Source of the DNA: Bryoerythrophyllum caledonicum | Taxonomy: Eukaryota; Streptophyta; Bryopsida; Pottiales; Pottiaceae | Reading direction: 5' to 3' | DNA: 64,000 nucleotides | Assembly: GCA_963971425.1 (NCBI GenBank) | Contig: OZ020517.1 | Coordinates: 27,422,668-27,486,667 of the forward strand | Shown: positions 1 to 64,000 of the stretch, one piece after another | Numbering within the stretch: the stretch's first letter is position 1 | Layout: each line of letters starts with the position of its first letter | Notes under the pieces: model-generated | Seen by the model: the letters and a program-made list of their open reading frames with translations, nothing else | Told to the model about the DNA's origin: nothing | Databases searched by the model: none | Translations under genes and position numbers: made by a program

Positions 1-1992
1 ATGAGCTCTTTCAACCGATCCAAGACAAAAATGTACCCATCCTCATCAATCATGACTAAATCGCCAGTGTGCAACCAACCATTCTCGCAAATTGACTCCG
101 CTGTTGCCTTGGGATTATTATGGTACTCTGTATATAGAAAGAAGAGGATTAGGACTGTAGTGTCTACAAAATATGGCACCGTAACTGTTCAGACTCGGTT
201 ACCTTTCATGATGGACGGTCCCCGAATCCAGAACTCCCCTGGCTTGCCCGGAGGCATGGGCTTGTTAGTAGCCGGATCAACGACCATAGCCTCCATGTTC
301 GGAAGGAGAATTCCCGAAGAGCCAAAATGAGCGGCCATGTCATCCACTTCCGTCGGGGCCGTGCTGCAAGCAGCTGTTGACTCCGTCAATCCATATCCCT
401 GATATAAAAACGGCCGATAATTGAAAACGTATACTCGTCGAGTAAAATCAAGTAAATTGCGAAGTGAGGCAAAGACACTATGAAATTTGACCTCTCTTCT
501 CCTTTTTTTAAGTTAGAATCAGCCCTAAAAAGTTCTCAATCAATCTACAATCAACTCAAAGAGAAAAAAACACACAAACACAGTACCTGCTTCAATTTGA
601 CATTGGGAAACCGCTTGGCGCAGGTATCCATGATCTCCTTCCCCAAGGGCGCCGCCCCGCTCCCAATCTGCACGAGAGAGCTCAAATCGAACTTAAAAAC
701 CACGTCCTGCTTGGCCAGTCCAATGATAATCGGGGGCACCAAGGGCACATGCGTGATTCGGTACGTCTGAATGGCCGTGAGCATCTTCACGAAGTCGAAC
801 TGGGGCAGCACCACCACCATGATCCCGCGCCCCAGGGAGGCGACCGTGCAGATCGCGAGGCCGTAGACGTGGAACATCGGGAGGAGGAGGAGAAGGCTGT
901 GGTCCGTGGAGATCGCCTCGTCCACGCCGTGGTTGAAGATGCAGATGCACGAGATGAAGTTCCGGTGCGTGATCGCCACGCCCTTGCTCAGCCCCGTGGT
1001 GCCGGACGAGTAGAGCAGCGCCGCTGTGTCGTCCTGGGAGAATTTGACCCTGCGAGGGGTGGATAGGGTGAACAGGGGAAGGTAATCGTTCTCAGAGAGA
1101 GAAAACGGAAAGAGAAAAACAATGTGCACAGAAAAAAGTGAGGAGAGCAAAAAAGATGACGAGGAGCAAAAGGTGAAGAGCACAAAGTGAAGAAGGAAAA
1201 AACTGTGAAGAGCAAAACAATGTGAAAAGCAAAGAACTGTGAAGAGCAAAAGATGTGGAGAGCTAAACGGTACGAAGAGCGAAATATCAAGAGCAGAAAA
1301 CTGTGACAAGCAAAAAGATGAGAGCTAAACAATGTGGAGCGCAAACAATTACCTCGGCAAACCCTCAGGATCGGCTCTCAGGAGCTCCGAGTATCGGTAC
1401 GTGACCTTGCTGCCAAAGCTCGGCACGACCTCGTCGTCTCCGAAGATGATGACGGGCAGATCTACTCCGGCGATCTTCTCAATCAGTGCCGCCGTCGTAA
1501 AAATGAACTTGGCACCTGCAAAAACCTCGTCAAAACCCTACCAAAAAAATCCGGAGGAAATCAGTGAGGCAAGAGAGGAATGAGAGCGTTACCTGCGTCC
1601 TTCATCTGCTTGTGAATCTCCACCGCGGTGTTGACCTGATTAACAGTGGTGAGCACGGCGCCGAGCGAGACGACGGCGAGGAAGATGACCGCGAACTCGA
1701 TGCAGTTCGGCGAGAGGAGCATAACGACGTCGTACTGGCGCACGCCGAGCGTCTTGTACAGCCCCGCGGCCACGATGCGCACGCGCCGCTCGAGCTCGGC
1801 GTAGCTGTAGGTCCGGCCCGAGGGCGCGTCCACGAGCGCCGCGCGCTCGCCGTACTGCGGTGCGAACAGGAACGAGAGCAGGTCGAGGTTCCGGGACGGC
1901 GGGAGGTACACCGGCGGCCGCTTGCTGTAGTAAATGCCATCGCTGCTACGGTAGCCGGATCGCGGATCACTGCCCTCCGGAAAATGATCCAT
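1..1992 (-). CDS. 4-coumarate:CoA ligase-like acyl-activating enzyme (3' end outside window)
   Basis: Adenylate-forming ligase that would join a carboxylic acid to CoA using ATP. Five exons are readable on the minus strand with GT-AG borders and matching phase: 1992-1593, 1515-1353, 1049-587, 398-203 and 127-1. The protein starts [10 protein letters not shown] and shows the AMP-binding motif [11 protein letters not shown] in exon 3, the GYGLTEST motif at the start of exon 4, [13 protein letters not shown] at its end and GWLHTGDL in exon 5. About 450 residues are visible; the family is usually about 540, so roughly the last 90 lie beyond base 1. The N-terminus and the STAACST stretch look more like the 4CL-like peroxisomal clade than true 4CL, and the C-terminus needed to look for a peroxisomal signal is missing. 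Substrate (coumarate, fatty acid or oxylipin precursor) cannot be told. Exon 1 is much more GC-rich than the introns. Confidence 0.88.
1110..1340. repeat. Degenerate purine-rich tandem repeat in an intron of the 4CL-like gene
   Basis: A loosely repeated unit of about 16-20 bases resembling ACTGTGAAGAGCAAAA recurs many times within the second intron of the ligase gene (intron 1050-1352). It is strongly strand-asymmetric (purines on the plus strand). A long minus-strand open frame runs through it only because the repeat lacks stops in that frame. Confidence 0.75.
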
Positions 1993-2009
1993 CGCTGCTA
2001 ATGCTCTTT

Positions 2010-2345
2010 TCTCCTTCCTCCGACTCCTCTCTCGTCCTTCGTTCTCTCTCCTCCTTCCTCCGCCTTCTCGTTCCTGTTTCCTGCTACTCCATCTTCCTCC
2101 CTTCTTCTCTCTCCTTTCTCCTCTCTCGTCCTTCGGTCTCTCCTTTCTCCTCTCTCGTCCTTCGGTCTCTCCTTTCTCCTCTCTCGTCCTTCGGTCTCTC
2201 CTTTCTCCTCTCTCGTCCTTCGTTCTCTGTCCTCCTTTCTCCGCCTTCACGTTCCTCCTTTCTCCTCTCTCGTCCTTCGTTCTCTCGCCTCCTTTCTCCG
2301 CAGTCTCGTTCCTGTTTCCTGCTAACTCCGTCTTCCTCCCATCTT
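2010..2345. repeat. CT-rich minisatellite upstream of the 4CL-like gene
   Basis: Pyrimidine-rich tandem array on the plus strand, with a unit of about 29 bases built on TCTCGTCCTTCGGTCTCTCC, repeated nearly perfectly at 2110-2235 and more loosely on both sides. It begins directly upstream of the ligase start codon (1992), so it lies in the 5' leader or proximal promoter of that minus-strand gene, where it would be GA-rich in the transcript. Confidence 0.85.
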
Positions 2346-3306
2346 CTTTCTCCTTTCGACTATTTTATTTGTTATCTCTCTAAGTGTTATAATCTCATAT
2401 ATGTTATGAGAATTACGCTCCCAAAAAATTTACACTAATCAGTGTTATGTGTTAAGTGTTATGAGATGCCTTGCTTCCTACTTCATTAATTTTACTTCTA
2501 TCATTGCTAAAGTTGGAAAAATTGGAGAGATTATGGGGCAGAGATCAGGAGTTGGGGCAATAACATGTAGTGTAGGGGAGTAAAATTGGTCGGGTAAAAC
2601 TCAATTTAGGATTTAGAGTGATTGTTTTGGATGCATGCTAGGTTGATGGATGAAAATTGGCACATTGGATGAGAAGGTAAGTGTTATTAATTATTGAGAT
2701 CAAATTTTACAAGTGCTATATATTATAACACTATATGTGCTATGATTTTTTTGCTCTGGACTTTTAATATATAAAGAATTTAGACTGTAACTAGAAGAGT
2801 AAATATTGGCTACCATTGTCAACGTGTTAGGATTGTTTTGAGATCGCATGCGAACGCACAAGGAACGTGCAAGGAACGCATGGGAAACTTGCATGGGGAA
2901 TGCGAAGGGAACTTAAATATAGATGAAGTTAGGTAAATGATGTTGAAAACGTTAAGTACATATGGGTAAACAAATGGTTCATTGAGTAAAGAAATGGTTC
3001 AAGTGGGTTGAACTAGTTTGGGCGTAGGGAGCTCAATTCACACCTGTGGCTCTCGGATCAAGGACCTTACGCCTCCGTATGGCCATCATGTGTGTCTGCT
3101 TATTGCCATGCATAGAAAAAGGTATCATGATATTCCTCATGCTCTCTTTCTTTTTGTATTTATATTTCACCTACTAAACCCCCCCTATGGCCGTTGTGTG
3201 CGTCCGCCAATTGCCATGCGTAGGAAAGGGAATCGTGAAATTCCTCATGTTCTCTTTCTTTCCAAATTTATATCTCACCTATCAGTGTCCCCCCACATTA
3301 CCCTAA
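2346..3306. other. Gene-free AT-rich stretch
   Basis: No supported gene. Only short chance open frames are present. A local duplication is visible: TATGGCC(A/G)T...TTGCCATGC(A/G)TAG...CTCTTTCTTT blocks occur twice around 3075-3160 and 3180-3265. Confidence 0.5.
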
Positions 3307-4295
3307 GAGCATCCTCAATGCATTCACTGTAAATTAGGTCCTCAACCTCAATATCAAGGGACAATTTGAGAGCCTACCAAAATAGGTGGTCACTTGAAGG
3401 GTATTGCACTTCAAACCTACCTCCAAAATAGGCCCTCAACCTCGCTCTCTAAACCTCTTTTACACCATATGGCAACACCTCCTCATTTGATGGCATAAAG
3501 ACCATAAAGTATCATTGAACTTTGAGCCAAAAGTGCCTCATTAATGCTTTCAAGGGACATTTTCAGGGCTCTCTATTCTTTACAAATTTGAAGGGTGGGA
3601 GCCATGGTTTAACCCCCAAGGTACCGTGACAGTTTCACACCAAAAACACTTCAAAACAATTGGATTCTAGTGCAATGAGAAATTACGGAAATAATTTTTT
3701 TTGTTACAGGTATTGATCGTAGGATCTCGATTATGACTTATTAGGTAACATACTCACAAAATTTCATAAACTTTTACCGCACAGATTGCAAGGTTATAGT
3801 GTTTGAAGTCAAGCAAATGGTTCATTTCCTTCCCTACGTTGAGTGGATTAGTAGATTTTGACTTCACTTAGAGTCAATTTTTTGCACTACACATGCTCTA
3901 AATCCATTACTATTGTGTTAAGTGTGATATAAGTTCCTTGTGCATCAATTTTTAGAGGTAAAAAAGGGGTGTAGCATATTCAAAACAATTGTGCAAGGAG
4001 TGGAGGTTCAAAAATTTCCAATTCACGTTTCATTTTTTTGTGAGCTTAATATGTTTTAGATTGAAAATCCAAATGGTCGGTAAGAAGGTTCACACCACAT
4101 ATTGTTGTGGAAAAAATAAAAAATAAAAAATAAAAAGAACTTTTTAAAAGCCCCTTCTTGACACTTGGTCCTTTACTGGTTTAGGAGTCCTCAATAAATA
4201 AAGGCTAGATAGAGGGTAGGTTGAGGCAGGGTTGCGGTTGTATCCTAGAAAGTTGAGGGTGGATGTCGGGTCTAGGGGATGCATTGAGGATGCTC
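3307..4295. mobile_element. Non-autonomous TIR element (PIF/Harbinger-like MITE), TSD TAA
   Basis: The left end GAGCATCCTCAATGCATTC (from 3307) is matched in inverse by GATGCATTGAGGATGCTC ending at 4295. Both ends are flanked by TAA (3304-3306 and 4296-4298), a 3-bp target duplication typical of PIF/Harbinger elements. The interior (989 bp) has no open frame of note. The part 3650-4180 reappears in reverse orientation near the right edge of the window (about 63350-64000), so it belongs to a dispersed family. Confidence 0.75.
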
Positions 4296-5487
4296 TAAAT
4301 TCTCAAAGAATTTTCTAATAGTTCCTCTAAACATTTCCCATGCCAAGTCACCCTATCCATGTGGTCTCATTTACTAACAAAAGACCATAAAGTAGGAGAT
4401 GCCATACACGGTGAATCCCTTTCGCTTTTGGGAAAACTCTAAACTATGGAGGAAGGTGAGGTTTGGGCAGGATTGGACCACAATCCATCATGGAAAGCTT
4501 TATCTGCAAGCTTTGTTTGAACAAGCTTGAAAATCTTAATAGAATAGGCGAAAAAGGGTGAAGGTGGGACAAAGTATAAATATGTTTTAGAATGGGCAAA
4601 AGAAATTTTCATGTTCATCTTGCTTTGCTTCTTAAAAGTTAATTGATAATTGCTACACATTATTCCAAGTCAAGTCACCCTCTCCATAAGGTCACACTTA
4701 TTATCATAAGAGTATGAAGTAGGTCCACCCCTTTGACAAAATAATTCAATCACATCTTTAATATAAATATTACAATGGCAAAGACACAGGGGCATGAAAT
4801 TCTACAAACAATTTCTTGACTTTTTGTATCATCCTTGGTATTATGTACTACAAATCTATGTAAAGGTAAAAAATTCTAACCTTTTAGTCCTCTTCTAGAA
4901 ATGCACTTATATTTAATTTTTAAATCCAATTAATAAAAATTTAACAAAATGGTTGTAAGAAACTGGTGGATGACATTTGAATCACTCTCCTAATAAGAAA
5001 AGATATTAATAAGAATTTATACTTCAAAATTTCTCAGATATATCTTAGTTAGTCATATTCAAAATAAGATAAAGAAATAAAATAAAGAATTAAAATTTCT
5101 AAACATCTTTTGCTGTATGAAAAACTTACACGTCAGCTGCACGGATTAAAGTAACGGGAATGGTATCCACTCCCTTAATAAGCATTCATACGGTATAGAA
5201 CGTCGGTTTTAGGTGCCGTGAGAGTTGTGCTAGTCCCGGTTGACATCTAGGCGATAACCATGTGATACTGCTCTGAAACCATGGTGGTATTCCGGTGATG
5301 CCGAGGCGGTCATAGACAATATTACAACGCTATAAACTAGTTGCCCATCCCGAAGCTTTCCTATGAACCAGAAGTGAGAAGTTGTGAGGATGCAGCGGAA
5401 TCCGTTGCTCATACTTCTCTTGCCTCGCTCCGCCATGGTTGCTGATGAGTAGTAGGACAGCATCCTTCGTGATGTTTTTAGCTGCTC
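4296..5487. other. AT-rich intergenic DNA and probable leader of the CNOT9-like gene
   Basis: No supported gene. The first 850 bases are AT-rich repeat-like DNA. Base composition becomes more balanced from about 5100, which fits promoter and 5' leader sequence of the gene starting at 5488. Confidence 0.45.
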
Positions 5488-8400
5488 ATGGATAATTCTT
5501 GTGGCATTGTTTTGGATACAATCGAGAGGAGCCGCTTCGACTACGCGCAATGGATACCGGACGCTCACGGAGATGAAAGCGGATCGGCTGGAATTCGCGC
5601 GCTCATGTCTTCCTACAACCAGTCCGCTCTCGAAGACGCTGGCAGCATGTATACATTTTTTGGAGAGCAGAGGTGGCTCGGCAGCGGCCATGGCCGCGTG
5701 GATTGTGGCACAGCGATGGAGGATTTATCGTTCTTCTGCCACAGCTTGGACGATGGCCAGGCGGTGGACGCAGACAGGCCGGCTTTGGAATTTCCTGCTG
5801 ATTCATACATGTATACGGACGAGGAGCTGGCATTGTTGAACGACGGTAGGACGGCTGGAACAGATTTGTACGACAACTTGTTTGAGAATTGTGAGGACGA
5901 TATCGCTGACAACTGCGCCATAGCTGAAGGTATCACAAGTGTGAAATGGTTCTAAGAATTTCTTTGATGAGCCTCTGGTTAGTCATAATTGCAGGCAGAG
6001 TGAGACGAAACGCTTCGGTAGGCATTAGCAGCGATCGTGCGATTGTGTCACTAAGATGTGCTCTCAAACGCGGATGTATCAGGTCTTCTTATTTATTTAT
6101 TTAATTGATTCCAGTTGTGGAATATCTGGAGACTATATAAAGTCTATTGCACCATTTATACTAGACGGTACCAGACTGCGCGGTATATTTTTAGCAGTCT
6201 GAAAACATTCCGTAAGTATCATCAGTTTAGAGATGTCCAATCTTACTTGATACATCTGTAAACCGGTTTAATCGCAGTCATATAATTGAGGCGGTGGAAG
6301 ATTTACTGGACATGTGCGATCCTGTAGTATTGCGGAATAGCGTAGTCTGGCCTCTTGAGCGGATGCGCAGAATTTATCAACGAGAGAAATTCTTGGAGAT
6401 CGCCACCTCTGTCGCAATATATCTAATTCTCGACAGTGCATGCCGTTAAATAACAGAAGATTAGTACCATTTGCTCACGACCTATTTAGCACGCTAATTT
6501 ATCATCTCGTTCACGTTGAGGTTCAGGTTTGGATGAACAGGCGAAACCTAAGAAGAGAGGAGGCCGTCGGCATAAGAGTCATTTTATGAAAAGACCTATG
6601 GCTCTGGCGGAAGTGATATTTGACCTGTTAGATAGTGAAAGACGAGAAAATTCACTGCGCTGCTTGAGTGGACACCTTATCGAGGTATGAACCTTCAGAA
6701 ACTAGATGCGGAAACATTTGATGTAATCTAGGTATGAACCTTCAGAAACTAGATGCTGAACTGGTTTTCCGCTTACATACGGAGTATTTTGAAGGTTGAG
6801 ACGCTTGCAAGTGCCGTTTACATTTCACTAGGATGAAGAAAACATTTTAGTCGCAAAGTATGTTTGTGTCTGTCGTATCGTCGTTGCTATTCAGACTACG
6901 AAGAGCTCCAAAGGATTGTATCAGGTTTTCTCATAACACCTCACCTTCTTGGATGAGGAACGGCATAGCCTGTGATTAGATTTATGATCGGAATATTCAC
7001 TCTGATTAGATATGTCATTAATCAATTTCTTCATTTATGGTTAATGTTCTCTGGTTCTACGGAATTTTTCTTTTCATCTTTCAGAGGAGAGAAACGAATG
7101 TTCACTTCTACCGGACCGCAGCTTATCAGCTCTATTACTCGTGCAGCACTCTTGCAATTCTTATCCAGGTGCGTAAAGCCTCTTTGCATCTGGGACATAC
7201 TAGGAAATCGAGCATTTCTTGTGACCTAGTGTCGTTACGTGTAGTCGGGGTTTGCATCTCGGCTGATAGTAGGATATCCTGGTGCGTAAGGTAGTCATCT
7301 TCGCGGTTTTAAAAAGAAAAATGCATGAAGATCATGTGCAGACGGCAACACTAGATTCCAGGAAAAGTCTCTAATTATCCGACTCTCGACCCTATTTTGG
7401 TCGGTGTTAACGGACAGCTTTGGACAACGAATCAATGACTTACTGTAATCGGGTACAAATAAGCTCAAAAACCTAACAACTTAGAAACTTACATTTTGAG
7501 GACTTGTAGGAAGTGATCTCAGTATATGAGAGAATCAATGCTGGCGACCTTACCGTGAGAGGATCTAAACGCCTCGCAAATGTCTTAACATGTTTTCAGG
7601 TGACATCGAGACCTTTCTGAATTTACTAGGCTCTTGTCTGTGATGATGGTAATATATACGTACACCTGTTTCCAGCTGATTGTCACCATCTTTTATCTTA
7701 TTGTGATTTCAACTGGGGGAATCAAGAAGAACGCCCATACTTCAACATATCTGAAGCATTCATGCGTTGAAATGATGAAGTACAGAGTATAGCTGCCAGC
7801 GACGAGACACGCTTTCCATTTGTGCGAGGTAGATTTCTAAACAGTTGTCAGCTTACACTCTCCACGTTGTGCTGTTTCAAAGAATTGGTTCTCCTCACCT
7901 AGTTTAAGATCTTATGGAGCGGGCTTGCTGTATCTAGGAATTGCCATCCATCCCTGCTGCTGCTATGATGTCTTGTTAAGCTTGAAAGCTCACAGTTCCA
8001 AGTTCACTGATAACTTCACTGTTGATCGTTTTACATGGTAACAGCAAAGATTCCAAATCTCCTCCAACCATATATCCTCTCAAAGTTCACAGAGGAGGTA
8101 TATGAGAATGTTCGAGCAATATCATTATCCGTCATCGACCTCACATGCAAGGTGCAGCTTGTGCCTTTGATTTTCGTCTCGGCTGTTTCTGTCCATCTTG
8201 AAATGAGACTCAAACATCTGTACACATCCAATGATGCAGAATTGCGAGCGCGTTATCATACAATGGGCGCTTGAGACAGATGTTGTTCAGTCCTGTCTCT
8301 ACGCCATCGAGATTGGGAGCAGACTTTCTAAACTGGTAAATGAATTTATCACAAACCATGTCTTTCGACTGGCTTTTGCAGTTTAGTGGTTGCACCTTGT

Positions 8401-9525
8401 ATATCTTTACGATTTAAAGGCTCGTGAGCACAATTTGCAGATCGCAGTGTCCATTCTGGAGTCGATTCTCCACGATGAACTGGCGCTAGAAGTTATCTGC
8501 AGAGAAGATAGCAGCCTCGTTTTGGATATTGTAAAGATGCTTTCATATCTGGTGAGGCTTTTTGTCATCTCAAATTTGGATTCGTTCTCATGTCTTGTTT
8601 GTACTTCTAGAGCTTTATGAGTGAAAGCGAGTAAAACTCCCTCGCAATTTCTCTTTCTGCATTTGTTTAGATAGATAAGCTGCATTTGCACGTTTCTGCT
8701 GTTGGTGGTTAACTGAATGTTGGCTGCTACTCCAAGGTCGCTATACTGGGAGTGGTTCAAGATTTCTCGCGTCGCCTTATATTTCAGGTCGTTCGATGCT
8801 ACACTCTTATGTGTCAACACCCAAGGTATGTGAGCTGTTATCATGACTTGGCCTTCGTTTCTTGGACGTGCATTTGGCACTAGTGCTAAGGCATCTGTTT
8901 CACTCTCGCAGAGCGTTGGAGCTGGTTAGGGACAACTTCCCAAGACAACTGCAGAATCGCACCTTTCATGAACTCAAGCAGGTGACCATACTTTTTTAAT
9001 ACTGATCACGGTTTAAATGTCAACAAGAGGCTGTGTAAATAGAGGCAGAATAGATTGACGAAAGTGACCTCCATGGACCCTCTTCTGCATATATGTGTGT
9101 CGCAGTTGAACCATTGAGGATTACGTTTGCGCTCCGCCTGCTTATCTTACTGACTTAACAATGTCCAATGCTCCTCAAATTAGGTTTATCCTGTCTTCCG
9201 AACTCTGCTGCATCAACTGCTGTTATGTATTGGAAAAGTCGATACGTGTATACCGCAAGCATCACCTTCGGATTCAGCGACCCTCACTACTCCAAGCCCG
9301 ACTAGCCAGACCTACGGCAAGGAAAACGCTTCTTCAGAAAGTACCACTACCCGAAAGAGGCGCACCCAGAGCTCAAGATCATTCTCCAAGTCTCCTTCGA
9401 GAACGCCGAGATCGACACCGTACGTGCAAAGCCCTCTTCGGCCCCTGGATTTGAACAAGGAACACTGGTACAGATTGCCCGCTAACTTCGAGTATGACCA
9501 ATCATTGGTCCCTAACGTGGACTAA
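5488..9525 (+). CDS. Divergent CNOT9/RCD1-like subunit of the CCR4-NOT complex
   Basis: Eleven exons join in phase with GT-AG borders: 5488-5929, 6527-6684, 7085-7168, 7510-7599, 7786-7828, 8045-8151, 8240-8335, 8441-8551, 8737-8825, 8912-8981 and 9184-9525, giving about 543 residues. The middle follows CNOT9 (Rcd1/RQCD1) block by block: LLDSERRENSLRCLS, EVISVYERINAGDLT, IAASDETR, AKIPNLLQPYILSKF, VIIQWALETDVVQSCLYAIE, ILESILHDELALEVIC, VVRCYTLMCQHPRALELVRD. CNOT9 is an armadillo-like scaffold that links NOT1 to mRNA-repression factors in the cytoplasm. Identity is low; most plant copies are very conserved, so this is a diverged paralogue. It adds about 148 acidic residues at the N-terminus and a Ser/Pro/Arg-rich tail of about 90 residues at the C-terminus, neither typical of the roughly 300-residue family. 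The start at 5488 is the first ATG of the open frame; 5614 is an alternative. Confidence 0.78.
6683..6760 (+). repeat. Duplicated splice-donor segment, period 47
   Basis: AGGTATGAACCTTCAGAAAC and the bases after it occur at 6683 and again at 6730, at the 5' border of the second intron of the CNOT9-like gene. The copy duplicates the donor sequence, which makes two competing GT sites. Only the first keeps the frame of the CNOT9 alignment. Confidence 0.7.
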
Positions 9526-10206
9526 TGAGGTGGTCTCTTGGAGACAAATTTTCTGAAGAAAGACTTCTGCAGACACAGAAATCACATACACCGCAGAGAT
9601 GGATACCACGAAGCGGAAGATCTAGTAATGTGATGATCCGAGCTCTTCTAAGAAACCAATGAAACGAAATCCGTACTGGAAACAATGTGCCAACTCAAAG
9701 CATCAGACGAAGAGCACGAACATTAATTACATAGAATGCCTGCTGGTGCTGCTGCGACCTACTTTTCCTAATTTCTTCAAATGATCCTCATACCCTGCAA
9801 CCTAAACTCCCGACTGTAATCGGGCTTCAACGAGTTTCCTCAACATGGTCCTTTGAACGTTGCCTACCGTTTTTTCAAGTGAGTCAGCTGATCAAATCTG
9901 CGAGAAGACCAGTGAAGACTTTCAGGCTCTCTAAAACCTCCATCTGACGTTCTAACTGCTGCCATTCAACCAAACCGTTTTTTGATGAAAACGACTGTCA
10001 GATCTAATCACTTCAATTCTGTGTCTTACAATCGGTGAGCAATGTGCGCTCACAATCAGATTTACAGATTTCCAAGTTTACTTTCGTCAGAACGGTTATT
10101 ATACAAAAAAGCAGTGATTGGATACTACATATCTGCCAAATCAGGGGGCGGGAGGTGATTTGTACATAGAACTAACCAGTTTATCGGTACTGAGTTATCT
10201 CTGAAG
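9526..10206. other. Intergenic region between convergent genes
   Basis: Probable 3' untranslated sequence of the plus-strand CNOT9-like gene and of the minus-strand tautomerase gene, which converge here. No open frame or RNA gene is supported. Confidence 0.5.
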
Positions 10207-11556
10207 CTACAGAAACACTTGAAGTGACCGACATGCGGAGCCGACGCCAACCAGGGGAACACATCTGACGGCCGGCACCGCCATGGCAGGGACCAGGACG
10301 ACAGGTATGTGGGGAGAAACCCGCATATTCACAGCCCTGGTTGAAGGATGTGAGGGTTTCCCACTTCTCAGAAGCTGTCTCCGAGGTCGGAAGAGCTGGG
10401 AGAACTGCTCACTCATGTCACGAAACTCCTCAGGTTGGGTGACTGTCAACGTGGGCTCGGACACTCGGACCATGCCGGAGAACAACAAACGCGCCGTGCG
10501 AGTAACCCCAGCGCTGTACACATCCAGGCAGCCGAGCTGCTCATCAGCTGGCCGGATCTTGAGAACGATCTGAATTTCGCCTGAAGGATGCTCTATGATG
10601 ATGTTGTGTGTGGGCTCGCCCAACCCCACCGGAGCCGGAGCAGAAGCCAGATCGTGCGCAACTGTGCCCTCCAGGATGGTGCAGCAGGCGATGGCGATGG
10701 CGCCTGTCACGGCCATGGCCGGGTGCGTGGCGGTCGGCACGAGGTACCTCGCGGCCAGGGTGCCTCCACCTCGGGGCTCCGCCACGATGGCGAACTTGGG
10801 AATCACCCGCCCCGCCACGTCACCCAGGCCCATCATGGCGCCTGCGGTCCTGCGAATCTCTTCGACGCGGCGGAAGAAATCCAGGTCCAAGTCGAGGTCG
10901 AGCTTGGACTCGTACCCCGTCTTCCCCAGCGCGGAGGCGCGCGCGACGATGGTGGGGACTGCGCAGTCGATGCACGTAACCTCGACGCCATGGATGATGT
11001 CCCGCAGGCGTGCGGTGGGGAGGAGCGCGCCTGTCTTGGAGCCCATGACGTTGAAGAAGGTGAGCTCGACGGGGGCAGCGGTGCCAGGCACGCCATCTAT
11101 GGTGGCCTCGCCCTCGTAGGTCACCTGCTTCCCCGGGGTCTGCACCACGGCCTCCGCAAACCCGCCGGTGTTCACCAGGCGAATCTTTACCCTAGTTCGG
11201 AGGTCTCCAATGTCAGGGACTAACCCCATCTCGATCGCTGCAGGTCCCACGCCCGCGAGCATGTTGCCGCACGTCGGCCCCCAGTCCACCGTGGTGACGG
11301 ATACCTGCGCGAACAGGAAGTCGACGTCGATTCCTGGCTCGTGGGACCTGGACAGCAGCGCCACTTTGCTGGTGGTCGCCGTCGCGCCGCCCAGCCCGTC
11401 GATCTGGTGCGGGTCTGGCGACCCCATCGCCTCCAGGAGCACCGCGTCCAGAGTTGGCCTGTCTTCGGGAAGATGGTCCTTGAGGAAGTACAACCCCCGC
11501 GACGTGCCGCCCCGCATCAGCAGGCACGGAATCATCAGGCCGCTCCTCTGCACCAT
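10207..11556 (-). CDS. PrpF-family isomerase, 4-oxalomesaconate tautomerase (GalD)-like
   Basis: Single-exon gene of 449 residues starting MVQRSGLMIPCLLMRGGTSRG. The N-terminal motif IPCLLMRGGTSRG, then MGSPDPHQIDGLGGA, GPTCGNMLAGVGP, VEVTCIDCAVPTIVA, IEHPSGE and VTRTARLLFSG, is the signature of the PrpF/GalD family (diaminopimelate-epimerase fold), whose members move a double bond or tautomerise small di- and tricarboxylates. GalD acts in bacterial gallate degradation; PrpF acts in the methylcitrate cycle. The match along the whole length is closest to GalD as I recall it. The two Cys positions characteristic of the fold fall at WGPTCGNM and VTCIDC. The last 70-80 residues extend beyond the usual family end and look unrelated. 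The gene has no intron and is far more GC-rich than its flanks. No transit peptide is obvious, so a cytosolic site is likely. The plant substrate is unknown. Confidence 0.85.
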   Translation of the reverse strand: MVQRSGLMIPCLLMRGGTSRGLYFLKDHLPEDRPTLDAVLLEAMGSPDPHQIDGLGGATATTSKVALLSRSHEPGIDVDFLFAQVSVTTVDWGPTCGNMLAGVGPAAIEMGLVPDIGDLRTRVKIRLVNTGGFAEAVVQTPGKQVTYEGEATIDGVPGTAAPVELTFFNVMGSKTGALLPTARLRDIIHGVEVTCIDCAVPTIVARASALGKTGYESKLDLDLDLDFFRRVEEIRRTAGAMMGLGDVAGRVIPKFAIVAEPRGGGTLAARYLVPTATHPAMAVTGAIAIACCTILEGTVAHDLASAPAPVGLGEPTHNIIIEHPSGEIQIVLKIRPADEQLGCLDVYSAGVTRTARLLFSGMVRVSEPTLTVTQPEEFRDMSEQFSQLFRPRRQLLRSGKPSHPSTRAVNMRVSPHIPVVLVPAMAVPAVRCVPLVGVGSACRSLQVFL

Positions 11557-12637
11557 CGCCAGGTAATTCTCTACCTCCTGTCACAGACCTTCAGATCGCT
11601 GAGTCCTATGAGTTCTGGGTGGACACGCATTTGTGGGCTCTGCACGGGAGGTCGTGCTTGTTAAAGATGTTGGAACGTTCTCATGATCCGCCGCCCATTC
11701 TCCAAACTGGAGGTATCTTGACTACACCGTCCCATGAGTCGAAGCAGCGAGACTCGAGACAGGGTACGTTCCCACTTCGGTTTTGAATCTGCATTGATTG
11801 AATTCAGGGCAAAACCATTTACCGGACTAAGTTACATGAATCATGATGAGCTCGTTGCCGGCCTCTGCTTCACCATCGTCGAAGCCAGACATGAAAAATG
11901 CGTGACCTCTTTTGAGGATTGAAAATGGGTATTCTTCACCTCACTGAGTTTGGATAATCAATTTTCATCGTCTTTCGAGCAAATTGTCCATTTCCAACCA
12001 TTTTCACTCTTCATATATGGAGTGTCACACGACGAAGAATGGTGAATGGTTCCCATGGGACCCAATAATCCCCCAAATTCATTCTCATAATCTTCGAAAA
12101 TAAATAAGATGGTGTCACCTGTTGATGTTTCATCGATTTGAACTAAACCCAAAGAACTTCTACAGCACCGTCTGAAGTAACTTTTATTTTGTACTTCTTT
12201 AGTAATGTAATATAGAATTCATTTGTGAATATAAAATAAATATTAAGTTAGAATATGAATGTGAAAGTTGGTCACATAGCCTAAGTTATTCTTTTTACAT
12301 CATTCTCTCTAATATTACAAAATCATAGATTCAAAACATATCCTCAAAATTGTGATAAGAAAGGTCAGAAACAGAGGTTGGATTTAATTTAGTAGAGTTT
12401 TTTAAATTTCTGGCACACTGCTAATAAAATGGTATGAGACAACCAACAAGTATCATCAAATAACAGCTAGTTCTAGTATAATTTGCCAACATTTAATATA
12501 TTTAATAGTCCTCTCATACAGTCTCTTAAGTAGTGGCACCTCCTCAATCGGAACATTTGATATTGAATTCCTTAGGTCTCAAGCTAGTGATAGCAAAGAA
12601 GATTTAGTGTAATTGGATAATTCCTATTCACTTTTGT
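11557..12637. other. Intergenic, AT-rich; no gene seen
   Basis: Upstream region of the tautomerase gene, then AT-rich DNA up to the old retroelement copy. Open frames here are short and show no recognisable product. Confidence 0.5.
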
Positions 12638-15600
12638 GAAACTTGCCAAAACATCCTTGAATTGCAGAAGGTGGTAACTACTCCGGATACAATGCCACAA
12701 GACGTTGAATGTGATGGTGACCAGCACGATTGGGTGCAAAGCCACTATCCGCGTGGATATACCGTCGTACCTTGAGCCCGGCTTCTAACATAGCCGTGAG
12801 CCCCGTACCAATACCAGCAAATAGCTCCACAAGGGTGATACCCTCATCCAGTGGTCGACACTGAATAGTGCGAGCCAACAACGGAGTAGAAGAGTCCATT
12901 GAAAGCACTGGAGCATCAATAGCATCCACAATCTCCCGACTGCGGTGTGTGAGCTCCAACTGAGTTCCCCATGGAGGAAGTAGATCCTTGCAATGATGTG
13001 CAGAGATCTCCATTGATTTCTGCACACGCGATTCCGCGACCCTCGATATAAAAGCATATGTCTCCTCCAAAAGCATAGAATCACATGGAAAATTGGATGC
13101 CAAAGTACTGCATCCAAACATTGCATCTGCCGTGGAAGTCATCGTGCTAGTTGCAAAGACAACCGGAATGAGCTCTTTTTTGCCATCATCGGCAGACCAC
13201 CCAGGCCTAATCCGGGCCTCCATCGTCTATATATCCACTCCAAAATCGAGGGGATAAAGCGTCTGTTGACCCACCAAAATGTTGTAGTTGGTGGCGCTTG
13301 TCAGAGCGCAGTAGAAAGATATGTGGGAGAACAAAGGACCAGATCCCACGCCAATCATCAACTGCAACGGATGTCAGGTGTAGCCCATAGCCTTCTCCGT
13401 GCCCCCTACCGATGTAACAACCATAAATGGGCAAGACTCGAGGTCCGAAGCACCAAGACCCAAATCCTAGGCTAGCTGCTTGCCCATCATCACTGGATGA
13501 GCTCCGGAGTCCAACATAACACGTAGGTGGGTAGCTCAAGTAAGGTTGCCGTCCGTACCGCCAACCACCATAACTCCATCGTTATTCACCAAACATACCA
13601 CCCTTAGACGCACACTGTGTCGCTTCTAGGCCGACCGGACTGCAACTTCAAACAAATAAGCCACTCATGAGATCAAGGATTGATCTACGGTGGACTGCTC
13701 CATAGGTTTAAGCGTGGCATTGGCCTCAAACACGGGAATAGCCTCCACCGCCAACTTTGCCGCCATTGCCACGAAATCCTCCTCGGTGGGTGAAGCCGTC
13801 ACTGCCTGCGAGACCTCCAACGATGGCATGGGCACCTTGCCCTCCAACATACTACCCGCCAAGTGGAATACACCGGATGGTTGAAAATTCGGTGTCAGAA
13901 AGTCTACACCGGCAAACATCGGCAACTGCAACACCTTATACGCCAAGCTGTGTGCGGCATCTCTACGACTAGAAGAAATCGGTGGGATTGGGGTCTGAGT
14001 TGGAGCGGCAGTAGAAGTCGCCGCATCCGCGATGCTGGACGATAGAGGTAACCGGGATTGACTAATGTGGTCCGACAAGCCCATGTGGCGTGGACGGCCT
14101 CTACCCACTAGTAGAGAGGGAAAAGGTGCCATTGCCTATGCAATAGTCTGAGCACAAGTGGCAAGTGCTGCCACCACCTCCCCTGAAGCGCCATACAAAT
14201 AGCGATCTTGGGCTAAAGGTAAGCCCTAGTTCCTTACCGGAGGCTGTGTGTCAGCCACTTATTCCAAAGACGCCATCGCGCTCATCTGCTTCTTTAGCTC
14301 CGCCATTTCAGCCTGAAGTTTCATCTCAACATCCGATTCAACAGCCGAAGACCTTGGGCACTTCTCCGAGTGAAGAACAAAACAATTATAATCACTCTGG
14401 TTCGATTTGCCACAATGAGAGCATGTCACAGCCTTCTTTCCCTTGCCCCTAGCCTTCTTTGCAGTCTTGGCTGCCTCTGTCTTCGGCTTGGCCTTCAAGA
14501 TGTCTGCCCTTTTCTTCTTGGAGAAATTGGGGTCCCCCTCGGTGTGACCTGCCTCCCCACAAGACCAATAATGCACAACCTTTTCGAGTTGTGCCTCCGC
14601 CAAGCTACCGGTCGCGGTGGCAAGCTTCTTAAGCTTAGGAGCGTTCATCAGCGCCGTGACCAAATCCGTGGCCTTGTTTACGCCCAACACTCTATCAAGT
14701 GCTTCCACCTTATCAAACGTTTGCGCCAAAGTGGCGTTCCGTGATACCAAAAAAGATGCGGACTAATTAACTCCACCATCCGCTTATCCAATTTCAAAAT
14801 GAAGATCTTCACCAGCTAGCGCTCTGTGAACACATCACGAGCCTCCGTTGACAATCGTGTCAACCGGGTATACATAGTGCGAGGGGTATTGTCCTTCTCC
14901 CGGCGGAAATCCTGGATGCTTTGCACCTGATCACACTTGAACCCCCCGTATTCCACCTCCAAGTGCGCCATGAATTGCGCCAAAGGATTGAAGGTTGGCA
15001 GATCGCCAAGTGCCATCAATGCCGCACGTGTAGCCACGGCCAAATGTGACTTGGCCCCTATGCGAAACCGTTTGGCCACCAAGGCAATGCCCTTGCCCCT
15101 CGAGTCCTCACCAAGGAAACCGTCTTGTACCTTGGGCTCCTCGATGGAAGTCAAAAGTTGGGCAATCGTACTCTCCTTGAGCGTAGTCACCAACTCCACA
15201 CGCTTGCGCGAGTACTCCTCAACGGGGCGCAACGGCATTGTGCTGCATAGTCCACCTCCCATATGACTGGAGGACCTCTTGCTCCAAACGTTGGGGCAAG
15301 AGCTCAAACGCATACCAGTCGTTTAACGACGGCGTCCGCTGGCGCTTCTCCTTCATCCAAGTATGGAATTGGAGCCGCCAATCGGGCAAGGAAATTTTCT
15401 CAGCCCGTCCCGAGAACCTGTCTCTCATGACATGTCGGAGATCGTCCTCCATGTCATCAAACGTGCCTACGCCAAGACCCGAAGCCTACGGTTGGTATCC
15501 AACGCCGAAACATGCTCAAAGACCATGTCGGTATCCGACCCCGGCCCAAAGTCTATCGTGGAAGCACTCTCCGAGTGGTCTGGTGAGTAGTAGCGATAAT

Positions 15601-16180
15601 ATCGACTCTGTGTACTCACCATAAATAATAACCACCTCAGGATCTATCTACGGGTACTATTTAAAGGGTAAGGGTACGAACAGACAACTTGGACCTGCAA
15701 AACCACCAAACTTTGTGGTTCACCGGTCATCACCTCCGGCTAGCACAGGTCCAACCACAACCCCCCACATAGAAAGGTCTTGACGGCCATGAACCCGACT
15801 TCACCTCTACGGTACCCTATTACAATCTAAATACAATGATAAATGGGACCACCGGAAAACACCGGCAACAAGCCCGCAACACGGAGGAGGTACCGTAGAA
15901 GAATTCAGAAATCAAACCAGAACCTCTCTCCCAACAACATAAAAGCATAATAGAGAAGAGGTCAAAGCCACTGGTACACGCCTGTAGTGGATGGCTTGAG
16001 TCGCAAACTTGCAATACAAAGAGAAACACTAAAAAGTGTTTTCCGTCCAACATCTACAACTAAGGGAGTAGTGGAGATTGACCGCAGTGTTCAAAAACAC
16101 CAACCCTCCAATGAAATCACATACATTGGTGGATAATCACGACAAACGCAAAACTAACACTAAAATGAAGGCAAGGTAAA
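12638..16180 (-). mobile_element. Old partial Ty3/gypsy copy with gag and part of the cytosine methyltransferase
   Basis: Fossil of the same family as the element at 17762-27416. Homology to that copy starts at about 12638 (matching 22838) and runs to about 16180 (matching about 26380). It holds the front part of the methyltransferase with motif I (VELFAGIGTGL, near 12800-12850), a protease/gag region with a CCHC-type knuckle, and the leader. The pol part and recognisable LTRs are absent. The copy is clearly broken, with many interruptions, and is visibly diverged from the young copy, so it is considerably older. Confidence 0.88.
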
Positions 16181-17761
16181 GTTCAATGAAAAATAATCGT
16201 CTCGACCTTTGGATTTTCAAATTGAGGAGTATTTTTAATAGGACTATTAAGTTATTAGATGACTAAATGAATACCCATTGTCCTCGACAACGGCAACGGG
16301 AGTTTTTTTTGTGGGGTTTGAATTTTTTGGCAATTTTAAGCAACCATCACCCATTACCTGCTCCAAATACTCCAAAAATTGTAATCCGTATAGACCTTAA
16401 TCACACAAATAGTGTATATCCATAACTTCTATGACCTAATTAACATCTTCAAAGTAACTTTAGCCTAAATGACATCTAGCCTTAACGAGTGATCTCTAGA
16501 ATTTCAAATTTCTCCCGGATTTACAGATCAACTCCATAGAATCTGTGAGGTATTATGTGAAAAATAGGATTTTTTGATGGGTATCACAACCGTGCTTTGC
16601 TTTAAATTTCAAAACACACAAAAAATTCCAATCCAATGAATGCATGTGTCTGCGTAGATGTAGTATGGGTCAATGTTGCCCATTTTCAAGTACATCTTTG
16701 AAAAAAACTTGTTGCATTCCACAGAACGATAGTTTCCATCTTTAAAAACGCACATCTTTTTTAGGCCCTAGTATATTTTAGTTGAGATCATGGTATAGGA
16801 GTGGTAGTAGTCCAAGTCGCTAGTCATGTAATCTCAGGTGTTGTCAATATCAGGGTGGCCAACCTAGGCAAAAACCATGCTCACAATCAAAGACTAAGGA
16901 TTTTTACAAAGCAAATTCTTCCTTGTAGGTATTATCTCATTTCAACGTGCCTCCAGAAAATTTAGACCTAACAATAGATTGAGGATCATCATAAACAAGA
17001 GTGTACTGAATCCAAAAATTGAAATGTGATTTGTATATGTTGAGTTTTTAATTTTTTTTCCCTAACCATGTTGCATCGTACACACGACAAATTCCGATTG
17101 CACATTGCACTCTATCAAACGATCCATGTGCAAGAAACACATCCTTCCGCAAGAAATCCTTGGATTGTATATACTGCAACTCTGTAATCTCTAAGAGAAA
17201 AACTTGAATCAACAAACACTACATCATAAAATTCTATGTCTCAACAAATCATCAGCCCATATTCAAAGCTACAAAAACTCAACAATGGATGTCAACAAAG
17301 AAAAAAGAAGAACCAACTTCAAATAAACAGTTAATATCATGTGATATGCAAACTCCATACAATAAATGCTATTGAGGTGCTTCTAGTGAAAATAGAATAT
17401 TGGTTCAAAACTTGTTGACCATTGTTGAGAATCACTTTGATGTTGACAATCTTGCTGAAACCTTTACCTTTTATAGCTACGCACAAAAACACACACATCA
17501 CTCATCATAAATGAATAATTAAAAGATAACGCCATTAAACATTGAAACAACCTCGTTGAGGCATAGCAGCGAGTCTTTTACCTACAATGCTCCCCTCTTC
17601 TGCAAGCGGCAAGTTGCTCTCACGATCCACAGCTCCGTCACACATCCATAGCTCCACCGTGTCCATCACTCGCTCTTCACACGCTCGTTTTAATCTTGTA
17701 AGCATGTGCTTTTCCTACTTAGCCATATGTTTAGAGTTTGAGTGGGCATCACTTGCCATGT
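16181..17761. other. AT-rich DNA between the two retroelement copies
   Basis: No supported gene. The sequence is AT-rich with stops in all frames and is the left flank of the young retroelement insertion. Confidence 0.5.
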
Positions 17762-18331
17762 TGTCGTGTAAAGAAAGATCGATAACCACAACAGATCGAG
17801 AGTCCTAACCAACATCAAATAAACGAAAAACATACACTAAAACAAGTATACGTAATACACCCTCAAGGAAAGATGTATGAATCACAAGTAGTCAAGCGTC
17901 TCGCACTCCACGAAGGAAGAATCAACGAGTGCGAGTGGAACTAGAGAATGTAGAGTCTTTACTAATGACAAACCATCACTAACAAGCAAGGACTCACTAA
18001 TCACTCTCTAAACACACTCACAAAGCTTGACTTGACAAAGACGTCAAGTCAAGGACGTGTGCGGCGCTATACGCACACGCATACAACCCTAAGTGGATGA
18101 AAATCATCCACGGATGAAAACGGTGCGCCGCCGTACGTCCCTAAACACACGTAGATTAGTAACAAACTAATCTACGCTAAAATCTACGATACGGAGAGAC
18201 CCTCGACGACACGTCCCGTGACAGCTGTCGTGTAAAGAAAGATCGATAACCACAACAGATCGAGAGTCCTAACCAACATCAAATAAACGAAAAACATACA
18301 CTAAAACAAGTATACGTAATACACCCTCAAG
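17762..18331 (-). repeat. Left-end LTR (element 3' LTR) with a flanking 106-bp direct repeat
   Basis: 17868-18223 is the LTR segment shared with the right end. On either side sits an identical 106-bp sequence (17762-17867 and 18226-18331). Read in the element's sense, 18223 to 17762 starts TGTCACGGG and ends ACGACA, as an LTR should (TG...CA). A G-rich tract (18332-18343 on the opposite strand) lies just inside the inner 106-bp copy and resembles a polypurine tract. Confidence 0.85.
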
Positions 18332-18649
18332 TGCCCCCCCTAGCGGATAAAGAGACCCTCTATCCAACTAGGACCAAACAACACTAATAAGACTAAACGC
18401 CACGGTGATGTCGCTGCAACAACTGTACGCATCCAGCCAAAGATGTCGTTGTCATCGAATCAATAAGCATATGAAGAAGTAACAAAGAGATGGTAGGCCG
18501 GGTGCAATGTGAGCCCCATCTTTAATCGCCTTAGGCAATTTTATTGCCAATCCCTTGGTCAATCTCCACGTTGCCTATCCCTGAACCGAAATCAGGAACT
18601 CCAACTGGATGGCAACGCACCATACAATGACAAGTCTTTGAGGAATTCA

Positions 18650-19190
18650 AGCCGTTTCATCGGGTGAAACGTGACTCGAAGACCTCCGACAACGAGGGCA
18701 AGTCCAATCCCCGGACGGTAGAGTAGAGAGAGGCGGCGTCAAGCAAGCCATATGCCAACCACGCTGGCAATGGTCACAAAGTAACATAGTAGCCGCACCC
18801 TTCTTCTCACCACACACATAACACGGAAGACCCTGTGGCACAACGGCCAACTCAGGATGCACGGAGCCATCAATGGGCAAATGGCAGGGCGCGTAGTTCT
18901 TGGAGTGCTCCCGACACTCCCGGCCATCTTTGCCTTCTAGCAACAAGATGCCACTGGGCAACACATCCTTCACACGAAGAATGGTGCGCCCGGCCTTGAC
19001 GTCTAACGTTGTAGGCGCCTCACGTTGCAAATAAACGTAATCTCCAGTGGAGAAACGCCGCAACTGAGGTCGATAAGCGCCGCTGCGAATGCGAGCGTAC
19101 CGTAATGTGTCGCGGTGCTGAGCGATGGATAAATTCTCCATGGCCATTGGCATGGCCCGCTTGAAGAACTCCGCTCGGTCACGCAGACAC
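18650..19190 (-). CDS. Retroelement integrase C-terminal region with PHD finger
   Basis: Part of the young Ty3/gypsy element, following the integrase core. The first half has an SH3-like integrase tail (FSTGDYVYLQREAPTTLDVK ... ILRVKDVLPSGILLLEGKDG). The second half (about 18690-18830) has a Cys4-His-Cys3 pattern: CYVC, then LLCDHC, GWHMAC and WTCPRC, with the W two residues before the last Cys pair. That is a PHD finger, a module that usually reads histone H3 tails. It sits where chromoviruses carry a chromodomain, so a role in guiding integration is a reasonable inference. Confidence 0.85.
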
Positions 19191-21780
19191 TAGATCCAGA
19201 CCTCTGGATCATCCAAGTCCACAACTGGGGCCAACTTCTCCCGTACAGAACTGGGTAGAATCGGCTCCCGTCCGTACAACAACTGATACGGACTGAAAGC
19301 GGCCAAAGAGGCCTGCCGGCTAAACCGGTATCCCATGGCGATCCATGGTATCATCAGATCCCAATCACGGTGGCCACCCTGAAGTAATCCATACTTCCGT
19401 AGTCCACGCTTGACGGTCTGAACCACACGCTCCGCCAAACCGTCCGCTTCCGGATGATCTCTAGAAGTCGTACGGTGGTCAATTAAAGCCTTGGTGCACA
19501 AAGCCTCGAAAGCACCAAGGAACTCACGCCCTTGGTCAGTCAACACCTCAGCTGGGGCTCCAAAACGAGCGAGCACCCGGTCAAGGAATGCCATGGCCGC
19601 CAACTCCGAGGAGTTCTGTGGTAATGCCACAAGCTCAATCCACTTGCTGAAGTGCTCCACCATCACCAACACGTACTTGGCTCCACGTGGGGTGACAACA
19701 AGTGGCCCAGCAAAATCCAGCGACCAACGGTAGCCCAAACCCATGATGGGCAAAGGCTGCAACTGTGGTGACAATGTGTTGAAGCTGGATCTGACCCGAT
19801 CACAGACTTCACACCGTGAAACGTACATGGCCACCTGCTGATACATGCCGGTCCACCAATATTGACTGCGCAACATCGAATGAGTCCGCCGCACACCAAA
19901 ATGACCAAGGTCTTCGTGTACTTGCCGTACCAACGAAGCCCTCTGATCCGGTCTGGGAACTATGCGCCTAGTTCCATCCGGCCACAACGGAAATAGAAGG
20001 CCGTTCTCCCAACGGAACCTCGCTATCCGGTGTCCAACTCGATCGCGCTCCATGGCCGAAAGAGCGGGCGGAAGTGTGCCATGTTGCAGCTTGTGCAAGA
20101 CTGGAACATCTTCCCACACATCGCTAACAACCTGGGCCTTGTCTGGTTCCTCATCCGCTGCCATATCAGGCAACGTCGATGTGGATCCAGACATCAATGT
20201 GAGGTAGGCTGCTGCATGCCACCCCGGGACTGACTCCCTGTCACAGTCCCCATGCCACCTGGCACCAGTCAAATCTCCCTCCGATGGACTTGGATTGCGA
20301 GATAGACCATCCGCATCCAAGTTCGTGATGCCCGCCCGGTGTACAACCTCAAAATCGTACTCCTGGAGCAACAAAGCCCACCTGGCAAGCTTGCCAGTAA
20401 GCTTGTCAGACTCCATGAGCCACTTCAAAGGCTGGTGGTCGGTCACCAAAGTAAAACGCTGCCCATACAAGTAGGGCCTAAAATGAGCTATGGCCCAAAC
20501 CGCGGCCAAGGCCTCCCCCTCATAGGACGAATAGTTGGACTCCGCGTTGTTGTTGCTTCTAGAAGCGAACGCCACAACGTACTCCCATCTTTCATCATCC
20601 TTTTGAGTCAACACGGCTCCCAATCCTACTGCACTCCAATCTGTGTGCAAGTGGAAAGGCCGTGTAGCATCTGGACGCCGCAGTACAGGCGCTGAACCGA
20701 GCTTCAGCTTCAAAGTAGCAAACGCCTGCTGCTGCTCCCGTCCCCAAGTCCATGGCTGATCCTTCCCCGTGAGAATAGTCAACGGCTTGGCAATCAAGCT
20801 GAAGTTCTTGACAAACCGGCGATAGTAATTCGCCAGGCCAAGAAAAGCTCTGAGCCGCGACACGTCGATTGGGGCTGGGATCTTCTGCAGCGCGTCAACC
20901 TTCGCCTGCTGCACGCCAAGACCTCCTGGAACAATCATATGTCCCAAGTATGGCAACCGGTCATGGAAGAATTTGCATTTGCCATGGTGCAAGCGCAATC
21001 CCCACTGCCGTAACCTCTCAAACACCGCCTGAAGATGCCTCACATGCTCCTGTGGGCTGCTACTAAAAATGATAACATCATCAATGTAGCATCGGGCAAA
21101 CTGTAAACCGGTCAACACCCGGTCCATCACCCTCTGAAACTCAGCGGGTGCGTTCTTGAGGCCAAATGGGAGAAACTTCCAATGGTAGAGCTGATCTCTC
21201 CCATCCAGATCAACTCCCCAGAACGTGGTCTTCACCCGGTCTTCCACCATCAATGGTAACTGGTGGTAACCGGACCGCAAATCCAGAGTACTAAATACTC
21301 TGGCGCGTCCCACCGCATCAAACAACTCCTCTGGCGTGGGCATGGGATACCGATCCGACTTGGTCTTACGATTGACCGGCCTATAATCCCCACACATCCG
21401 CTTCTCCGTCCAGTTGCCAAAGATGTCCTTCTTCGATGGCATCACCGTGGCACAAGCGTACTCGCCGTTAGAGAGCTCAATCAAGCTGGCGTCCAACAAC
21501 TCCTGACAACGAGTTTGAACCCCAACTTTCTCAGAGAGACTGAGCTTGTACGGTCGTCGGAAGATCGGGTGGTCATCCTCCAACTGAATGTGAATTGGTT
21601 TGCCTCTATAGCCCTCCAAATCATGGAGACTAAAGGCAAAACAACTACGATACGAACGTATAAACGCTCGTACCCTTCGTGCCTCGGCACCAGTAAGATG
21701 TGGCCCCAAATCCAAAGGCCAATCATCAAACTCCGTGGTCTCCTTCTCCACCGTAGAAGACTCACCGCGTACCGGCACGG
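19190..21780 (-). CDS. Retroelement pol: reverse transcriptase, RNase H, integrase
   Basis: Long open segment of the young Ty3/gypsy element. Reverse transcriptase shows the FSTLDLRSGYHQL block and the YIDD catalytic box (CYIDDVIIFSS). RNase H follows with HTDWSAVGLGAVL, YEGEALAAVWA and VTDHQPLKWL. Integrase has the H-H-C-C zinc region (HEDLGHFGVRRTHSML ... CEVCDRVR), then the catalytic core with WSLDFAGPL and VLTDQGREFLGAF. Domain order RT-RNaseH-IN is that of Ty3/gypsy rather than Ty1/copia. Confidence 0.95.
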
Positions 21781-21789
21781 CCGGTGATT

Positions 21790-23506
21790 GCTACTTGGTA
21801 GCAGAGAGGGCATTAATGCCCCCACACCCCTCACTCACAGGATCTATAGAAAATCCCGTGTCGTGATGATAAAACTGGGAAATGATATCCCGAGCATCCT
21901 CACGGCCAAAGTCCTCTGCCAAGGCTGCAAAGACACGCTGAGCACGAAGCTCCTCAGCTGCATGTCTCTTCAATCGAAAAAACAACTCCGCTTCCTCGAT
22001 CTCTGTGAGATGTGGCACCGCTGCCCCCTGACCATCAGAGTCTGCCCCCAGCACGCGTGGATGGTCACTCGAACGGCGTTGAGCGGCGAAACAGAGGCCA
22101 CATATCCAAACAAGGGTGTTGAGGTCAATGGCTTGACCCAACAAATAACGGCATTGGCCCTCAGAGATATCCCGTGCGGCGGTGGTGCCTGTCAAAAAGC
22201 CCATCGCCCGCTCCCTCTCATCGGCAGAAGGCTCCTCGAAAGTTTGGGAAGAAGAATCCCAAACCATGCCCGGACCGCGTGCTCTGAAGGCAAAAGAGCC
22301 TGGATAGCACATCAAAGTGGGAAATGCCCCCCGAGTGAAACCAACGCGGTTGACCACCGCCAATGGTGGCTCATCATCCTTCGTAACCTCCGTGGAAACA
22401 CGGTGGTCGTCTAAAATGTCATCGACCTCACGGCGCACGGGCCGTTGCACTTGAGCAAGTGCAGAAGTGAGCGTCGTGGATGATGCCATGTTGGTCCAAA
22501 TCCAACGTGGCCGATGGGCGTAAGATCCCAATGCTGCGGCATCAACAAACGTAGGGGGACCAAGAAGGTGATGGATGTACGCCCCATCCTCACGCACTTT
22601 CGTATGTGTATCTCCCAATGGGGGTACATTCTCAAAAATGTACCCCGGTGGTGTCGATTGGTGGGTAATCCACCACTGGACGAGCCTAAGCAAATCCGCA
22701 AAGAGACCCGACCGTGGATCATCCAAGCCACGTCCACTTCCCGCCCGTGAATGGCCTTGGCAAGGCCATCCGGCAATCACCAAGTCCACGTGACCTAACC
22801 GGCGAAGATCATCCTCACTGATCAACGTCACATCACGTGGCAACTTGCCAAAACATCCCCGAATGGCAGAAGGTGGTAACTGCTCCGGGTACAACGCCAG
22901 AAGACGCTGAATGTGGTGGTGAGCAACTCGATTGGCTGCAAAGCCACTATCGACGTAAATGTACCGGCGTACCTTGAGCCCAGCTTCTAACACAGCCGCG
23001 AGTCCCGTACCGATACCGGCAAATAGCTCCACGAGGGTAATACCCTCATCTGGTGGTCGCCACTGAATTGTACGAGCCAACAACGGAGTAGAAGAGTCCA
23101 CTAAGAGATGTGGAGCATCCAAAGCATCCACAATCTCCCGACTCCGACGGGTAAGCTCCAACTGAGTTCCCCAAGGTAGAACTGGATCCTTGCAATGACG
23201 TGCAGGGATCTGTAGTGGTATGTACTCCCGTGATTCCGCTACCCCCGACATAAAAGCATATGTCTCCTCCAAAAGCGTAGAACCACATGGCAAATCAGAA
23301 GCCAACGCACTGCACCCAAACATAGCGTCCGCCGTGGAAGTCACCGCGCTAGCTGCAAAGACAACCGGAATGAGCTCCTTTCTGCCATCACCGGCAGACC
23401 ACCCAGGCCTAATCCAAGCCTCCTCCGTCCAATTATCCACTCCAAAACCGAGAGGATAAAGTGCTTGCTGACCCACCAGAATGTCATAGTTGGTGGCACC
23501 AGTCAC
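21790..23506 (-). CDS. Retroelement-borne C5 cytosine DNA methyltransferase
   Basis: Lies between the protease and the reverse transcriptase of the young element. The first residues (YDILVGQQALYPLGFGV) belong to the end of the retropepsin-like protease. Then the methyltransferase motifs follow in canonical order: motif I VELFAGIGTGL (about 23005-23035), motif IV with the catalytic PCQ (LVIAGWPCQGHSRAG, about 22750-22785), motif VI ENV (GYIFENVPP, about 22625-22650), a motif-VIII-like RPRWIW (about 22505), and motifs IX-X (ERAMGF, then LLGQAIDLNTL, about 22115-22235). The enzyme would transfer methyl from S-adenosylmethionine to carbon 5 of cytosine. All catalytic motifs are present and the order is not permuted as in plant DRM enzymes. 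Which DNMT class it came from cannot be settled by eye. Confidence 0.92.
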
Positions 23507-25840
23507 AGCACACTAAAGGGATACGTGGGAGAACAATGGACCAGATCCGACACCGAACATCAACTGTAACGGATGTCGGGTGTACCCCATGGCCTTCTCC
23601 GTGCCTCCAACCGATGTAACAATCGTAAATGGGCAAGGCTCGAGGTCCGAAGCACCTAGACCCAAATCCAGGGCTAGCTGCTTGCCAATCATCACTGGCT
23701 GAGCTCCAGAGTCCAACATAACACGCAAGGGGGTAGCTCGAGTGGGGTTGCCGTCCGTACGGCTAACCACCATGACTCCGTCGTCATTCACCAAACGTAC
23801 AACCCCTGGACGCACACTACGGCGCTCTCGTGCCGACCGGGCTGCAATGTCAGATAAATAAGCCACTCCAGAGATCAATGACTGATCCCCGGAGGACTGC
23901 TCCGTAGGTGTGGAAGTGGCATTGGCCTCAAACACGGAAATAGCCTCCGCCGCCAACTTGGCCCGCAATGCCACCAAATCCTCCTCGGTGGGTGGAGCCG
24001 TCACCGCCTGCGACACCTCCAATGAAGGCATGGGCACCTTGCCCTCCAACATACTACCTGCCAAGTGGAATACACCAGATGGTCGAAAATCCGGTGTCAG
24101 AAAATCCACACCGGCAAACACGGGCAACTGCAACACCTTATACGCCAAGGTGTGTGCGGCATCCCCATGAGTGGAAGAAAGCGGTGGGACCGGGGGCGGA
24201 GTGGGAGAGGCAGTAGAAATAGCCGCATCCGCGATGCCAAAAGAAAGTGGTAGCCGGGACTGACCAATGTGGTCCGGCAAACCCGTGTGGCGTGGACGGC
24301 CACTACTAACCGGCACAGAGGATGAAGGTGCCACTGCTTGTGCAATAGTCTGAGCACGAGTGGCCACTGCTGCCACCACCTCCCCTGAAGCGCCATACAA
24401 GTAGCGGTCTAGGGCTGAAGATGAGCCCTGACCCCTCGATGGAGGCCGTGTCTCTGCCACTTGCCCCAAAGAAGCCATCGCACTCATCTGCTTCTTTAGC
24501 TCCGCCAGTTCAGCCTGCAGTGTCTTCACCGCATCCGATCCAACAGCTGAAGACCCTGGGCGCTTCTCTGGATGAAGAGAAAAGCAGTTCTCATCAGTGT
24601 GGCCAGTCTTGCCACAGTGAGAACATGTCACAAGCTTGTTCCCCTTACCCCCAGCCTTCTCTGCAGGCTTGGCTGCCTCAGTCTTGGGCTTGGCCTTCAC
24701 CGCCCCTGCCCCCTTCTTCTTGGAACAGTTGGGGTCCCCCTTGGTGTGACCAGCCTCCCCACAAGCCCAACAATGCACAACCTTTTCAGGTTGTGCCTCC
24801 GCCAAGCTACCGGTGGCAGTGGCAAGCTTCTTGGGCTTGGGAGCCTCTAATAGGGACGTCACTAAATCAGTGGCCTCGCTCACGCCCAGTGCTCTATCGA
24901 GCGCTTCCACCTCGGCGAACGCTTGAGCCAAAGTGGCGTTGCCATGATACCGAAAAAGAAGATGTGGACTAATCAATTCCACCATCCTCTTGTCCAACTT
25001 GAAGATGAAGATCTTCACCAGTTGGCGCTCCGTGAACACATCACCAGCCTCAGCTGACAACCGTGCCAACCGGGTATACATGGTGCGTGGGGTATCCTCC
25101 TTCTCCCGGCGGAAATCCTGGATGCGCTGCATCTGATCACGCCTGAAGCCCCCGTACTCCACCTCTAAATGCGCCATGAACTGCGCTAGAGGATCAAAGG
25201 CAGGCGGATCGCCAACCGCCATCAATGCCGCACGTGTGGCAACGGCCAAACGGGACATGGCCCCCATGCCAACCCGTTCGCCCACAATGGCAACACCCTT
25301 GCCCCTGGAGTCCCCCCGAAGAGACTCTCTTCCACCTTAGGCTCCTCGGTGGAAGTCGGCAGTTGGGCAACTGCACTCTCCTTGAGCGCAGTCACCAACT
25401 CCACACGCTGGCGCCAGTACTCCTCAACCGGACGTAACTGTGCCTCGTGCTGCGTAGTCCACTTTCCGTACGATTGGAGCGCTTCTAGCTCCAAATGCTG
25501 GGGCAAAAGCTCGAACGCATACCAGTCGTTAAACGACGGCGTCCGCTGGCGCTTCTCCTTCATCCAGGTTTGGAATCGGAGCCGCCAATCGGGCAGGGAG
25601 ATGCCCCCAGCCCGTCCCGAGAACCTGTCTCGCACGACATGACGGAGATCGTCCTCCATGTCGTCAAACGTGCCCACGCCCCAGACCCGAAGCCTACGAT
25701 CGGTATCCAACGCCGAAACAGGCTCAAAAGCCTCGTCGGTATCCGACCCTGGCCCAAAATCTGTGGTGGAAGCACTCTCCGAGTGGTCTGGTGAGGGGGA
25801 GCGGTAATACCGACTCCGGGTACTCACCATAAACAACAAC
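23507..25840 (-). CDS. Retroelement gag and protease region
   Basis: Front coding region of the young element. The gag capsid part holds the retrotransposon-gag pattern around FRREKEDTPRTMYTRLARLS and LVKIFIFKLDKRMVELI. Two zinc knuckles follow: CWACGEAGHTKGDPNC (slightly long CX2CX4HX6C) and CSHCGKTGHTDENC (CX2CX4HX4C). A Ser/Pro-rich linker leads to a retropepsin-like site with VMLDSGAQPVMIG. Its end runs into the methyltransferase segment. Confidence 0.88.
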
Positions 25841-27059
25841 CACCTCGGGACCTATCTACGGGTACTACCTAAAAGGTAAGGGTACGAACGGGCAACCTGC
25901 ACCTACAAAATCACCAAACTTTGTGGTTCACCGGTCATTACCTCCGGCTAGCACAGGTCCAACCACAACCCCCCACATAGAAAGGTCTTGCCGGCCATGA
26001 ACCCGACTTCACCCCTACAATACCCTATCACAATCTGGGACAACGAGAAATGGGGCCACCGAAAAACACCGGCAACAAGCCCGCAACATGGGGGAGGAAC
26101 CGCACAAGAATCCAGAAAATCCAAACCGGATCCTCTCCTCCAACAACATATAAGCAAAATTGACAAAAGAGTCAGAGCCATTGGCACACGCCTGCAGTGG
26201 ATGGCTCCGAGTCGCAACACCTGCAAAAGCAAAGAGAAACACCGCAAGGTGTTCCCCCAATGTCTAAAAACTAAGGAGGTAATAGAATCCTATGGTCACG
26301 GTGTTCAAAAACACTAGTCCCCCAACGAAATTCAAACCATGGGTGACAAACGTGCCAAAACGTCAATCCAATACTAGAATTGGATAAATGACGAGATTCC
26401 TTAACTATAAACGCAAGTTTCACTCAAAACTAGAGTAAATATGCACTAGCTAATTACCTCCGAAGTTAGACACTAAACACTTTTATTTTTATTTTTATAT
26501 AGGTCACATAAACATGTGATTGTTTTGAAGACACCTAAAAAATGTCGGTTTTTGAAAGTGCTGAAAACCTAAATTTTACTGCTCTGTAAGGCTTATAATT
26601 CCTCTGCGAACTCAAATCCGCAATCGGAATCCAGAAATAATCAAAATTGCAAAAGTTAAAATTTTGATGTTTTGGTCCAGGGATGTGCTGAAATTTCAGC
26701 CCAAAAGTGACGGTTTTAGGAACTTCGGCACGGTTTAGGGTCCCTAACGGAAATACGTACCCCAACGGATTTGCGACCCAGCGGATGAAAACTGCCGCAG
26801 TGGATGAAAAACCACCGTGGATGAAAAATCGCGCGGCGGATGAAAAATTTGCACAGCAGGTCCAGAAGCTGATCCACCTTGCTCCAATCTTCTACCGCTC
26901 ACAACTTCTTCAAAAATTGTCCAAATCGCACGCCGTTTGTCGCATAAGCTTCCTCTAAACGCGCTCTACAACATCATGCTAAGTACCCACAAGTTTTCTC
27001 ACAATTTCTAGCTCCATAAAAGGAGATCTAATTGTAGAAAATGGAGGGTCTTTGTCAAG

Positions 27060-27416
27060 TGAAAGATGTATGAATCACAAGTAGTCAAGCGTCTCGCACT
27101 CCACGAAGGAAGAATCAACGAGTGCGAGTGGAACTAGAGAATGTAGAGTCTTTACTAATGACAAACCATCACTAACAAGCAAGGACTCACTAATCACTCT
27201 CTAAACACACTCACAAAGCTTGACTTGACAAAGACGTCAAGTCAAGGACGTGTGCGGCGCTATACGCACACGCATACAACCCTAAGTGGATGAAAATCAT
27301 CCACGGATGAAAACGGTGCGCCGCCGTACGTCCCTAAACACACGTAGATTAGTAACAAACTAATCTACGCTAAAATCTACGATACGGAGAGACCCTCGAC
27401 GCCACGTCCCGTGACA
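27060..27416 (-). repeat. Right-end LTR (element 5' LTR)
   Basis: 357 bp beginning TGTCACGGGACG in the element's sense and ending CTTTCA. It matches 17868-18223 with about one difference over 356 bp. The 106-bp sequence that accompanies the left LTR is not seen here. Confidence 0.9.
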
Positions 27417-30400
27417 ATGTCTTCATCCAGACTTTGTTCAGCATGCCATAAATGACCACATCCTGGACCGTGATGTTGACGACATACGCTTGGCTCTTGC
27501 CTTGTCCAAGTCCTCCAATGTCCATCTTCCATGTCTGGAGTTGGGGCTAGGTTTTTTTTGTGAAGGAAACAATGCAATGTCTTTCTGGAGGTACAAATAG
27601 TTAAGGTGTGAGATCTAGACTTGATTTCATGGCCAGGCCTGCAAATGAGAACGTCCATTGTTCCAATTTGCAAGAACTTGCACGACGCCTTCTCGATCTC
27701 CTCCAGCCGTAAAACATTAAAATCTTACTTTAGCTACTCTTCTACAAAATTCACCGTTGGGCCAACAACGTGCAACAATGTTTGTAGGTGTATCAACACC
27801 TTCACGCCTTTATCTTCTATTATCTCATCAAATTTGCCCTTATTGTATGCATCACAAAACATGTAGATTAATTTCTTACTTTATTGTATTCAAAATCTAG
27901 TAGACAATTTTAATACAAAAGCTTGAATAAACTACATATCACAAGAGCACTGCAATGTAAGCCTTCAAATCCCTTTGTGACAAATCCCACTTACAAAATA
28001 ACAGAGGAAATAAATGAAAATTCAAAAATGAAATGATATTTACCATTCTAAAATAAATGTCAAAATTCAAACAGATCAACCACATCAATCAACAAACCAA
28101 ATGACCATCTACTCCACGATAACAAATAAACAAACTCTGGCATTACACATCAGAAACACAAGCCACCAATAAAGTTGGTAAAAATGAAAAATTTAGTGAC
28201 CTAAAGCTTTATTCTTTATAAACCCTAAGTTAATACATGACATACGCTAATGTACTTTCTAGACTTGACAATTTTGTTTCAATTCCGTACCTTCCAAAAG
28301 TGCCCCGGCAGTTGTACTAAGCTGAGCGACCATGCGCAAAGACGCCATTATACTATGCAGACCCATATGCGACTACACGCACGCCACCTCCGCTGGTAAT
28401 CTAAGCCAACAATATTCCTTCCACATTCTCTCTATGAACATTGATTTCTTCAAGCAACACTTCCAATCAACAACAAATCTCTAGTTCTAGCACTTGAAGA
28501 GAAACAACGTCATGCGCCGTGTTTGGTGGCCAACACTTCCAGCTAGCGACATGCAAGGACTCTTTCCTTGGTGGTGCCTCCAAGTGCCTAGATGTTGCTT
28601 GCACTGTAGCTCGCTCGATAGACCTTGCATCTCTCTAGACCATATTTTGCACTCCTCCCATCACCTTGAAACTCTTTCAAAAACCTTAACTGTCACTCAA
28701 AAACTGCCTCTCTAAAAGAAAAATGTCGAGACGGGAATCCTTGAGTTTCACCTAGGTACTCCACCAAACGGATATCTAAACAATTCTACACCTATTTTCA
28801 ATAAATCCACACAATGAACGACAAACTACAACCGTGCAATTTGAAGGCTTAGCACATGAATCTTTTAGAGGCCACAAATGCTAAATGAAGTTATCTTTAA
28901 AGTCAAAATGTATGCCCTTATTGTACAAATTCCTAGTACAAAAAGTAACTCTTGAAATAGAAGTATTTTTTTAATAAATACTTCTGCAACCTTTAAACCC
29001 TCTAAATTACAAAGGAAATTTTTTTAGGCCACTCTATTCTACTCTTTAATATCATGCTAAGTAGAATTTTGGGGTGCATTACAGAACGTTATAACTTGAA
29101 TAAAGCACGGGGTGGTGCAGTGCGAACTCATAAAAATCAAGGTTACAATTAATAAAGCTAGTTGATGAAATTCTTGCATTCCAATTTGGTATTCAATTTT
29201 CGGCTGTAGGATGTCTCAAGCAGTTTTATGTTTCTGTCTTGAAAGGATTTCTTTTTTCAAATGTTTAATTTCATTAAATTGAAAGTAGTTGGTTGGTGCA
29301 CTTTGCAAGGTCATTACATTCCAGTTTGGAATTCACATTTTTGTTGTTGGGTCCAACAATTGGATTCACATCTTTGTGTGGAAATGGTTTAGTTTTTATA
29401 TGTTAAAAAGTACATTGAAATTAGAGTGGTAAGCGGTTGTAGTTAGAGAAGTTTGTATATTCCATATTTGGACACACTTTGAAGTTTGATTTTCTACCAA
29501 TAGTAACAATGTGTTCCGGGTCTTGGCATTATAAATATTCCCCTCTACAATTTGCTCATTGCATCCAAAGTAGAAATGATGCAAGAAAAACGTTAACTTC
29601 TTGCAACATCGACAATCCAACCTACTGACAAAGTTAGGTGGTTGAAGTTGCGGAATAGTTTTGCTAGTGTATGCTTGGACATCCGGTTCTCAAAGAGTCC
29701 CATTAGCAAGGTTGCCTTGAAGAAGTGGCTCATTTTGAACATGCTTGGAGGAAACGACTCGGTCACTATTTGATAGTTTCTTCTCCATCAATGGTGGCAT
29801 TGATGATTCAAAAGAGTTTGAGTCTTTTTCTAACTATGTCAAGACTCAAAGGATATGCTTAAGGAACTAGGCTTTCACTAGATATTTCTATGACAATAAT
29901 ACTTATACCAAGGGTATATAGTTTAAGGACATAAAAATGGTGACAAGTCTGCTAAGCGCTTGTGCCTACGGTATGATTTACCCCCCTCCACTTCCATTCT
30001 GAATTTCAATGATAAAATTTTTAACCATACCTTATAAACCTTATATACCATCTAGGTATGCAAAGCACATATTGCTACCTAGTACCTTCTAATGCCATCA
30101 AGAAGCTATCTCTTTAAGCTCAGAGTTGGTGCAATTTTTCTTTCCCAGCTTTCATTTTTTGAAGGGACAAAAAAAGAATTACGGGAAGGACCACATTTGT
30201 AAGTGTTGATAGTATATTGAGTGCACAAAAAATTAACCGGGTCTAATGCAAGAGAATTGAGTGCTAGTTAGCGGAGGCCAAGCGCTTTCGGGCGATGAAG
30301 ATGAATTGTTTTGTCTTGCTGAGAGCGAGGAAGTCATCCAACCGCCAGCCAAAGCCTAGAAGTCCCTAAGAAAGAAGAAGAAGAAGAAAACGGGGACAAC

Positions 30401-33400
30401 TCTGTCGCGGAGCTAGCTTAAAAAAAACACCGCCAAGACCAATAGGGGTGCAAAACCCGTTGCACCTACTCCTACTTAGTTTATATATGTTGCCGCTATG
30501 GAGGACACCACCATGACAAAGACTAGCAGTAACGTCTTACCTCTAACCTAAGAAGCTAGTCAACAAACCAGCGACGCCCACACTATCTCAGATCACGGTC
30601 AATGCCCAAATTTCAAAGGCTTCTATCCTTAACCAACGTTGGATGTTCTGGGAGGTGAGGCAATACATACACAAGTTGCCATACTTTGCAGATGAAATTC
30701 TTCATGACTATAGGAGCTTGTTGCTTTTCTTTTTTTTTCTTTTTCTTTTTAAAAATATAAAAATAAGAATATCAATTTCTTGAACAAGATCCAATCCTTG
30801 TGCGCTCAATTTTCTCTGTTCAAAGAGTGGATGGAGGTGAACTACTTACTTCTCAGTTTGGCACAGGTCCTTCATACCACAACCAAAAGGTTCAACATTC
30901 TGCCTCTCAAGCAGATTCCTCGCAAGGATGACTCCATTGTATGGAAGCTAGGTTCCATATTTGTGATGTCTTGGGGTTGAGGGCATTGGCATTGGATTTG
31001 AGGCTTTATAATATTCTTATTTACTATTGCATTACTTTCCTTTTCAAAGAGACTTGACCATGCCAAGGCCCTATAGAAAAGGACAAATACTCCTATTTGC
31101 CTTTCTGGCATTAACAAAGGTTGGAGCCATCGTCACTGATGTCGCTGCTACCACTAGTAAATTGTCTAGCCTTCTATTCATTTCCATCCATCTACGCCAT
31201 ATTGTGATTACATCCTCTACTATTCTGTTATTGGTCTATCCTATTGCATGTCTAATTGATTACATTCTTGTTGATTATTTACTCGTAACTCCATTTGCGC
31301 TTGCAAGACGATAGGGAAGGCACATTGTTGCAATGGAGAGCAACAAGGACTTATAATGGCGCACTGTTGGCTCCATTTGAGACACAAGCATTGGTTTTCT
31401 TTCCACCTATTTCATCGGCTCCAAATGCTCCAAGGACAAAACGGGCTCCAACAATGAAGAGGTCGCATCTAGAGGAATTTGAGTAAGTAAGTATTATGGC
31501 GTCAATCTTGATGTAGTCATGCCAGGGCGGACAAGGGTCCAACCTCTCTTAAATCCCGGCTTTTATTTTAGTCGGACATTCATCGGGATGGTTGAATTGC
31601 TCAAAATCATAATAATGTTAGAATTTATTTTTATTTTTATTCTTAATTTCTTTCAAGAGTAATTAGAAGGTTACTTCTGATTACTCATGTGTGATTCGGT
31701 ATGGTTTTTTGTACAACAGTGTATTCTGTTTGGGATTGTGAATGCACTTTTAGGTTGTGTTCACTATTAATTCAATAAAGAATTTGATATTGCGACGTGA
31801 TGGCTGAAGGGCCCAAAATCGGAATGACTTCTACGGTAACCTTGTTTTGAAGCAACTTTCCCTTCGTCATTTCTTTTTTATTAATGTTAGAGAATATGGT
31901 AGTCCTTCAAAGAGTTGGACTCGTCCTTCTTAAGCAGAGGACGTTGCTAGACTCCAGGCGCTGCAGGTGTTTCCTCCACTCAAATCTTCTCTTCATTGGA
32001 AGTACCATCCCAATGTGTTGGATTATGTTGATGTTGCTGCAGCAGTGGATATTGCACGGTTAGATTCTTCCAAGGCTTCTAGCCATAGTCTAGATGACAA
32101 TAACTCTAGTTCTTCTACCCATAGCTTTGATCGAGAGGGTCTCATATATGTGGATGATAAGGCCTCTAGTGACTAGAAATATATTTCTCTATTTGTGCAC
32201 TTCCTTTCTATATATTCCATGGCGATTATAATATGGAGTATTTTGTCATGTCATATTTTGAAGTATGGTTCTGAATCAAAATTCTTATTCGTGTAATCAA
32301 GATATTGCTTGAGGTAGACCCTAAACCTGGTTATTCTAACATTACAATTTACATTTGCTATGCCAAAGAGAAAAAATTTGCAATCTTCACATTCATTTAA
32401 TAAGTAAGATACAGCTGAGGAAGAATAACTTAACTTAACTAGAAAATGAAAACAATACAATTGATAATATTCAAAATTCACATTGAAAGTGAAAAACTAA
32501 ATGGACAAAAGAAAGAACAAAATCATCTATAGATTGAACATACCAAGGAAGAATAAGAAAAGAGAATTATACAATAATGAATATAAAGAAACACATAGCT
32601 TGTTAGTTTTCGAACTGAAGAAAGATGAAGAAAACAGGGACAAATATAAGTACTCAATTGAAGAAATAAAATGACCATGGCAAACAAGAATAAAATAAGT
32701 GGCAAATGTAAGCTTCACTATAAATATATGGTGTATCAAGTTGCCACAAATATAGGCTTCTTTCTGCAAATTTTCCACAATTTTCCACTCTCTTTCTTTA
32801 AAATGACGTTGTTTCTTTCCTCTCACATTCATCGCAAATGGCTCTTTGCTCATGGTTCACACTTTAGCAATCATAGGAAAAAGTGCTTCGGAAGAAGCTT
32901 GACATTCTCTTGTTTCGTGTTTGATGCGGTAGCAAGGTCCAGTTGAGCCCTTGTTGATTGTTCTTGGCCAGTTTTTGTTGTGTGCCGGTGAGTAGCTCGT
33001 TGTGGGCCCTTGTTGTTGTTGTTGTTGTTGGTAGTTGCAAAGAGGCGTCTGCAAGAGTGTGGAGTCTACAGCTATGCACAAGGATGTGGAAGTGCTGCCA
33101 AATTTTCCATCGTCATGGCCGCGGAATTCTAACCATTGACTGTGGCTCGAGTCTGTCTTGTATAGCATTGTCATAAGAGGGCAGCATTGTCGGGATAGAG
33201 AGAATTTGTCCCAAGAAAGCACTAGGTTTTTGGTTGTCATTAATTGCTCAATCAAGTTAAACTATATTTAATGATAAACAAAAAGACCCATTCCCAACTA
33301 TAATTTTTTAGAATTGAATTGGTTGGGGTGTTCTGGTTGTTAGAGATTTTGGTACTACATTTGAATTGACTTGTCCTTTATGGGATAGTGGAGGGTACCC

Positions 33401-33412
33401 AAGTGAAATATA
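27417..33412. other. Long gene-free AT-rich region
   Basis: About 6 kb with no supported gene. Frames are short and full of stops. Scattered, more GC-balanced patches (27420-27560, 28300-28720, 30270-30660, 31290-31520, 31930-32170) look like remnants of old mobile elements, but no domain can be recognised. A (TTG)n microsatellite lies at 33009-33031. Confidence 0.5.
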
Positions 33413-33689
33413 GCCCAGGGCAAATTGACCACCTCATTGGTACTTACCCGAGGGAGCCACGAGGTGGTGGGGCCAAACCTGGCCCCTATTTTGTTTTTGG
33501 ATGGTGTCCTATTTATAGCAAGTAAGGATCTCCTAGAGTAAACAATGCCCGTAGGCTCCAAATTTGTCAAAAATATCCAAAAAAAAGCCTCTGGACCCCC
33601 CAAAATAAGAGGGCCAGAAAAGTGACCCCATGCAATTAAGACGGGCCCACCTCGGATAAGTACCAACGAGGAGGTCAATTCCCTTGGGC
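33413..33689. mobile_element. MULE-like MITE with perfect 10-bp target duplication
   Basis: 277-bp element with terminal inverted repeats of about 38 bp: left from GCCCAGGGCAAATTGACC, right ending GGTCAATTCCCTTGGGC, with matching TTGGTACTTA further in. GTGAAATATA flanks both sides (33403-33412 and 33690-33699). A 9-10 bp duplication points to the Mutator superfamily. It has no coding capacity. The intact duplication indicates a recent insertion. Confidence 0.85.
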
Positions 33690-33699
33690 GTGAAATATA

Positions 33700-35206
33700 G
33701 TGGTTGGCAATTTGATTCTCACCTCTGAATCTTTTCCTATCTTGGCATTAAATCCTACCTGCAAGCTAGGCTGATTTTTGACAAGGTTTTACAAACTTGT
33801 GTCCCAAAACCTCAATATGAAAAGAGTTTAGTTATTTCAAAAATCTGTTCTAGAATCAGTAATTTACAAATGAACTTGTCCATGAAGGTTCTGGTAAAAA
33901 AAATTGTTGTCCTTTCGTTATGTTCAGAAATATAGTTTTTAATGAAAATTCTATCCTAGAGTATTATTCTAAAGATGAGGAAGAGAGGATTTGGATAGGA
34001 GGCAAGTGGTCATATAGGTTGTTTGTGAAATTCCAAGCTACAAAAGCGGACTCAACAAAATTGGTGTTGTGATGAATGTTTGGAGAATCTTGGTGGAGAT
34101 GATAAAGGAGATAATTCCTACAAAGTCTCTTTTGGAATGTAAACAACTAAACTCATTTTGTTGGTGGATACGTAGGTAGGTGGAAGAAACACCTTACCAT
34201 AACTTTTTGGATTATACTTAGTTGGCATATATTTTTTGTCCTCATCTTTACATGTCATATACAAGTGAAATATGCTAGAATTTGAACCATTTAAATGTTT
34301 TTAATAAGGTTATATCTGGCCAAAACTACTTATGTCAAAATTTACATGTTCAAAAACAATATTTTTAACCTACAATCCATCCATAGAAAGTTTAAGTTTT
34401 GGAGGGTCATAATGACATATTTGGGACCTTGTATAAAATCAACAATGCCTACAATTTGCCAATATTGTAGTTTTGAGCTCAACTTTTTATTTTTTTGAAT
34501 GTTAAGTACAAGCATCACTAGAAAATATGCTCATATCATCTTTCTAGACATGACCTTGCACATGGTATACAAAAACATCATAAATGATGGTCTTACAAAT
34601 GATAAGTTGAAAAACACAATATTGTACATAATGGTGACCAAAGAGCAAGTCCCTAATACTATTCACAAGACATTTATTCACATCATCCACTTGAGATGGA
34701 TACATCAACACTCATATAGTATCGTGTCTCCAAAAATCCACATGAAAATGTGACGTTTACACAAAAGTCCTGACATGGCATGGCAAATGCTCTCCAACAA
34801 ATTGTCTTTTATATCAAGAAACATATTTGGTGTGAAAAAATAGGTAAAGCAGCTCAGGCTAACCCTTAAACATCAGTTGGAAACCATACATACAAGCACA
34901 CATTATACTCTATAGAAAACAAAAAAAGTATTAAAGTATAGCAAGACTTACATCTCTATATAGAAGATTCTTCACCTTACATCTTTCATTTGGAGGTCAA
35001 TTCAATATCAGAACCTTATCATGTTCAAAAACAACACCATACATGTAAAATACTTTGGCCACCAATGGCACCTCCTGGCATAAGGCTAATGAGGACAACA
35101 CCACACATAATCACCAATAAAAGATTAGTACAAAATACTCATATTTGAAAAAAATGAGACATGCCACTAGATCGAGTAGTTTTACAAAGAAAGAAGAATT
35201 CATCCA
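33700..35206. other. AT-rich intergenic DNA with a dispersed repeat
   Basis: No supported gene. 34918-35060 is related to 37905-38060 (same orientation) and to 58030-58170 (opposite orientation), so it is a copy of a dispersed repeat family. Shared blocks include GAAGATTCTTCA, CTTTCATTTG and ACACCATACATGTA. Confidence 0.6.
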
Positions 35207-35233
35207 AAACCCTAAACCCTAAACCCTAAACCC
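35207..35233. repeat. Interstitial plant telomere-type repeat (CCCTAAA)n
   Basis: Almost four units of CCCTAAA on the plus strand (TTTAGGG on the minus strand), about 115 bases past the stop codon of the VYDAR-repeat gene. This is the Arabidopsis-type telomere unit. Confidence 0.9.
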
Positions 35234-35346
35234 ACGGACGAGCGTGAGGGGCGTCGATCACTTGTGCGACCCAAAGGGCCTGCATCGTCGGCATCGCAGC
35301 CCGAGGTGCTCATCACCGAAGCGAAAATAATGAGCGAGAAGCGAAT

Positions 35347-37109
35347 TTACTTGCACTCGCTGTCGCCAAACGCTGGGTTCTCGTTCTCGAACTTCTGCGA
35401 CTGCGCGGCGGCCGCGGCCNNNNNNNNNNNNNNNNNNNNNNNNNNNNNNNNNNNNNNNNNNNNNNNNNNNNNNNNNNNNNNNNNNNNNNNNNNNNNNNNN
35501 NNNNNNNNNNNNNNNNNNNNNNNNNNNNNNNNNNNNNNNNNNNNNNNNNNNNNNNNNNNNNNNNNNNNNNNNNNNNNNNNNNNNNNNNNNNNNNNNNNNN
35601 NNNNNNNNNNNNNNNNNNNCGCCAAACGCGTGGTTCTCGTTCTCGAACTTCTGCGACTGCGCGGCGGCCGCGGCCCTGGACGCGAGCGCGGCGCGCAACA
35701 GCTGCGCCACCTGCGCGGGCCGGAGCGCGAACGCGGGCCGCGCGTGCGCGTTGAGCAGCGCGGCGGAGCCGTGGCGCAGCAGCTGGCTGTAGGGATCCGC
35801 GCGCGAGTCCAGCAGCGCCTGGAACACCGTCGTCGTGCCGAAGATCATCTCCAGCTTCGACTGCTTCCGCGCGTTGGCGAAGGCGCTTCCGAAGGCTTCG
35901 GAAACGAGCGTGGTGATCTTCACCTGCGCCGGCCACTCGTCCACGTGCACCGCCCAGTACCTGAAAAACGAACAGCGTTTGTCGAGAAATTCATACGGTG
36001 CAAAGTTAAGTTCATATGCTGCAAAAATAAGAATTCATGGCGCAGAAATGCGAGGCGGTGAGGACTTACGAAGTAGGGCATCCATGGCCGCCAGCTTCTT
36101 GAGACATGATGGCGGCGTCGACGGGCGAGGTTGACACAGAGGTAGCAGTGTCCTCCTCCAGCACGAATTCAGGAACAGTGGTGGTGAACGATGCCTCTTC
36201 TCCTGGATTTGCAGGGCTTCCCGAGCGCGCATCGTACACCCACGGCGGGAGCTCCGACTCGTCCTCTTCCGGCACTGCCTGACTGTCAAGCGCGGCGAGC
36301 GACGCGCCGTCAGCGCGCGCATTGTAGACGTATTCCTGGCGCGCCTCCTCCTCCTCTTCCCTCTCCTCCGGAACACCGAGCACATAGGACGTGGACTTCT
36401 GCTTCGGGTAGAATTGAGACGCAGGCGCAGAGAAGCCCTCAGGAAGCGTCGACACACGGCCGTTGTAGTCGTACGCCTCCGGCCTGGACTGCAACCTCGC
36501 ATTGTACACGTACGAGCTGCTGTCCTCCTGCTCTTGAAACTGCTCACCATCGACAGCCTGGTCCTCCTCCGCCGCCGATTCAGTAGCAGTGGTGGAAAAC
36601 GATGCCTCTTCTCCTGAATTTGCAGGGCTTCCCGAGCGCGCATCGTACACCCAAGGCGGGAGCTCCGACTCGTCCACTTCCGGCGCTGCCTGACCGCCGT
36701 CTCCCTGCACGGCAAACGCCGCGCCGTCAGCGCGCGCATCGTAGACGTCCTTGGGGCGCGCCTCCTCTTCCCTCTCCTCCGGAACACCAAGCACATACGA
36801 CGTCGACTCCTGCTTCAGGTAGAATCGAGACGCAGGCGCAGAGAAGCCCGGCACACGACTGCTGTAGTCGTGCGGCGCAGCATTCGCCTCCGGCCTGGAC
36901 TGCAACCTCGCATCGTACACGTACGAGCTGATGTCCCCATCACCAGCGCCGCTCATTCCCACCACCCCGGCGTCATAGCTTTCGTACCCCTTGATCTGGA
37001 AGCCCTTCAGATCCTCGACCAGGTGTCCTCCCTGCTCGGCCGACCCATCCACGAACGCGCACCCCAACACGTACAAACACAGCACCGCCGCAGCCAGTGA
37101 CTTCGCCAT
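35347..37109 (-). CDS. Secreted VYDAR-repeat protein with conserved plant C-terminal module (crosses an assembly gap)
   Basis: Two exons: 37109-36070 and 35960 down to a stop at 35347-35349, joined in phase (C-P-T-S-Y-W). Residues 1-24 (MAKSLAAAVLCLYVLGCAFV...) form a signal peptide. The body is acidic and carries two long tandem repeats of about 130 residues, each with three VY(D/N)AR motifs (SSYVYDARLQSRPEA, VYDARADGA, ELPPWVYDARSGSPAN) and STSYVLGVPEEREEE. After the repeats comes a compact module: CPTSYWAVHVDEWP, FGTTTVFQALLDSR, YSQLLRHGSAALLNA and QSQKFENEN. I have seen this Y-W, W-P, FG, LLR-G-A-LLN pattern in uncharacterised secreted plant proteins; no function is known to me. A cell-wall or extracellular role is inference. 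A 200-N gap (35420-35619) interrupts the last exon; both sides carry the same 56 bases, so the true protein is probably shorter than it appears. BURP was considered and not found. Confidence 0.72.
35420..35619. other. Assembly gap, 200 N
   Basis: Exactly 200 unknown bases. The 56 bases on its left (35364-35419) and on its right (35620-35675) are the same except for two positions, so the gap most likely separates two contig ends that overlap. Confidence 0.97.
36170..36935. repeat. Tandem in-frame duplication inside the VYDAR-repeat gene
   Basis: Two copies of a roughly 390-420 bp unit (about 36575-36935 and 36170-36575) encode the two long protein repeats. DNA identity is high, e.g. CTTCCCGAGCGCGCATCGTA at 36210 and 36628, so the duplication is recent or homogenised. 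Confidence 0.8.
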
Positions 37110-37440
37110 TCTACCGCCTCTGGAGCTCGAATTGGCACCCTGTCAAGAGAGAGGATTACGTGAAACGTGAAGAATGCGGTGCCCGACGACGGCCTCCTGT
37201 CAAGAAACAAGCGCGGTTGAGCCAGCGATCGCGATGGCGATGGCGAGATTGACGCGCACCGCGCTCCACTTGTCGTCGTTGTCGACCTGCACCGATACTC
37301 GATCGGAGTTACTTGCCTTTCCTCGCTAATTCTCCGTCGGACGTTCGCTAGTGGCCGTCTTTTCCGTCCGACGGGACTAAAACACGTTGATTTCATGTTC
37401 CTGTGACGATCAGAATTGCTTGAAAATAAAAATGGTCTTA
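37110..37440. other. Upstream region of the VYDAR-repeat gene
   Basis: Likely promoter and 5' leader. GC content falls sharply after about 37400. No further feature is seen. Confidence 0.4.
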
Positions 37441-37792
37441 GGTAAGCCCCCCTAAAACCGACAAGTTAAAGAATGTGCATGTATGGAGAGAGGGGATAAT
37501 TATACTATTATTTTTCACTGATAGCCAATAGAATCACAATTTCAACCCAAGTGATTTCATATTTTTCCGATGAAAATTGAATTAGTTATGAATTTTCAAA
37601 CTCTGCAGCCATGTTTAGTGGGTGGCCAGCAGTAGGTACTCCCCATAACCAACGACCAGAAGTAAGGGTCTTGACTAATAGCAAACCTCCATTTGGAGCT
37701 GAGTTGGTGGTATTGGGATGGAAGAGGGTTGGATATACCCCAATTTTATAGGCGTTGGCTATGGGTTTTTGTTGGTTATGGGGAGGCTTACC
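37441..37792. mobile_element. Harbinger-like MITE, TSD TTA
   Basis: 352 bp with ends GGTAAGCCCCCCTAAAACC and, inverted at the right, GGTTATGGGGAGGCTTACC, flanked by TTA on both sides (37438-37440 and 37793-37795). The 3-bp TTA duplication fits PIF/Harbinger. A related, more diverged copy lies at 43026-43359. Confidence 0.82.
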
Positions 37793-37904
37793 TTATATTA
37801 GAGTTGAGGCAAAGATTTTATGAGTTTTGACTTTTTTTTCATTTTGAATCAGTAGAAGGTCTGTGGGGGATTATACATATGGTCGTGTATTTTACTCTTA
37901 GAAT

Positions 37905-38060
37905 ACAAAGAATGTATTAAAATTTAACAAGACATACACCTTTGGATTGAAGAATCTTCAACTAACACCTTTCATTTGAAGTTCACTTCAATATCTAAAC
38001 CCAATCGTGTTCAAATATGACACCATACATGTAGAAAACATGACCATTTTGCAACTTCTC
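37905..38060. repeat. Copy of a dispersed repeat
   Basis: Related to 34918-35060 and, in reverse, to 58030-58170. Shared words include TTGAAGAATCTTCAACTA, CTTTCATTTGAAG and ACACCATACATGTAGAA. No coding capacity. Confidence 0.65.
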
Positions 38061-38490
38061 AAGCATGTAGTAGGTGCAATAATGATCTAAATGAAAATTG
38101 GCATGTGTCATTGGCTTGGGCTCAACACAAATACAAACTTCTGCAACTATCAAATTCTTACACCTTGTATGTCAAAGGTCTGAGAAGCCACATTTGGGTT
38201 GCAACATGATCTTTAAGAGTTCAATATCTTATTGGGAAAAGGTGGCTTAGATTCCTGACTTTTCATTCTTCATTCTCAAAGGTGATTCCATCTTGATAGT
38301 AGATTTTCCATCAGCCGAAGAAACTTACCATAGGCCGCCTTAGGTGATAGCAACAAATTGCTTCCCTTGAAGACAAATGGTCGGAAATATTAGTTATTTG
38401 GCATGTTGCAGTAACTTATTCTGGCTACATTTCATAAGATATTTTCCTTGAAAGAAAGATAGTTGCTACGTTGCCATGTTGGGTCAATGT

Positions 38491-38696
38491 ACTACACTAA
38501 ACACTGAATATAGTGTGGATTCATTATTGAAGTGGATCACCCACACTAATTTCCATTAGAGCATGTGCATGCCAAGTTCTGATTGGGTATTTGTTCTCAA
38601 GCAAGTGTGTGTCAGTCAACGATTGCATGTAAATTTTCAATTAGTGTAGGAAATTTCAAATATCTAGTCTACACTATATTCAGGGAACGGTGTAGT
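38491..38696. mobile_element. Short MITE with imperfect terminal inverted repeats
   Basis: Left end CTACACTAAACACTGAATAT (from 38492) pairs with the inverse of ACACTATATTCAGGGAACGG and TGTAG at the right (about 38667-38695). Length is about 205 bp. The target duplication is unclear, so the superfamily is not assigned. Confidence 0.6.
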
Positions 38697-39918
38697 TGCA
38701 AACGTGCAGCTACATTTCTGTAGATGTTTCATTGTTCCTTGACAGATGTTTCATTTACAGCGCAAGTAGCGTGTCGAGTGACTCGCCGTCACTTGGATTG
38801 GACGAGAAATATCACTGTCAACGGAGCTGAACAATCGTCGACGACATTGGTCGTCGTTTGGATGAAAATCATCCACGACTGCCCTCGCGTCGAGGCGGGT
38901 GGGCTTTCAAACAAAGTTTGTTTGTTTGTTCGCAGCTGTTTGGTGAAGTTGTTTGGCAAGATTGTTTAGCGACGTTTCTGTAAGGTTTGGATGCGATGCA
39001 GCGGGGTCGTGCAGAGAGCGGATTCGCGGGAAGGGCTGTACATCTCCTTGGCGCGGACGTGACTGAAATCAGCTGGATTTCACACTTTCTTTGTGGTTGG
39101 AGCCATGATCTCTGGCCTCGAGTTTAGGGTTTGGGGTTTCGTGATTGCAAGGATGCAGCAGTGGAATTGAGAGCGCAAGGATCCAAAGGGGCTGCTGGAG
39201 TTTTCCTGCCGTGGTAGGTAGGTGTTTCTTGTTCTGGCTTCGTAGCAAAAGATCTGAGAATTCTGCCCTTCTTGGAGGGATTTACTGGAATTCTGCTTCT
39301 TTGGTTGATCGTAGGGTTTTCTGGATCTTGCCCTGCTGTGTTGATGCTGCTCTTCGATTTGTGGGTGTAGTTTTTTTATATTACATTTAAGAGTAGTAAG
39401 CAGTTGCTGATTTAGACTTGTGAATGGGAGCCATTGTGAAAGACTTAAAGTTATTCATGAAGGCACCCGAAGTTTGAGTAAGATCCTCCCTCTTTTTTTT
39501 TTAATCTAATATCAGCTCTAAATAGCTTTCAGTTACTCTTTAATTTTTAATTAAGTTCAAGGACAGAAAGGCGGCTGATATTCATCACCTCTTGCGAACT
39601 CTTTTGAGAGATGGCCAAAGATGGGTTGAGTTTACAGACCACCAGGCTCTTAATTGAAGGATTACAATTGAAAGACCACGAATCTTCTTCAGAGGAACAA
39701 ATAGTAGTAAAAAGAGGGTGCGTATTGATGAAACTCTGGGTGGCTTTACAAATACCTTCAATGCGTTGTGGGGTATTTTTGAGCTCCGATGAGTTGTGGG
39801 TTTATCACTTCAGCATGGGAGTGATCTTTCTTGGTTGCAAGAACGTAGAAGCAGCATTTTCCACAGGGTTCTGATGCGGTTTTTGTCCTGCAGAGTTGCA
39901 AAAGGCGCCATTATCATA
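38697..39918. other. Intergenic DNA and probable 5' leader of the next gene
   Basis: From about 38720 composition rises to that of host genes. The stretch 39000-39918 probably includes promoter and leader (perhaps with a leader intron) of the gene that starts at 39919. Open frames ending at 39390 and 39874 have no recognisable product. Confidence 0.4.
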
Positions 39919-41431
39919 ATGGCGAAGCTGTATTCTGGGCAAGAAGATGACAAGGATGTGGAGGACTTGCTGGCGCAGATTAACGATGAGAGCATCTTGA
40001 AGATGGCTGTCAACACCCACCAAAGCACGTACGGAATGCAGGCGCCTGACCAGAAGCTGCTGGGCAGAGGTGAAGGATTCGACCCGGAGCTGGAGGCTCG
40101 ATACGCCAGCTTGAAAGCCCCGCGACCTACGAAGAAGGGAGAGAAAATGAAGAAGAATGTCTCATCATCAAGTCCAAAACGCGCCAGCGAAGAGGTGACT
40201 AGGGTTGAACGATCAAGCTCTGATGATATGGACAGTCTGGATATGGAGTTGCTTGCCAGGTTACAAGCACTCAAGGGGCCATCCTCGCAGGTAGCACACT
40301 ACTACTCTCTTGTGGTTTTCAGCTGTTTCGTTGCTGAAATTGGAAATTCATTGTTCGTCTCCGTCTTGCAGGTGCCAGAGGGAGAGTCAATCTCTGATAG
40401 CAACACACCTTCGTTGAGTGAGCACCTGCGAGCGTTGAAGTCTCGTTCAAAGAAGTCCCCTCAGATGTCTCCATCTCGGTCTGAGCATACGGTTATGTCT
40501 GTAGGATCTTCCGGGTGGTGTGCCCCTACATCGCCTTTCAAGCTCATGAAGGTAATGATTGTTCAAACTTCTCAAATGCTGAATGAATTTTTCAATTTAG
40601 CAGATTCTTGGGTTTAGGGTTTAGTAACTGCTGGCGCCGATACTAGAGTTATTTGTAAAGCGAGGCAAAGGTACCTTGCGATTTGACTTCGAGCTCTTCC
40701 ATATGTAGTGTCTTGATGAGACATTACAAATAACTCACTATTTCCGATATTATCTGCAGGCACTGAGTATTAAAAAACCGGCCCCTGATCATTCCGGACC
40801 AGATTCTCGCTCCTCATCTAAATCGCAGTCTTCCCAGACGAAAGATACAAAGAAAGCAATCAAGAGAAATTTGTCACACACCTCCAAGGACGAAGATCAA
40901 GTGGATCCTTCAGCAATGGTTGCTGACGTCCAGAGGCTACTTGCCGCTGTTTCAAAGGAAGGGAAGATGTCGGAGCGAGACCAGAGCGCTGTGAAGGAGG
41001 CCATGGTTGCAGGAGATAAAAGAACATTCAACATGAAAGATCGAGATGTCGAGTTTCTGAAAGCCATGGAGGACGAGGAAGCAATTGCACTGGAAGCAGA
41101 GAAGGTGAGGGCTCATTTCACCACAATTGAGTCATGAAGTGAAGCACACTTCACATGCTAGAAAGCCGGTGTCCACTCACATGTTTTGTCATTTACGCAG
41201 GTGCTGGCGTGGGCGAAAGACACTGCACGGCTGGAGGGCTCCGACGGGGAATCTGAATTGGACGAATTGGACGAGGTCTCCTATTCAGACGATGATTCTG
41301 ACGATTCCACAGGAGCAAAAAAATTATTGGCCGCAAAGAAGAAGACCAGTGTTCTTGAGGATTCAGATCCTGAGGAAACGACAGGCAAACCAAAGAAACG
41401 AAAAGGTCGGAGACGATGGAACTTCCTGTAA
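39919..41431 (+). CDS. Charged low-complexity protein, possibly related to ANCHR/ZFYVE19 without the FYVE domain
   Basis: Four exons join in phase: 39919-40290, 40372-40551, 40760-41104 and 41201-41431, giving 375 residues starting MAKLYSGQEDDKD. Visible elements are VEDLLAQINDE near the N-terminus, two LARLQALKG-type segments (LEARYASLKAP and ELLARLQALKGPS), Ser-rich linkers, a helical segment rich in E and K (VADVQRLLAAVSKEGKMSE ... VEFLKAMEDEEAIALEAEKVLAWAKD), an acidic run (ELDELDEVSYSDDDSDD) and a basic tail ending KKRKGRRRWNFL. The LEARLAALK-like repeats recall the animal abscission-checkpoint regulator ANCHR, but its zinc finger is absent, so the link is weak. No signal peptide or membrane segment is present. 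The basic tail could be a nuclear signal. Function unknown. Confidence 0.75.
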
Positions 41432-42428
41432 CTTTGATTGCTACATTGATTTGTTGTGAGTTCTCCAATCACAGATTCTCGGCCTCGCTTACTTTCACCT
41501 ACGTATCAAGATTCAGCATGTACTCGACCGATCTGAAATGAATAGAGTAGGATTAGTATAGAAGATAATATTTCTTATCGAGAGTGTCTACAGAAAGTGA
41601 CCATTTCATTTCTGCGGTACAGACAGTTCAGTAATCGTATGAAGTAGGTTTGTTAGTTAGTGAATTTTGAACATAGTAGAGAAACTGCTGTTTATTATAC
41701 AGCATACGATATCCTACTATTAGAGTATAAAGTTGTATAAAACATGTGAAGAGAAAGAAGAGCGCTTACCAAGTGTGCTTTTGAAGATACCAGTCTCTCA
41801 GAAGCAAAACGTACGCCCATTATGAAAATTTGATAGATCAAACGACGTAGCATCTTTTAATCCTGGCATTCTTCATTAACAAATTTGAGAGGTTTTTAAA
41901 ACACGAGGTTCAGAAACTATCTAAGTAGGTGATGCTGTTTGTCTAGTTCCATCTCACACTGCGAGAGTGATGCATGGTACTCCTGCTGTTGCAGCACCTA
42001 CGTCTATAAGAAAATCTCCACCTCGGTACTGAGGAAGGCGAAGCGGTCTGCGGCGACTTCCGAGGCAAATGATGGCAAGAAATTCTCATGCCAACACGAT
42101 AAAAATGCTCCTGGTTCATTATTCCGGGGATCGAAACACAGAAAATGATCTGCTGATTAAAAACTTGATCTAACAAAAGATCCACCGGCCGAGGCTTACT
42201 ACTCTTCCATCTTGAAGGCGTCCTTGCCGCATTCTCCACGATAGAATTCCAAGATTGCCGCATTCTTCAAAAATTGCAAATGTCCTAATCGCAGCCATTG
42301 AAAGAATCGCTACACTTCCCCGGCATTGCGTGAAGAGACACGGAGCCAGGGCCAGGAAATGACCTAACAAGAAACATGAAGCGAATTCTTTACAGAGGAA
42401 GATAGGGCTTCAAAAGAAGGAGGAGGCT
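41432..42428. other. Intergenic region between convergent genes
   Basis: Probable 3' ends of the flanking plus-strand and minus-strand genes. Apart from short chance frames nothing is seen. Confidence 0.45.
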
Positions 42429-42677
42429 CTAGGCGAGATCGGAGTCGTCGAAGTCGTCCTCAAAGGCGTCGAAGAAGTCGGCGTCCAGAGGCTTGTGGTC
42501 AAGGCTGAGCGGGGCGGCGTCCATGAGGCAGCGGTCGATCGAGTCGCCGTCCATGTCCACCTCCATCATGGACGCCGCCGACGTGAGGCCGAGGTCGTCG
42601 CGCTCCGCCACCACTTCCTGCCCGTACACCACCATCGGCTTCATCGCGCCATGGTTGTGGTGGCCCGCGCCGCTCAT
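42429..42677 (-). CDS. SMALL ACIDIC PROTEIN 1 (SMAP1)-like protein
   Basis: 82 residues starting MSGAGHHNHGAMKPMVVYG and ending in a Phe/Asp-rich tail (LDADFFDAFEDDFDDSDLA). The region PLSLDHKPLDADFF plus the F/D-rich C-terminus is the hallmark of plant SMAP1/SMAP2, small nuclear proteins that in Arabidopsis modulate the response to the synthetic auxin 2,4-D and associate with COP9 signalosome components. Length (about 60-80 residues) fits the family. I chose the Met at 42677 because sequence upstream of it is not protein-like and a TG(C)AG acceptor-like site lies just before it; a leader exon upstream is possible. Tandem repeats start about 110 bases upstream. Confidence 0.8.
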   Translation of the reverse strand: MSGAGHHNHGAMKPMVVYGQEVVAERDDLGLTSAASMMEVDMDGDSIDRCLMDAAPLSLDHKPLDADFFDAFEDDFDDSDLA

Positions 42678-42785
42678 TCCCGCTCCACAATCTGCCACAC
42701 TCCAAACCCTACCACACAGAAACCATAACAAGATACTCACACTAACAAATGAACACACAAGTGATAGTTTAGACAGACGCGCTGA

Positions 42786-43025
42786 GGAAGAGAACCTAAT
42801 ACCAACTGGAGACCTGAAACCGTTAAATATCCACCCCGAGGAGACATTCCTCCCGACCAACTATATAGGAAGAGAGTCTATCAGCAACGGGGACCTGAAA
42901 CCGCTGTTGATCTACTCCTTGGGAACATTTTTTCCTATTAACTATGGAGGAAGAGAATCTAATAGAAACGGGGGATCTGAAACCGCTGTATCTACCCCGT
43001 GGAGACATTCCTTCCTAATAACTAA
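42786..43025. repeat. Three tandem copies of an ~80-bp unit upstream of the SMAP1-like gene
   Basis: Each unit carries GGAAGAGA(A/G), then (G)ACCTGAAACCG, a CCCC/CTCC block, GACATTCC-like sequence and TAACTA. Copies begin near 42786, 42869 and 42951. A fourth, more diverged copy (GAAGCTGAAACCCCGGGATC near 43434) lies beyond the MITE at 43026-43359, so the MITE seems to have landed inside the array. Confidence 0.75.
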
Positions 43026-43359
43026 GGTACCCCAATAACCGACAAGTTAAGCAATGTGCATTTATGGAGAAAGGAAGGAATTATTCATTTATTTTTTGGT
43101 GATAGCGAGTAGAATTGCAATTTCAACCCAAATGATTTCACATTTTTCCGATGGAATGTAAATTAGTTATGAATTTTTAAACTTGTGTGTTGTAGTGTTT
43201 AGTTGGTGGGTGTCAATAGGTGGTTGGTCAAAAGTACATGGTAGTGAGTAATAGTGAACCTCTCTTTGGATGGGTGGTATCGGGATGTTAATGCGTTAGA
43301 TATACTCCAAATTTATAGGTGTCGCTTATGAATTTTGGTTGATTACTATGGGATTTACC
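43026..43359. mobile_element. Second, diverged copy of the Harbinger-like MITE
   Basis: About 334 bp, related along most of its length to 37441-37792. Shared words include AACCGACAAGTTAA, ATTTCAACCCAA, GATTTCA and TTTTTCCGATG. Ends are GGTACCCC and GGATTTACC, more eroded than in the other copy, so this one is older. Confidence 0.72.
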
Positions 43360-44588
43360 AAAAGTAGATACGTATATGATGCAGTTTGAGGTCAAACAAT
43401 GAGATCCTGCTTATGTAGAGAATAATCTGCTGGGAAGCTGAAACCCCGGGATCTACGCAGGGGCTACATTTTTCTCATGAGTGGATTTTGAATGCTTCAT
43501 CTTTAAGTTAAAAGTAGTGACCTTTTTATTATTATGGCCCATGTAGAAGGATCCTTCTAAAATATGATGAGCTATGAACATGGTCTGCATAAGGCCGTTT
43601 TAGAAATGTATGGATTCAATTTTCTAATTACAATATCAAAATTCTTGAATTTTCAAAAGGTTCCACATCCAAGCATGCTTTTACAACCAATTAGAATGTT
43701 ATTTGCTTGTCAAAAACCTTACACTTGCACTTTCATGTATAATATTTGGAAAACTATACACCTTTAGAAAGTGGATACATCTTTATCATTAAGACAAAAA
43801 ACTATTGTCGTAACACCAAAACCTCCCATTTTACACTCTATATGCTAGATATAAAGCATTCTACAAAGAATCTGCACATAGCTAAATTTTTATTATTTAG
43901 ATTGATATATGAACGCTTCAAGTGAATGTCAAGATGAATATTACAAACTTCCAATCGACTCACCATGTCAAGTTCACATTGTAGCATTTATTCTAAGCTG
44001 CTCATGCTTAACCCTTTAACGACAAACTCGACGACCATAGCTATTTTCGGAGGGTAGCAACAAATGTCTCCTCACCGCAAGGCCAACCAAATCAACCCCA
44101 CATGAATCCACATTCGCCTACTTGGTTTTGACCGAATGAATTGAACTCTAGCCGCATACAATCCGGCCGTTTTCGTAGCCGCCCGTCATCCTTAAAGAGT
44201 TAAGGACACCTCTATCGATATTTCCGGTAGCTCGGACTATACATAGAGCTCTTGGCATAAGCAAAGAGATCTTTCGGTTGCGGCAACCTTGTCGCCAACC
44301 CTACATGCATCAATCACACAAGTTGGTCACCTTGTCAAATTCTCAGTGACCACAAGGACAAAAGTGTCCATTATAAAAGCTCATCAAATCTCACTAGAAA
44401 CTCACCACATTATCTACCAAAGAAAACAAGATTTTTTCTAATTCCAGACGATTCAATCTTGATCCATAGACGCTAGAAGGGCCCATCTCTAACCGATAAA
44501 TGCTCAAGCATTCAAAATACAAACATTTCCTTCATCCACACGTCTTGTAAAGATAATTTGCCTGATTTTAACTTACATGTAGAGACAA
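43360..44588. other. AT-rich intergenic DNA with a small inverted-repeat element
   Basis: No gene is supported. Imperfect inverted ends CTTAACCCTTTAACGAC (44008) and the inverse of GTCATCCTTAAAGAGTTAAG (44187-44206) bound a small MITE-like segment of about 200 bp. The usual last exon of the malic-enzyme gene was searched for here by eye and not found. Confidence 0.5.
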
Positions 44589-48958
<4,370 letters not shown>

Positions 48959-50007
48959 CGCTGATCTCAAGGATGGTGCTCAAGGATTCTTAAACCCCAA
49001 AATCGCATTCCGCGTCTGCAATCTTCAAACTATCGCTGTACAATCAGCTTCCAGCTCGCAATCGGTTCACAGTCCGTGCAGCTTTCCAAACAGCAAATGT
49101 GAATTCTCTTCAGCAATGTGCGAGGGACTTGCAACTGTACAATTAGCTCCAGAGAATTCAGTTTGCGTCCGCTCCTCTCACTGATGAGTTAACGGTCTCA
49201 ATTCTCGGACCTTTACGTCAAGTATTACTGACCTCAGAAGCTACCAGCAAAGTCAGGAAATTTTGGATGAGGAAGGCATCACTCCACCAGCTTTCCGAAG
49301 CATGCACTCACAACCTCATTCCCTCTATCCATATCACATTACTGATTGAGCAAATGACCTCCAGAAACCTCAACCAAAAAAGCGGGGCGTCACCTTACCA
49401 CCACATCACATGTACATTAAGCAAAAAACGTCCACAAGCAGCTGCACATAACCTCCACATCACTGCAGAAAGCGGGAGTGCCAGTGCCAGCAGGAAATTG
49501 TCACCCAAATGAACATTGAAAAGTGCAGCAGGCACGAAGGCAATCACCACCGTACCTGGCAGATCCTGTAAACCCGAACGACGTACCACCGAAACAGAAA
49601 CGAGCAGGCAGATGACGGTCATGCTATCAACGGGAGAGGTGGCGCACTGCTCATGTAGTTTTTGGCACCTGCTCATGGCGGTCACGAGCCCGCGCTCCTC
49701 CGAAATCATGGAACAGTGGACCCACCGAAAGAAGCGTTTACGGTAGTACTTCTGGAGGAGGAAACGTGCCCACCTTCCCACTTTGGTGCCAGGCTTTTGA
49801 TGAGCACTCAATCATAAAAAAGCTACAGGACACCAGACTTGACAAATCTGGGAGCCTTATTTATTCAAAAGATTCGTGGAGAACATGGCGCGCTCGCTCG
49901 TCCCTGGATGCAAACTTTGGTTCGCGTCAATGAATGGCACTCTGTCTCTCTTTCTGTCATTGTACTCTCTATAGATGTAGGACTATCCATGCAAGGAACG
50001 ACTTTTT
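48959..50007. other. Intergenic region between malic-enzyme and PS1-like genes
   Basis: Promoter and leader of the malic enzyme plus the 3' region of the PS1-like gene. One minus-strand frame at 49395-49811 (138 residues, two hydrophobic stretches in its second half) has no recognisable family and is probably chance or untranslated sequence. Confidence 0.4.
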
Positions 50008-52567
50008 TCACGCCAGTAACGCTTTCAGACCTTGAGGTCGACACCGAAACTCGTCAAGGCCGAGGTGCTTGACTTTCGGGGGTGGTTGGATCTTCGGTCT
50101 TATCGACTCCATCGAGAAAGGAGAAGCTGGTGGGGCTCCATAGCTTTCGTTGTAGCCTGTGAAACTACTCCTGCTGCTGACGGAAGTTGGGCGGTAGGCT
50201 GTGCTGCCGAGCCACAGAAACCGCTCGGAGTAGGGGCTGAGCAGGCTCTCACAGAAGGATGCGGCGTCGTGGACGGTCATGCCCTGGGCGGAGGAGGAAG
50301 TGGCAACATTCAGTTACAACGAGGTTGAATACATGAACTGGGGAGGGGGGGTTGGGGTTGAGAGAGCAGTGCATTTACCTCTGCCATGGCCTTGATCTTG
50401 AGCGCCGTGTCACGGGTCAGAAGGACAATGCGGCCGTCCTTCACTTCCCGGTCGAACAGAAGCGCGCATTCCAGGATTTGATCGTCGTTGGTGGTGAACC
50501 CTCTGCTCTGCGTGCGTCGTGTCTCGGTTGAGCTCTGTACGTGCATCCATGACGGTTTCTTCTCCATGCATTCCTCGACCCATCTCAAGGCTACACGAGC
50601 TGGGAGCCCCAGGTCGTGTCGTTTCTTCAAACCATCCAGCTCTCGCAGCACTGTGTTCAGAAGAAAAACACTTAATGCGTTGATCCATGGCGGTAATGTA
50701 ATGTGACTCGGGTTTAAGAGGAGATCCAGCTTACCAATTTTGGGAATGATAATGCGCGTCTCCCGGATGCCCTCCAGCTGTTTCAGTGCCTTCAGCGCGT
50801 CCGTATCAAGCAAGCAATTTGTATCCACAACGAGGTGCCATTGGCAGCGAGGTTCGCCAGCTCCCAGTTTAAGGTTGCCGAATAGAGAATCGAGATTGTT
50901 GACCTACAGATGCAACCAACAGTTGTCATGAAAAGGGATGTAGGTGAGGATTCAATGAAAAGAGATGTTGTACCATTGCAGAAGTTTCTTGCCGTTGTGG
51001 CGGAGGCAATCCCAGGGTCCTTGATCCGAAGTCAGACTCAGGAGAAGACGCCAAAGGCGACGACGGCTTTACCGGCAGCTTTACGTCAAATGGCAGTTCA
51101 GCGAAAGGAAGCCTGTCAGTAGGTGAAAAGCAACCTGCAGCTTGTCTCTCATCCCGGCTGAGGCTTTTCCTTCTGTCGTTCTCCGGCTGGTGATTTTCTT
51201 TGTCAGAAGGGTATTCATCATACGACAGAAGGCTCTTCAGACTGTCCGGAAGATGCTGATCTCCAGATGATTCGCTGTTCAACACTGGGAGATCAACCTC
51301 ATCTTCAGTTTCCTTGTGTGCACCCAAAGCATCATCTAAGGGAGTGACAACCGTTGGCATGGGCGCAGAACTACACCTTCGTATCCACAGATTTAGGGCT
51401 GCTGCTGATCCCTCGAGTCCGGATTCTTGGGCCTGCATCCAAGGTAGATCTTAATATTAACTTACAAGACACAGGTCAATGAGATGGCTAGTACTAAGGC
51501 TATGGCTTTAAGGTAAGAAGGTGATCTCAGGTGAAGAGGTAATAATTGAGGATTCTTGAACAAATCGATTTTGAAGAATTTCTGTACCTTGCCATGTCGA
51601 AAGTCCTAACAAGTGCAAGAGATGTCATGTCAATTTTGTGATTCTATCCAGAAATCGAAGTGAAGAAATGATCAGAGAATGTATTCATAGGACTGAACTG
51701 TAGGACTGTTATTTGAAGGCATTATAAATTAACGTCGGAAAAACTGATGCGGTCAAGAATAACACCTCTTTCCTGGTCGGGGTCAAACTTATATCGTCTG
51801 CACCCACTTTCGAAGAAGCGCTGATCTTGTCCGGCAAAGTGTTGGATTTCCTCAAGCCGGGACCCTGAGGTGATCTACTGTTGAGAGTTGACGCTGGCAC
51901 ATTCGCGAACGGCAGACGACGCACAGGCGTGCGAGGTGGTAGCTCAGTTCTCCCTCCTCTGAACTGGCTTTGAGTTCTCGCCTGCTTCTCGCCCTTGCTC
52001 ATCATCCCTTGCTGCCGAGTCTCCTGCATTGCACGTAATGAGACTAAGTTCATGACATAACGTAAGAACGACTGAGAACATTCAATTGATTACCTGAGTG
52101 TCACCGAGCTTGAAACGGAAGCTGGCCTTGGATGAAGCTGAGCGTTCCATCACCTCCACCCACTCTACTTCATACGAACGCGTGGACGCGCCCATCTGGA
52201 GAGTATCCCCTTGGTGCATCATGTGAGGGCTCGCAGATGCCACAGCCTCGCCATTCACCATCGTTCCATGCGCTGTTGCCAATCAAAAAAGGGAACTTTC
52301 AGATCATTCACGTTTTTTTTGAATCAGGGCAAAGAAGGAAATTCAGAGTTGCTACCTACCTGATTGGAGATCAGTGAGCAGAAGCTCCCGGGTGGCGTAC
52401 AGAACTTGAATCTCAAGGTGTCGTCTGCTGGTGCTGGCATGCCCCACCACAATGTCACACTGCGCGTGACGACCAGCAACCCACCGGTCCTGGCCTTGCA
52501 AGCAGATGGTGTCCACGAGGCTGCCATCCTTGTACACCTTGAGGTAGGGAACCACAGCAGCCATCAT
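50008..52567 (-). CDS. FHA-PIN protein, PARALLEL SPINDLE 1 (PS1)-like
   Basis: Seven exons join in phase: 52567-52360, 52272-52094, 52023-51766, 51432-50974, 50903-50735, 50650-50379 and 50283-50008, giving 606 residues. Residues 1-130 form a forkhead-associated domain with VAGRHAQCDIVV, STSRRHLEI and SAHGTMVNGE, the residues that bind phosphothreonine. A long Ser/Pro-rich linker follows. Residues 380-530 form a PIN nuclease-like domain with its acidic residues in VVDTNCLLD, VLRELDGLK, TTNDDQILECAL and LLTRDTALKIKA. FHA plus C-terminal PIN in one protein is the layout of Arabidopsis PS1, which controls spindle orientation in male meiosis II and, when lost, yields diploid pollen. This version is much shorter than Arabidopsis PS1 (linker about half or less). 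PIN acidic residues are kept, so nuclease activity is possible. In a plant with swimming sperm or spores the role may differ. Confidence 0.85.
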
Positions 52568-53144
52568 GCGTGAGGGAGGATCACAGCGAGAGAAGAGCCA
52601 TCCAGATGATCAAGGGCATGAGCAATGGTGAGCCACCAAATGAGCACAGACACAAGCTCATCACAGATATCCGCAATAGCTGCGGCATTCGACCGTTGCA
52701 CATTCAAATCTTCATTCGTCCCTGTCTCTTCGTCCCGGGGAGTAACTTCCATCCACGCCTCCGTTTTTAGACTAGTACCTGTAGAAGATCCTTCCGACAT
52801 TCCTCATAGAATCAGACGATGTCGAAATGAAGTTGGTTGCAGTGAAGTCCGAGATGGATGTGCGTGACAACATTCGCTGAAAAATCTCTTCATCTGATAT
52901 TATGCAACTTTCAACGGTCCAGATTTGAAAAACATCACATGTTAAAAGTCTTTGTAGGTTCAGTGAGGTTTGCTTATCTTTTTTAAATAGCGAGGTTGTT
53001 GCGATTCACGATCTGGGCGTTCAGTTAAGATCGAATGACTCATATCTGTGAAGGAAAACGATTGTAAGCCCACTGAATTAGGAAGTTGCAAGAGTAGAAA
53101 CAAGGGTGAGCTGGAACATGGAGGCAGCCGATGCTAAACGTGTT
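52568..53144. other. Intergenic region; no gene seen
   Basis: Promoter of the PS1-like gene and 3' region of the F-box gene, both on the minus strand. No further open frame is supported. Confidence 0.45.
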
Positions 53145-55952
53145 CTAGAAGCTATTCAAATACTCTAAAATGGTATCATCTGTGACTGGGCATATGTGGG
53201 ACTCTCGCACTGTTGCGTGAGTCCCTGAGATCAGATGGAGGCTTTCAAGTCTTGAACATGCAGACTTCAAGCTCTGGAGGTGGCTCAGTGACAAGGGCTC
53301 CATCGTTTCTAATCTTAACCTCTTCAGTGAAGGCATAATCCATGTGTCGAAAGATAACTTTTCGGTCGCTTGGAAGACACCCAGCGCAGCTGCTGATAAA
53401 CATGTCAAGTTCTGCAAAAGAAAGGACAAAATGTTATAATCTGAGATCTTCAATTGGAACCCCTGTCCGAATGATTATTATTCGGACATCTCAATCGAGA
53501 CCATGAATGCAGGACCATGGATTTACGGGACGAGAGACAGACCCCGAAGAGAGCTCCTATGCTGGGAGGAATGTCATGCTCTCCTGGAATGTCTGATGAG
53601 GACCGCAAATCGATTGCCTGCACAAAAGCAAAGAATTCCTCAGTAGCAAACCGTGTTCGAAGCCTCATACATAATCCGTGTGAATAGACTCAATTACTTG
53701 CGAGTTAAAAACTACATTGGAAGTACTACCTCAAGATTGAGACACGCCGATGCAAGAGCTGAAACAGAAGACTCCGTAAGATCGCAGCGATTAAGGGCCA
53801 AGGCACTTAATGGAGGTGGCCCTGCATCTAACAATGCGAGCAATTCCTGCATTGCATCATTCGACCTTTAGATTCTGGGCCTGGGTATCTTCACTTCCAC
53901 AACACTGTTCATCACCAAAGACATGGTTCTTATTTGCTAGACACAAATAAGATTACGCAGGAGAGGTTTCAAACCTTGTCTGTGCAACGTGTATGCTCTT
54001 GCCAGATAAGCTGGGATTTCACAGACAATCCGAACGACCTGTTCACATAAGTTCAGCAGTTAGATGCAAATGAAGGATACAAATGCACGAGAGGAGAACC
54101 AGTAAAAGCAAGCACAGAATTCCTTTTCATGCGTCACTTTCCAGCATTGGAGTTCCACAATGGCTGTAAACACCACCGAGAAGGAAAGACAGTGAGAAGA
54201 CGATTCTCGGATGATAATCGCCACGGATACTTACGGCATACGCAGCTCCACGGAAAGAGTGTGCAGTCTTGGAAGAGCTCCCAACTCAGTCAGCATCATC
54301 CGGTGCACTTTCTTGGTAATGACGTGCTGTTATCAAATCCAACTAACAAACTGTGAGACATAACAGCATCTAATGTTGACCGGGTAGGCCAGTGGTAAAG
54401 TTTGAAGTAGGAAGTGGCAACCGAAAACAAAGCCATGAAGGATTCTTACTTCCGTGGTCTTAATCAATTTTGAACAGAAAGTCTACGAACGTGAAGGTAC
54501 AGGAAAATTGCAATCACAAAGCCAAGGAGATTACTAAAAGATTTTAGTGCATGAAGTAGATAGACTTGACACGAAAAATATTCAACAATCTACTTCGCAA
54601 AGTCCTACAACTATCCAAACAAATTCAGTGATCGCGTGGTACCTGAAGGACAAGTGTGACAGAACTAAGATCAGGACAATGCCACCGCACTGCTGCAAAT
54701 CCCTTCTCTGACAGCTGCCCACAACCACAGCTCAACACAGGTGGAAGTACGTATTTGTCTGGTCCGACGTCCCCGACCCGCAACGGAGAGGGCCCCAAGT
54801 CAAAGGAGGTGGACGGGTACATCGAAGGCACACACAAGTGTTGCAAGCGAAGCGTGTGAAGGCGAGGGCAGCTCTTAAAGATAGTTCTGCAGTAATAATA
54901 ACATAACATATCAGTAACATCATTCCATGAGAAAACAAAACACCACATAGCCTCAGAAGACGACATTCAGATTTCGAGGAACACTCACTGTAAACTTTTG
55001 TCATTCAGGCGAGAGGAGCTGATGTCGACGTCTCCGATGAACCTGAATCCACACATTCACCTGGCTTGAGTAAATCACAAAACCGAAGGAATGTATTAAA
55101 AAAATATTCTTTAAAATCCAAGAGAGAGGACGCTGCGATGTTCTCACTTTCCGATGACCATCTGTGCCACGACAATGTCGAGGAACGAGGAGCGATCAGG
55201 AGCGATCGGCTGCACCGGAGAAGGCGTACGCGGCGAGGGCCCGCTATCTTCCGCGTTGGCAATCCCTGCGGCGGTGCCGCCATCACCAGTCAAGCGGTCA
55301 CTGGGCCAAAGCAGGGAGCGGATGGGCGAGGGCGCGGACAGCATCGCCAGGCTCTTGGGCGTCTTGAACGATGAGAATGGCGAGTGCGTTGTCGGGTTCA
55401 CCCAATGCTTCGGAAGCGGCGTCTTCGGTTGCATCGGCGTGGCGGACGCCTTGATCCCCGCGGCGGTCGATACGTCGTCGTCGTATTGCCATGACCGCAG
55501 CTGCGACACATCCGTCGCCGTCGCTCTCCACGTCCTGCATCACAATCACAATCGTGAATCCTACACCACATCACCTTTTCTGAAAGCCTCCGGAGCTCGC
55601 AATGTTGCCACACCAAACCCCTAAACCCTCAAAACGGCCGATCAAAAGCGCATTTCATCTCTGAGATCCCCCTGAGCTCCACAAATTCAGTAATTCCAAG
55701 GCTCCACAAAATTGAGCCTGGAATTCACCCAGCAGAACGCTCTCGTGTGTGGAATGAGCGCATTCCACATACGAGATCTGCGGTGCTTGCAACAGGCATC
55801 GTGAATTCTCTTCACGGAAGGAGGAGACAGTACCTGCACACGGCGGCGGCAGCCAAGACGTCCTGCGGGTCGACGAGATGACGGAGGAGAAGCGCCACGA
55901 CGTCGAGCTGCTGCGCTCCGTCACTGGCCGCGACGTGGTCGGGGGACGACAT
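53145..55952 (-). CDS. F-box/leucine-rich-repeat protein (exon structure partly resolved)
   Basis: Likely substrate receptor of an SCF ubiquitin ligase. Secure exons in phase: 55952-55834, 55534-55148, 55042-54989, 54886-54643 and 54326-54235. The first exon and start of the second read VVALLLRHLVDPQDVLAAAA then VCRTWRATATD, the core of an F-box (L..L..V...V-C-W). Exon 2 adds a Pro/Ser-rich insert (TPMQPKTPLPKHWVNP). Later exons give leucine-rich repeats: FKSCPRLHTLRLQHLCV, LSEKGFAAVRWHCPDLSS, ELGALPRLHTLSVELRM, LSALALNRCDLTESSVSAL (about 53703-53820) and MPSLKRLRLETMEPLSL (53145-53453). Borders between 54235 and 53460 could not all be fixed by eye. Stop at 53145. Substrate unknown. Confidence 0.78.
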
Positions 55953-56223
55953 CTCTCGCTCTCACTCTCGGCCAAGCTAGAAATGAAAGAAGAATGAGGG
56001 AGGGAGGGGAGGCAACATTCCTCTCCTCGCCGCACCGGCACCGCAATCCAATGCAACAAAGCGATGCAACATCGACACAAGTCAAGTGAAAGCAGCACCG
56101 CACACGAGCGACGAAGCCAAAACGGAAGAAAACGGTCACATCGCCACAAAGCCTCACTTCACTACCGCGAGGAAACCATCTAAACTCGTAGATCAAATCC
56201 GACGATCTAAATCTGCGACCCTC
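55953..56223. promoter_or_regulatory. Upstream region of the F-box gene
   Basis: GC-balanced leader/promoter DNA directly upstream of the F-box start codon. No specific element is recognised. Confidence 0.35.
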
Positions 56224-56345
56224 GTAGATTGTGGAAAATCTGGGATTTTCGTAGATTGTGAAAATTCTGGGATTTTCGTAGGTTGTGAAAATTCTGGGAT
56301 TTTCGTAGATTGTGAAAATTCTGGGATTTTCGTAGATTGTGAGAA
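56224..56345. repeat. 27-bp tandem repeat, about 4.5 units
   Basis: The unit starts GTAGATTGTGAAAATTCTGG and ends GATTTTC, with copies from 56224, 56251, 56278, 56305 and 56332 (partial). Because 27 is a multiple of 3, an open frame runs through it with the repeat V-D-C-E-N-S-G-I-F, but nothing else supports a gene. There are no spacers, so it is not a CRISPR array. Confidence 0.92.
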
Positions 56346-56390
56346 ACCTGCGAATTCAAAAATATTTTGTTGGGATATGAGCATTTGTAT

Positions 56391-57600
56391 AGAAGAAGAA
56401 CGCCGGTCCTCGAAGGAGGCTGGCGTGAGTAAAGTGTCCGTTCATTCCACCACTAAGTCTATGCCCACCGGGCATGGGTTAGTAGTATGGAACTACTTCC
56501 CCCTTTCGAGGGTAGACACTATGTACCCAGTAACAAGTAACAGAGCATTTGTATACGTAATTGTAGGACAAAGGACGTATGGATCTTCTTGTTTGGTGCA
56601 CCCTTGCATTAGTTGGAATGCATCTTTTAAACTACCTATAGCACCAATCAAAAATACCTACAAAAACATTAATAACATTGCAATTCAATACGCTATGTCT
56701 ATATTACTACATAAACGTAAATTTGAAAACAACCAAGCCCTCCTCGACATACAAGATACCCCATAAAATTAACCCCCCCTCCTCAACCCATACATCTCCC
56801 ACCTTAAACCGCCTTAGAGCATCTCCACCCCGCACCGCAAACCGCCAAACTGGCGGTGCGGGGTGGTTGAGTGCCCACACCGCATGCCCCAAAACGGGGC
56901 ATCGGTGCACTAATTTAAAGTTGCATCGAGCCCCGAAAGGGGAACTGGGGTTCGGCACCCAACTCCCCGGGGTTAGCAGTTTTGGCCCCCCCACTCCCCA
57001 CATGCCACGTGGCATGCCAAGAGTGGCGCGGTCAGAATTTTTTATTTATTTTTATTTTTTATAATATTGTATATATAATTCGATTTCTTTTTTTTTAAAA
57101 ACAAAAGAAAAAATTGGGATAACATTAAATCTTTTTTAATAAAAAATTTAATTTTTTTTTTTAAATTTAAAAATTTAAATCTTGGAACTGTCTGCCAGCT
57201 GTGCGCTAGCTGCCAGCCAGCTACAACTAGCTGCGGGTGCGGGGAGAGGAGGATAACTCCTCCCCTGTCTTCCTCAGCCCATGCCTAAATCTCCCCTGGC
57301 GTGGGAGTTTCCCCGCTAGGGGTGGAGATGCTCTTATACTTCCTAAAATGCTTATATCTATAAATTACTTCCGTTCTTCCTCTCCCTCTCTTCTTCCGCT
57401 CCCCTACCTTTGCCTAGGCATGTCTTCGTTTTGGTCGGTTTCTTGGGTGTTGTGTTACTTGCTACAGAGTGTCTAAGCTCGAGAGGGGGAAGTAGTTCCA
57501 TACTACTAATTCCTTGCCTGGTGGGCATGATGTTAGGGGTGGAATGAACAAACACTTTATTCACGTCGGGTCCCTATTGGGGGACCGGCGTTCTTCTTCT
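56391..57600. mobile_element. Non-autonomous TIR element with ~160-bp inverted arms, hosting a nested MITE
   Basis: AGAAGAAGAACGCCGGTCC at 56391 is matched in inverse by GGACCGGCGTTCTTCTTCT ending at 57600. The inverted arms continue inward for about 160 bp, including ATTCCACC, ATGCCCACC(G/A)GGCA, TTAGTAGTATGGAACTACTT and AGTAACA. The MITE at 56817-57333 lies inside. The superfamily is not assigned. Confidence 0.82.
56817..57333. mobile_element. Harbinger-like MITE nested in the larger TIR element, TSD TTA
   Basis: 517 bp with ends GAGCATCTCCACCCC and the inverse GGGGTGGAGATGCTC, both flanked by TTA (56814-56816 and 57334-57336). GC-rich flanks with further internal inverted repeats (CCGCCAAACTGGCGG) and an AT-rich, poly-T/poly-A middle. 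The GAGCATC end resembles that of the element at 3307-4295. Confidence 0.85.
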
Positions 57601-57645
57601 TTGGAAGACAAATAATTATGTATTTCTAAAATAGAATTTTGGTTA

Positions 57646-57646
57646 T

Positions 57647-57700
<54 letters not shown>
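57646..57700. repeat. (TA)n(TG)n microsatellite
   Basis: About 11 TA units followed directly by about 17 TG units. Confidence 0.97.
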
Positions 57701-57703
<3 letters not shown>

Positions 57704-58029
57704 TTTAGAATCCAATATGTGGATTAAGCTCTTACAATTGGAGATGGAAAAATGGTTGAACGTATCCAGTTCTCACCCTAAACACTTCAAAACTGTTGGT
57801 TTTAATACATACTTGGAATATTTTTGACTACCAACCTTAGGACTCTTTACTTTGTTAATTTAGGCGCAACATGGTAAGTAGTTCTCTCCACTTTCTATGC
57901 CATAGCAGTCTTCACTAACAAATGTTGGACATGATAATGTTACAAAGGTTTGAGATATGACTTATATATATAATTTAAGTCTGGATTTCCTAGCAATGCT
58001 TAATCCTGAAACGTCAGAAAGAGACACTA

Positions 58030-58170
58030 GTGGTCACAATATAATGTTTTATTTGAACATGATCAAGTTTAGATATTGAAACAACCTCCAAATGAAAGAT
58101 GGTAGTTGAAGAATCTTCAATCCAAAATGGTATAAGTTGTTAAACTTCAATACATCTTTTGTATTCTACA
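58030..58170 (-). repeat. Dispersed repeat copy (reverse orientation)
   Basis: Reverse-complement relative of 34918-35060 and 37905-38060. Shared words include CAAATGAAAGATG, AGTTGAAGAATCTTCAA and the long GTTTAGATATTGAA block. Confidence 0.62.
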
Positions 58171-58296
58171 AAGTAAAATATGTGCCTCTTTATACGGTTC
58201 TCAATTGACGTTTAAGGGTTAATGTCAATGAAAATGCTTACACATTTTATTGCAGTTGATTGATGAGCGAGCTGCTATCCATTCTTTCAATGTTTG

Positions 58297-58440
58297 ATTC
58301 TTTGAGATGGTTAATCATTTTCGGATGAGGTGGCTATGGATGATTGGTGCATGTACGAGCATAATAGAATACGTAGAATATCATCTATTACACTTGTAGA
58401 TTTCCCATCATCCATAGCCACCTCATCCTTAAAGAATTAA
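58297..58440. repeat. Hairpin-forming inverted repeat
   Basis: GGATGAGGTGGCTATGGATG at 58323 is followed about 60 bases later by its perfect inverse CATCCATAGCCACCTCATCC (ending 58428). Weaker pairing (ATTCTTTGAG with CTTAAAGAAT) extends outward. It looks like a foldback MITE and could give a small-RNA hairpin. Confidence 0.8.
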
Positions 58441-58469
58441 TAGTTGGTTGACGTAGAGAACATTATTAT

Positions 58470-58848
58470 AATAGTGTCCTCAAAGGATCAAGAAGATCAT
58501 AATCTTTTAAACTTAGTTTAAAATTAATTGTTTCACCATAACATCCTCCCAATAGAGACATGTGATATCAAAGTCCTTGTGTTCCAAAATGACAATATAA
58601 TAATAACAATAATAATAATAATAATAATGAGGTTGAATGAAGAAGAATCTCATAAAAAAGAAAGCAAATGTACCCATCGCCCATAATCCACGACACTCAT
58701 AAATTCTTCCATCATTGAAAGTTTGCTCGTCCTTAAAGGATCAAGAAGATCACAATCATGTCAACTTAGTTCAAAACTAACTGTTTCACCATAACATCCT
58801 CCCAATAGAGACATGTGATATCAAAGTCCTTGTGTTCCAAAATGATAG

Positions 58849-58902
<54 letters not shown>

Positions 58903-59150
58903 GTTGAATGAAGAAGAACCTCATCAAAAAGAAAGTGAATGTATCTGTCACCTTCAATATGTTTTGCATAATCCATGACACTCATAAAATCTGCCATCGT
59001 CCAAAGTTTGCTCGTCCTTAAAAGATCAAGGAGATCACAATCACGTCAATTTAGTTCAAAATTAGTTGTTTTATCATAACATCTTCCCAATAGAGACATG
59101 TGATATCAAAGTCCTTGTGTTCCAGTATAATAATAATAATAATAATAGGA
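58470..59150. repeat. Three tandem ~250-285 bp repeats with (TAA)n microsatellites
   Basis: Each unit contains AAAGGATCAAGAAGATCA, CATAACATCCTCCCAATAG, AGACATGTGATATCAAAGTC and a (TAA)n run: 58595-58630, 58850-58900 (longest) and 59128-59149. Units start near 58480, 58730 and 59015. The TAA tracts differ in length between units. Confidence 0.85.
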
Positions 59151-59408
59151 AGTTACTGGAATCCGCGTTTAGGATGAATGTACATGGATGAAGAAATGAA
59201 CAGATTCGATGGAAATTCACAGATGAACGAATCCGCGACTTGGATGTATGTTTATGGATGAATAAATGAACGTAGAGGTGGATGAACAGAGACCGAGTAG
59301 CAGAGCAGAAGCACGATTCGCGAGAGAGAAGCAGAGAGACAAGCGAAGAGAAGGCGCAACAGCAACGAGGACGAGGCCTTGAAGCTGGCAAAGGTGAAAG
59401 CCTTTGTT

Positions 59409-59437
59409 GCGTCGTCGTCGTCGTCGTCGTCGTCGTT
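59409..59437 (+). repeat. (CGT)n microsatellite in the SNX1 leader
   Basis: Nine or so GTC/CGT units about 75 bases upstream of the SNX1 start codon, inside the probable 5' untranslated region. Confidence 0.9.
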
Positions 59438-59512
59438 GCGGCGGGCTCTTCGCTTCGCCTGCGTTGCGGTGCGGCGCTCCTGGCGGCGAGCACATTGCGG
59501 TGGACGTCCACC

Positions 59513-62500
59513 ATGGCGGTCGCTCCTTCAGACCCGCCCTCGCTGTCGGTGTCCGTCACGGAGCCCGTCAAGATGGGCACCGGCATGCAGGCGTACGTCT
59601 CGTACCGCGTCAGCACCAAAGTACGTCGTCATCTCCTACTGTTCTAGTCTCGGAGTCAGGGTTTGCGTCTATGAAGGAATCTCTCATCGTGCTTTTAGGG
59701 TTTGCACTTGGAAAATCGACCTAGCTCGGGGTTTCGATCATGATTCTTTCCGGGGAGATGGTGTTAGTCCAATTCTAGTGCTCCATTCACGGCCGCGGTG
59801 CTTGAGTCATGGCTGTGTCTGGTGCTGTTCGGGTTCGGAGTTGGGAATTGACGTAGCTCAGGGTTTAGGTCATGTAAATTGATCTTACGGAATCGGTTCT
59901 AGTCTCCATTCACGGTTCAGGGCGGAATGACGGAGTCTCGCAATTAATGGTTGCTATTAGGGTTTGGATTGTGAAATTCATCGTTTTGATGGTACCTGAG
60001 TTTAGGGTTAAGATCACGCAGAGATTAATCGATGTCGACAGAGATGGTGTTGGTTTGCTCATCTGGTTGGTTGGTGGTTCGAGTGTGCAGACGAACATGC
60101 CAGAGATGCGGGAGACGGAGAAAATTGTCATTCGGAGGTTTAGCGACTTTGTGTGGTTGTATGACAGATTGTTGGAGTGTTATAAGGGCGCAATCGTTCC
60201 TGCGCTGCCGGGGAAGAACGCCGTTGGTAAGTGAATTCCAAGAGCTCTGGTGACTGAGGACTATTGAAAAGGATTCATATTTAATGCGGTGTTAAAAAGA
60301 AAGTTTCGTTTTAGTTTCTGATTGTAAGATTAGTGATTTAGATTACTGATTTAGTGAACGTTTCGTTAAACATTGGTGTTGACTCAGCTTCTTCGTGCAT
60401 AATGCAGAGAAGTTTCGGTCTACAGCTGAGTTCATTGAGGTGCGGAGAAAAGCGTTGGACGTGTTTTTGAAACGCGTTACTACGCATCCTGAGCTGTGCA
60501 AAAGTGAAGACCTCGAGAGTTTCTTGCAGGCTGATGAAGAGGTTTGGGTAGGTTTTGGGAAGCCATTGGTTTAAGAATCTCAAGTGGATTTAAGATTAGT
60601 GAAAGCTGAGGAGCGGCCTTCTATCCATTTATTGAAAGCTGATGAGGAGTGGTGAAGAACTACTCTCTGTCTGTTGTTCCCCTGATGTATGTATCCTGTC
60701 TAGTTTCGTCCACTTGGGATTCGTACAATGACTGATTGTATCGTCTCTGATGACGATGATGCAGTCCGTGGAGAAAGCGCGATCAGTGGAGAGCATTGGA
60801 GTTTTCAAGAAAAAACCAAGTGATTTTATGCAGATGCTGAAGGTGATGGGATGCTCTCAAATTGTGGGTCTACCTGTGTTAGTATAAAGGTGTAGGGAGT
60901 TTCTGGATGTGTTGCAAGAATGACGAACTCTTGGTGATTATGGAGTAACGATGCTTTCTTTGCTTTTACTCAAATTTCGAGTTGTCCACTTTCTTACAGG
61001 ATGTTCAATCAAGAGTGAGTGATGCAGTTCTGAGAAAGGAGAAGGTAGTGGAGGAAGCGGATCCTGAATATGAGAAGTTGAAGCATTACATTGTAGAGCT
61101 AGAGGAACATCTGGCTGAAGCACAACGTCATGCGATGAGATTAGTCAAAAGGCAAAGAGGTATCAGCGTCTTGTCTGTTTTTTGTTGCCAGTCTTTGAAA
61201 CTCCCATTCCTCGTATTTTAGCGTGGGGAGGATGATTTGTTTTTGCATGTTATCCCTGTTTACGTCTGAGACGCTTACTTGATGTTATTACCACTGCAGA
61301 ATCCGGGAAGGTGCTGGCTGATTTCGGCAAATCACTTAAGCTGCTAAGCGAATGTGAAAACGACGCTTTGAAGCAGGCGCTCTCTGATGTTGCGGATGTT
61401 GCAGAAGAATTATCTGCAAAACAACAAAAGCAGGTACTCGTTCAATCTGATACCATGATAGCAAGTTTCTTTCTCTGTGGTTTAGATATGTTTAAGAACA
61501 TGGTATGTATGGTACCCCTGGATTGTAAAGTCGGCCTCTCTGCAAGCAACTCGAAGATTTTTCCTTGTCAAACGTATATTTAGTTGTATGAATATTATGC
61601 TGTGGTAGATCATTCTAAATCACATCTACTGGCCTTTACGATAGAATTCCTGAAGTTCCTCTTTGTTGGTGTCTTAAGCGGACCCTGTTAACTTGTCCTA
61701 TTGGAATGATGGCTGTATCATTGCACAGAATAATGTTTTGTTTGTTGATCGCTTGTTGAATCAGGGATTAGATCTTTTATTGTCATTTGAAGAGCCACTT
61801 AAGGAGTATGTGGGGATTGTTCAAAATATCAGGGTAAAATTTGGACTCTTTGCTTCATGTTCAACCGTTGTTTGCAAATCTTTCGTCGGTATCTGAGACA
61901 AGCTTGTTTACTTACGATGGTAGTTTTCATTACTTTAGGCGCTCAAGAAGGCAATGTGTTGCCCAAAGATTGTGCTGTATTCAATTTAAATGTTGGGGTT
62001 CAGGTGGCGATGGCAGATAGAGCACATGCGTACCGAGAACATCAAGAGCTCCTGGAGGCGTATTCCTTGAAAAAGCTCAATCTGTAAGTCTTCTTAAATT
62101 TTGGGACGGTCGTTGTTTCAGTCACCAAAGAAATCAAATGGAATGTTCTTTCCAGAGCCGTCACAAAAACTTGGTAGTATTCGTTTACCATTTCAGTAGC
62201 GACTACACTGACGAGTCATCGTGATGTTGCACTGCAGGGAGAAACAAAGGTTTTTGCGTCCAGATAAGGCTGGAGATATGGAGGCAGATTTACAGCTTGT
62301 AAGCGCCTTTGAAGTTGCATGCTCTGTTGTGTTGCTCATGTCTGTAGTTTCTGTCGACGGCAACCTAAGCTGACAAGCGAGTGTGTTGACAGAGCAAGGC
62401 ACAGTGTGATGAGGCTGAAGCGCGGTTCCAGAGAATAGTCACTCTGATGAATCAAGATATTGTACGATTTCAGGAAGAAAAGGCGCATGATCTTGGTCTT

Positions 62501-62623
62501 GTCCTCCAGAACTTTGCTCGTGCACAAGCGGATCTAGCCATGTGCGCAGGTGAAACGTGGGGCAGACTCCTTCCCGGACTCAGCGCGCCTTCGATGGAGA
62601 GAGCGGGTGAGGCATTTCCCTGA
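59513..62623 (+). CDS. SNX1: Sorting nexin 1 (PX-BAR retromer-associated protein)
   Basis: Ten exons join in phase: 59513-59620, 60091-60226, 60408-60547, 60765-60842, 61000-61159, 61300-61433, 61729-61833, 62004-62083, 62238-62298 and 62393-62623, giving 410 residues; Arabidopsis SNX1 has about 400. The PX domain spans the first 125 residues with the phosphoinositide-binding RRFSDFVWLYDRL (51-63), VPALPGKN and KFRSTAEFIEVRRKALDVFL. A BAR domain of three long helices fills the rest (ESGKVLADFGKSLKLLSECE, QGLDLLLSFEEPLKEYVG, RAHAYREHQELLEAYSLKKL, ARFQRIVTLMNQDIVRFQEE), ending WGRLLPGLSAPS. SNX1 binds PI3P on endosomes, senses membrane curvature and helps recycle plasma-membrane proteins; in Arabidopsis that includes PIN2. 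The start Met sits in CCACCATGGCG, a strong initiation context. Confidence 0.94.
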
Positions 62624-64000
62624 TGTGAATTGTAGAGGATTGCGGTGTAAACTTATTCTAGGTCTTGAATTCTTCCAATGGTGAACTAGCGCTTTATTCT
62701 TTCTGGGAGGATGGATGCGGTGCTTGCTATGATTTTAGAATTTCATAAATTAGGGGTGGTCTGGTCGTGTCATCACATGGTGGCCCGTTGGTAAATGTAC
62801 AGTGTGAATTGAAACATTAGTAAACGTAGCAATGGTCCTGTTGTACTGCAACCAGGTTGAATAATACATCTACTGTGCAATGCAAAGCTTACACTCCAAT
62901 GGACTTGCAGTTGGTGCGGATATGACTACGTCAAGCTACATCATGTTAACCCCTAAAGGACCAAGTGTCAAAAATGGGCTTCTTTTTGAAAGTTTGGTCA
63001 ACTTCTAACATTCCTCTTTGGAATTTTTATTGTAGAAAGGCATTATTGTAGAAAGGCATTATTTTGTGTTGTATTCCTAGCTTTTCCAAGAGTGCTATTA
63101 CTCCAAATCATATCTGACTTTTACAAAGTGTCCATGCAAAGGTGGAGGACCCAATTCCAATCACCCATCCAAATTTGTTATGTAAAATGACCCAATATCA
63201 ATCACCCACCTACCCATAACTGCTCAAAAAATCTTTAAAACATCAACTCAAAACAGTCAATAGCTACACCGGGTCATGAGATGTGCAATCTTTGGTTGCA
63301 CCATCCCACTCAAGCTCATGAGTGGTGGCCTTGCCTCGAAAGTCTTAACCCCTAAAGGACCAAGTGTCACGAAATGGCAATTTGAAAATTCGGTCAGGTT
63401 CCTACGGTATCAATTTCCAACATTTCTCTTTGAAATTTTTACTATAGAAAGGCATTACCAAGACCTTAGTGGGAAAACAATTTTTTCCTAAATTGGGCAT
63501 TTGATGAAAAAGTTATAGGGTTTTGAATTTCATATGGGGACAGCGGGCACCTTGGGCACTTCCAAAAACTTTTGCTAGGACACTGTTGAATGTGAGATTT
63601 TCAATACTTGCAAGTAATATTGTTTCCCTTCATATTGTCAAAAAAAGTCTTGTCTTTAGTGAAAAATAGCATACCAACCCAAGTCAAACATTTTCACACA
63701 TTGTCACTCATTGTCGGGCAAGGTACCAAAAAAACTTCTTCTTTTCCACATAAAACCTAGATAACTTAATATTTTTCACTTTTTATTTTTCCCACAACAA
63801 TATGTGGTGTAAACCTTTTTATTGACCATTTGGATTACCAATCTAAAACATAACAAGTTCACAAAAAATTAAAGTGTGAATTGGCAAATTTTGAACCTCC
63901 ACTCCTTGCACAGTTGTTTTGAATATGCTACACCCGTCCTTTACCTCCAAAAATTGGTGTATAAGGAACTAACATCATGCTTAACAAGATGGTAATGGAT
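62624..64000. other. SNX1 3' region, then dispersed repeats
   Basis: After about 62900 the sequence is repeat. TTAACCCCTAAAGGACCAAG occurs at 62946 and again at 63347, each followed by a related block with TTGTAGAAAGGCATTA or CTATAGAAAGGCATTA, i.e. a second copy inserted in or beside the first. 63700-64000 is the reverse complement of the interior of the element at 3307-4295. No gene is seen. Confidence 0.65.

Follow-up and report, generated by a model that had tools for sequence, protein, structure and literature searches.

The locus described here raises the question of how a retrotransposon with the proteins of a Ty3/gypsy element and atypical ends enters its host genome, and what a cytosine methyltransferase does inside it. 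The window, a 64,000-nucleotide stretch of DNA from the moss Bryoerythrophyllum caledonicum, carries on its minus strand, at positions 17762-27416, a Ty3/gypsy element that is young and encodes a Dnmt3-like C5 methyltransferase (MTase).

A young Ty3/gypsy element with atypical ends

The extent given in the initial annotation proved exact, the same four bases flanking the element on either side (Table 1). A Pfam scan of its ORFs detected C5 methylase, RVT_1, RNase H, H2C2, rve and PHD finger domains, with the protease match slightly below the cut-off. The order RT, RNase H and rve integrase bore out the Ty3/gypsy class. No chromodomain was matched by Pfam in the scanned ORFs, which contained a PHD finger instead and thus did not group the element with the chromoviruses. 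The matched repeat segments A1 and A2 were 99.7% identical, one difference in 356, as had been estimated, indicating a young insertion. These segments had been taken for LTRs. Their near-identity stood, but the ordinary two-LTR form did not, as the repeats are split into A at one end and B-gc-A-B at the other. The element is gypsy by its proteins, with atypical ends.

The earlier reading of the element as young, gypsy, multicopy and endowed with its own MTase was upheld, but the copy in the window is not intact. Its gag frame is disrupted near 25222-25320, its protease by an in-frame stop at 23513-23515, and the interval between integrase and PHD finger by a further in-frame stop (Table 1); other copies are open at these places. 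ORF1, of 1353 amino acids, was uninterrupted in 9 of the 76 rows of the genome match list, and this is seen in locus L009. The PHD part lies in the integrase frame and, over the parts of L010 and L011 that are shown, runs on from the integrase without interruption. The stop between ORF1 and ORF2, in contrast to these breaks, is the natural boundary of the family and not damage. When boundary contexts were collected without requiring a stop in the search pattern, 22 boundaries of family 1 were obtained; one fell where its stretch ended, and each of the 21 that could be read had TAG-CAA-TCA. In family 2, all 11 of 11 loci had TAG-CAA-CCA. The consensus for readthrough is UAG-CAR-YYA. The MTase terminates the gag-protease ORF, ahead of this conserved leaky-type UAG.

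Table 1. Features of the element and its surroundings (window positions; a dot marks features without strand)
Feature	Position	Strand	Remarks
Left target-site duplication 'atgt'	17758..17761	.	pairs with 27417-27420
Right target-site duplication 'atgt'	27417..27420	.	pairs with 17758-17761
Repeat A1, 5' end of element, 356 bp	27061..27416	-	starts TGTCACGG
Predicted self-primer GTCTTTGTCAAGT, within A1	27223..27235	-	predicted near RNA 5' end; 13-nt perfect complement to PBS
Predicted primer-binding site (PBS) ACTTGACAAAGAC	27048..27060	-	directly after A1
ORF1, gag - protease - MTase	21791..25839	-	single frame in other copies
Dnmt3-like C5 cytosine methyltransferase domain	22037..23059	-	PF00145, E 6e-12
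Conserved TAG separating ORF1 and ORF2	21791..21793	-	context TAG-CAA-TCA; same frame runs on
ORF2, first part, RT - RNase H - integrase	19190..21790	-	YIDD; D-x34-E; in-frame stop 19190-19192 here
ORF2, last part, with C-terminal PHD finger	18647..19153	-	PF00628, E 1e-11
Predicted polypurine tract (PPT) GGGGGGGCA	18332..18340	-	adjoins B1
Repeat B1, 106 bp	18226..18331	-	ending CACGACA
2-nt spacer 'GC' at B1/A2 boundary	18224..18225	.	within internal palindrome GACA-GC-TGTC
Repeat A2	17868..18223	-	1 difference from A1 in 356
Repeat B2, 3' end of element	17762..17867	-	identical to B1; A2/B2 joint ..CTTTC/CTTGAGG..
Older truncated copy, same family	12640..16117	-	84% identity to 22842-26331

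A Dnmt3-like methyltransferase under purifying selection

As initially annotated, motifs I, IV (PCQ), VI (ENV), VIII-like, IX and X occur in the usual order in the MTase; the catalytic motifs expected of an active C5 DNA MTase (I, IV PCQ, VI ENV, VIII-like and X) are all present. DNMT3A was the best PDB match both by sequence and by profile, and the segment from motif I to VIII aligned to it. A profile of 43 sequences gave 6e-23 for DNMT3A, 8e-10 for DRM and 2e-8 for HaeIII. Thus, the domain is of unrearranged Dnmt3 type within a gypsy polyprotein. Median dN/dS was 0.17 for the MTase and 0.11 for RT in nine copies (11 of 15 were reused, frame-broken copies being left out, and two of low RT identity were then removed; in two of the nine, extra stops were skipped). 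CpG dinucleotides were not depleted, with an observed/expected ratio of 0.84 in the element and 0.81 in the window outside 14-28 kb; since the ratio is no lower than in the surroundings, heavy self-methylation finds no support in the base composition.

We tentatively favour a role in which the MTase, predicted to be active, would methylate the DNA copy of the element before or at integration. It is quite possible, though short of an even chance, that the enzyme instead silences the element's own copies, restrains copy number or methylates host DNA or RNA, without marking the fresh DNA copy. Purifying selection fits any useful role, these included, and restraint and RNA targets are discussed for retrotransposon MTases in PMC5890265, which also reports that DNA methylation by the KnitGypsy MTase domain could not be detected in yeast, an outcome its authors call inconclusive. 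Speaking against such roles is the place of the MTase in ORF1, before the leaky-type UAG, because of which it should reach gag-like levels and enter the particle in excess, where the element DNA would be synthesized.

The genome contained 76 scored MTase matches, 75 besides the window copy, some of them partial or with stops. The element is present in many copies with the same domain order. MTase and RT trees, built from 24 of 123 fetched proteins holding both domains and two proteins from the moss genome, were congruent and placed named rows from Marchantia and Closterium in the same clade as the element; being midpoint rooted, they cannot tell one MTase capture from two. Two domain orders occurred among the MTase-bearing relatives. 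Elements of this kind had been attributed to charophytes and dinoflagellates, where they are indeed known, but they are not confined to these hosts, as relatives were also found in liverworts, Sphagnum and green algae. Given the many copies, these relatives and the congruent trees, a one-off chance insertion of a methyltransferase gene into a single element is hardly conceivable and was rejected; neither of the two refuting outcomes named initially was borne out. Among the 53 matches of the MTase search, none was recognised as a stand-alone Dnmt3. In IMG/VR, 16 loci held relatives with short matches, on contigs of 19-79 kb, and 147 phage records had matches, all below 60% identity and none spanning 80% of the query.

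A 13-nt stretch predicted to prime reverse transcription

The element RNA is predicted to prime its own reverse transcription through the complementarity between A1 and the putative PBS (Table 1). For the 13-nt self-primer, 0 of 2000 mononucleotide shuffles gave one as long, and for the 12-nt one, 1 of 2000 did. RNA folds that paired the primer with the PBS had z values of -5.2, -4.7 and -4.1; speaking against self-priming, family 2 RNA with 9 nt of sequence upstream of the primer folded without this pairing. Tf1/Sushi and Tcn1 are self-primed Ty3/gypsy chromoviruses (PMC6317226, PMC4600332). The predicted PBS of the moss element is likewise complementary to its own 5' repeat segment. Those elements have chromodomains and ordinary LTRs, in place of which the moss element has a PHD finger and split repeats.

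Split repeats, target duplications and a palindromic joint

All 18 copies that were seen at both ends had the repeat order A-internal-B-gc-A-B, 13 from family 1 (in one, L053/L054, A2 is shortened) and 5 from family 2, and none of them had two ordinary LTRs at its ends. A 4-bp target-site duplication (TSD) at TG...CA ends accompanied 17 of the 18 (chance about 2e-40): 12 of 13 in family 1 and, in family 2, 3 of 3 plus two scored by eye. The sole copy without a TSD was L039/L040. One of the copies scored by eye had a base change at the start of A1. In another locus, L015/L016, no B repeats were shown.

The B-gc-A joint forms the palindrome GACAGCTGTC, and ACGACA-GC-TGTCA was read in 13 of the 14 joints from family 1 and in all six from family 2. 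The A/B joint matches a blunt join of the two predicted reverse-transcription ends in 13 of 14 cases in family 1 (one has an additional nucleotide) and in 6 of 6 in family 2, where a 1-base overlap would be indistinguishable from a blunt join. These joints, near-invariant (19 of 20), fall on the edges of PBS and PPT in both families, whose sequences differ. Joining of A and B via the CACTTGA common to both edges was rejected for family 1, from whose joint the A is absent; family 2 permits a 1-base overlap. Genome-wide, the exact A/PBS pattern occurred 200 times for family 1 with its sister subfamilies (the latter making up part of the 200, with B ends not seen) and 216 times for family 2, giving 416 exact 5' ends. 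The exact B-gc-A/PBS pattern occurred 0 times for the family 1 type and 0 times for family 2, a zero limited by the demand for an exact palindrome. Reversed-pattern controls gave 0. Taken together, the palindromic B-gc-A joint, the blunt A/B join and the 0 of 416 upstream palindromes suggest that the integrase uses the internal palindrome and not the DNA termini.

A proposed route of integration

Starting from the repeat order, TSDs, joints, self-complementarity, stop context and congruent trees, all read from the sequences, we propose a route for which we infer the cleavage, the time of joining, particle entry and readthrough. The gag-protease polyprotein ends in the Dnmt3-like MTase, followed by the leaky-type UAG and by RT-RNase H-integrase-PHD. 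Pairing of the 13-nt stretch of repeat A with the site directly after A would self-prime reverse transcription, yielding a two-LTR DNA of the usual kind, with B-gc-A as one 'LTR' and with termini that are not the integrating ends. The palindrome GACA^GC TGTC would then be cut after CA on both strands of the duplex ACGACAGCTGTCACGG, leaving two ends, each with a recessed CA-3'OH and a 5' overhang of 2 nt, which would be inserted with a 4-bp duplication. The reverse-transcription ends (the U5 end of A and the U3 start of B) would be joined either before integration, in a two-LTR circle, or after it, and the product of cut and join would be A-internal-B-gc-A-B. In the copies found, only the PBS-side palindrome would have been cut, possibly because double-stranded DNA forms earliest in that repeat. 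If a two-LTR circle were cut freely, A-I-B-A-B and A-B-A-I-B should both arise. As the second was found at 0 of 416 ends, an extra directional step must be assumed, and a freely cut circle was rejected as a sufficient account.

We consider this account as a whole somewhat probable, with the MTase-ended gag-protease ORF and its UAG, self-priming and integration via the internal palindrome as linked oddities. We give an even chance to the broader proposal of a DDE-integrase lineage, carrying a PHD reader and a Dnmt3-like writer, that integrates obligatorily through an internal palindromic joint and whose ends made by reverse transcription are always joined together and never become the integrated ends. 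Against the route stands the near-invariance of the A/B joints, since end joining is often imprecise; it would fit an A2/B2 joint that is copied from RNA in each cycle, by a DIRS/PAT-like use of the split repeats, with the integrase acting on ends from that route. Such copying, which would also fit the missing alternative circle product and the same repeat order described for DIRS elements (PMC5890265), nevertheless seems unlikely to us: with the PBS right after A1, minus-strand synthesis would start at the end of A and transfer to A2, so that B2 would not be copied, and both families, unlike in sequence, have the joint at the edges of PBS and PPT.

Two further explanations have fared far worse than joining at the palindrome or copying from RNA. 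The window in isolation could be read as an ordinary LTR element altered by a local rearrangement or a nested copy. This is very improbable and was rejected, as the order is kept across 18 copies of two families, with 58 exact B-gc-A/B places genome-wide (counted in family 1 only) and a 570-bp block matched over 1-570 or 2-570 at 42 places. DIRS/PAT elements share the order A-internal-B-A-B, carry a tyrosine recombinase and are not known to make TSDs; integration of this type can be discarded here because of the rve integrase with D-x34-E, the 4-bp TSDs and the lack of any tyrosine recombinase in the five ORFs scanned.

Discussion

KnitGypsy-Dnmt3 of Klebsormidium nitens is an MTase-bearing gypsy element (de Mendoza et al. 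2018, PMC5890265), which we liken to the moss element from its published description. Both combine gypsy domains with an unrearranged Dnmt3-type MTase under purifying selection and have DIRS-like A-I-B-A-B repeats, which for Klebsormidium are given in a figure legend. They differ in host (moss here, charophyte there), in the place of the MTase (a UAG-closed gag-protease ORF here, the Pol polyprotein ORF there) and in the PHD finger found here, the main text of PMC5890265 using neither the term PHD nor readthrough. SymbioDIRS-Dnmt3 and SymbioLINE-Dnmt of dinoflagellates also carry a DNMT, but belong to other retrotransposon classes (PMC5890265). The present analysis worked out the TSDs, the palindromic joint, the joining of A and B where reverse transcription is predicted to end, self-priming and the absence of a mirror product.

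The cutting proposed for the moss element resembles that of retroviral two-LTR circles, whose palindromic junction is cut to a CA-3' end by HIV and spumaretrovirus integrases (PMC4372172). In the accounts of PMC4372172 and PMC11054761, circle-junction cutting is a back-up route in retroviruses and the circle-junction model of 1984 has since been set aside. By contrast, the arrangement discussed here is the sole one found in the moss element, and its palindrome is set within the repeat, at some distance from where the DNA is predicted to end.

MTase-bearing gypsy elements, described from one charophyte in PMC5890265, are now found in a moss, and liverworts, Sphagnum and green algae harbour relatives. 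In the moss families, the split repeats flanked by TSDs suggest a testable exception to the textbook view, in which integrase works on the two ends of a linear DNA. If the palindrome route is true, it would in effect be the retroviral proposal of 1984 used obligatorily by a lineage, the joined DNA would be an obligatory intermediate, and an MTase made at gag-like levels would gain a natural substrate and a time window in which to act.

Two families of methyltransferase-bearing retrotransposons

Open reading frame and Pfam analyses of the window element identified a C5 methyltransferase (MTase), an RT-RNaseH-integrase stretch and a PHD finger, while the protease match lay just below the Pfam cut-off and a gag-like zinc-knuckle sequence was located upstream. 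Using the window MTase as query, 76 matches, the window and some partial or stop-containing ones included, were scored out of 2793 candidates, with identities of 84-100%. These domains and genome-wide matches confirmed the initial annotation of an MTase-bearing retrotransposon. Its recent movement, proposed from about one difference in 356 bases, was likewise supported, as the A repeats of the window copy differed at 1/356 positions. A PF00145 search of the 437-Mb eukaryotic genome produced at least 123 matches in two main patterns, this number being a lower bound because only 123 out of 1054 candidates were scored. The MTases of the window's family (family 1) and of the other common one (family 2, loci L017-L028) were 54% identical. 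The top PF00145 match (locus L001) was a bacterial-looking gene and was not counted with the retrotransposon families; contamination, misassembly and recent transfer are candidate readings of this stretch.

Among 120 proteins listed for the PrpF-like neighbouring gene, the best named match came from the moss Ceratodon purpureus (68%), followed by the liverwort Calypogeia fissa (54%), and the other named ones were bacterial, several of them cyanobacterial. These matches make a moss the probable host, and the gene itself could possibly be an ancient bacterial one in mosses.

Features in the window and at two other genomic loci
Feature	Position	Strand	Description
MTase-bearing element	17762-27416	minus	Young Ty3/gypsy retrotransposon
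Older same-family copy	12640-16117		Truncated; 84% identical to 22842-26331; about 1.6 kb from the young element
PrpF-like gene	10207-11556	minus	Intronless, G+C-rich; PrpF / 4-oxalomesaconate tautomerase-like
Tandem B-A-B-A-B block	G000:C202:1985-3018		Element end; one repeat unit above usual (two overlapping matches)
L001	G000:C14:16014858-16018817		Bacterial-looking stretch within a large contig; full C5 methylase and transposase-like ORF

The MTase belongs to a gag-protease frame closed by a conserved TAG

Despite its nearly identical A repeats, the window copy was broken in gag, in the protease and before the PHD finger. In other copies, gag, protease and MTase formed a single open frame, as they did in family 2; an uninterrupted 1353-aa frame was present in 9 of the 76 MTase match rows, and one locus (L009) kept 943 aa open before MTase motif I, including zinc-knuckle and protease pieces. 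A TAG closed this frame and the same phase ran on into RT-RNaseH-integrase-PHD. The boundary, located through flanking anchors with no stop demanded, read AAG-TAG-CAA-TCA in 21/21 family 1 loci that could be read (L013 stops short of it, and the neighbouring stretch L014 has the same context) and CAA-TAG-CAA-CCA in 11/11 family 2 loci. The plant-virus readthrough consensus is UAG-CAR-YYA. Both contexts fit this consensus, suggesting that the downstream domains may be translated by readthrough.

Split repeats meet at a palindrome shared by both families

On the coding strand, the element was ordered A1-internal-B1-GC-A2-B2. Ten further copies, fetched in halves, presented the A1/A2 pair in eight cases and the B1/B2 pair in nine. 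Terminal sequences were inspected for 15 copies of family 1, the window copy among them, and for six of family 2. Both ends were visible in 13 and five copies, respectively; one end was not seen in each of L045, L015 and L027, and no B repeats turned up in L015. The termini were TGT...ACA. A 4-bp duplication flanked 12/13 copies in family 1 (all but L039/L040) and 5/5 in family 2, where two cases were read by eye. A1:A2 identity was 97-100% where computed, and A2 was shortened in one copy (L053/L054).

The predicted primer-binding site (PBS) adjoined the end of A1 and a G-rich polypurine tract adjoined the start of B1. The A2-B2 joint united the last base before the PBS with the first base past the polypurine tract in 13/14 family 1 copies, the remaining one carrying one extra base, and in 6/6 family 2 copies, where one base is assignable to either side. 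The B1-A2 joint held the 2-nt spacer GC in 13/14 and 6/6 copies, which gives a palindrome, GACAGCTGTC, common to both families, whose other repeat sequence differs. A cut 3' of CA on both strands of this palindrome would generate ends resembling 3'-processed retroviral ends. This would be similar to the cutting of palindromic two-LTR junctions by HIV-1 and spumaretrovirus integrases, as described in PMC4372172. The circle-junction model dates from 1984 and was displaced from 1987 on, according to PMC11054761.

The exact A-PBS pattern occurred at 200 genome places for family 1 with its sister subfamilies and at 216 for family 2, and the B-GC-A-B pattern, counted for family 1 only, at 58. The B-GC-A-PBS pattern gave no genome-wide match in either family, and hence exact patterns did not detect the mirror product A-B-A-internal-B; copies with an altered palindrome would be missed by this test, as would sister subfamilies whose B ends are different. 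Reversed-pattern controls also gave no matches across the genome. The PBS-side repeat may turn double-stranded first during reverse transcription, leaving only its own palindrome open to integrase, which would account for the one-sided polarity.

In family 1, the 13 nt after A1 were a perfect complement of a segment of A located at position 182, and in family 2, 12 nt of different sequence were likewise complementary. This complement length was reached by 0/2000 and 1/2000 mononucleotide shuffles, respectively. Predicted family 1 RNA folds paired the primer stretch with the PBS (z -5.2 and -4.7), as did the family 2 fold when the RNA started at the primer (z -4.1); the family 2 pairing was lost in the model with 9 nt more upstream. 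The predicted self-priming resembles that of Tf1 (PMC4600332) and of the plant Tcn1 clade (PMC6317226).

MTase affinity, relatives and selection

The MTase (METHYLTRANSFERASE) had DNMT3A as its top PDB match (E 2e-7), and a 43-sequence MTase profile matched DNMT3A (6e-23), DRM (8e-10) and HaeIII (2e-8). The proposed search beyond this genome revealed relatives in several green-plant groups: the 77 proteins came from Marchantia, Calypogeia, Closterium, Sphagnum, Haematococcus, Cymbomonas and environmental contigs. Among 26 sequences with both MTase and RT, the MTase was upstream of the RT in six (window, family 2, Marchantia, Closterium and two environmental) and downstream in 20 (Haematococcus and 19 environmental); in this second set, an integrase followed the MTase in 19 sequences and was not found in P0039. 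In the relatives P0037-P0073, such as P0050 from Haematococcus lacustris, the MTase lay between RT/RNase H and integrase, not between protease and RT. The MTase and RT trees agreed, separating the two sets (support 100/99 and 100/100) and pairing family 2 with Marchantia, with the window family branching outside that pair.

Median dN/dS over nine copies was 0.173 for the MTase, from the 25/36 pairs whose dS exceeded 0.05, and 0.106 for the RT, from 28/36 pairs. Between family 1 copies (L030-L066), median dS was about 0.7 in the protease tail versus about 0.12 in the adjoining downstream MTase, as if these copies were mosaics. No self-methylation signal was seen in CpG content.

The general kind of element is known: PMC5890265 describes such elements, with DIRS-like repeats, from Klebsormidium, and a 2025 survey restates that retrotransposons of streptophytes and dinoflagellates contain DNMT3 (PMC12344493). 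Open-licence PMC papers, judged by titles and selected passages, yielded no explanation of split-repeat gypsy integration and no report of moss copies, a weak indication that no such account exists. What the present analysis adds is the apparent integration mode, the predicted self-priming, the placement of the MTase in the first reading frame and the wide range of these elements.
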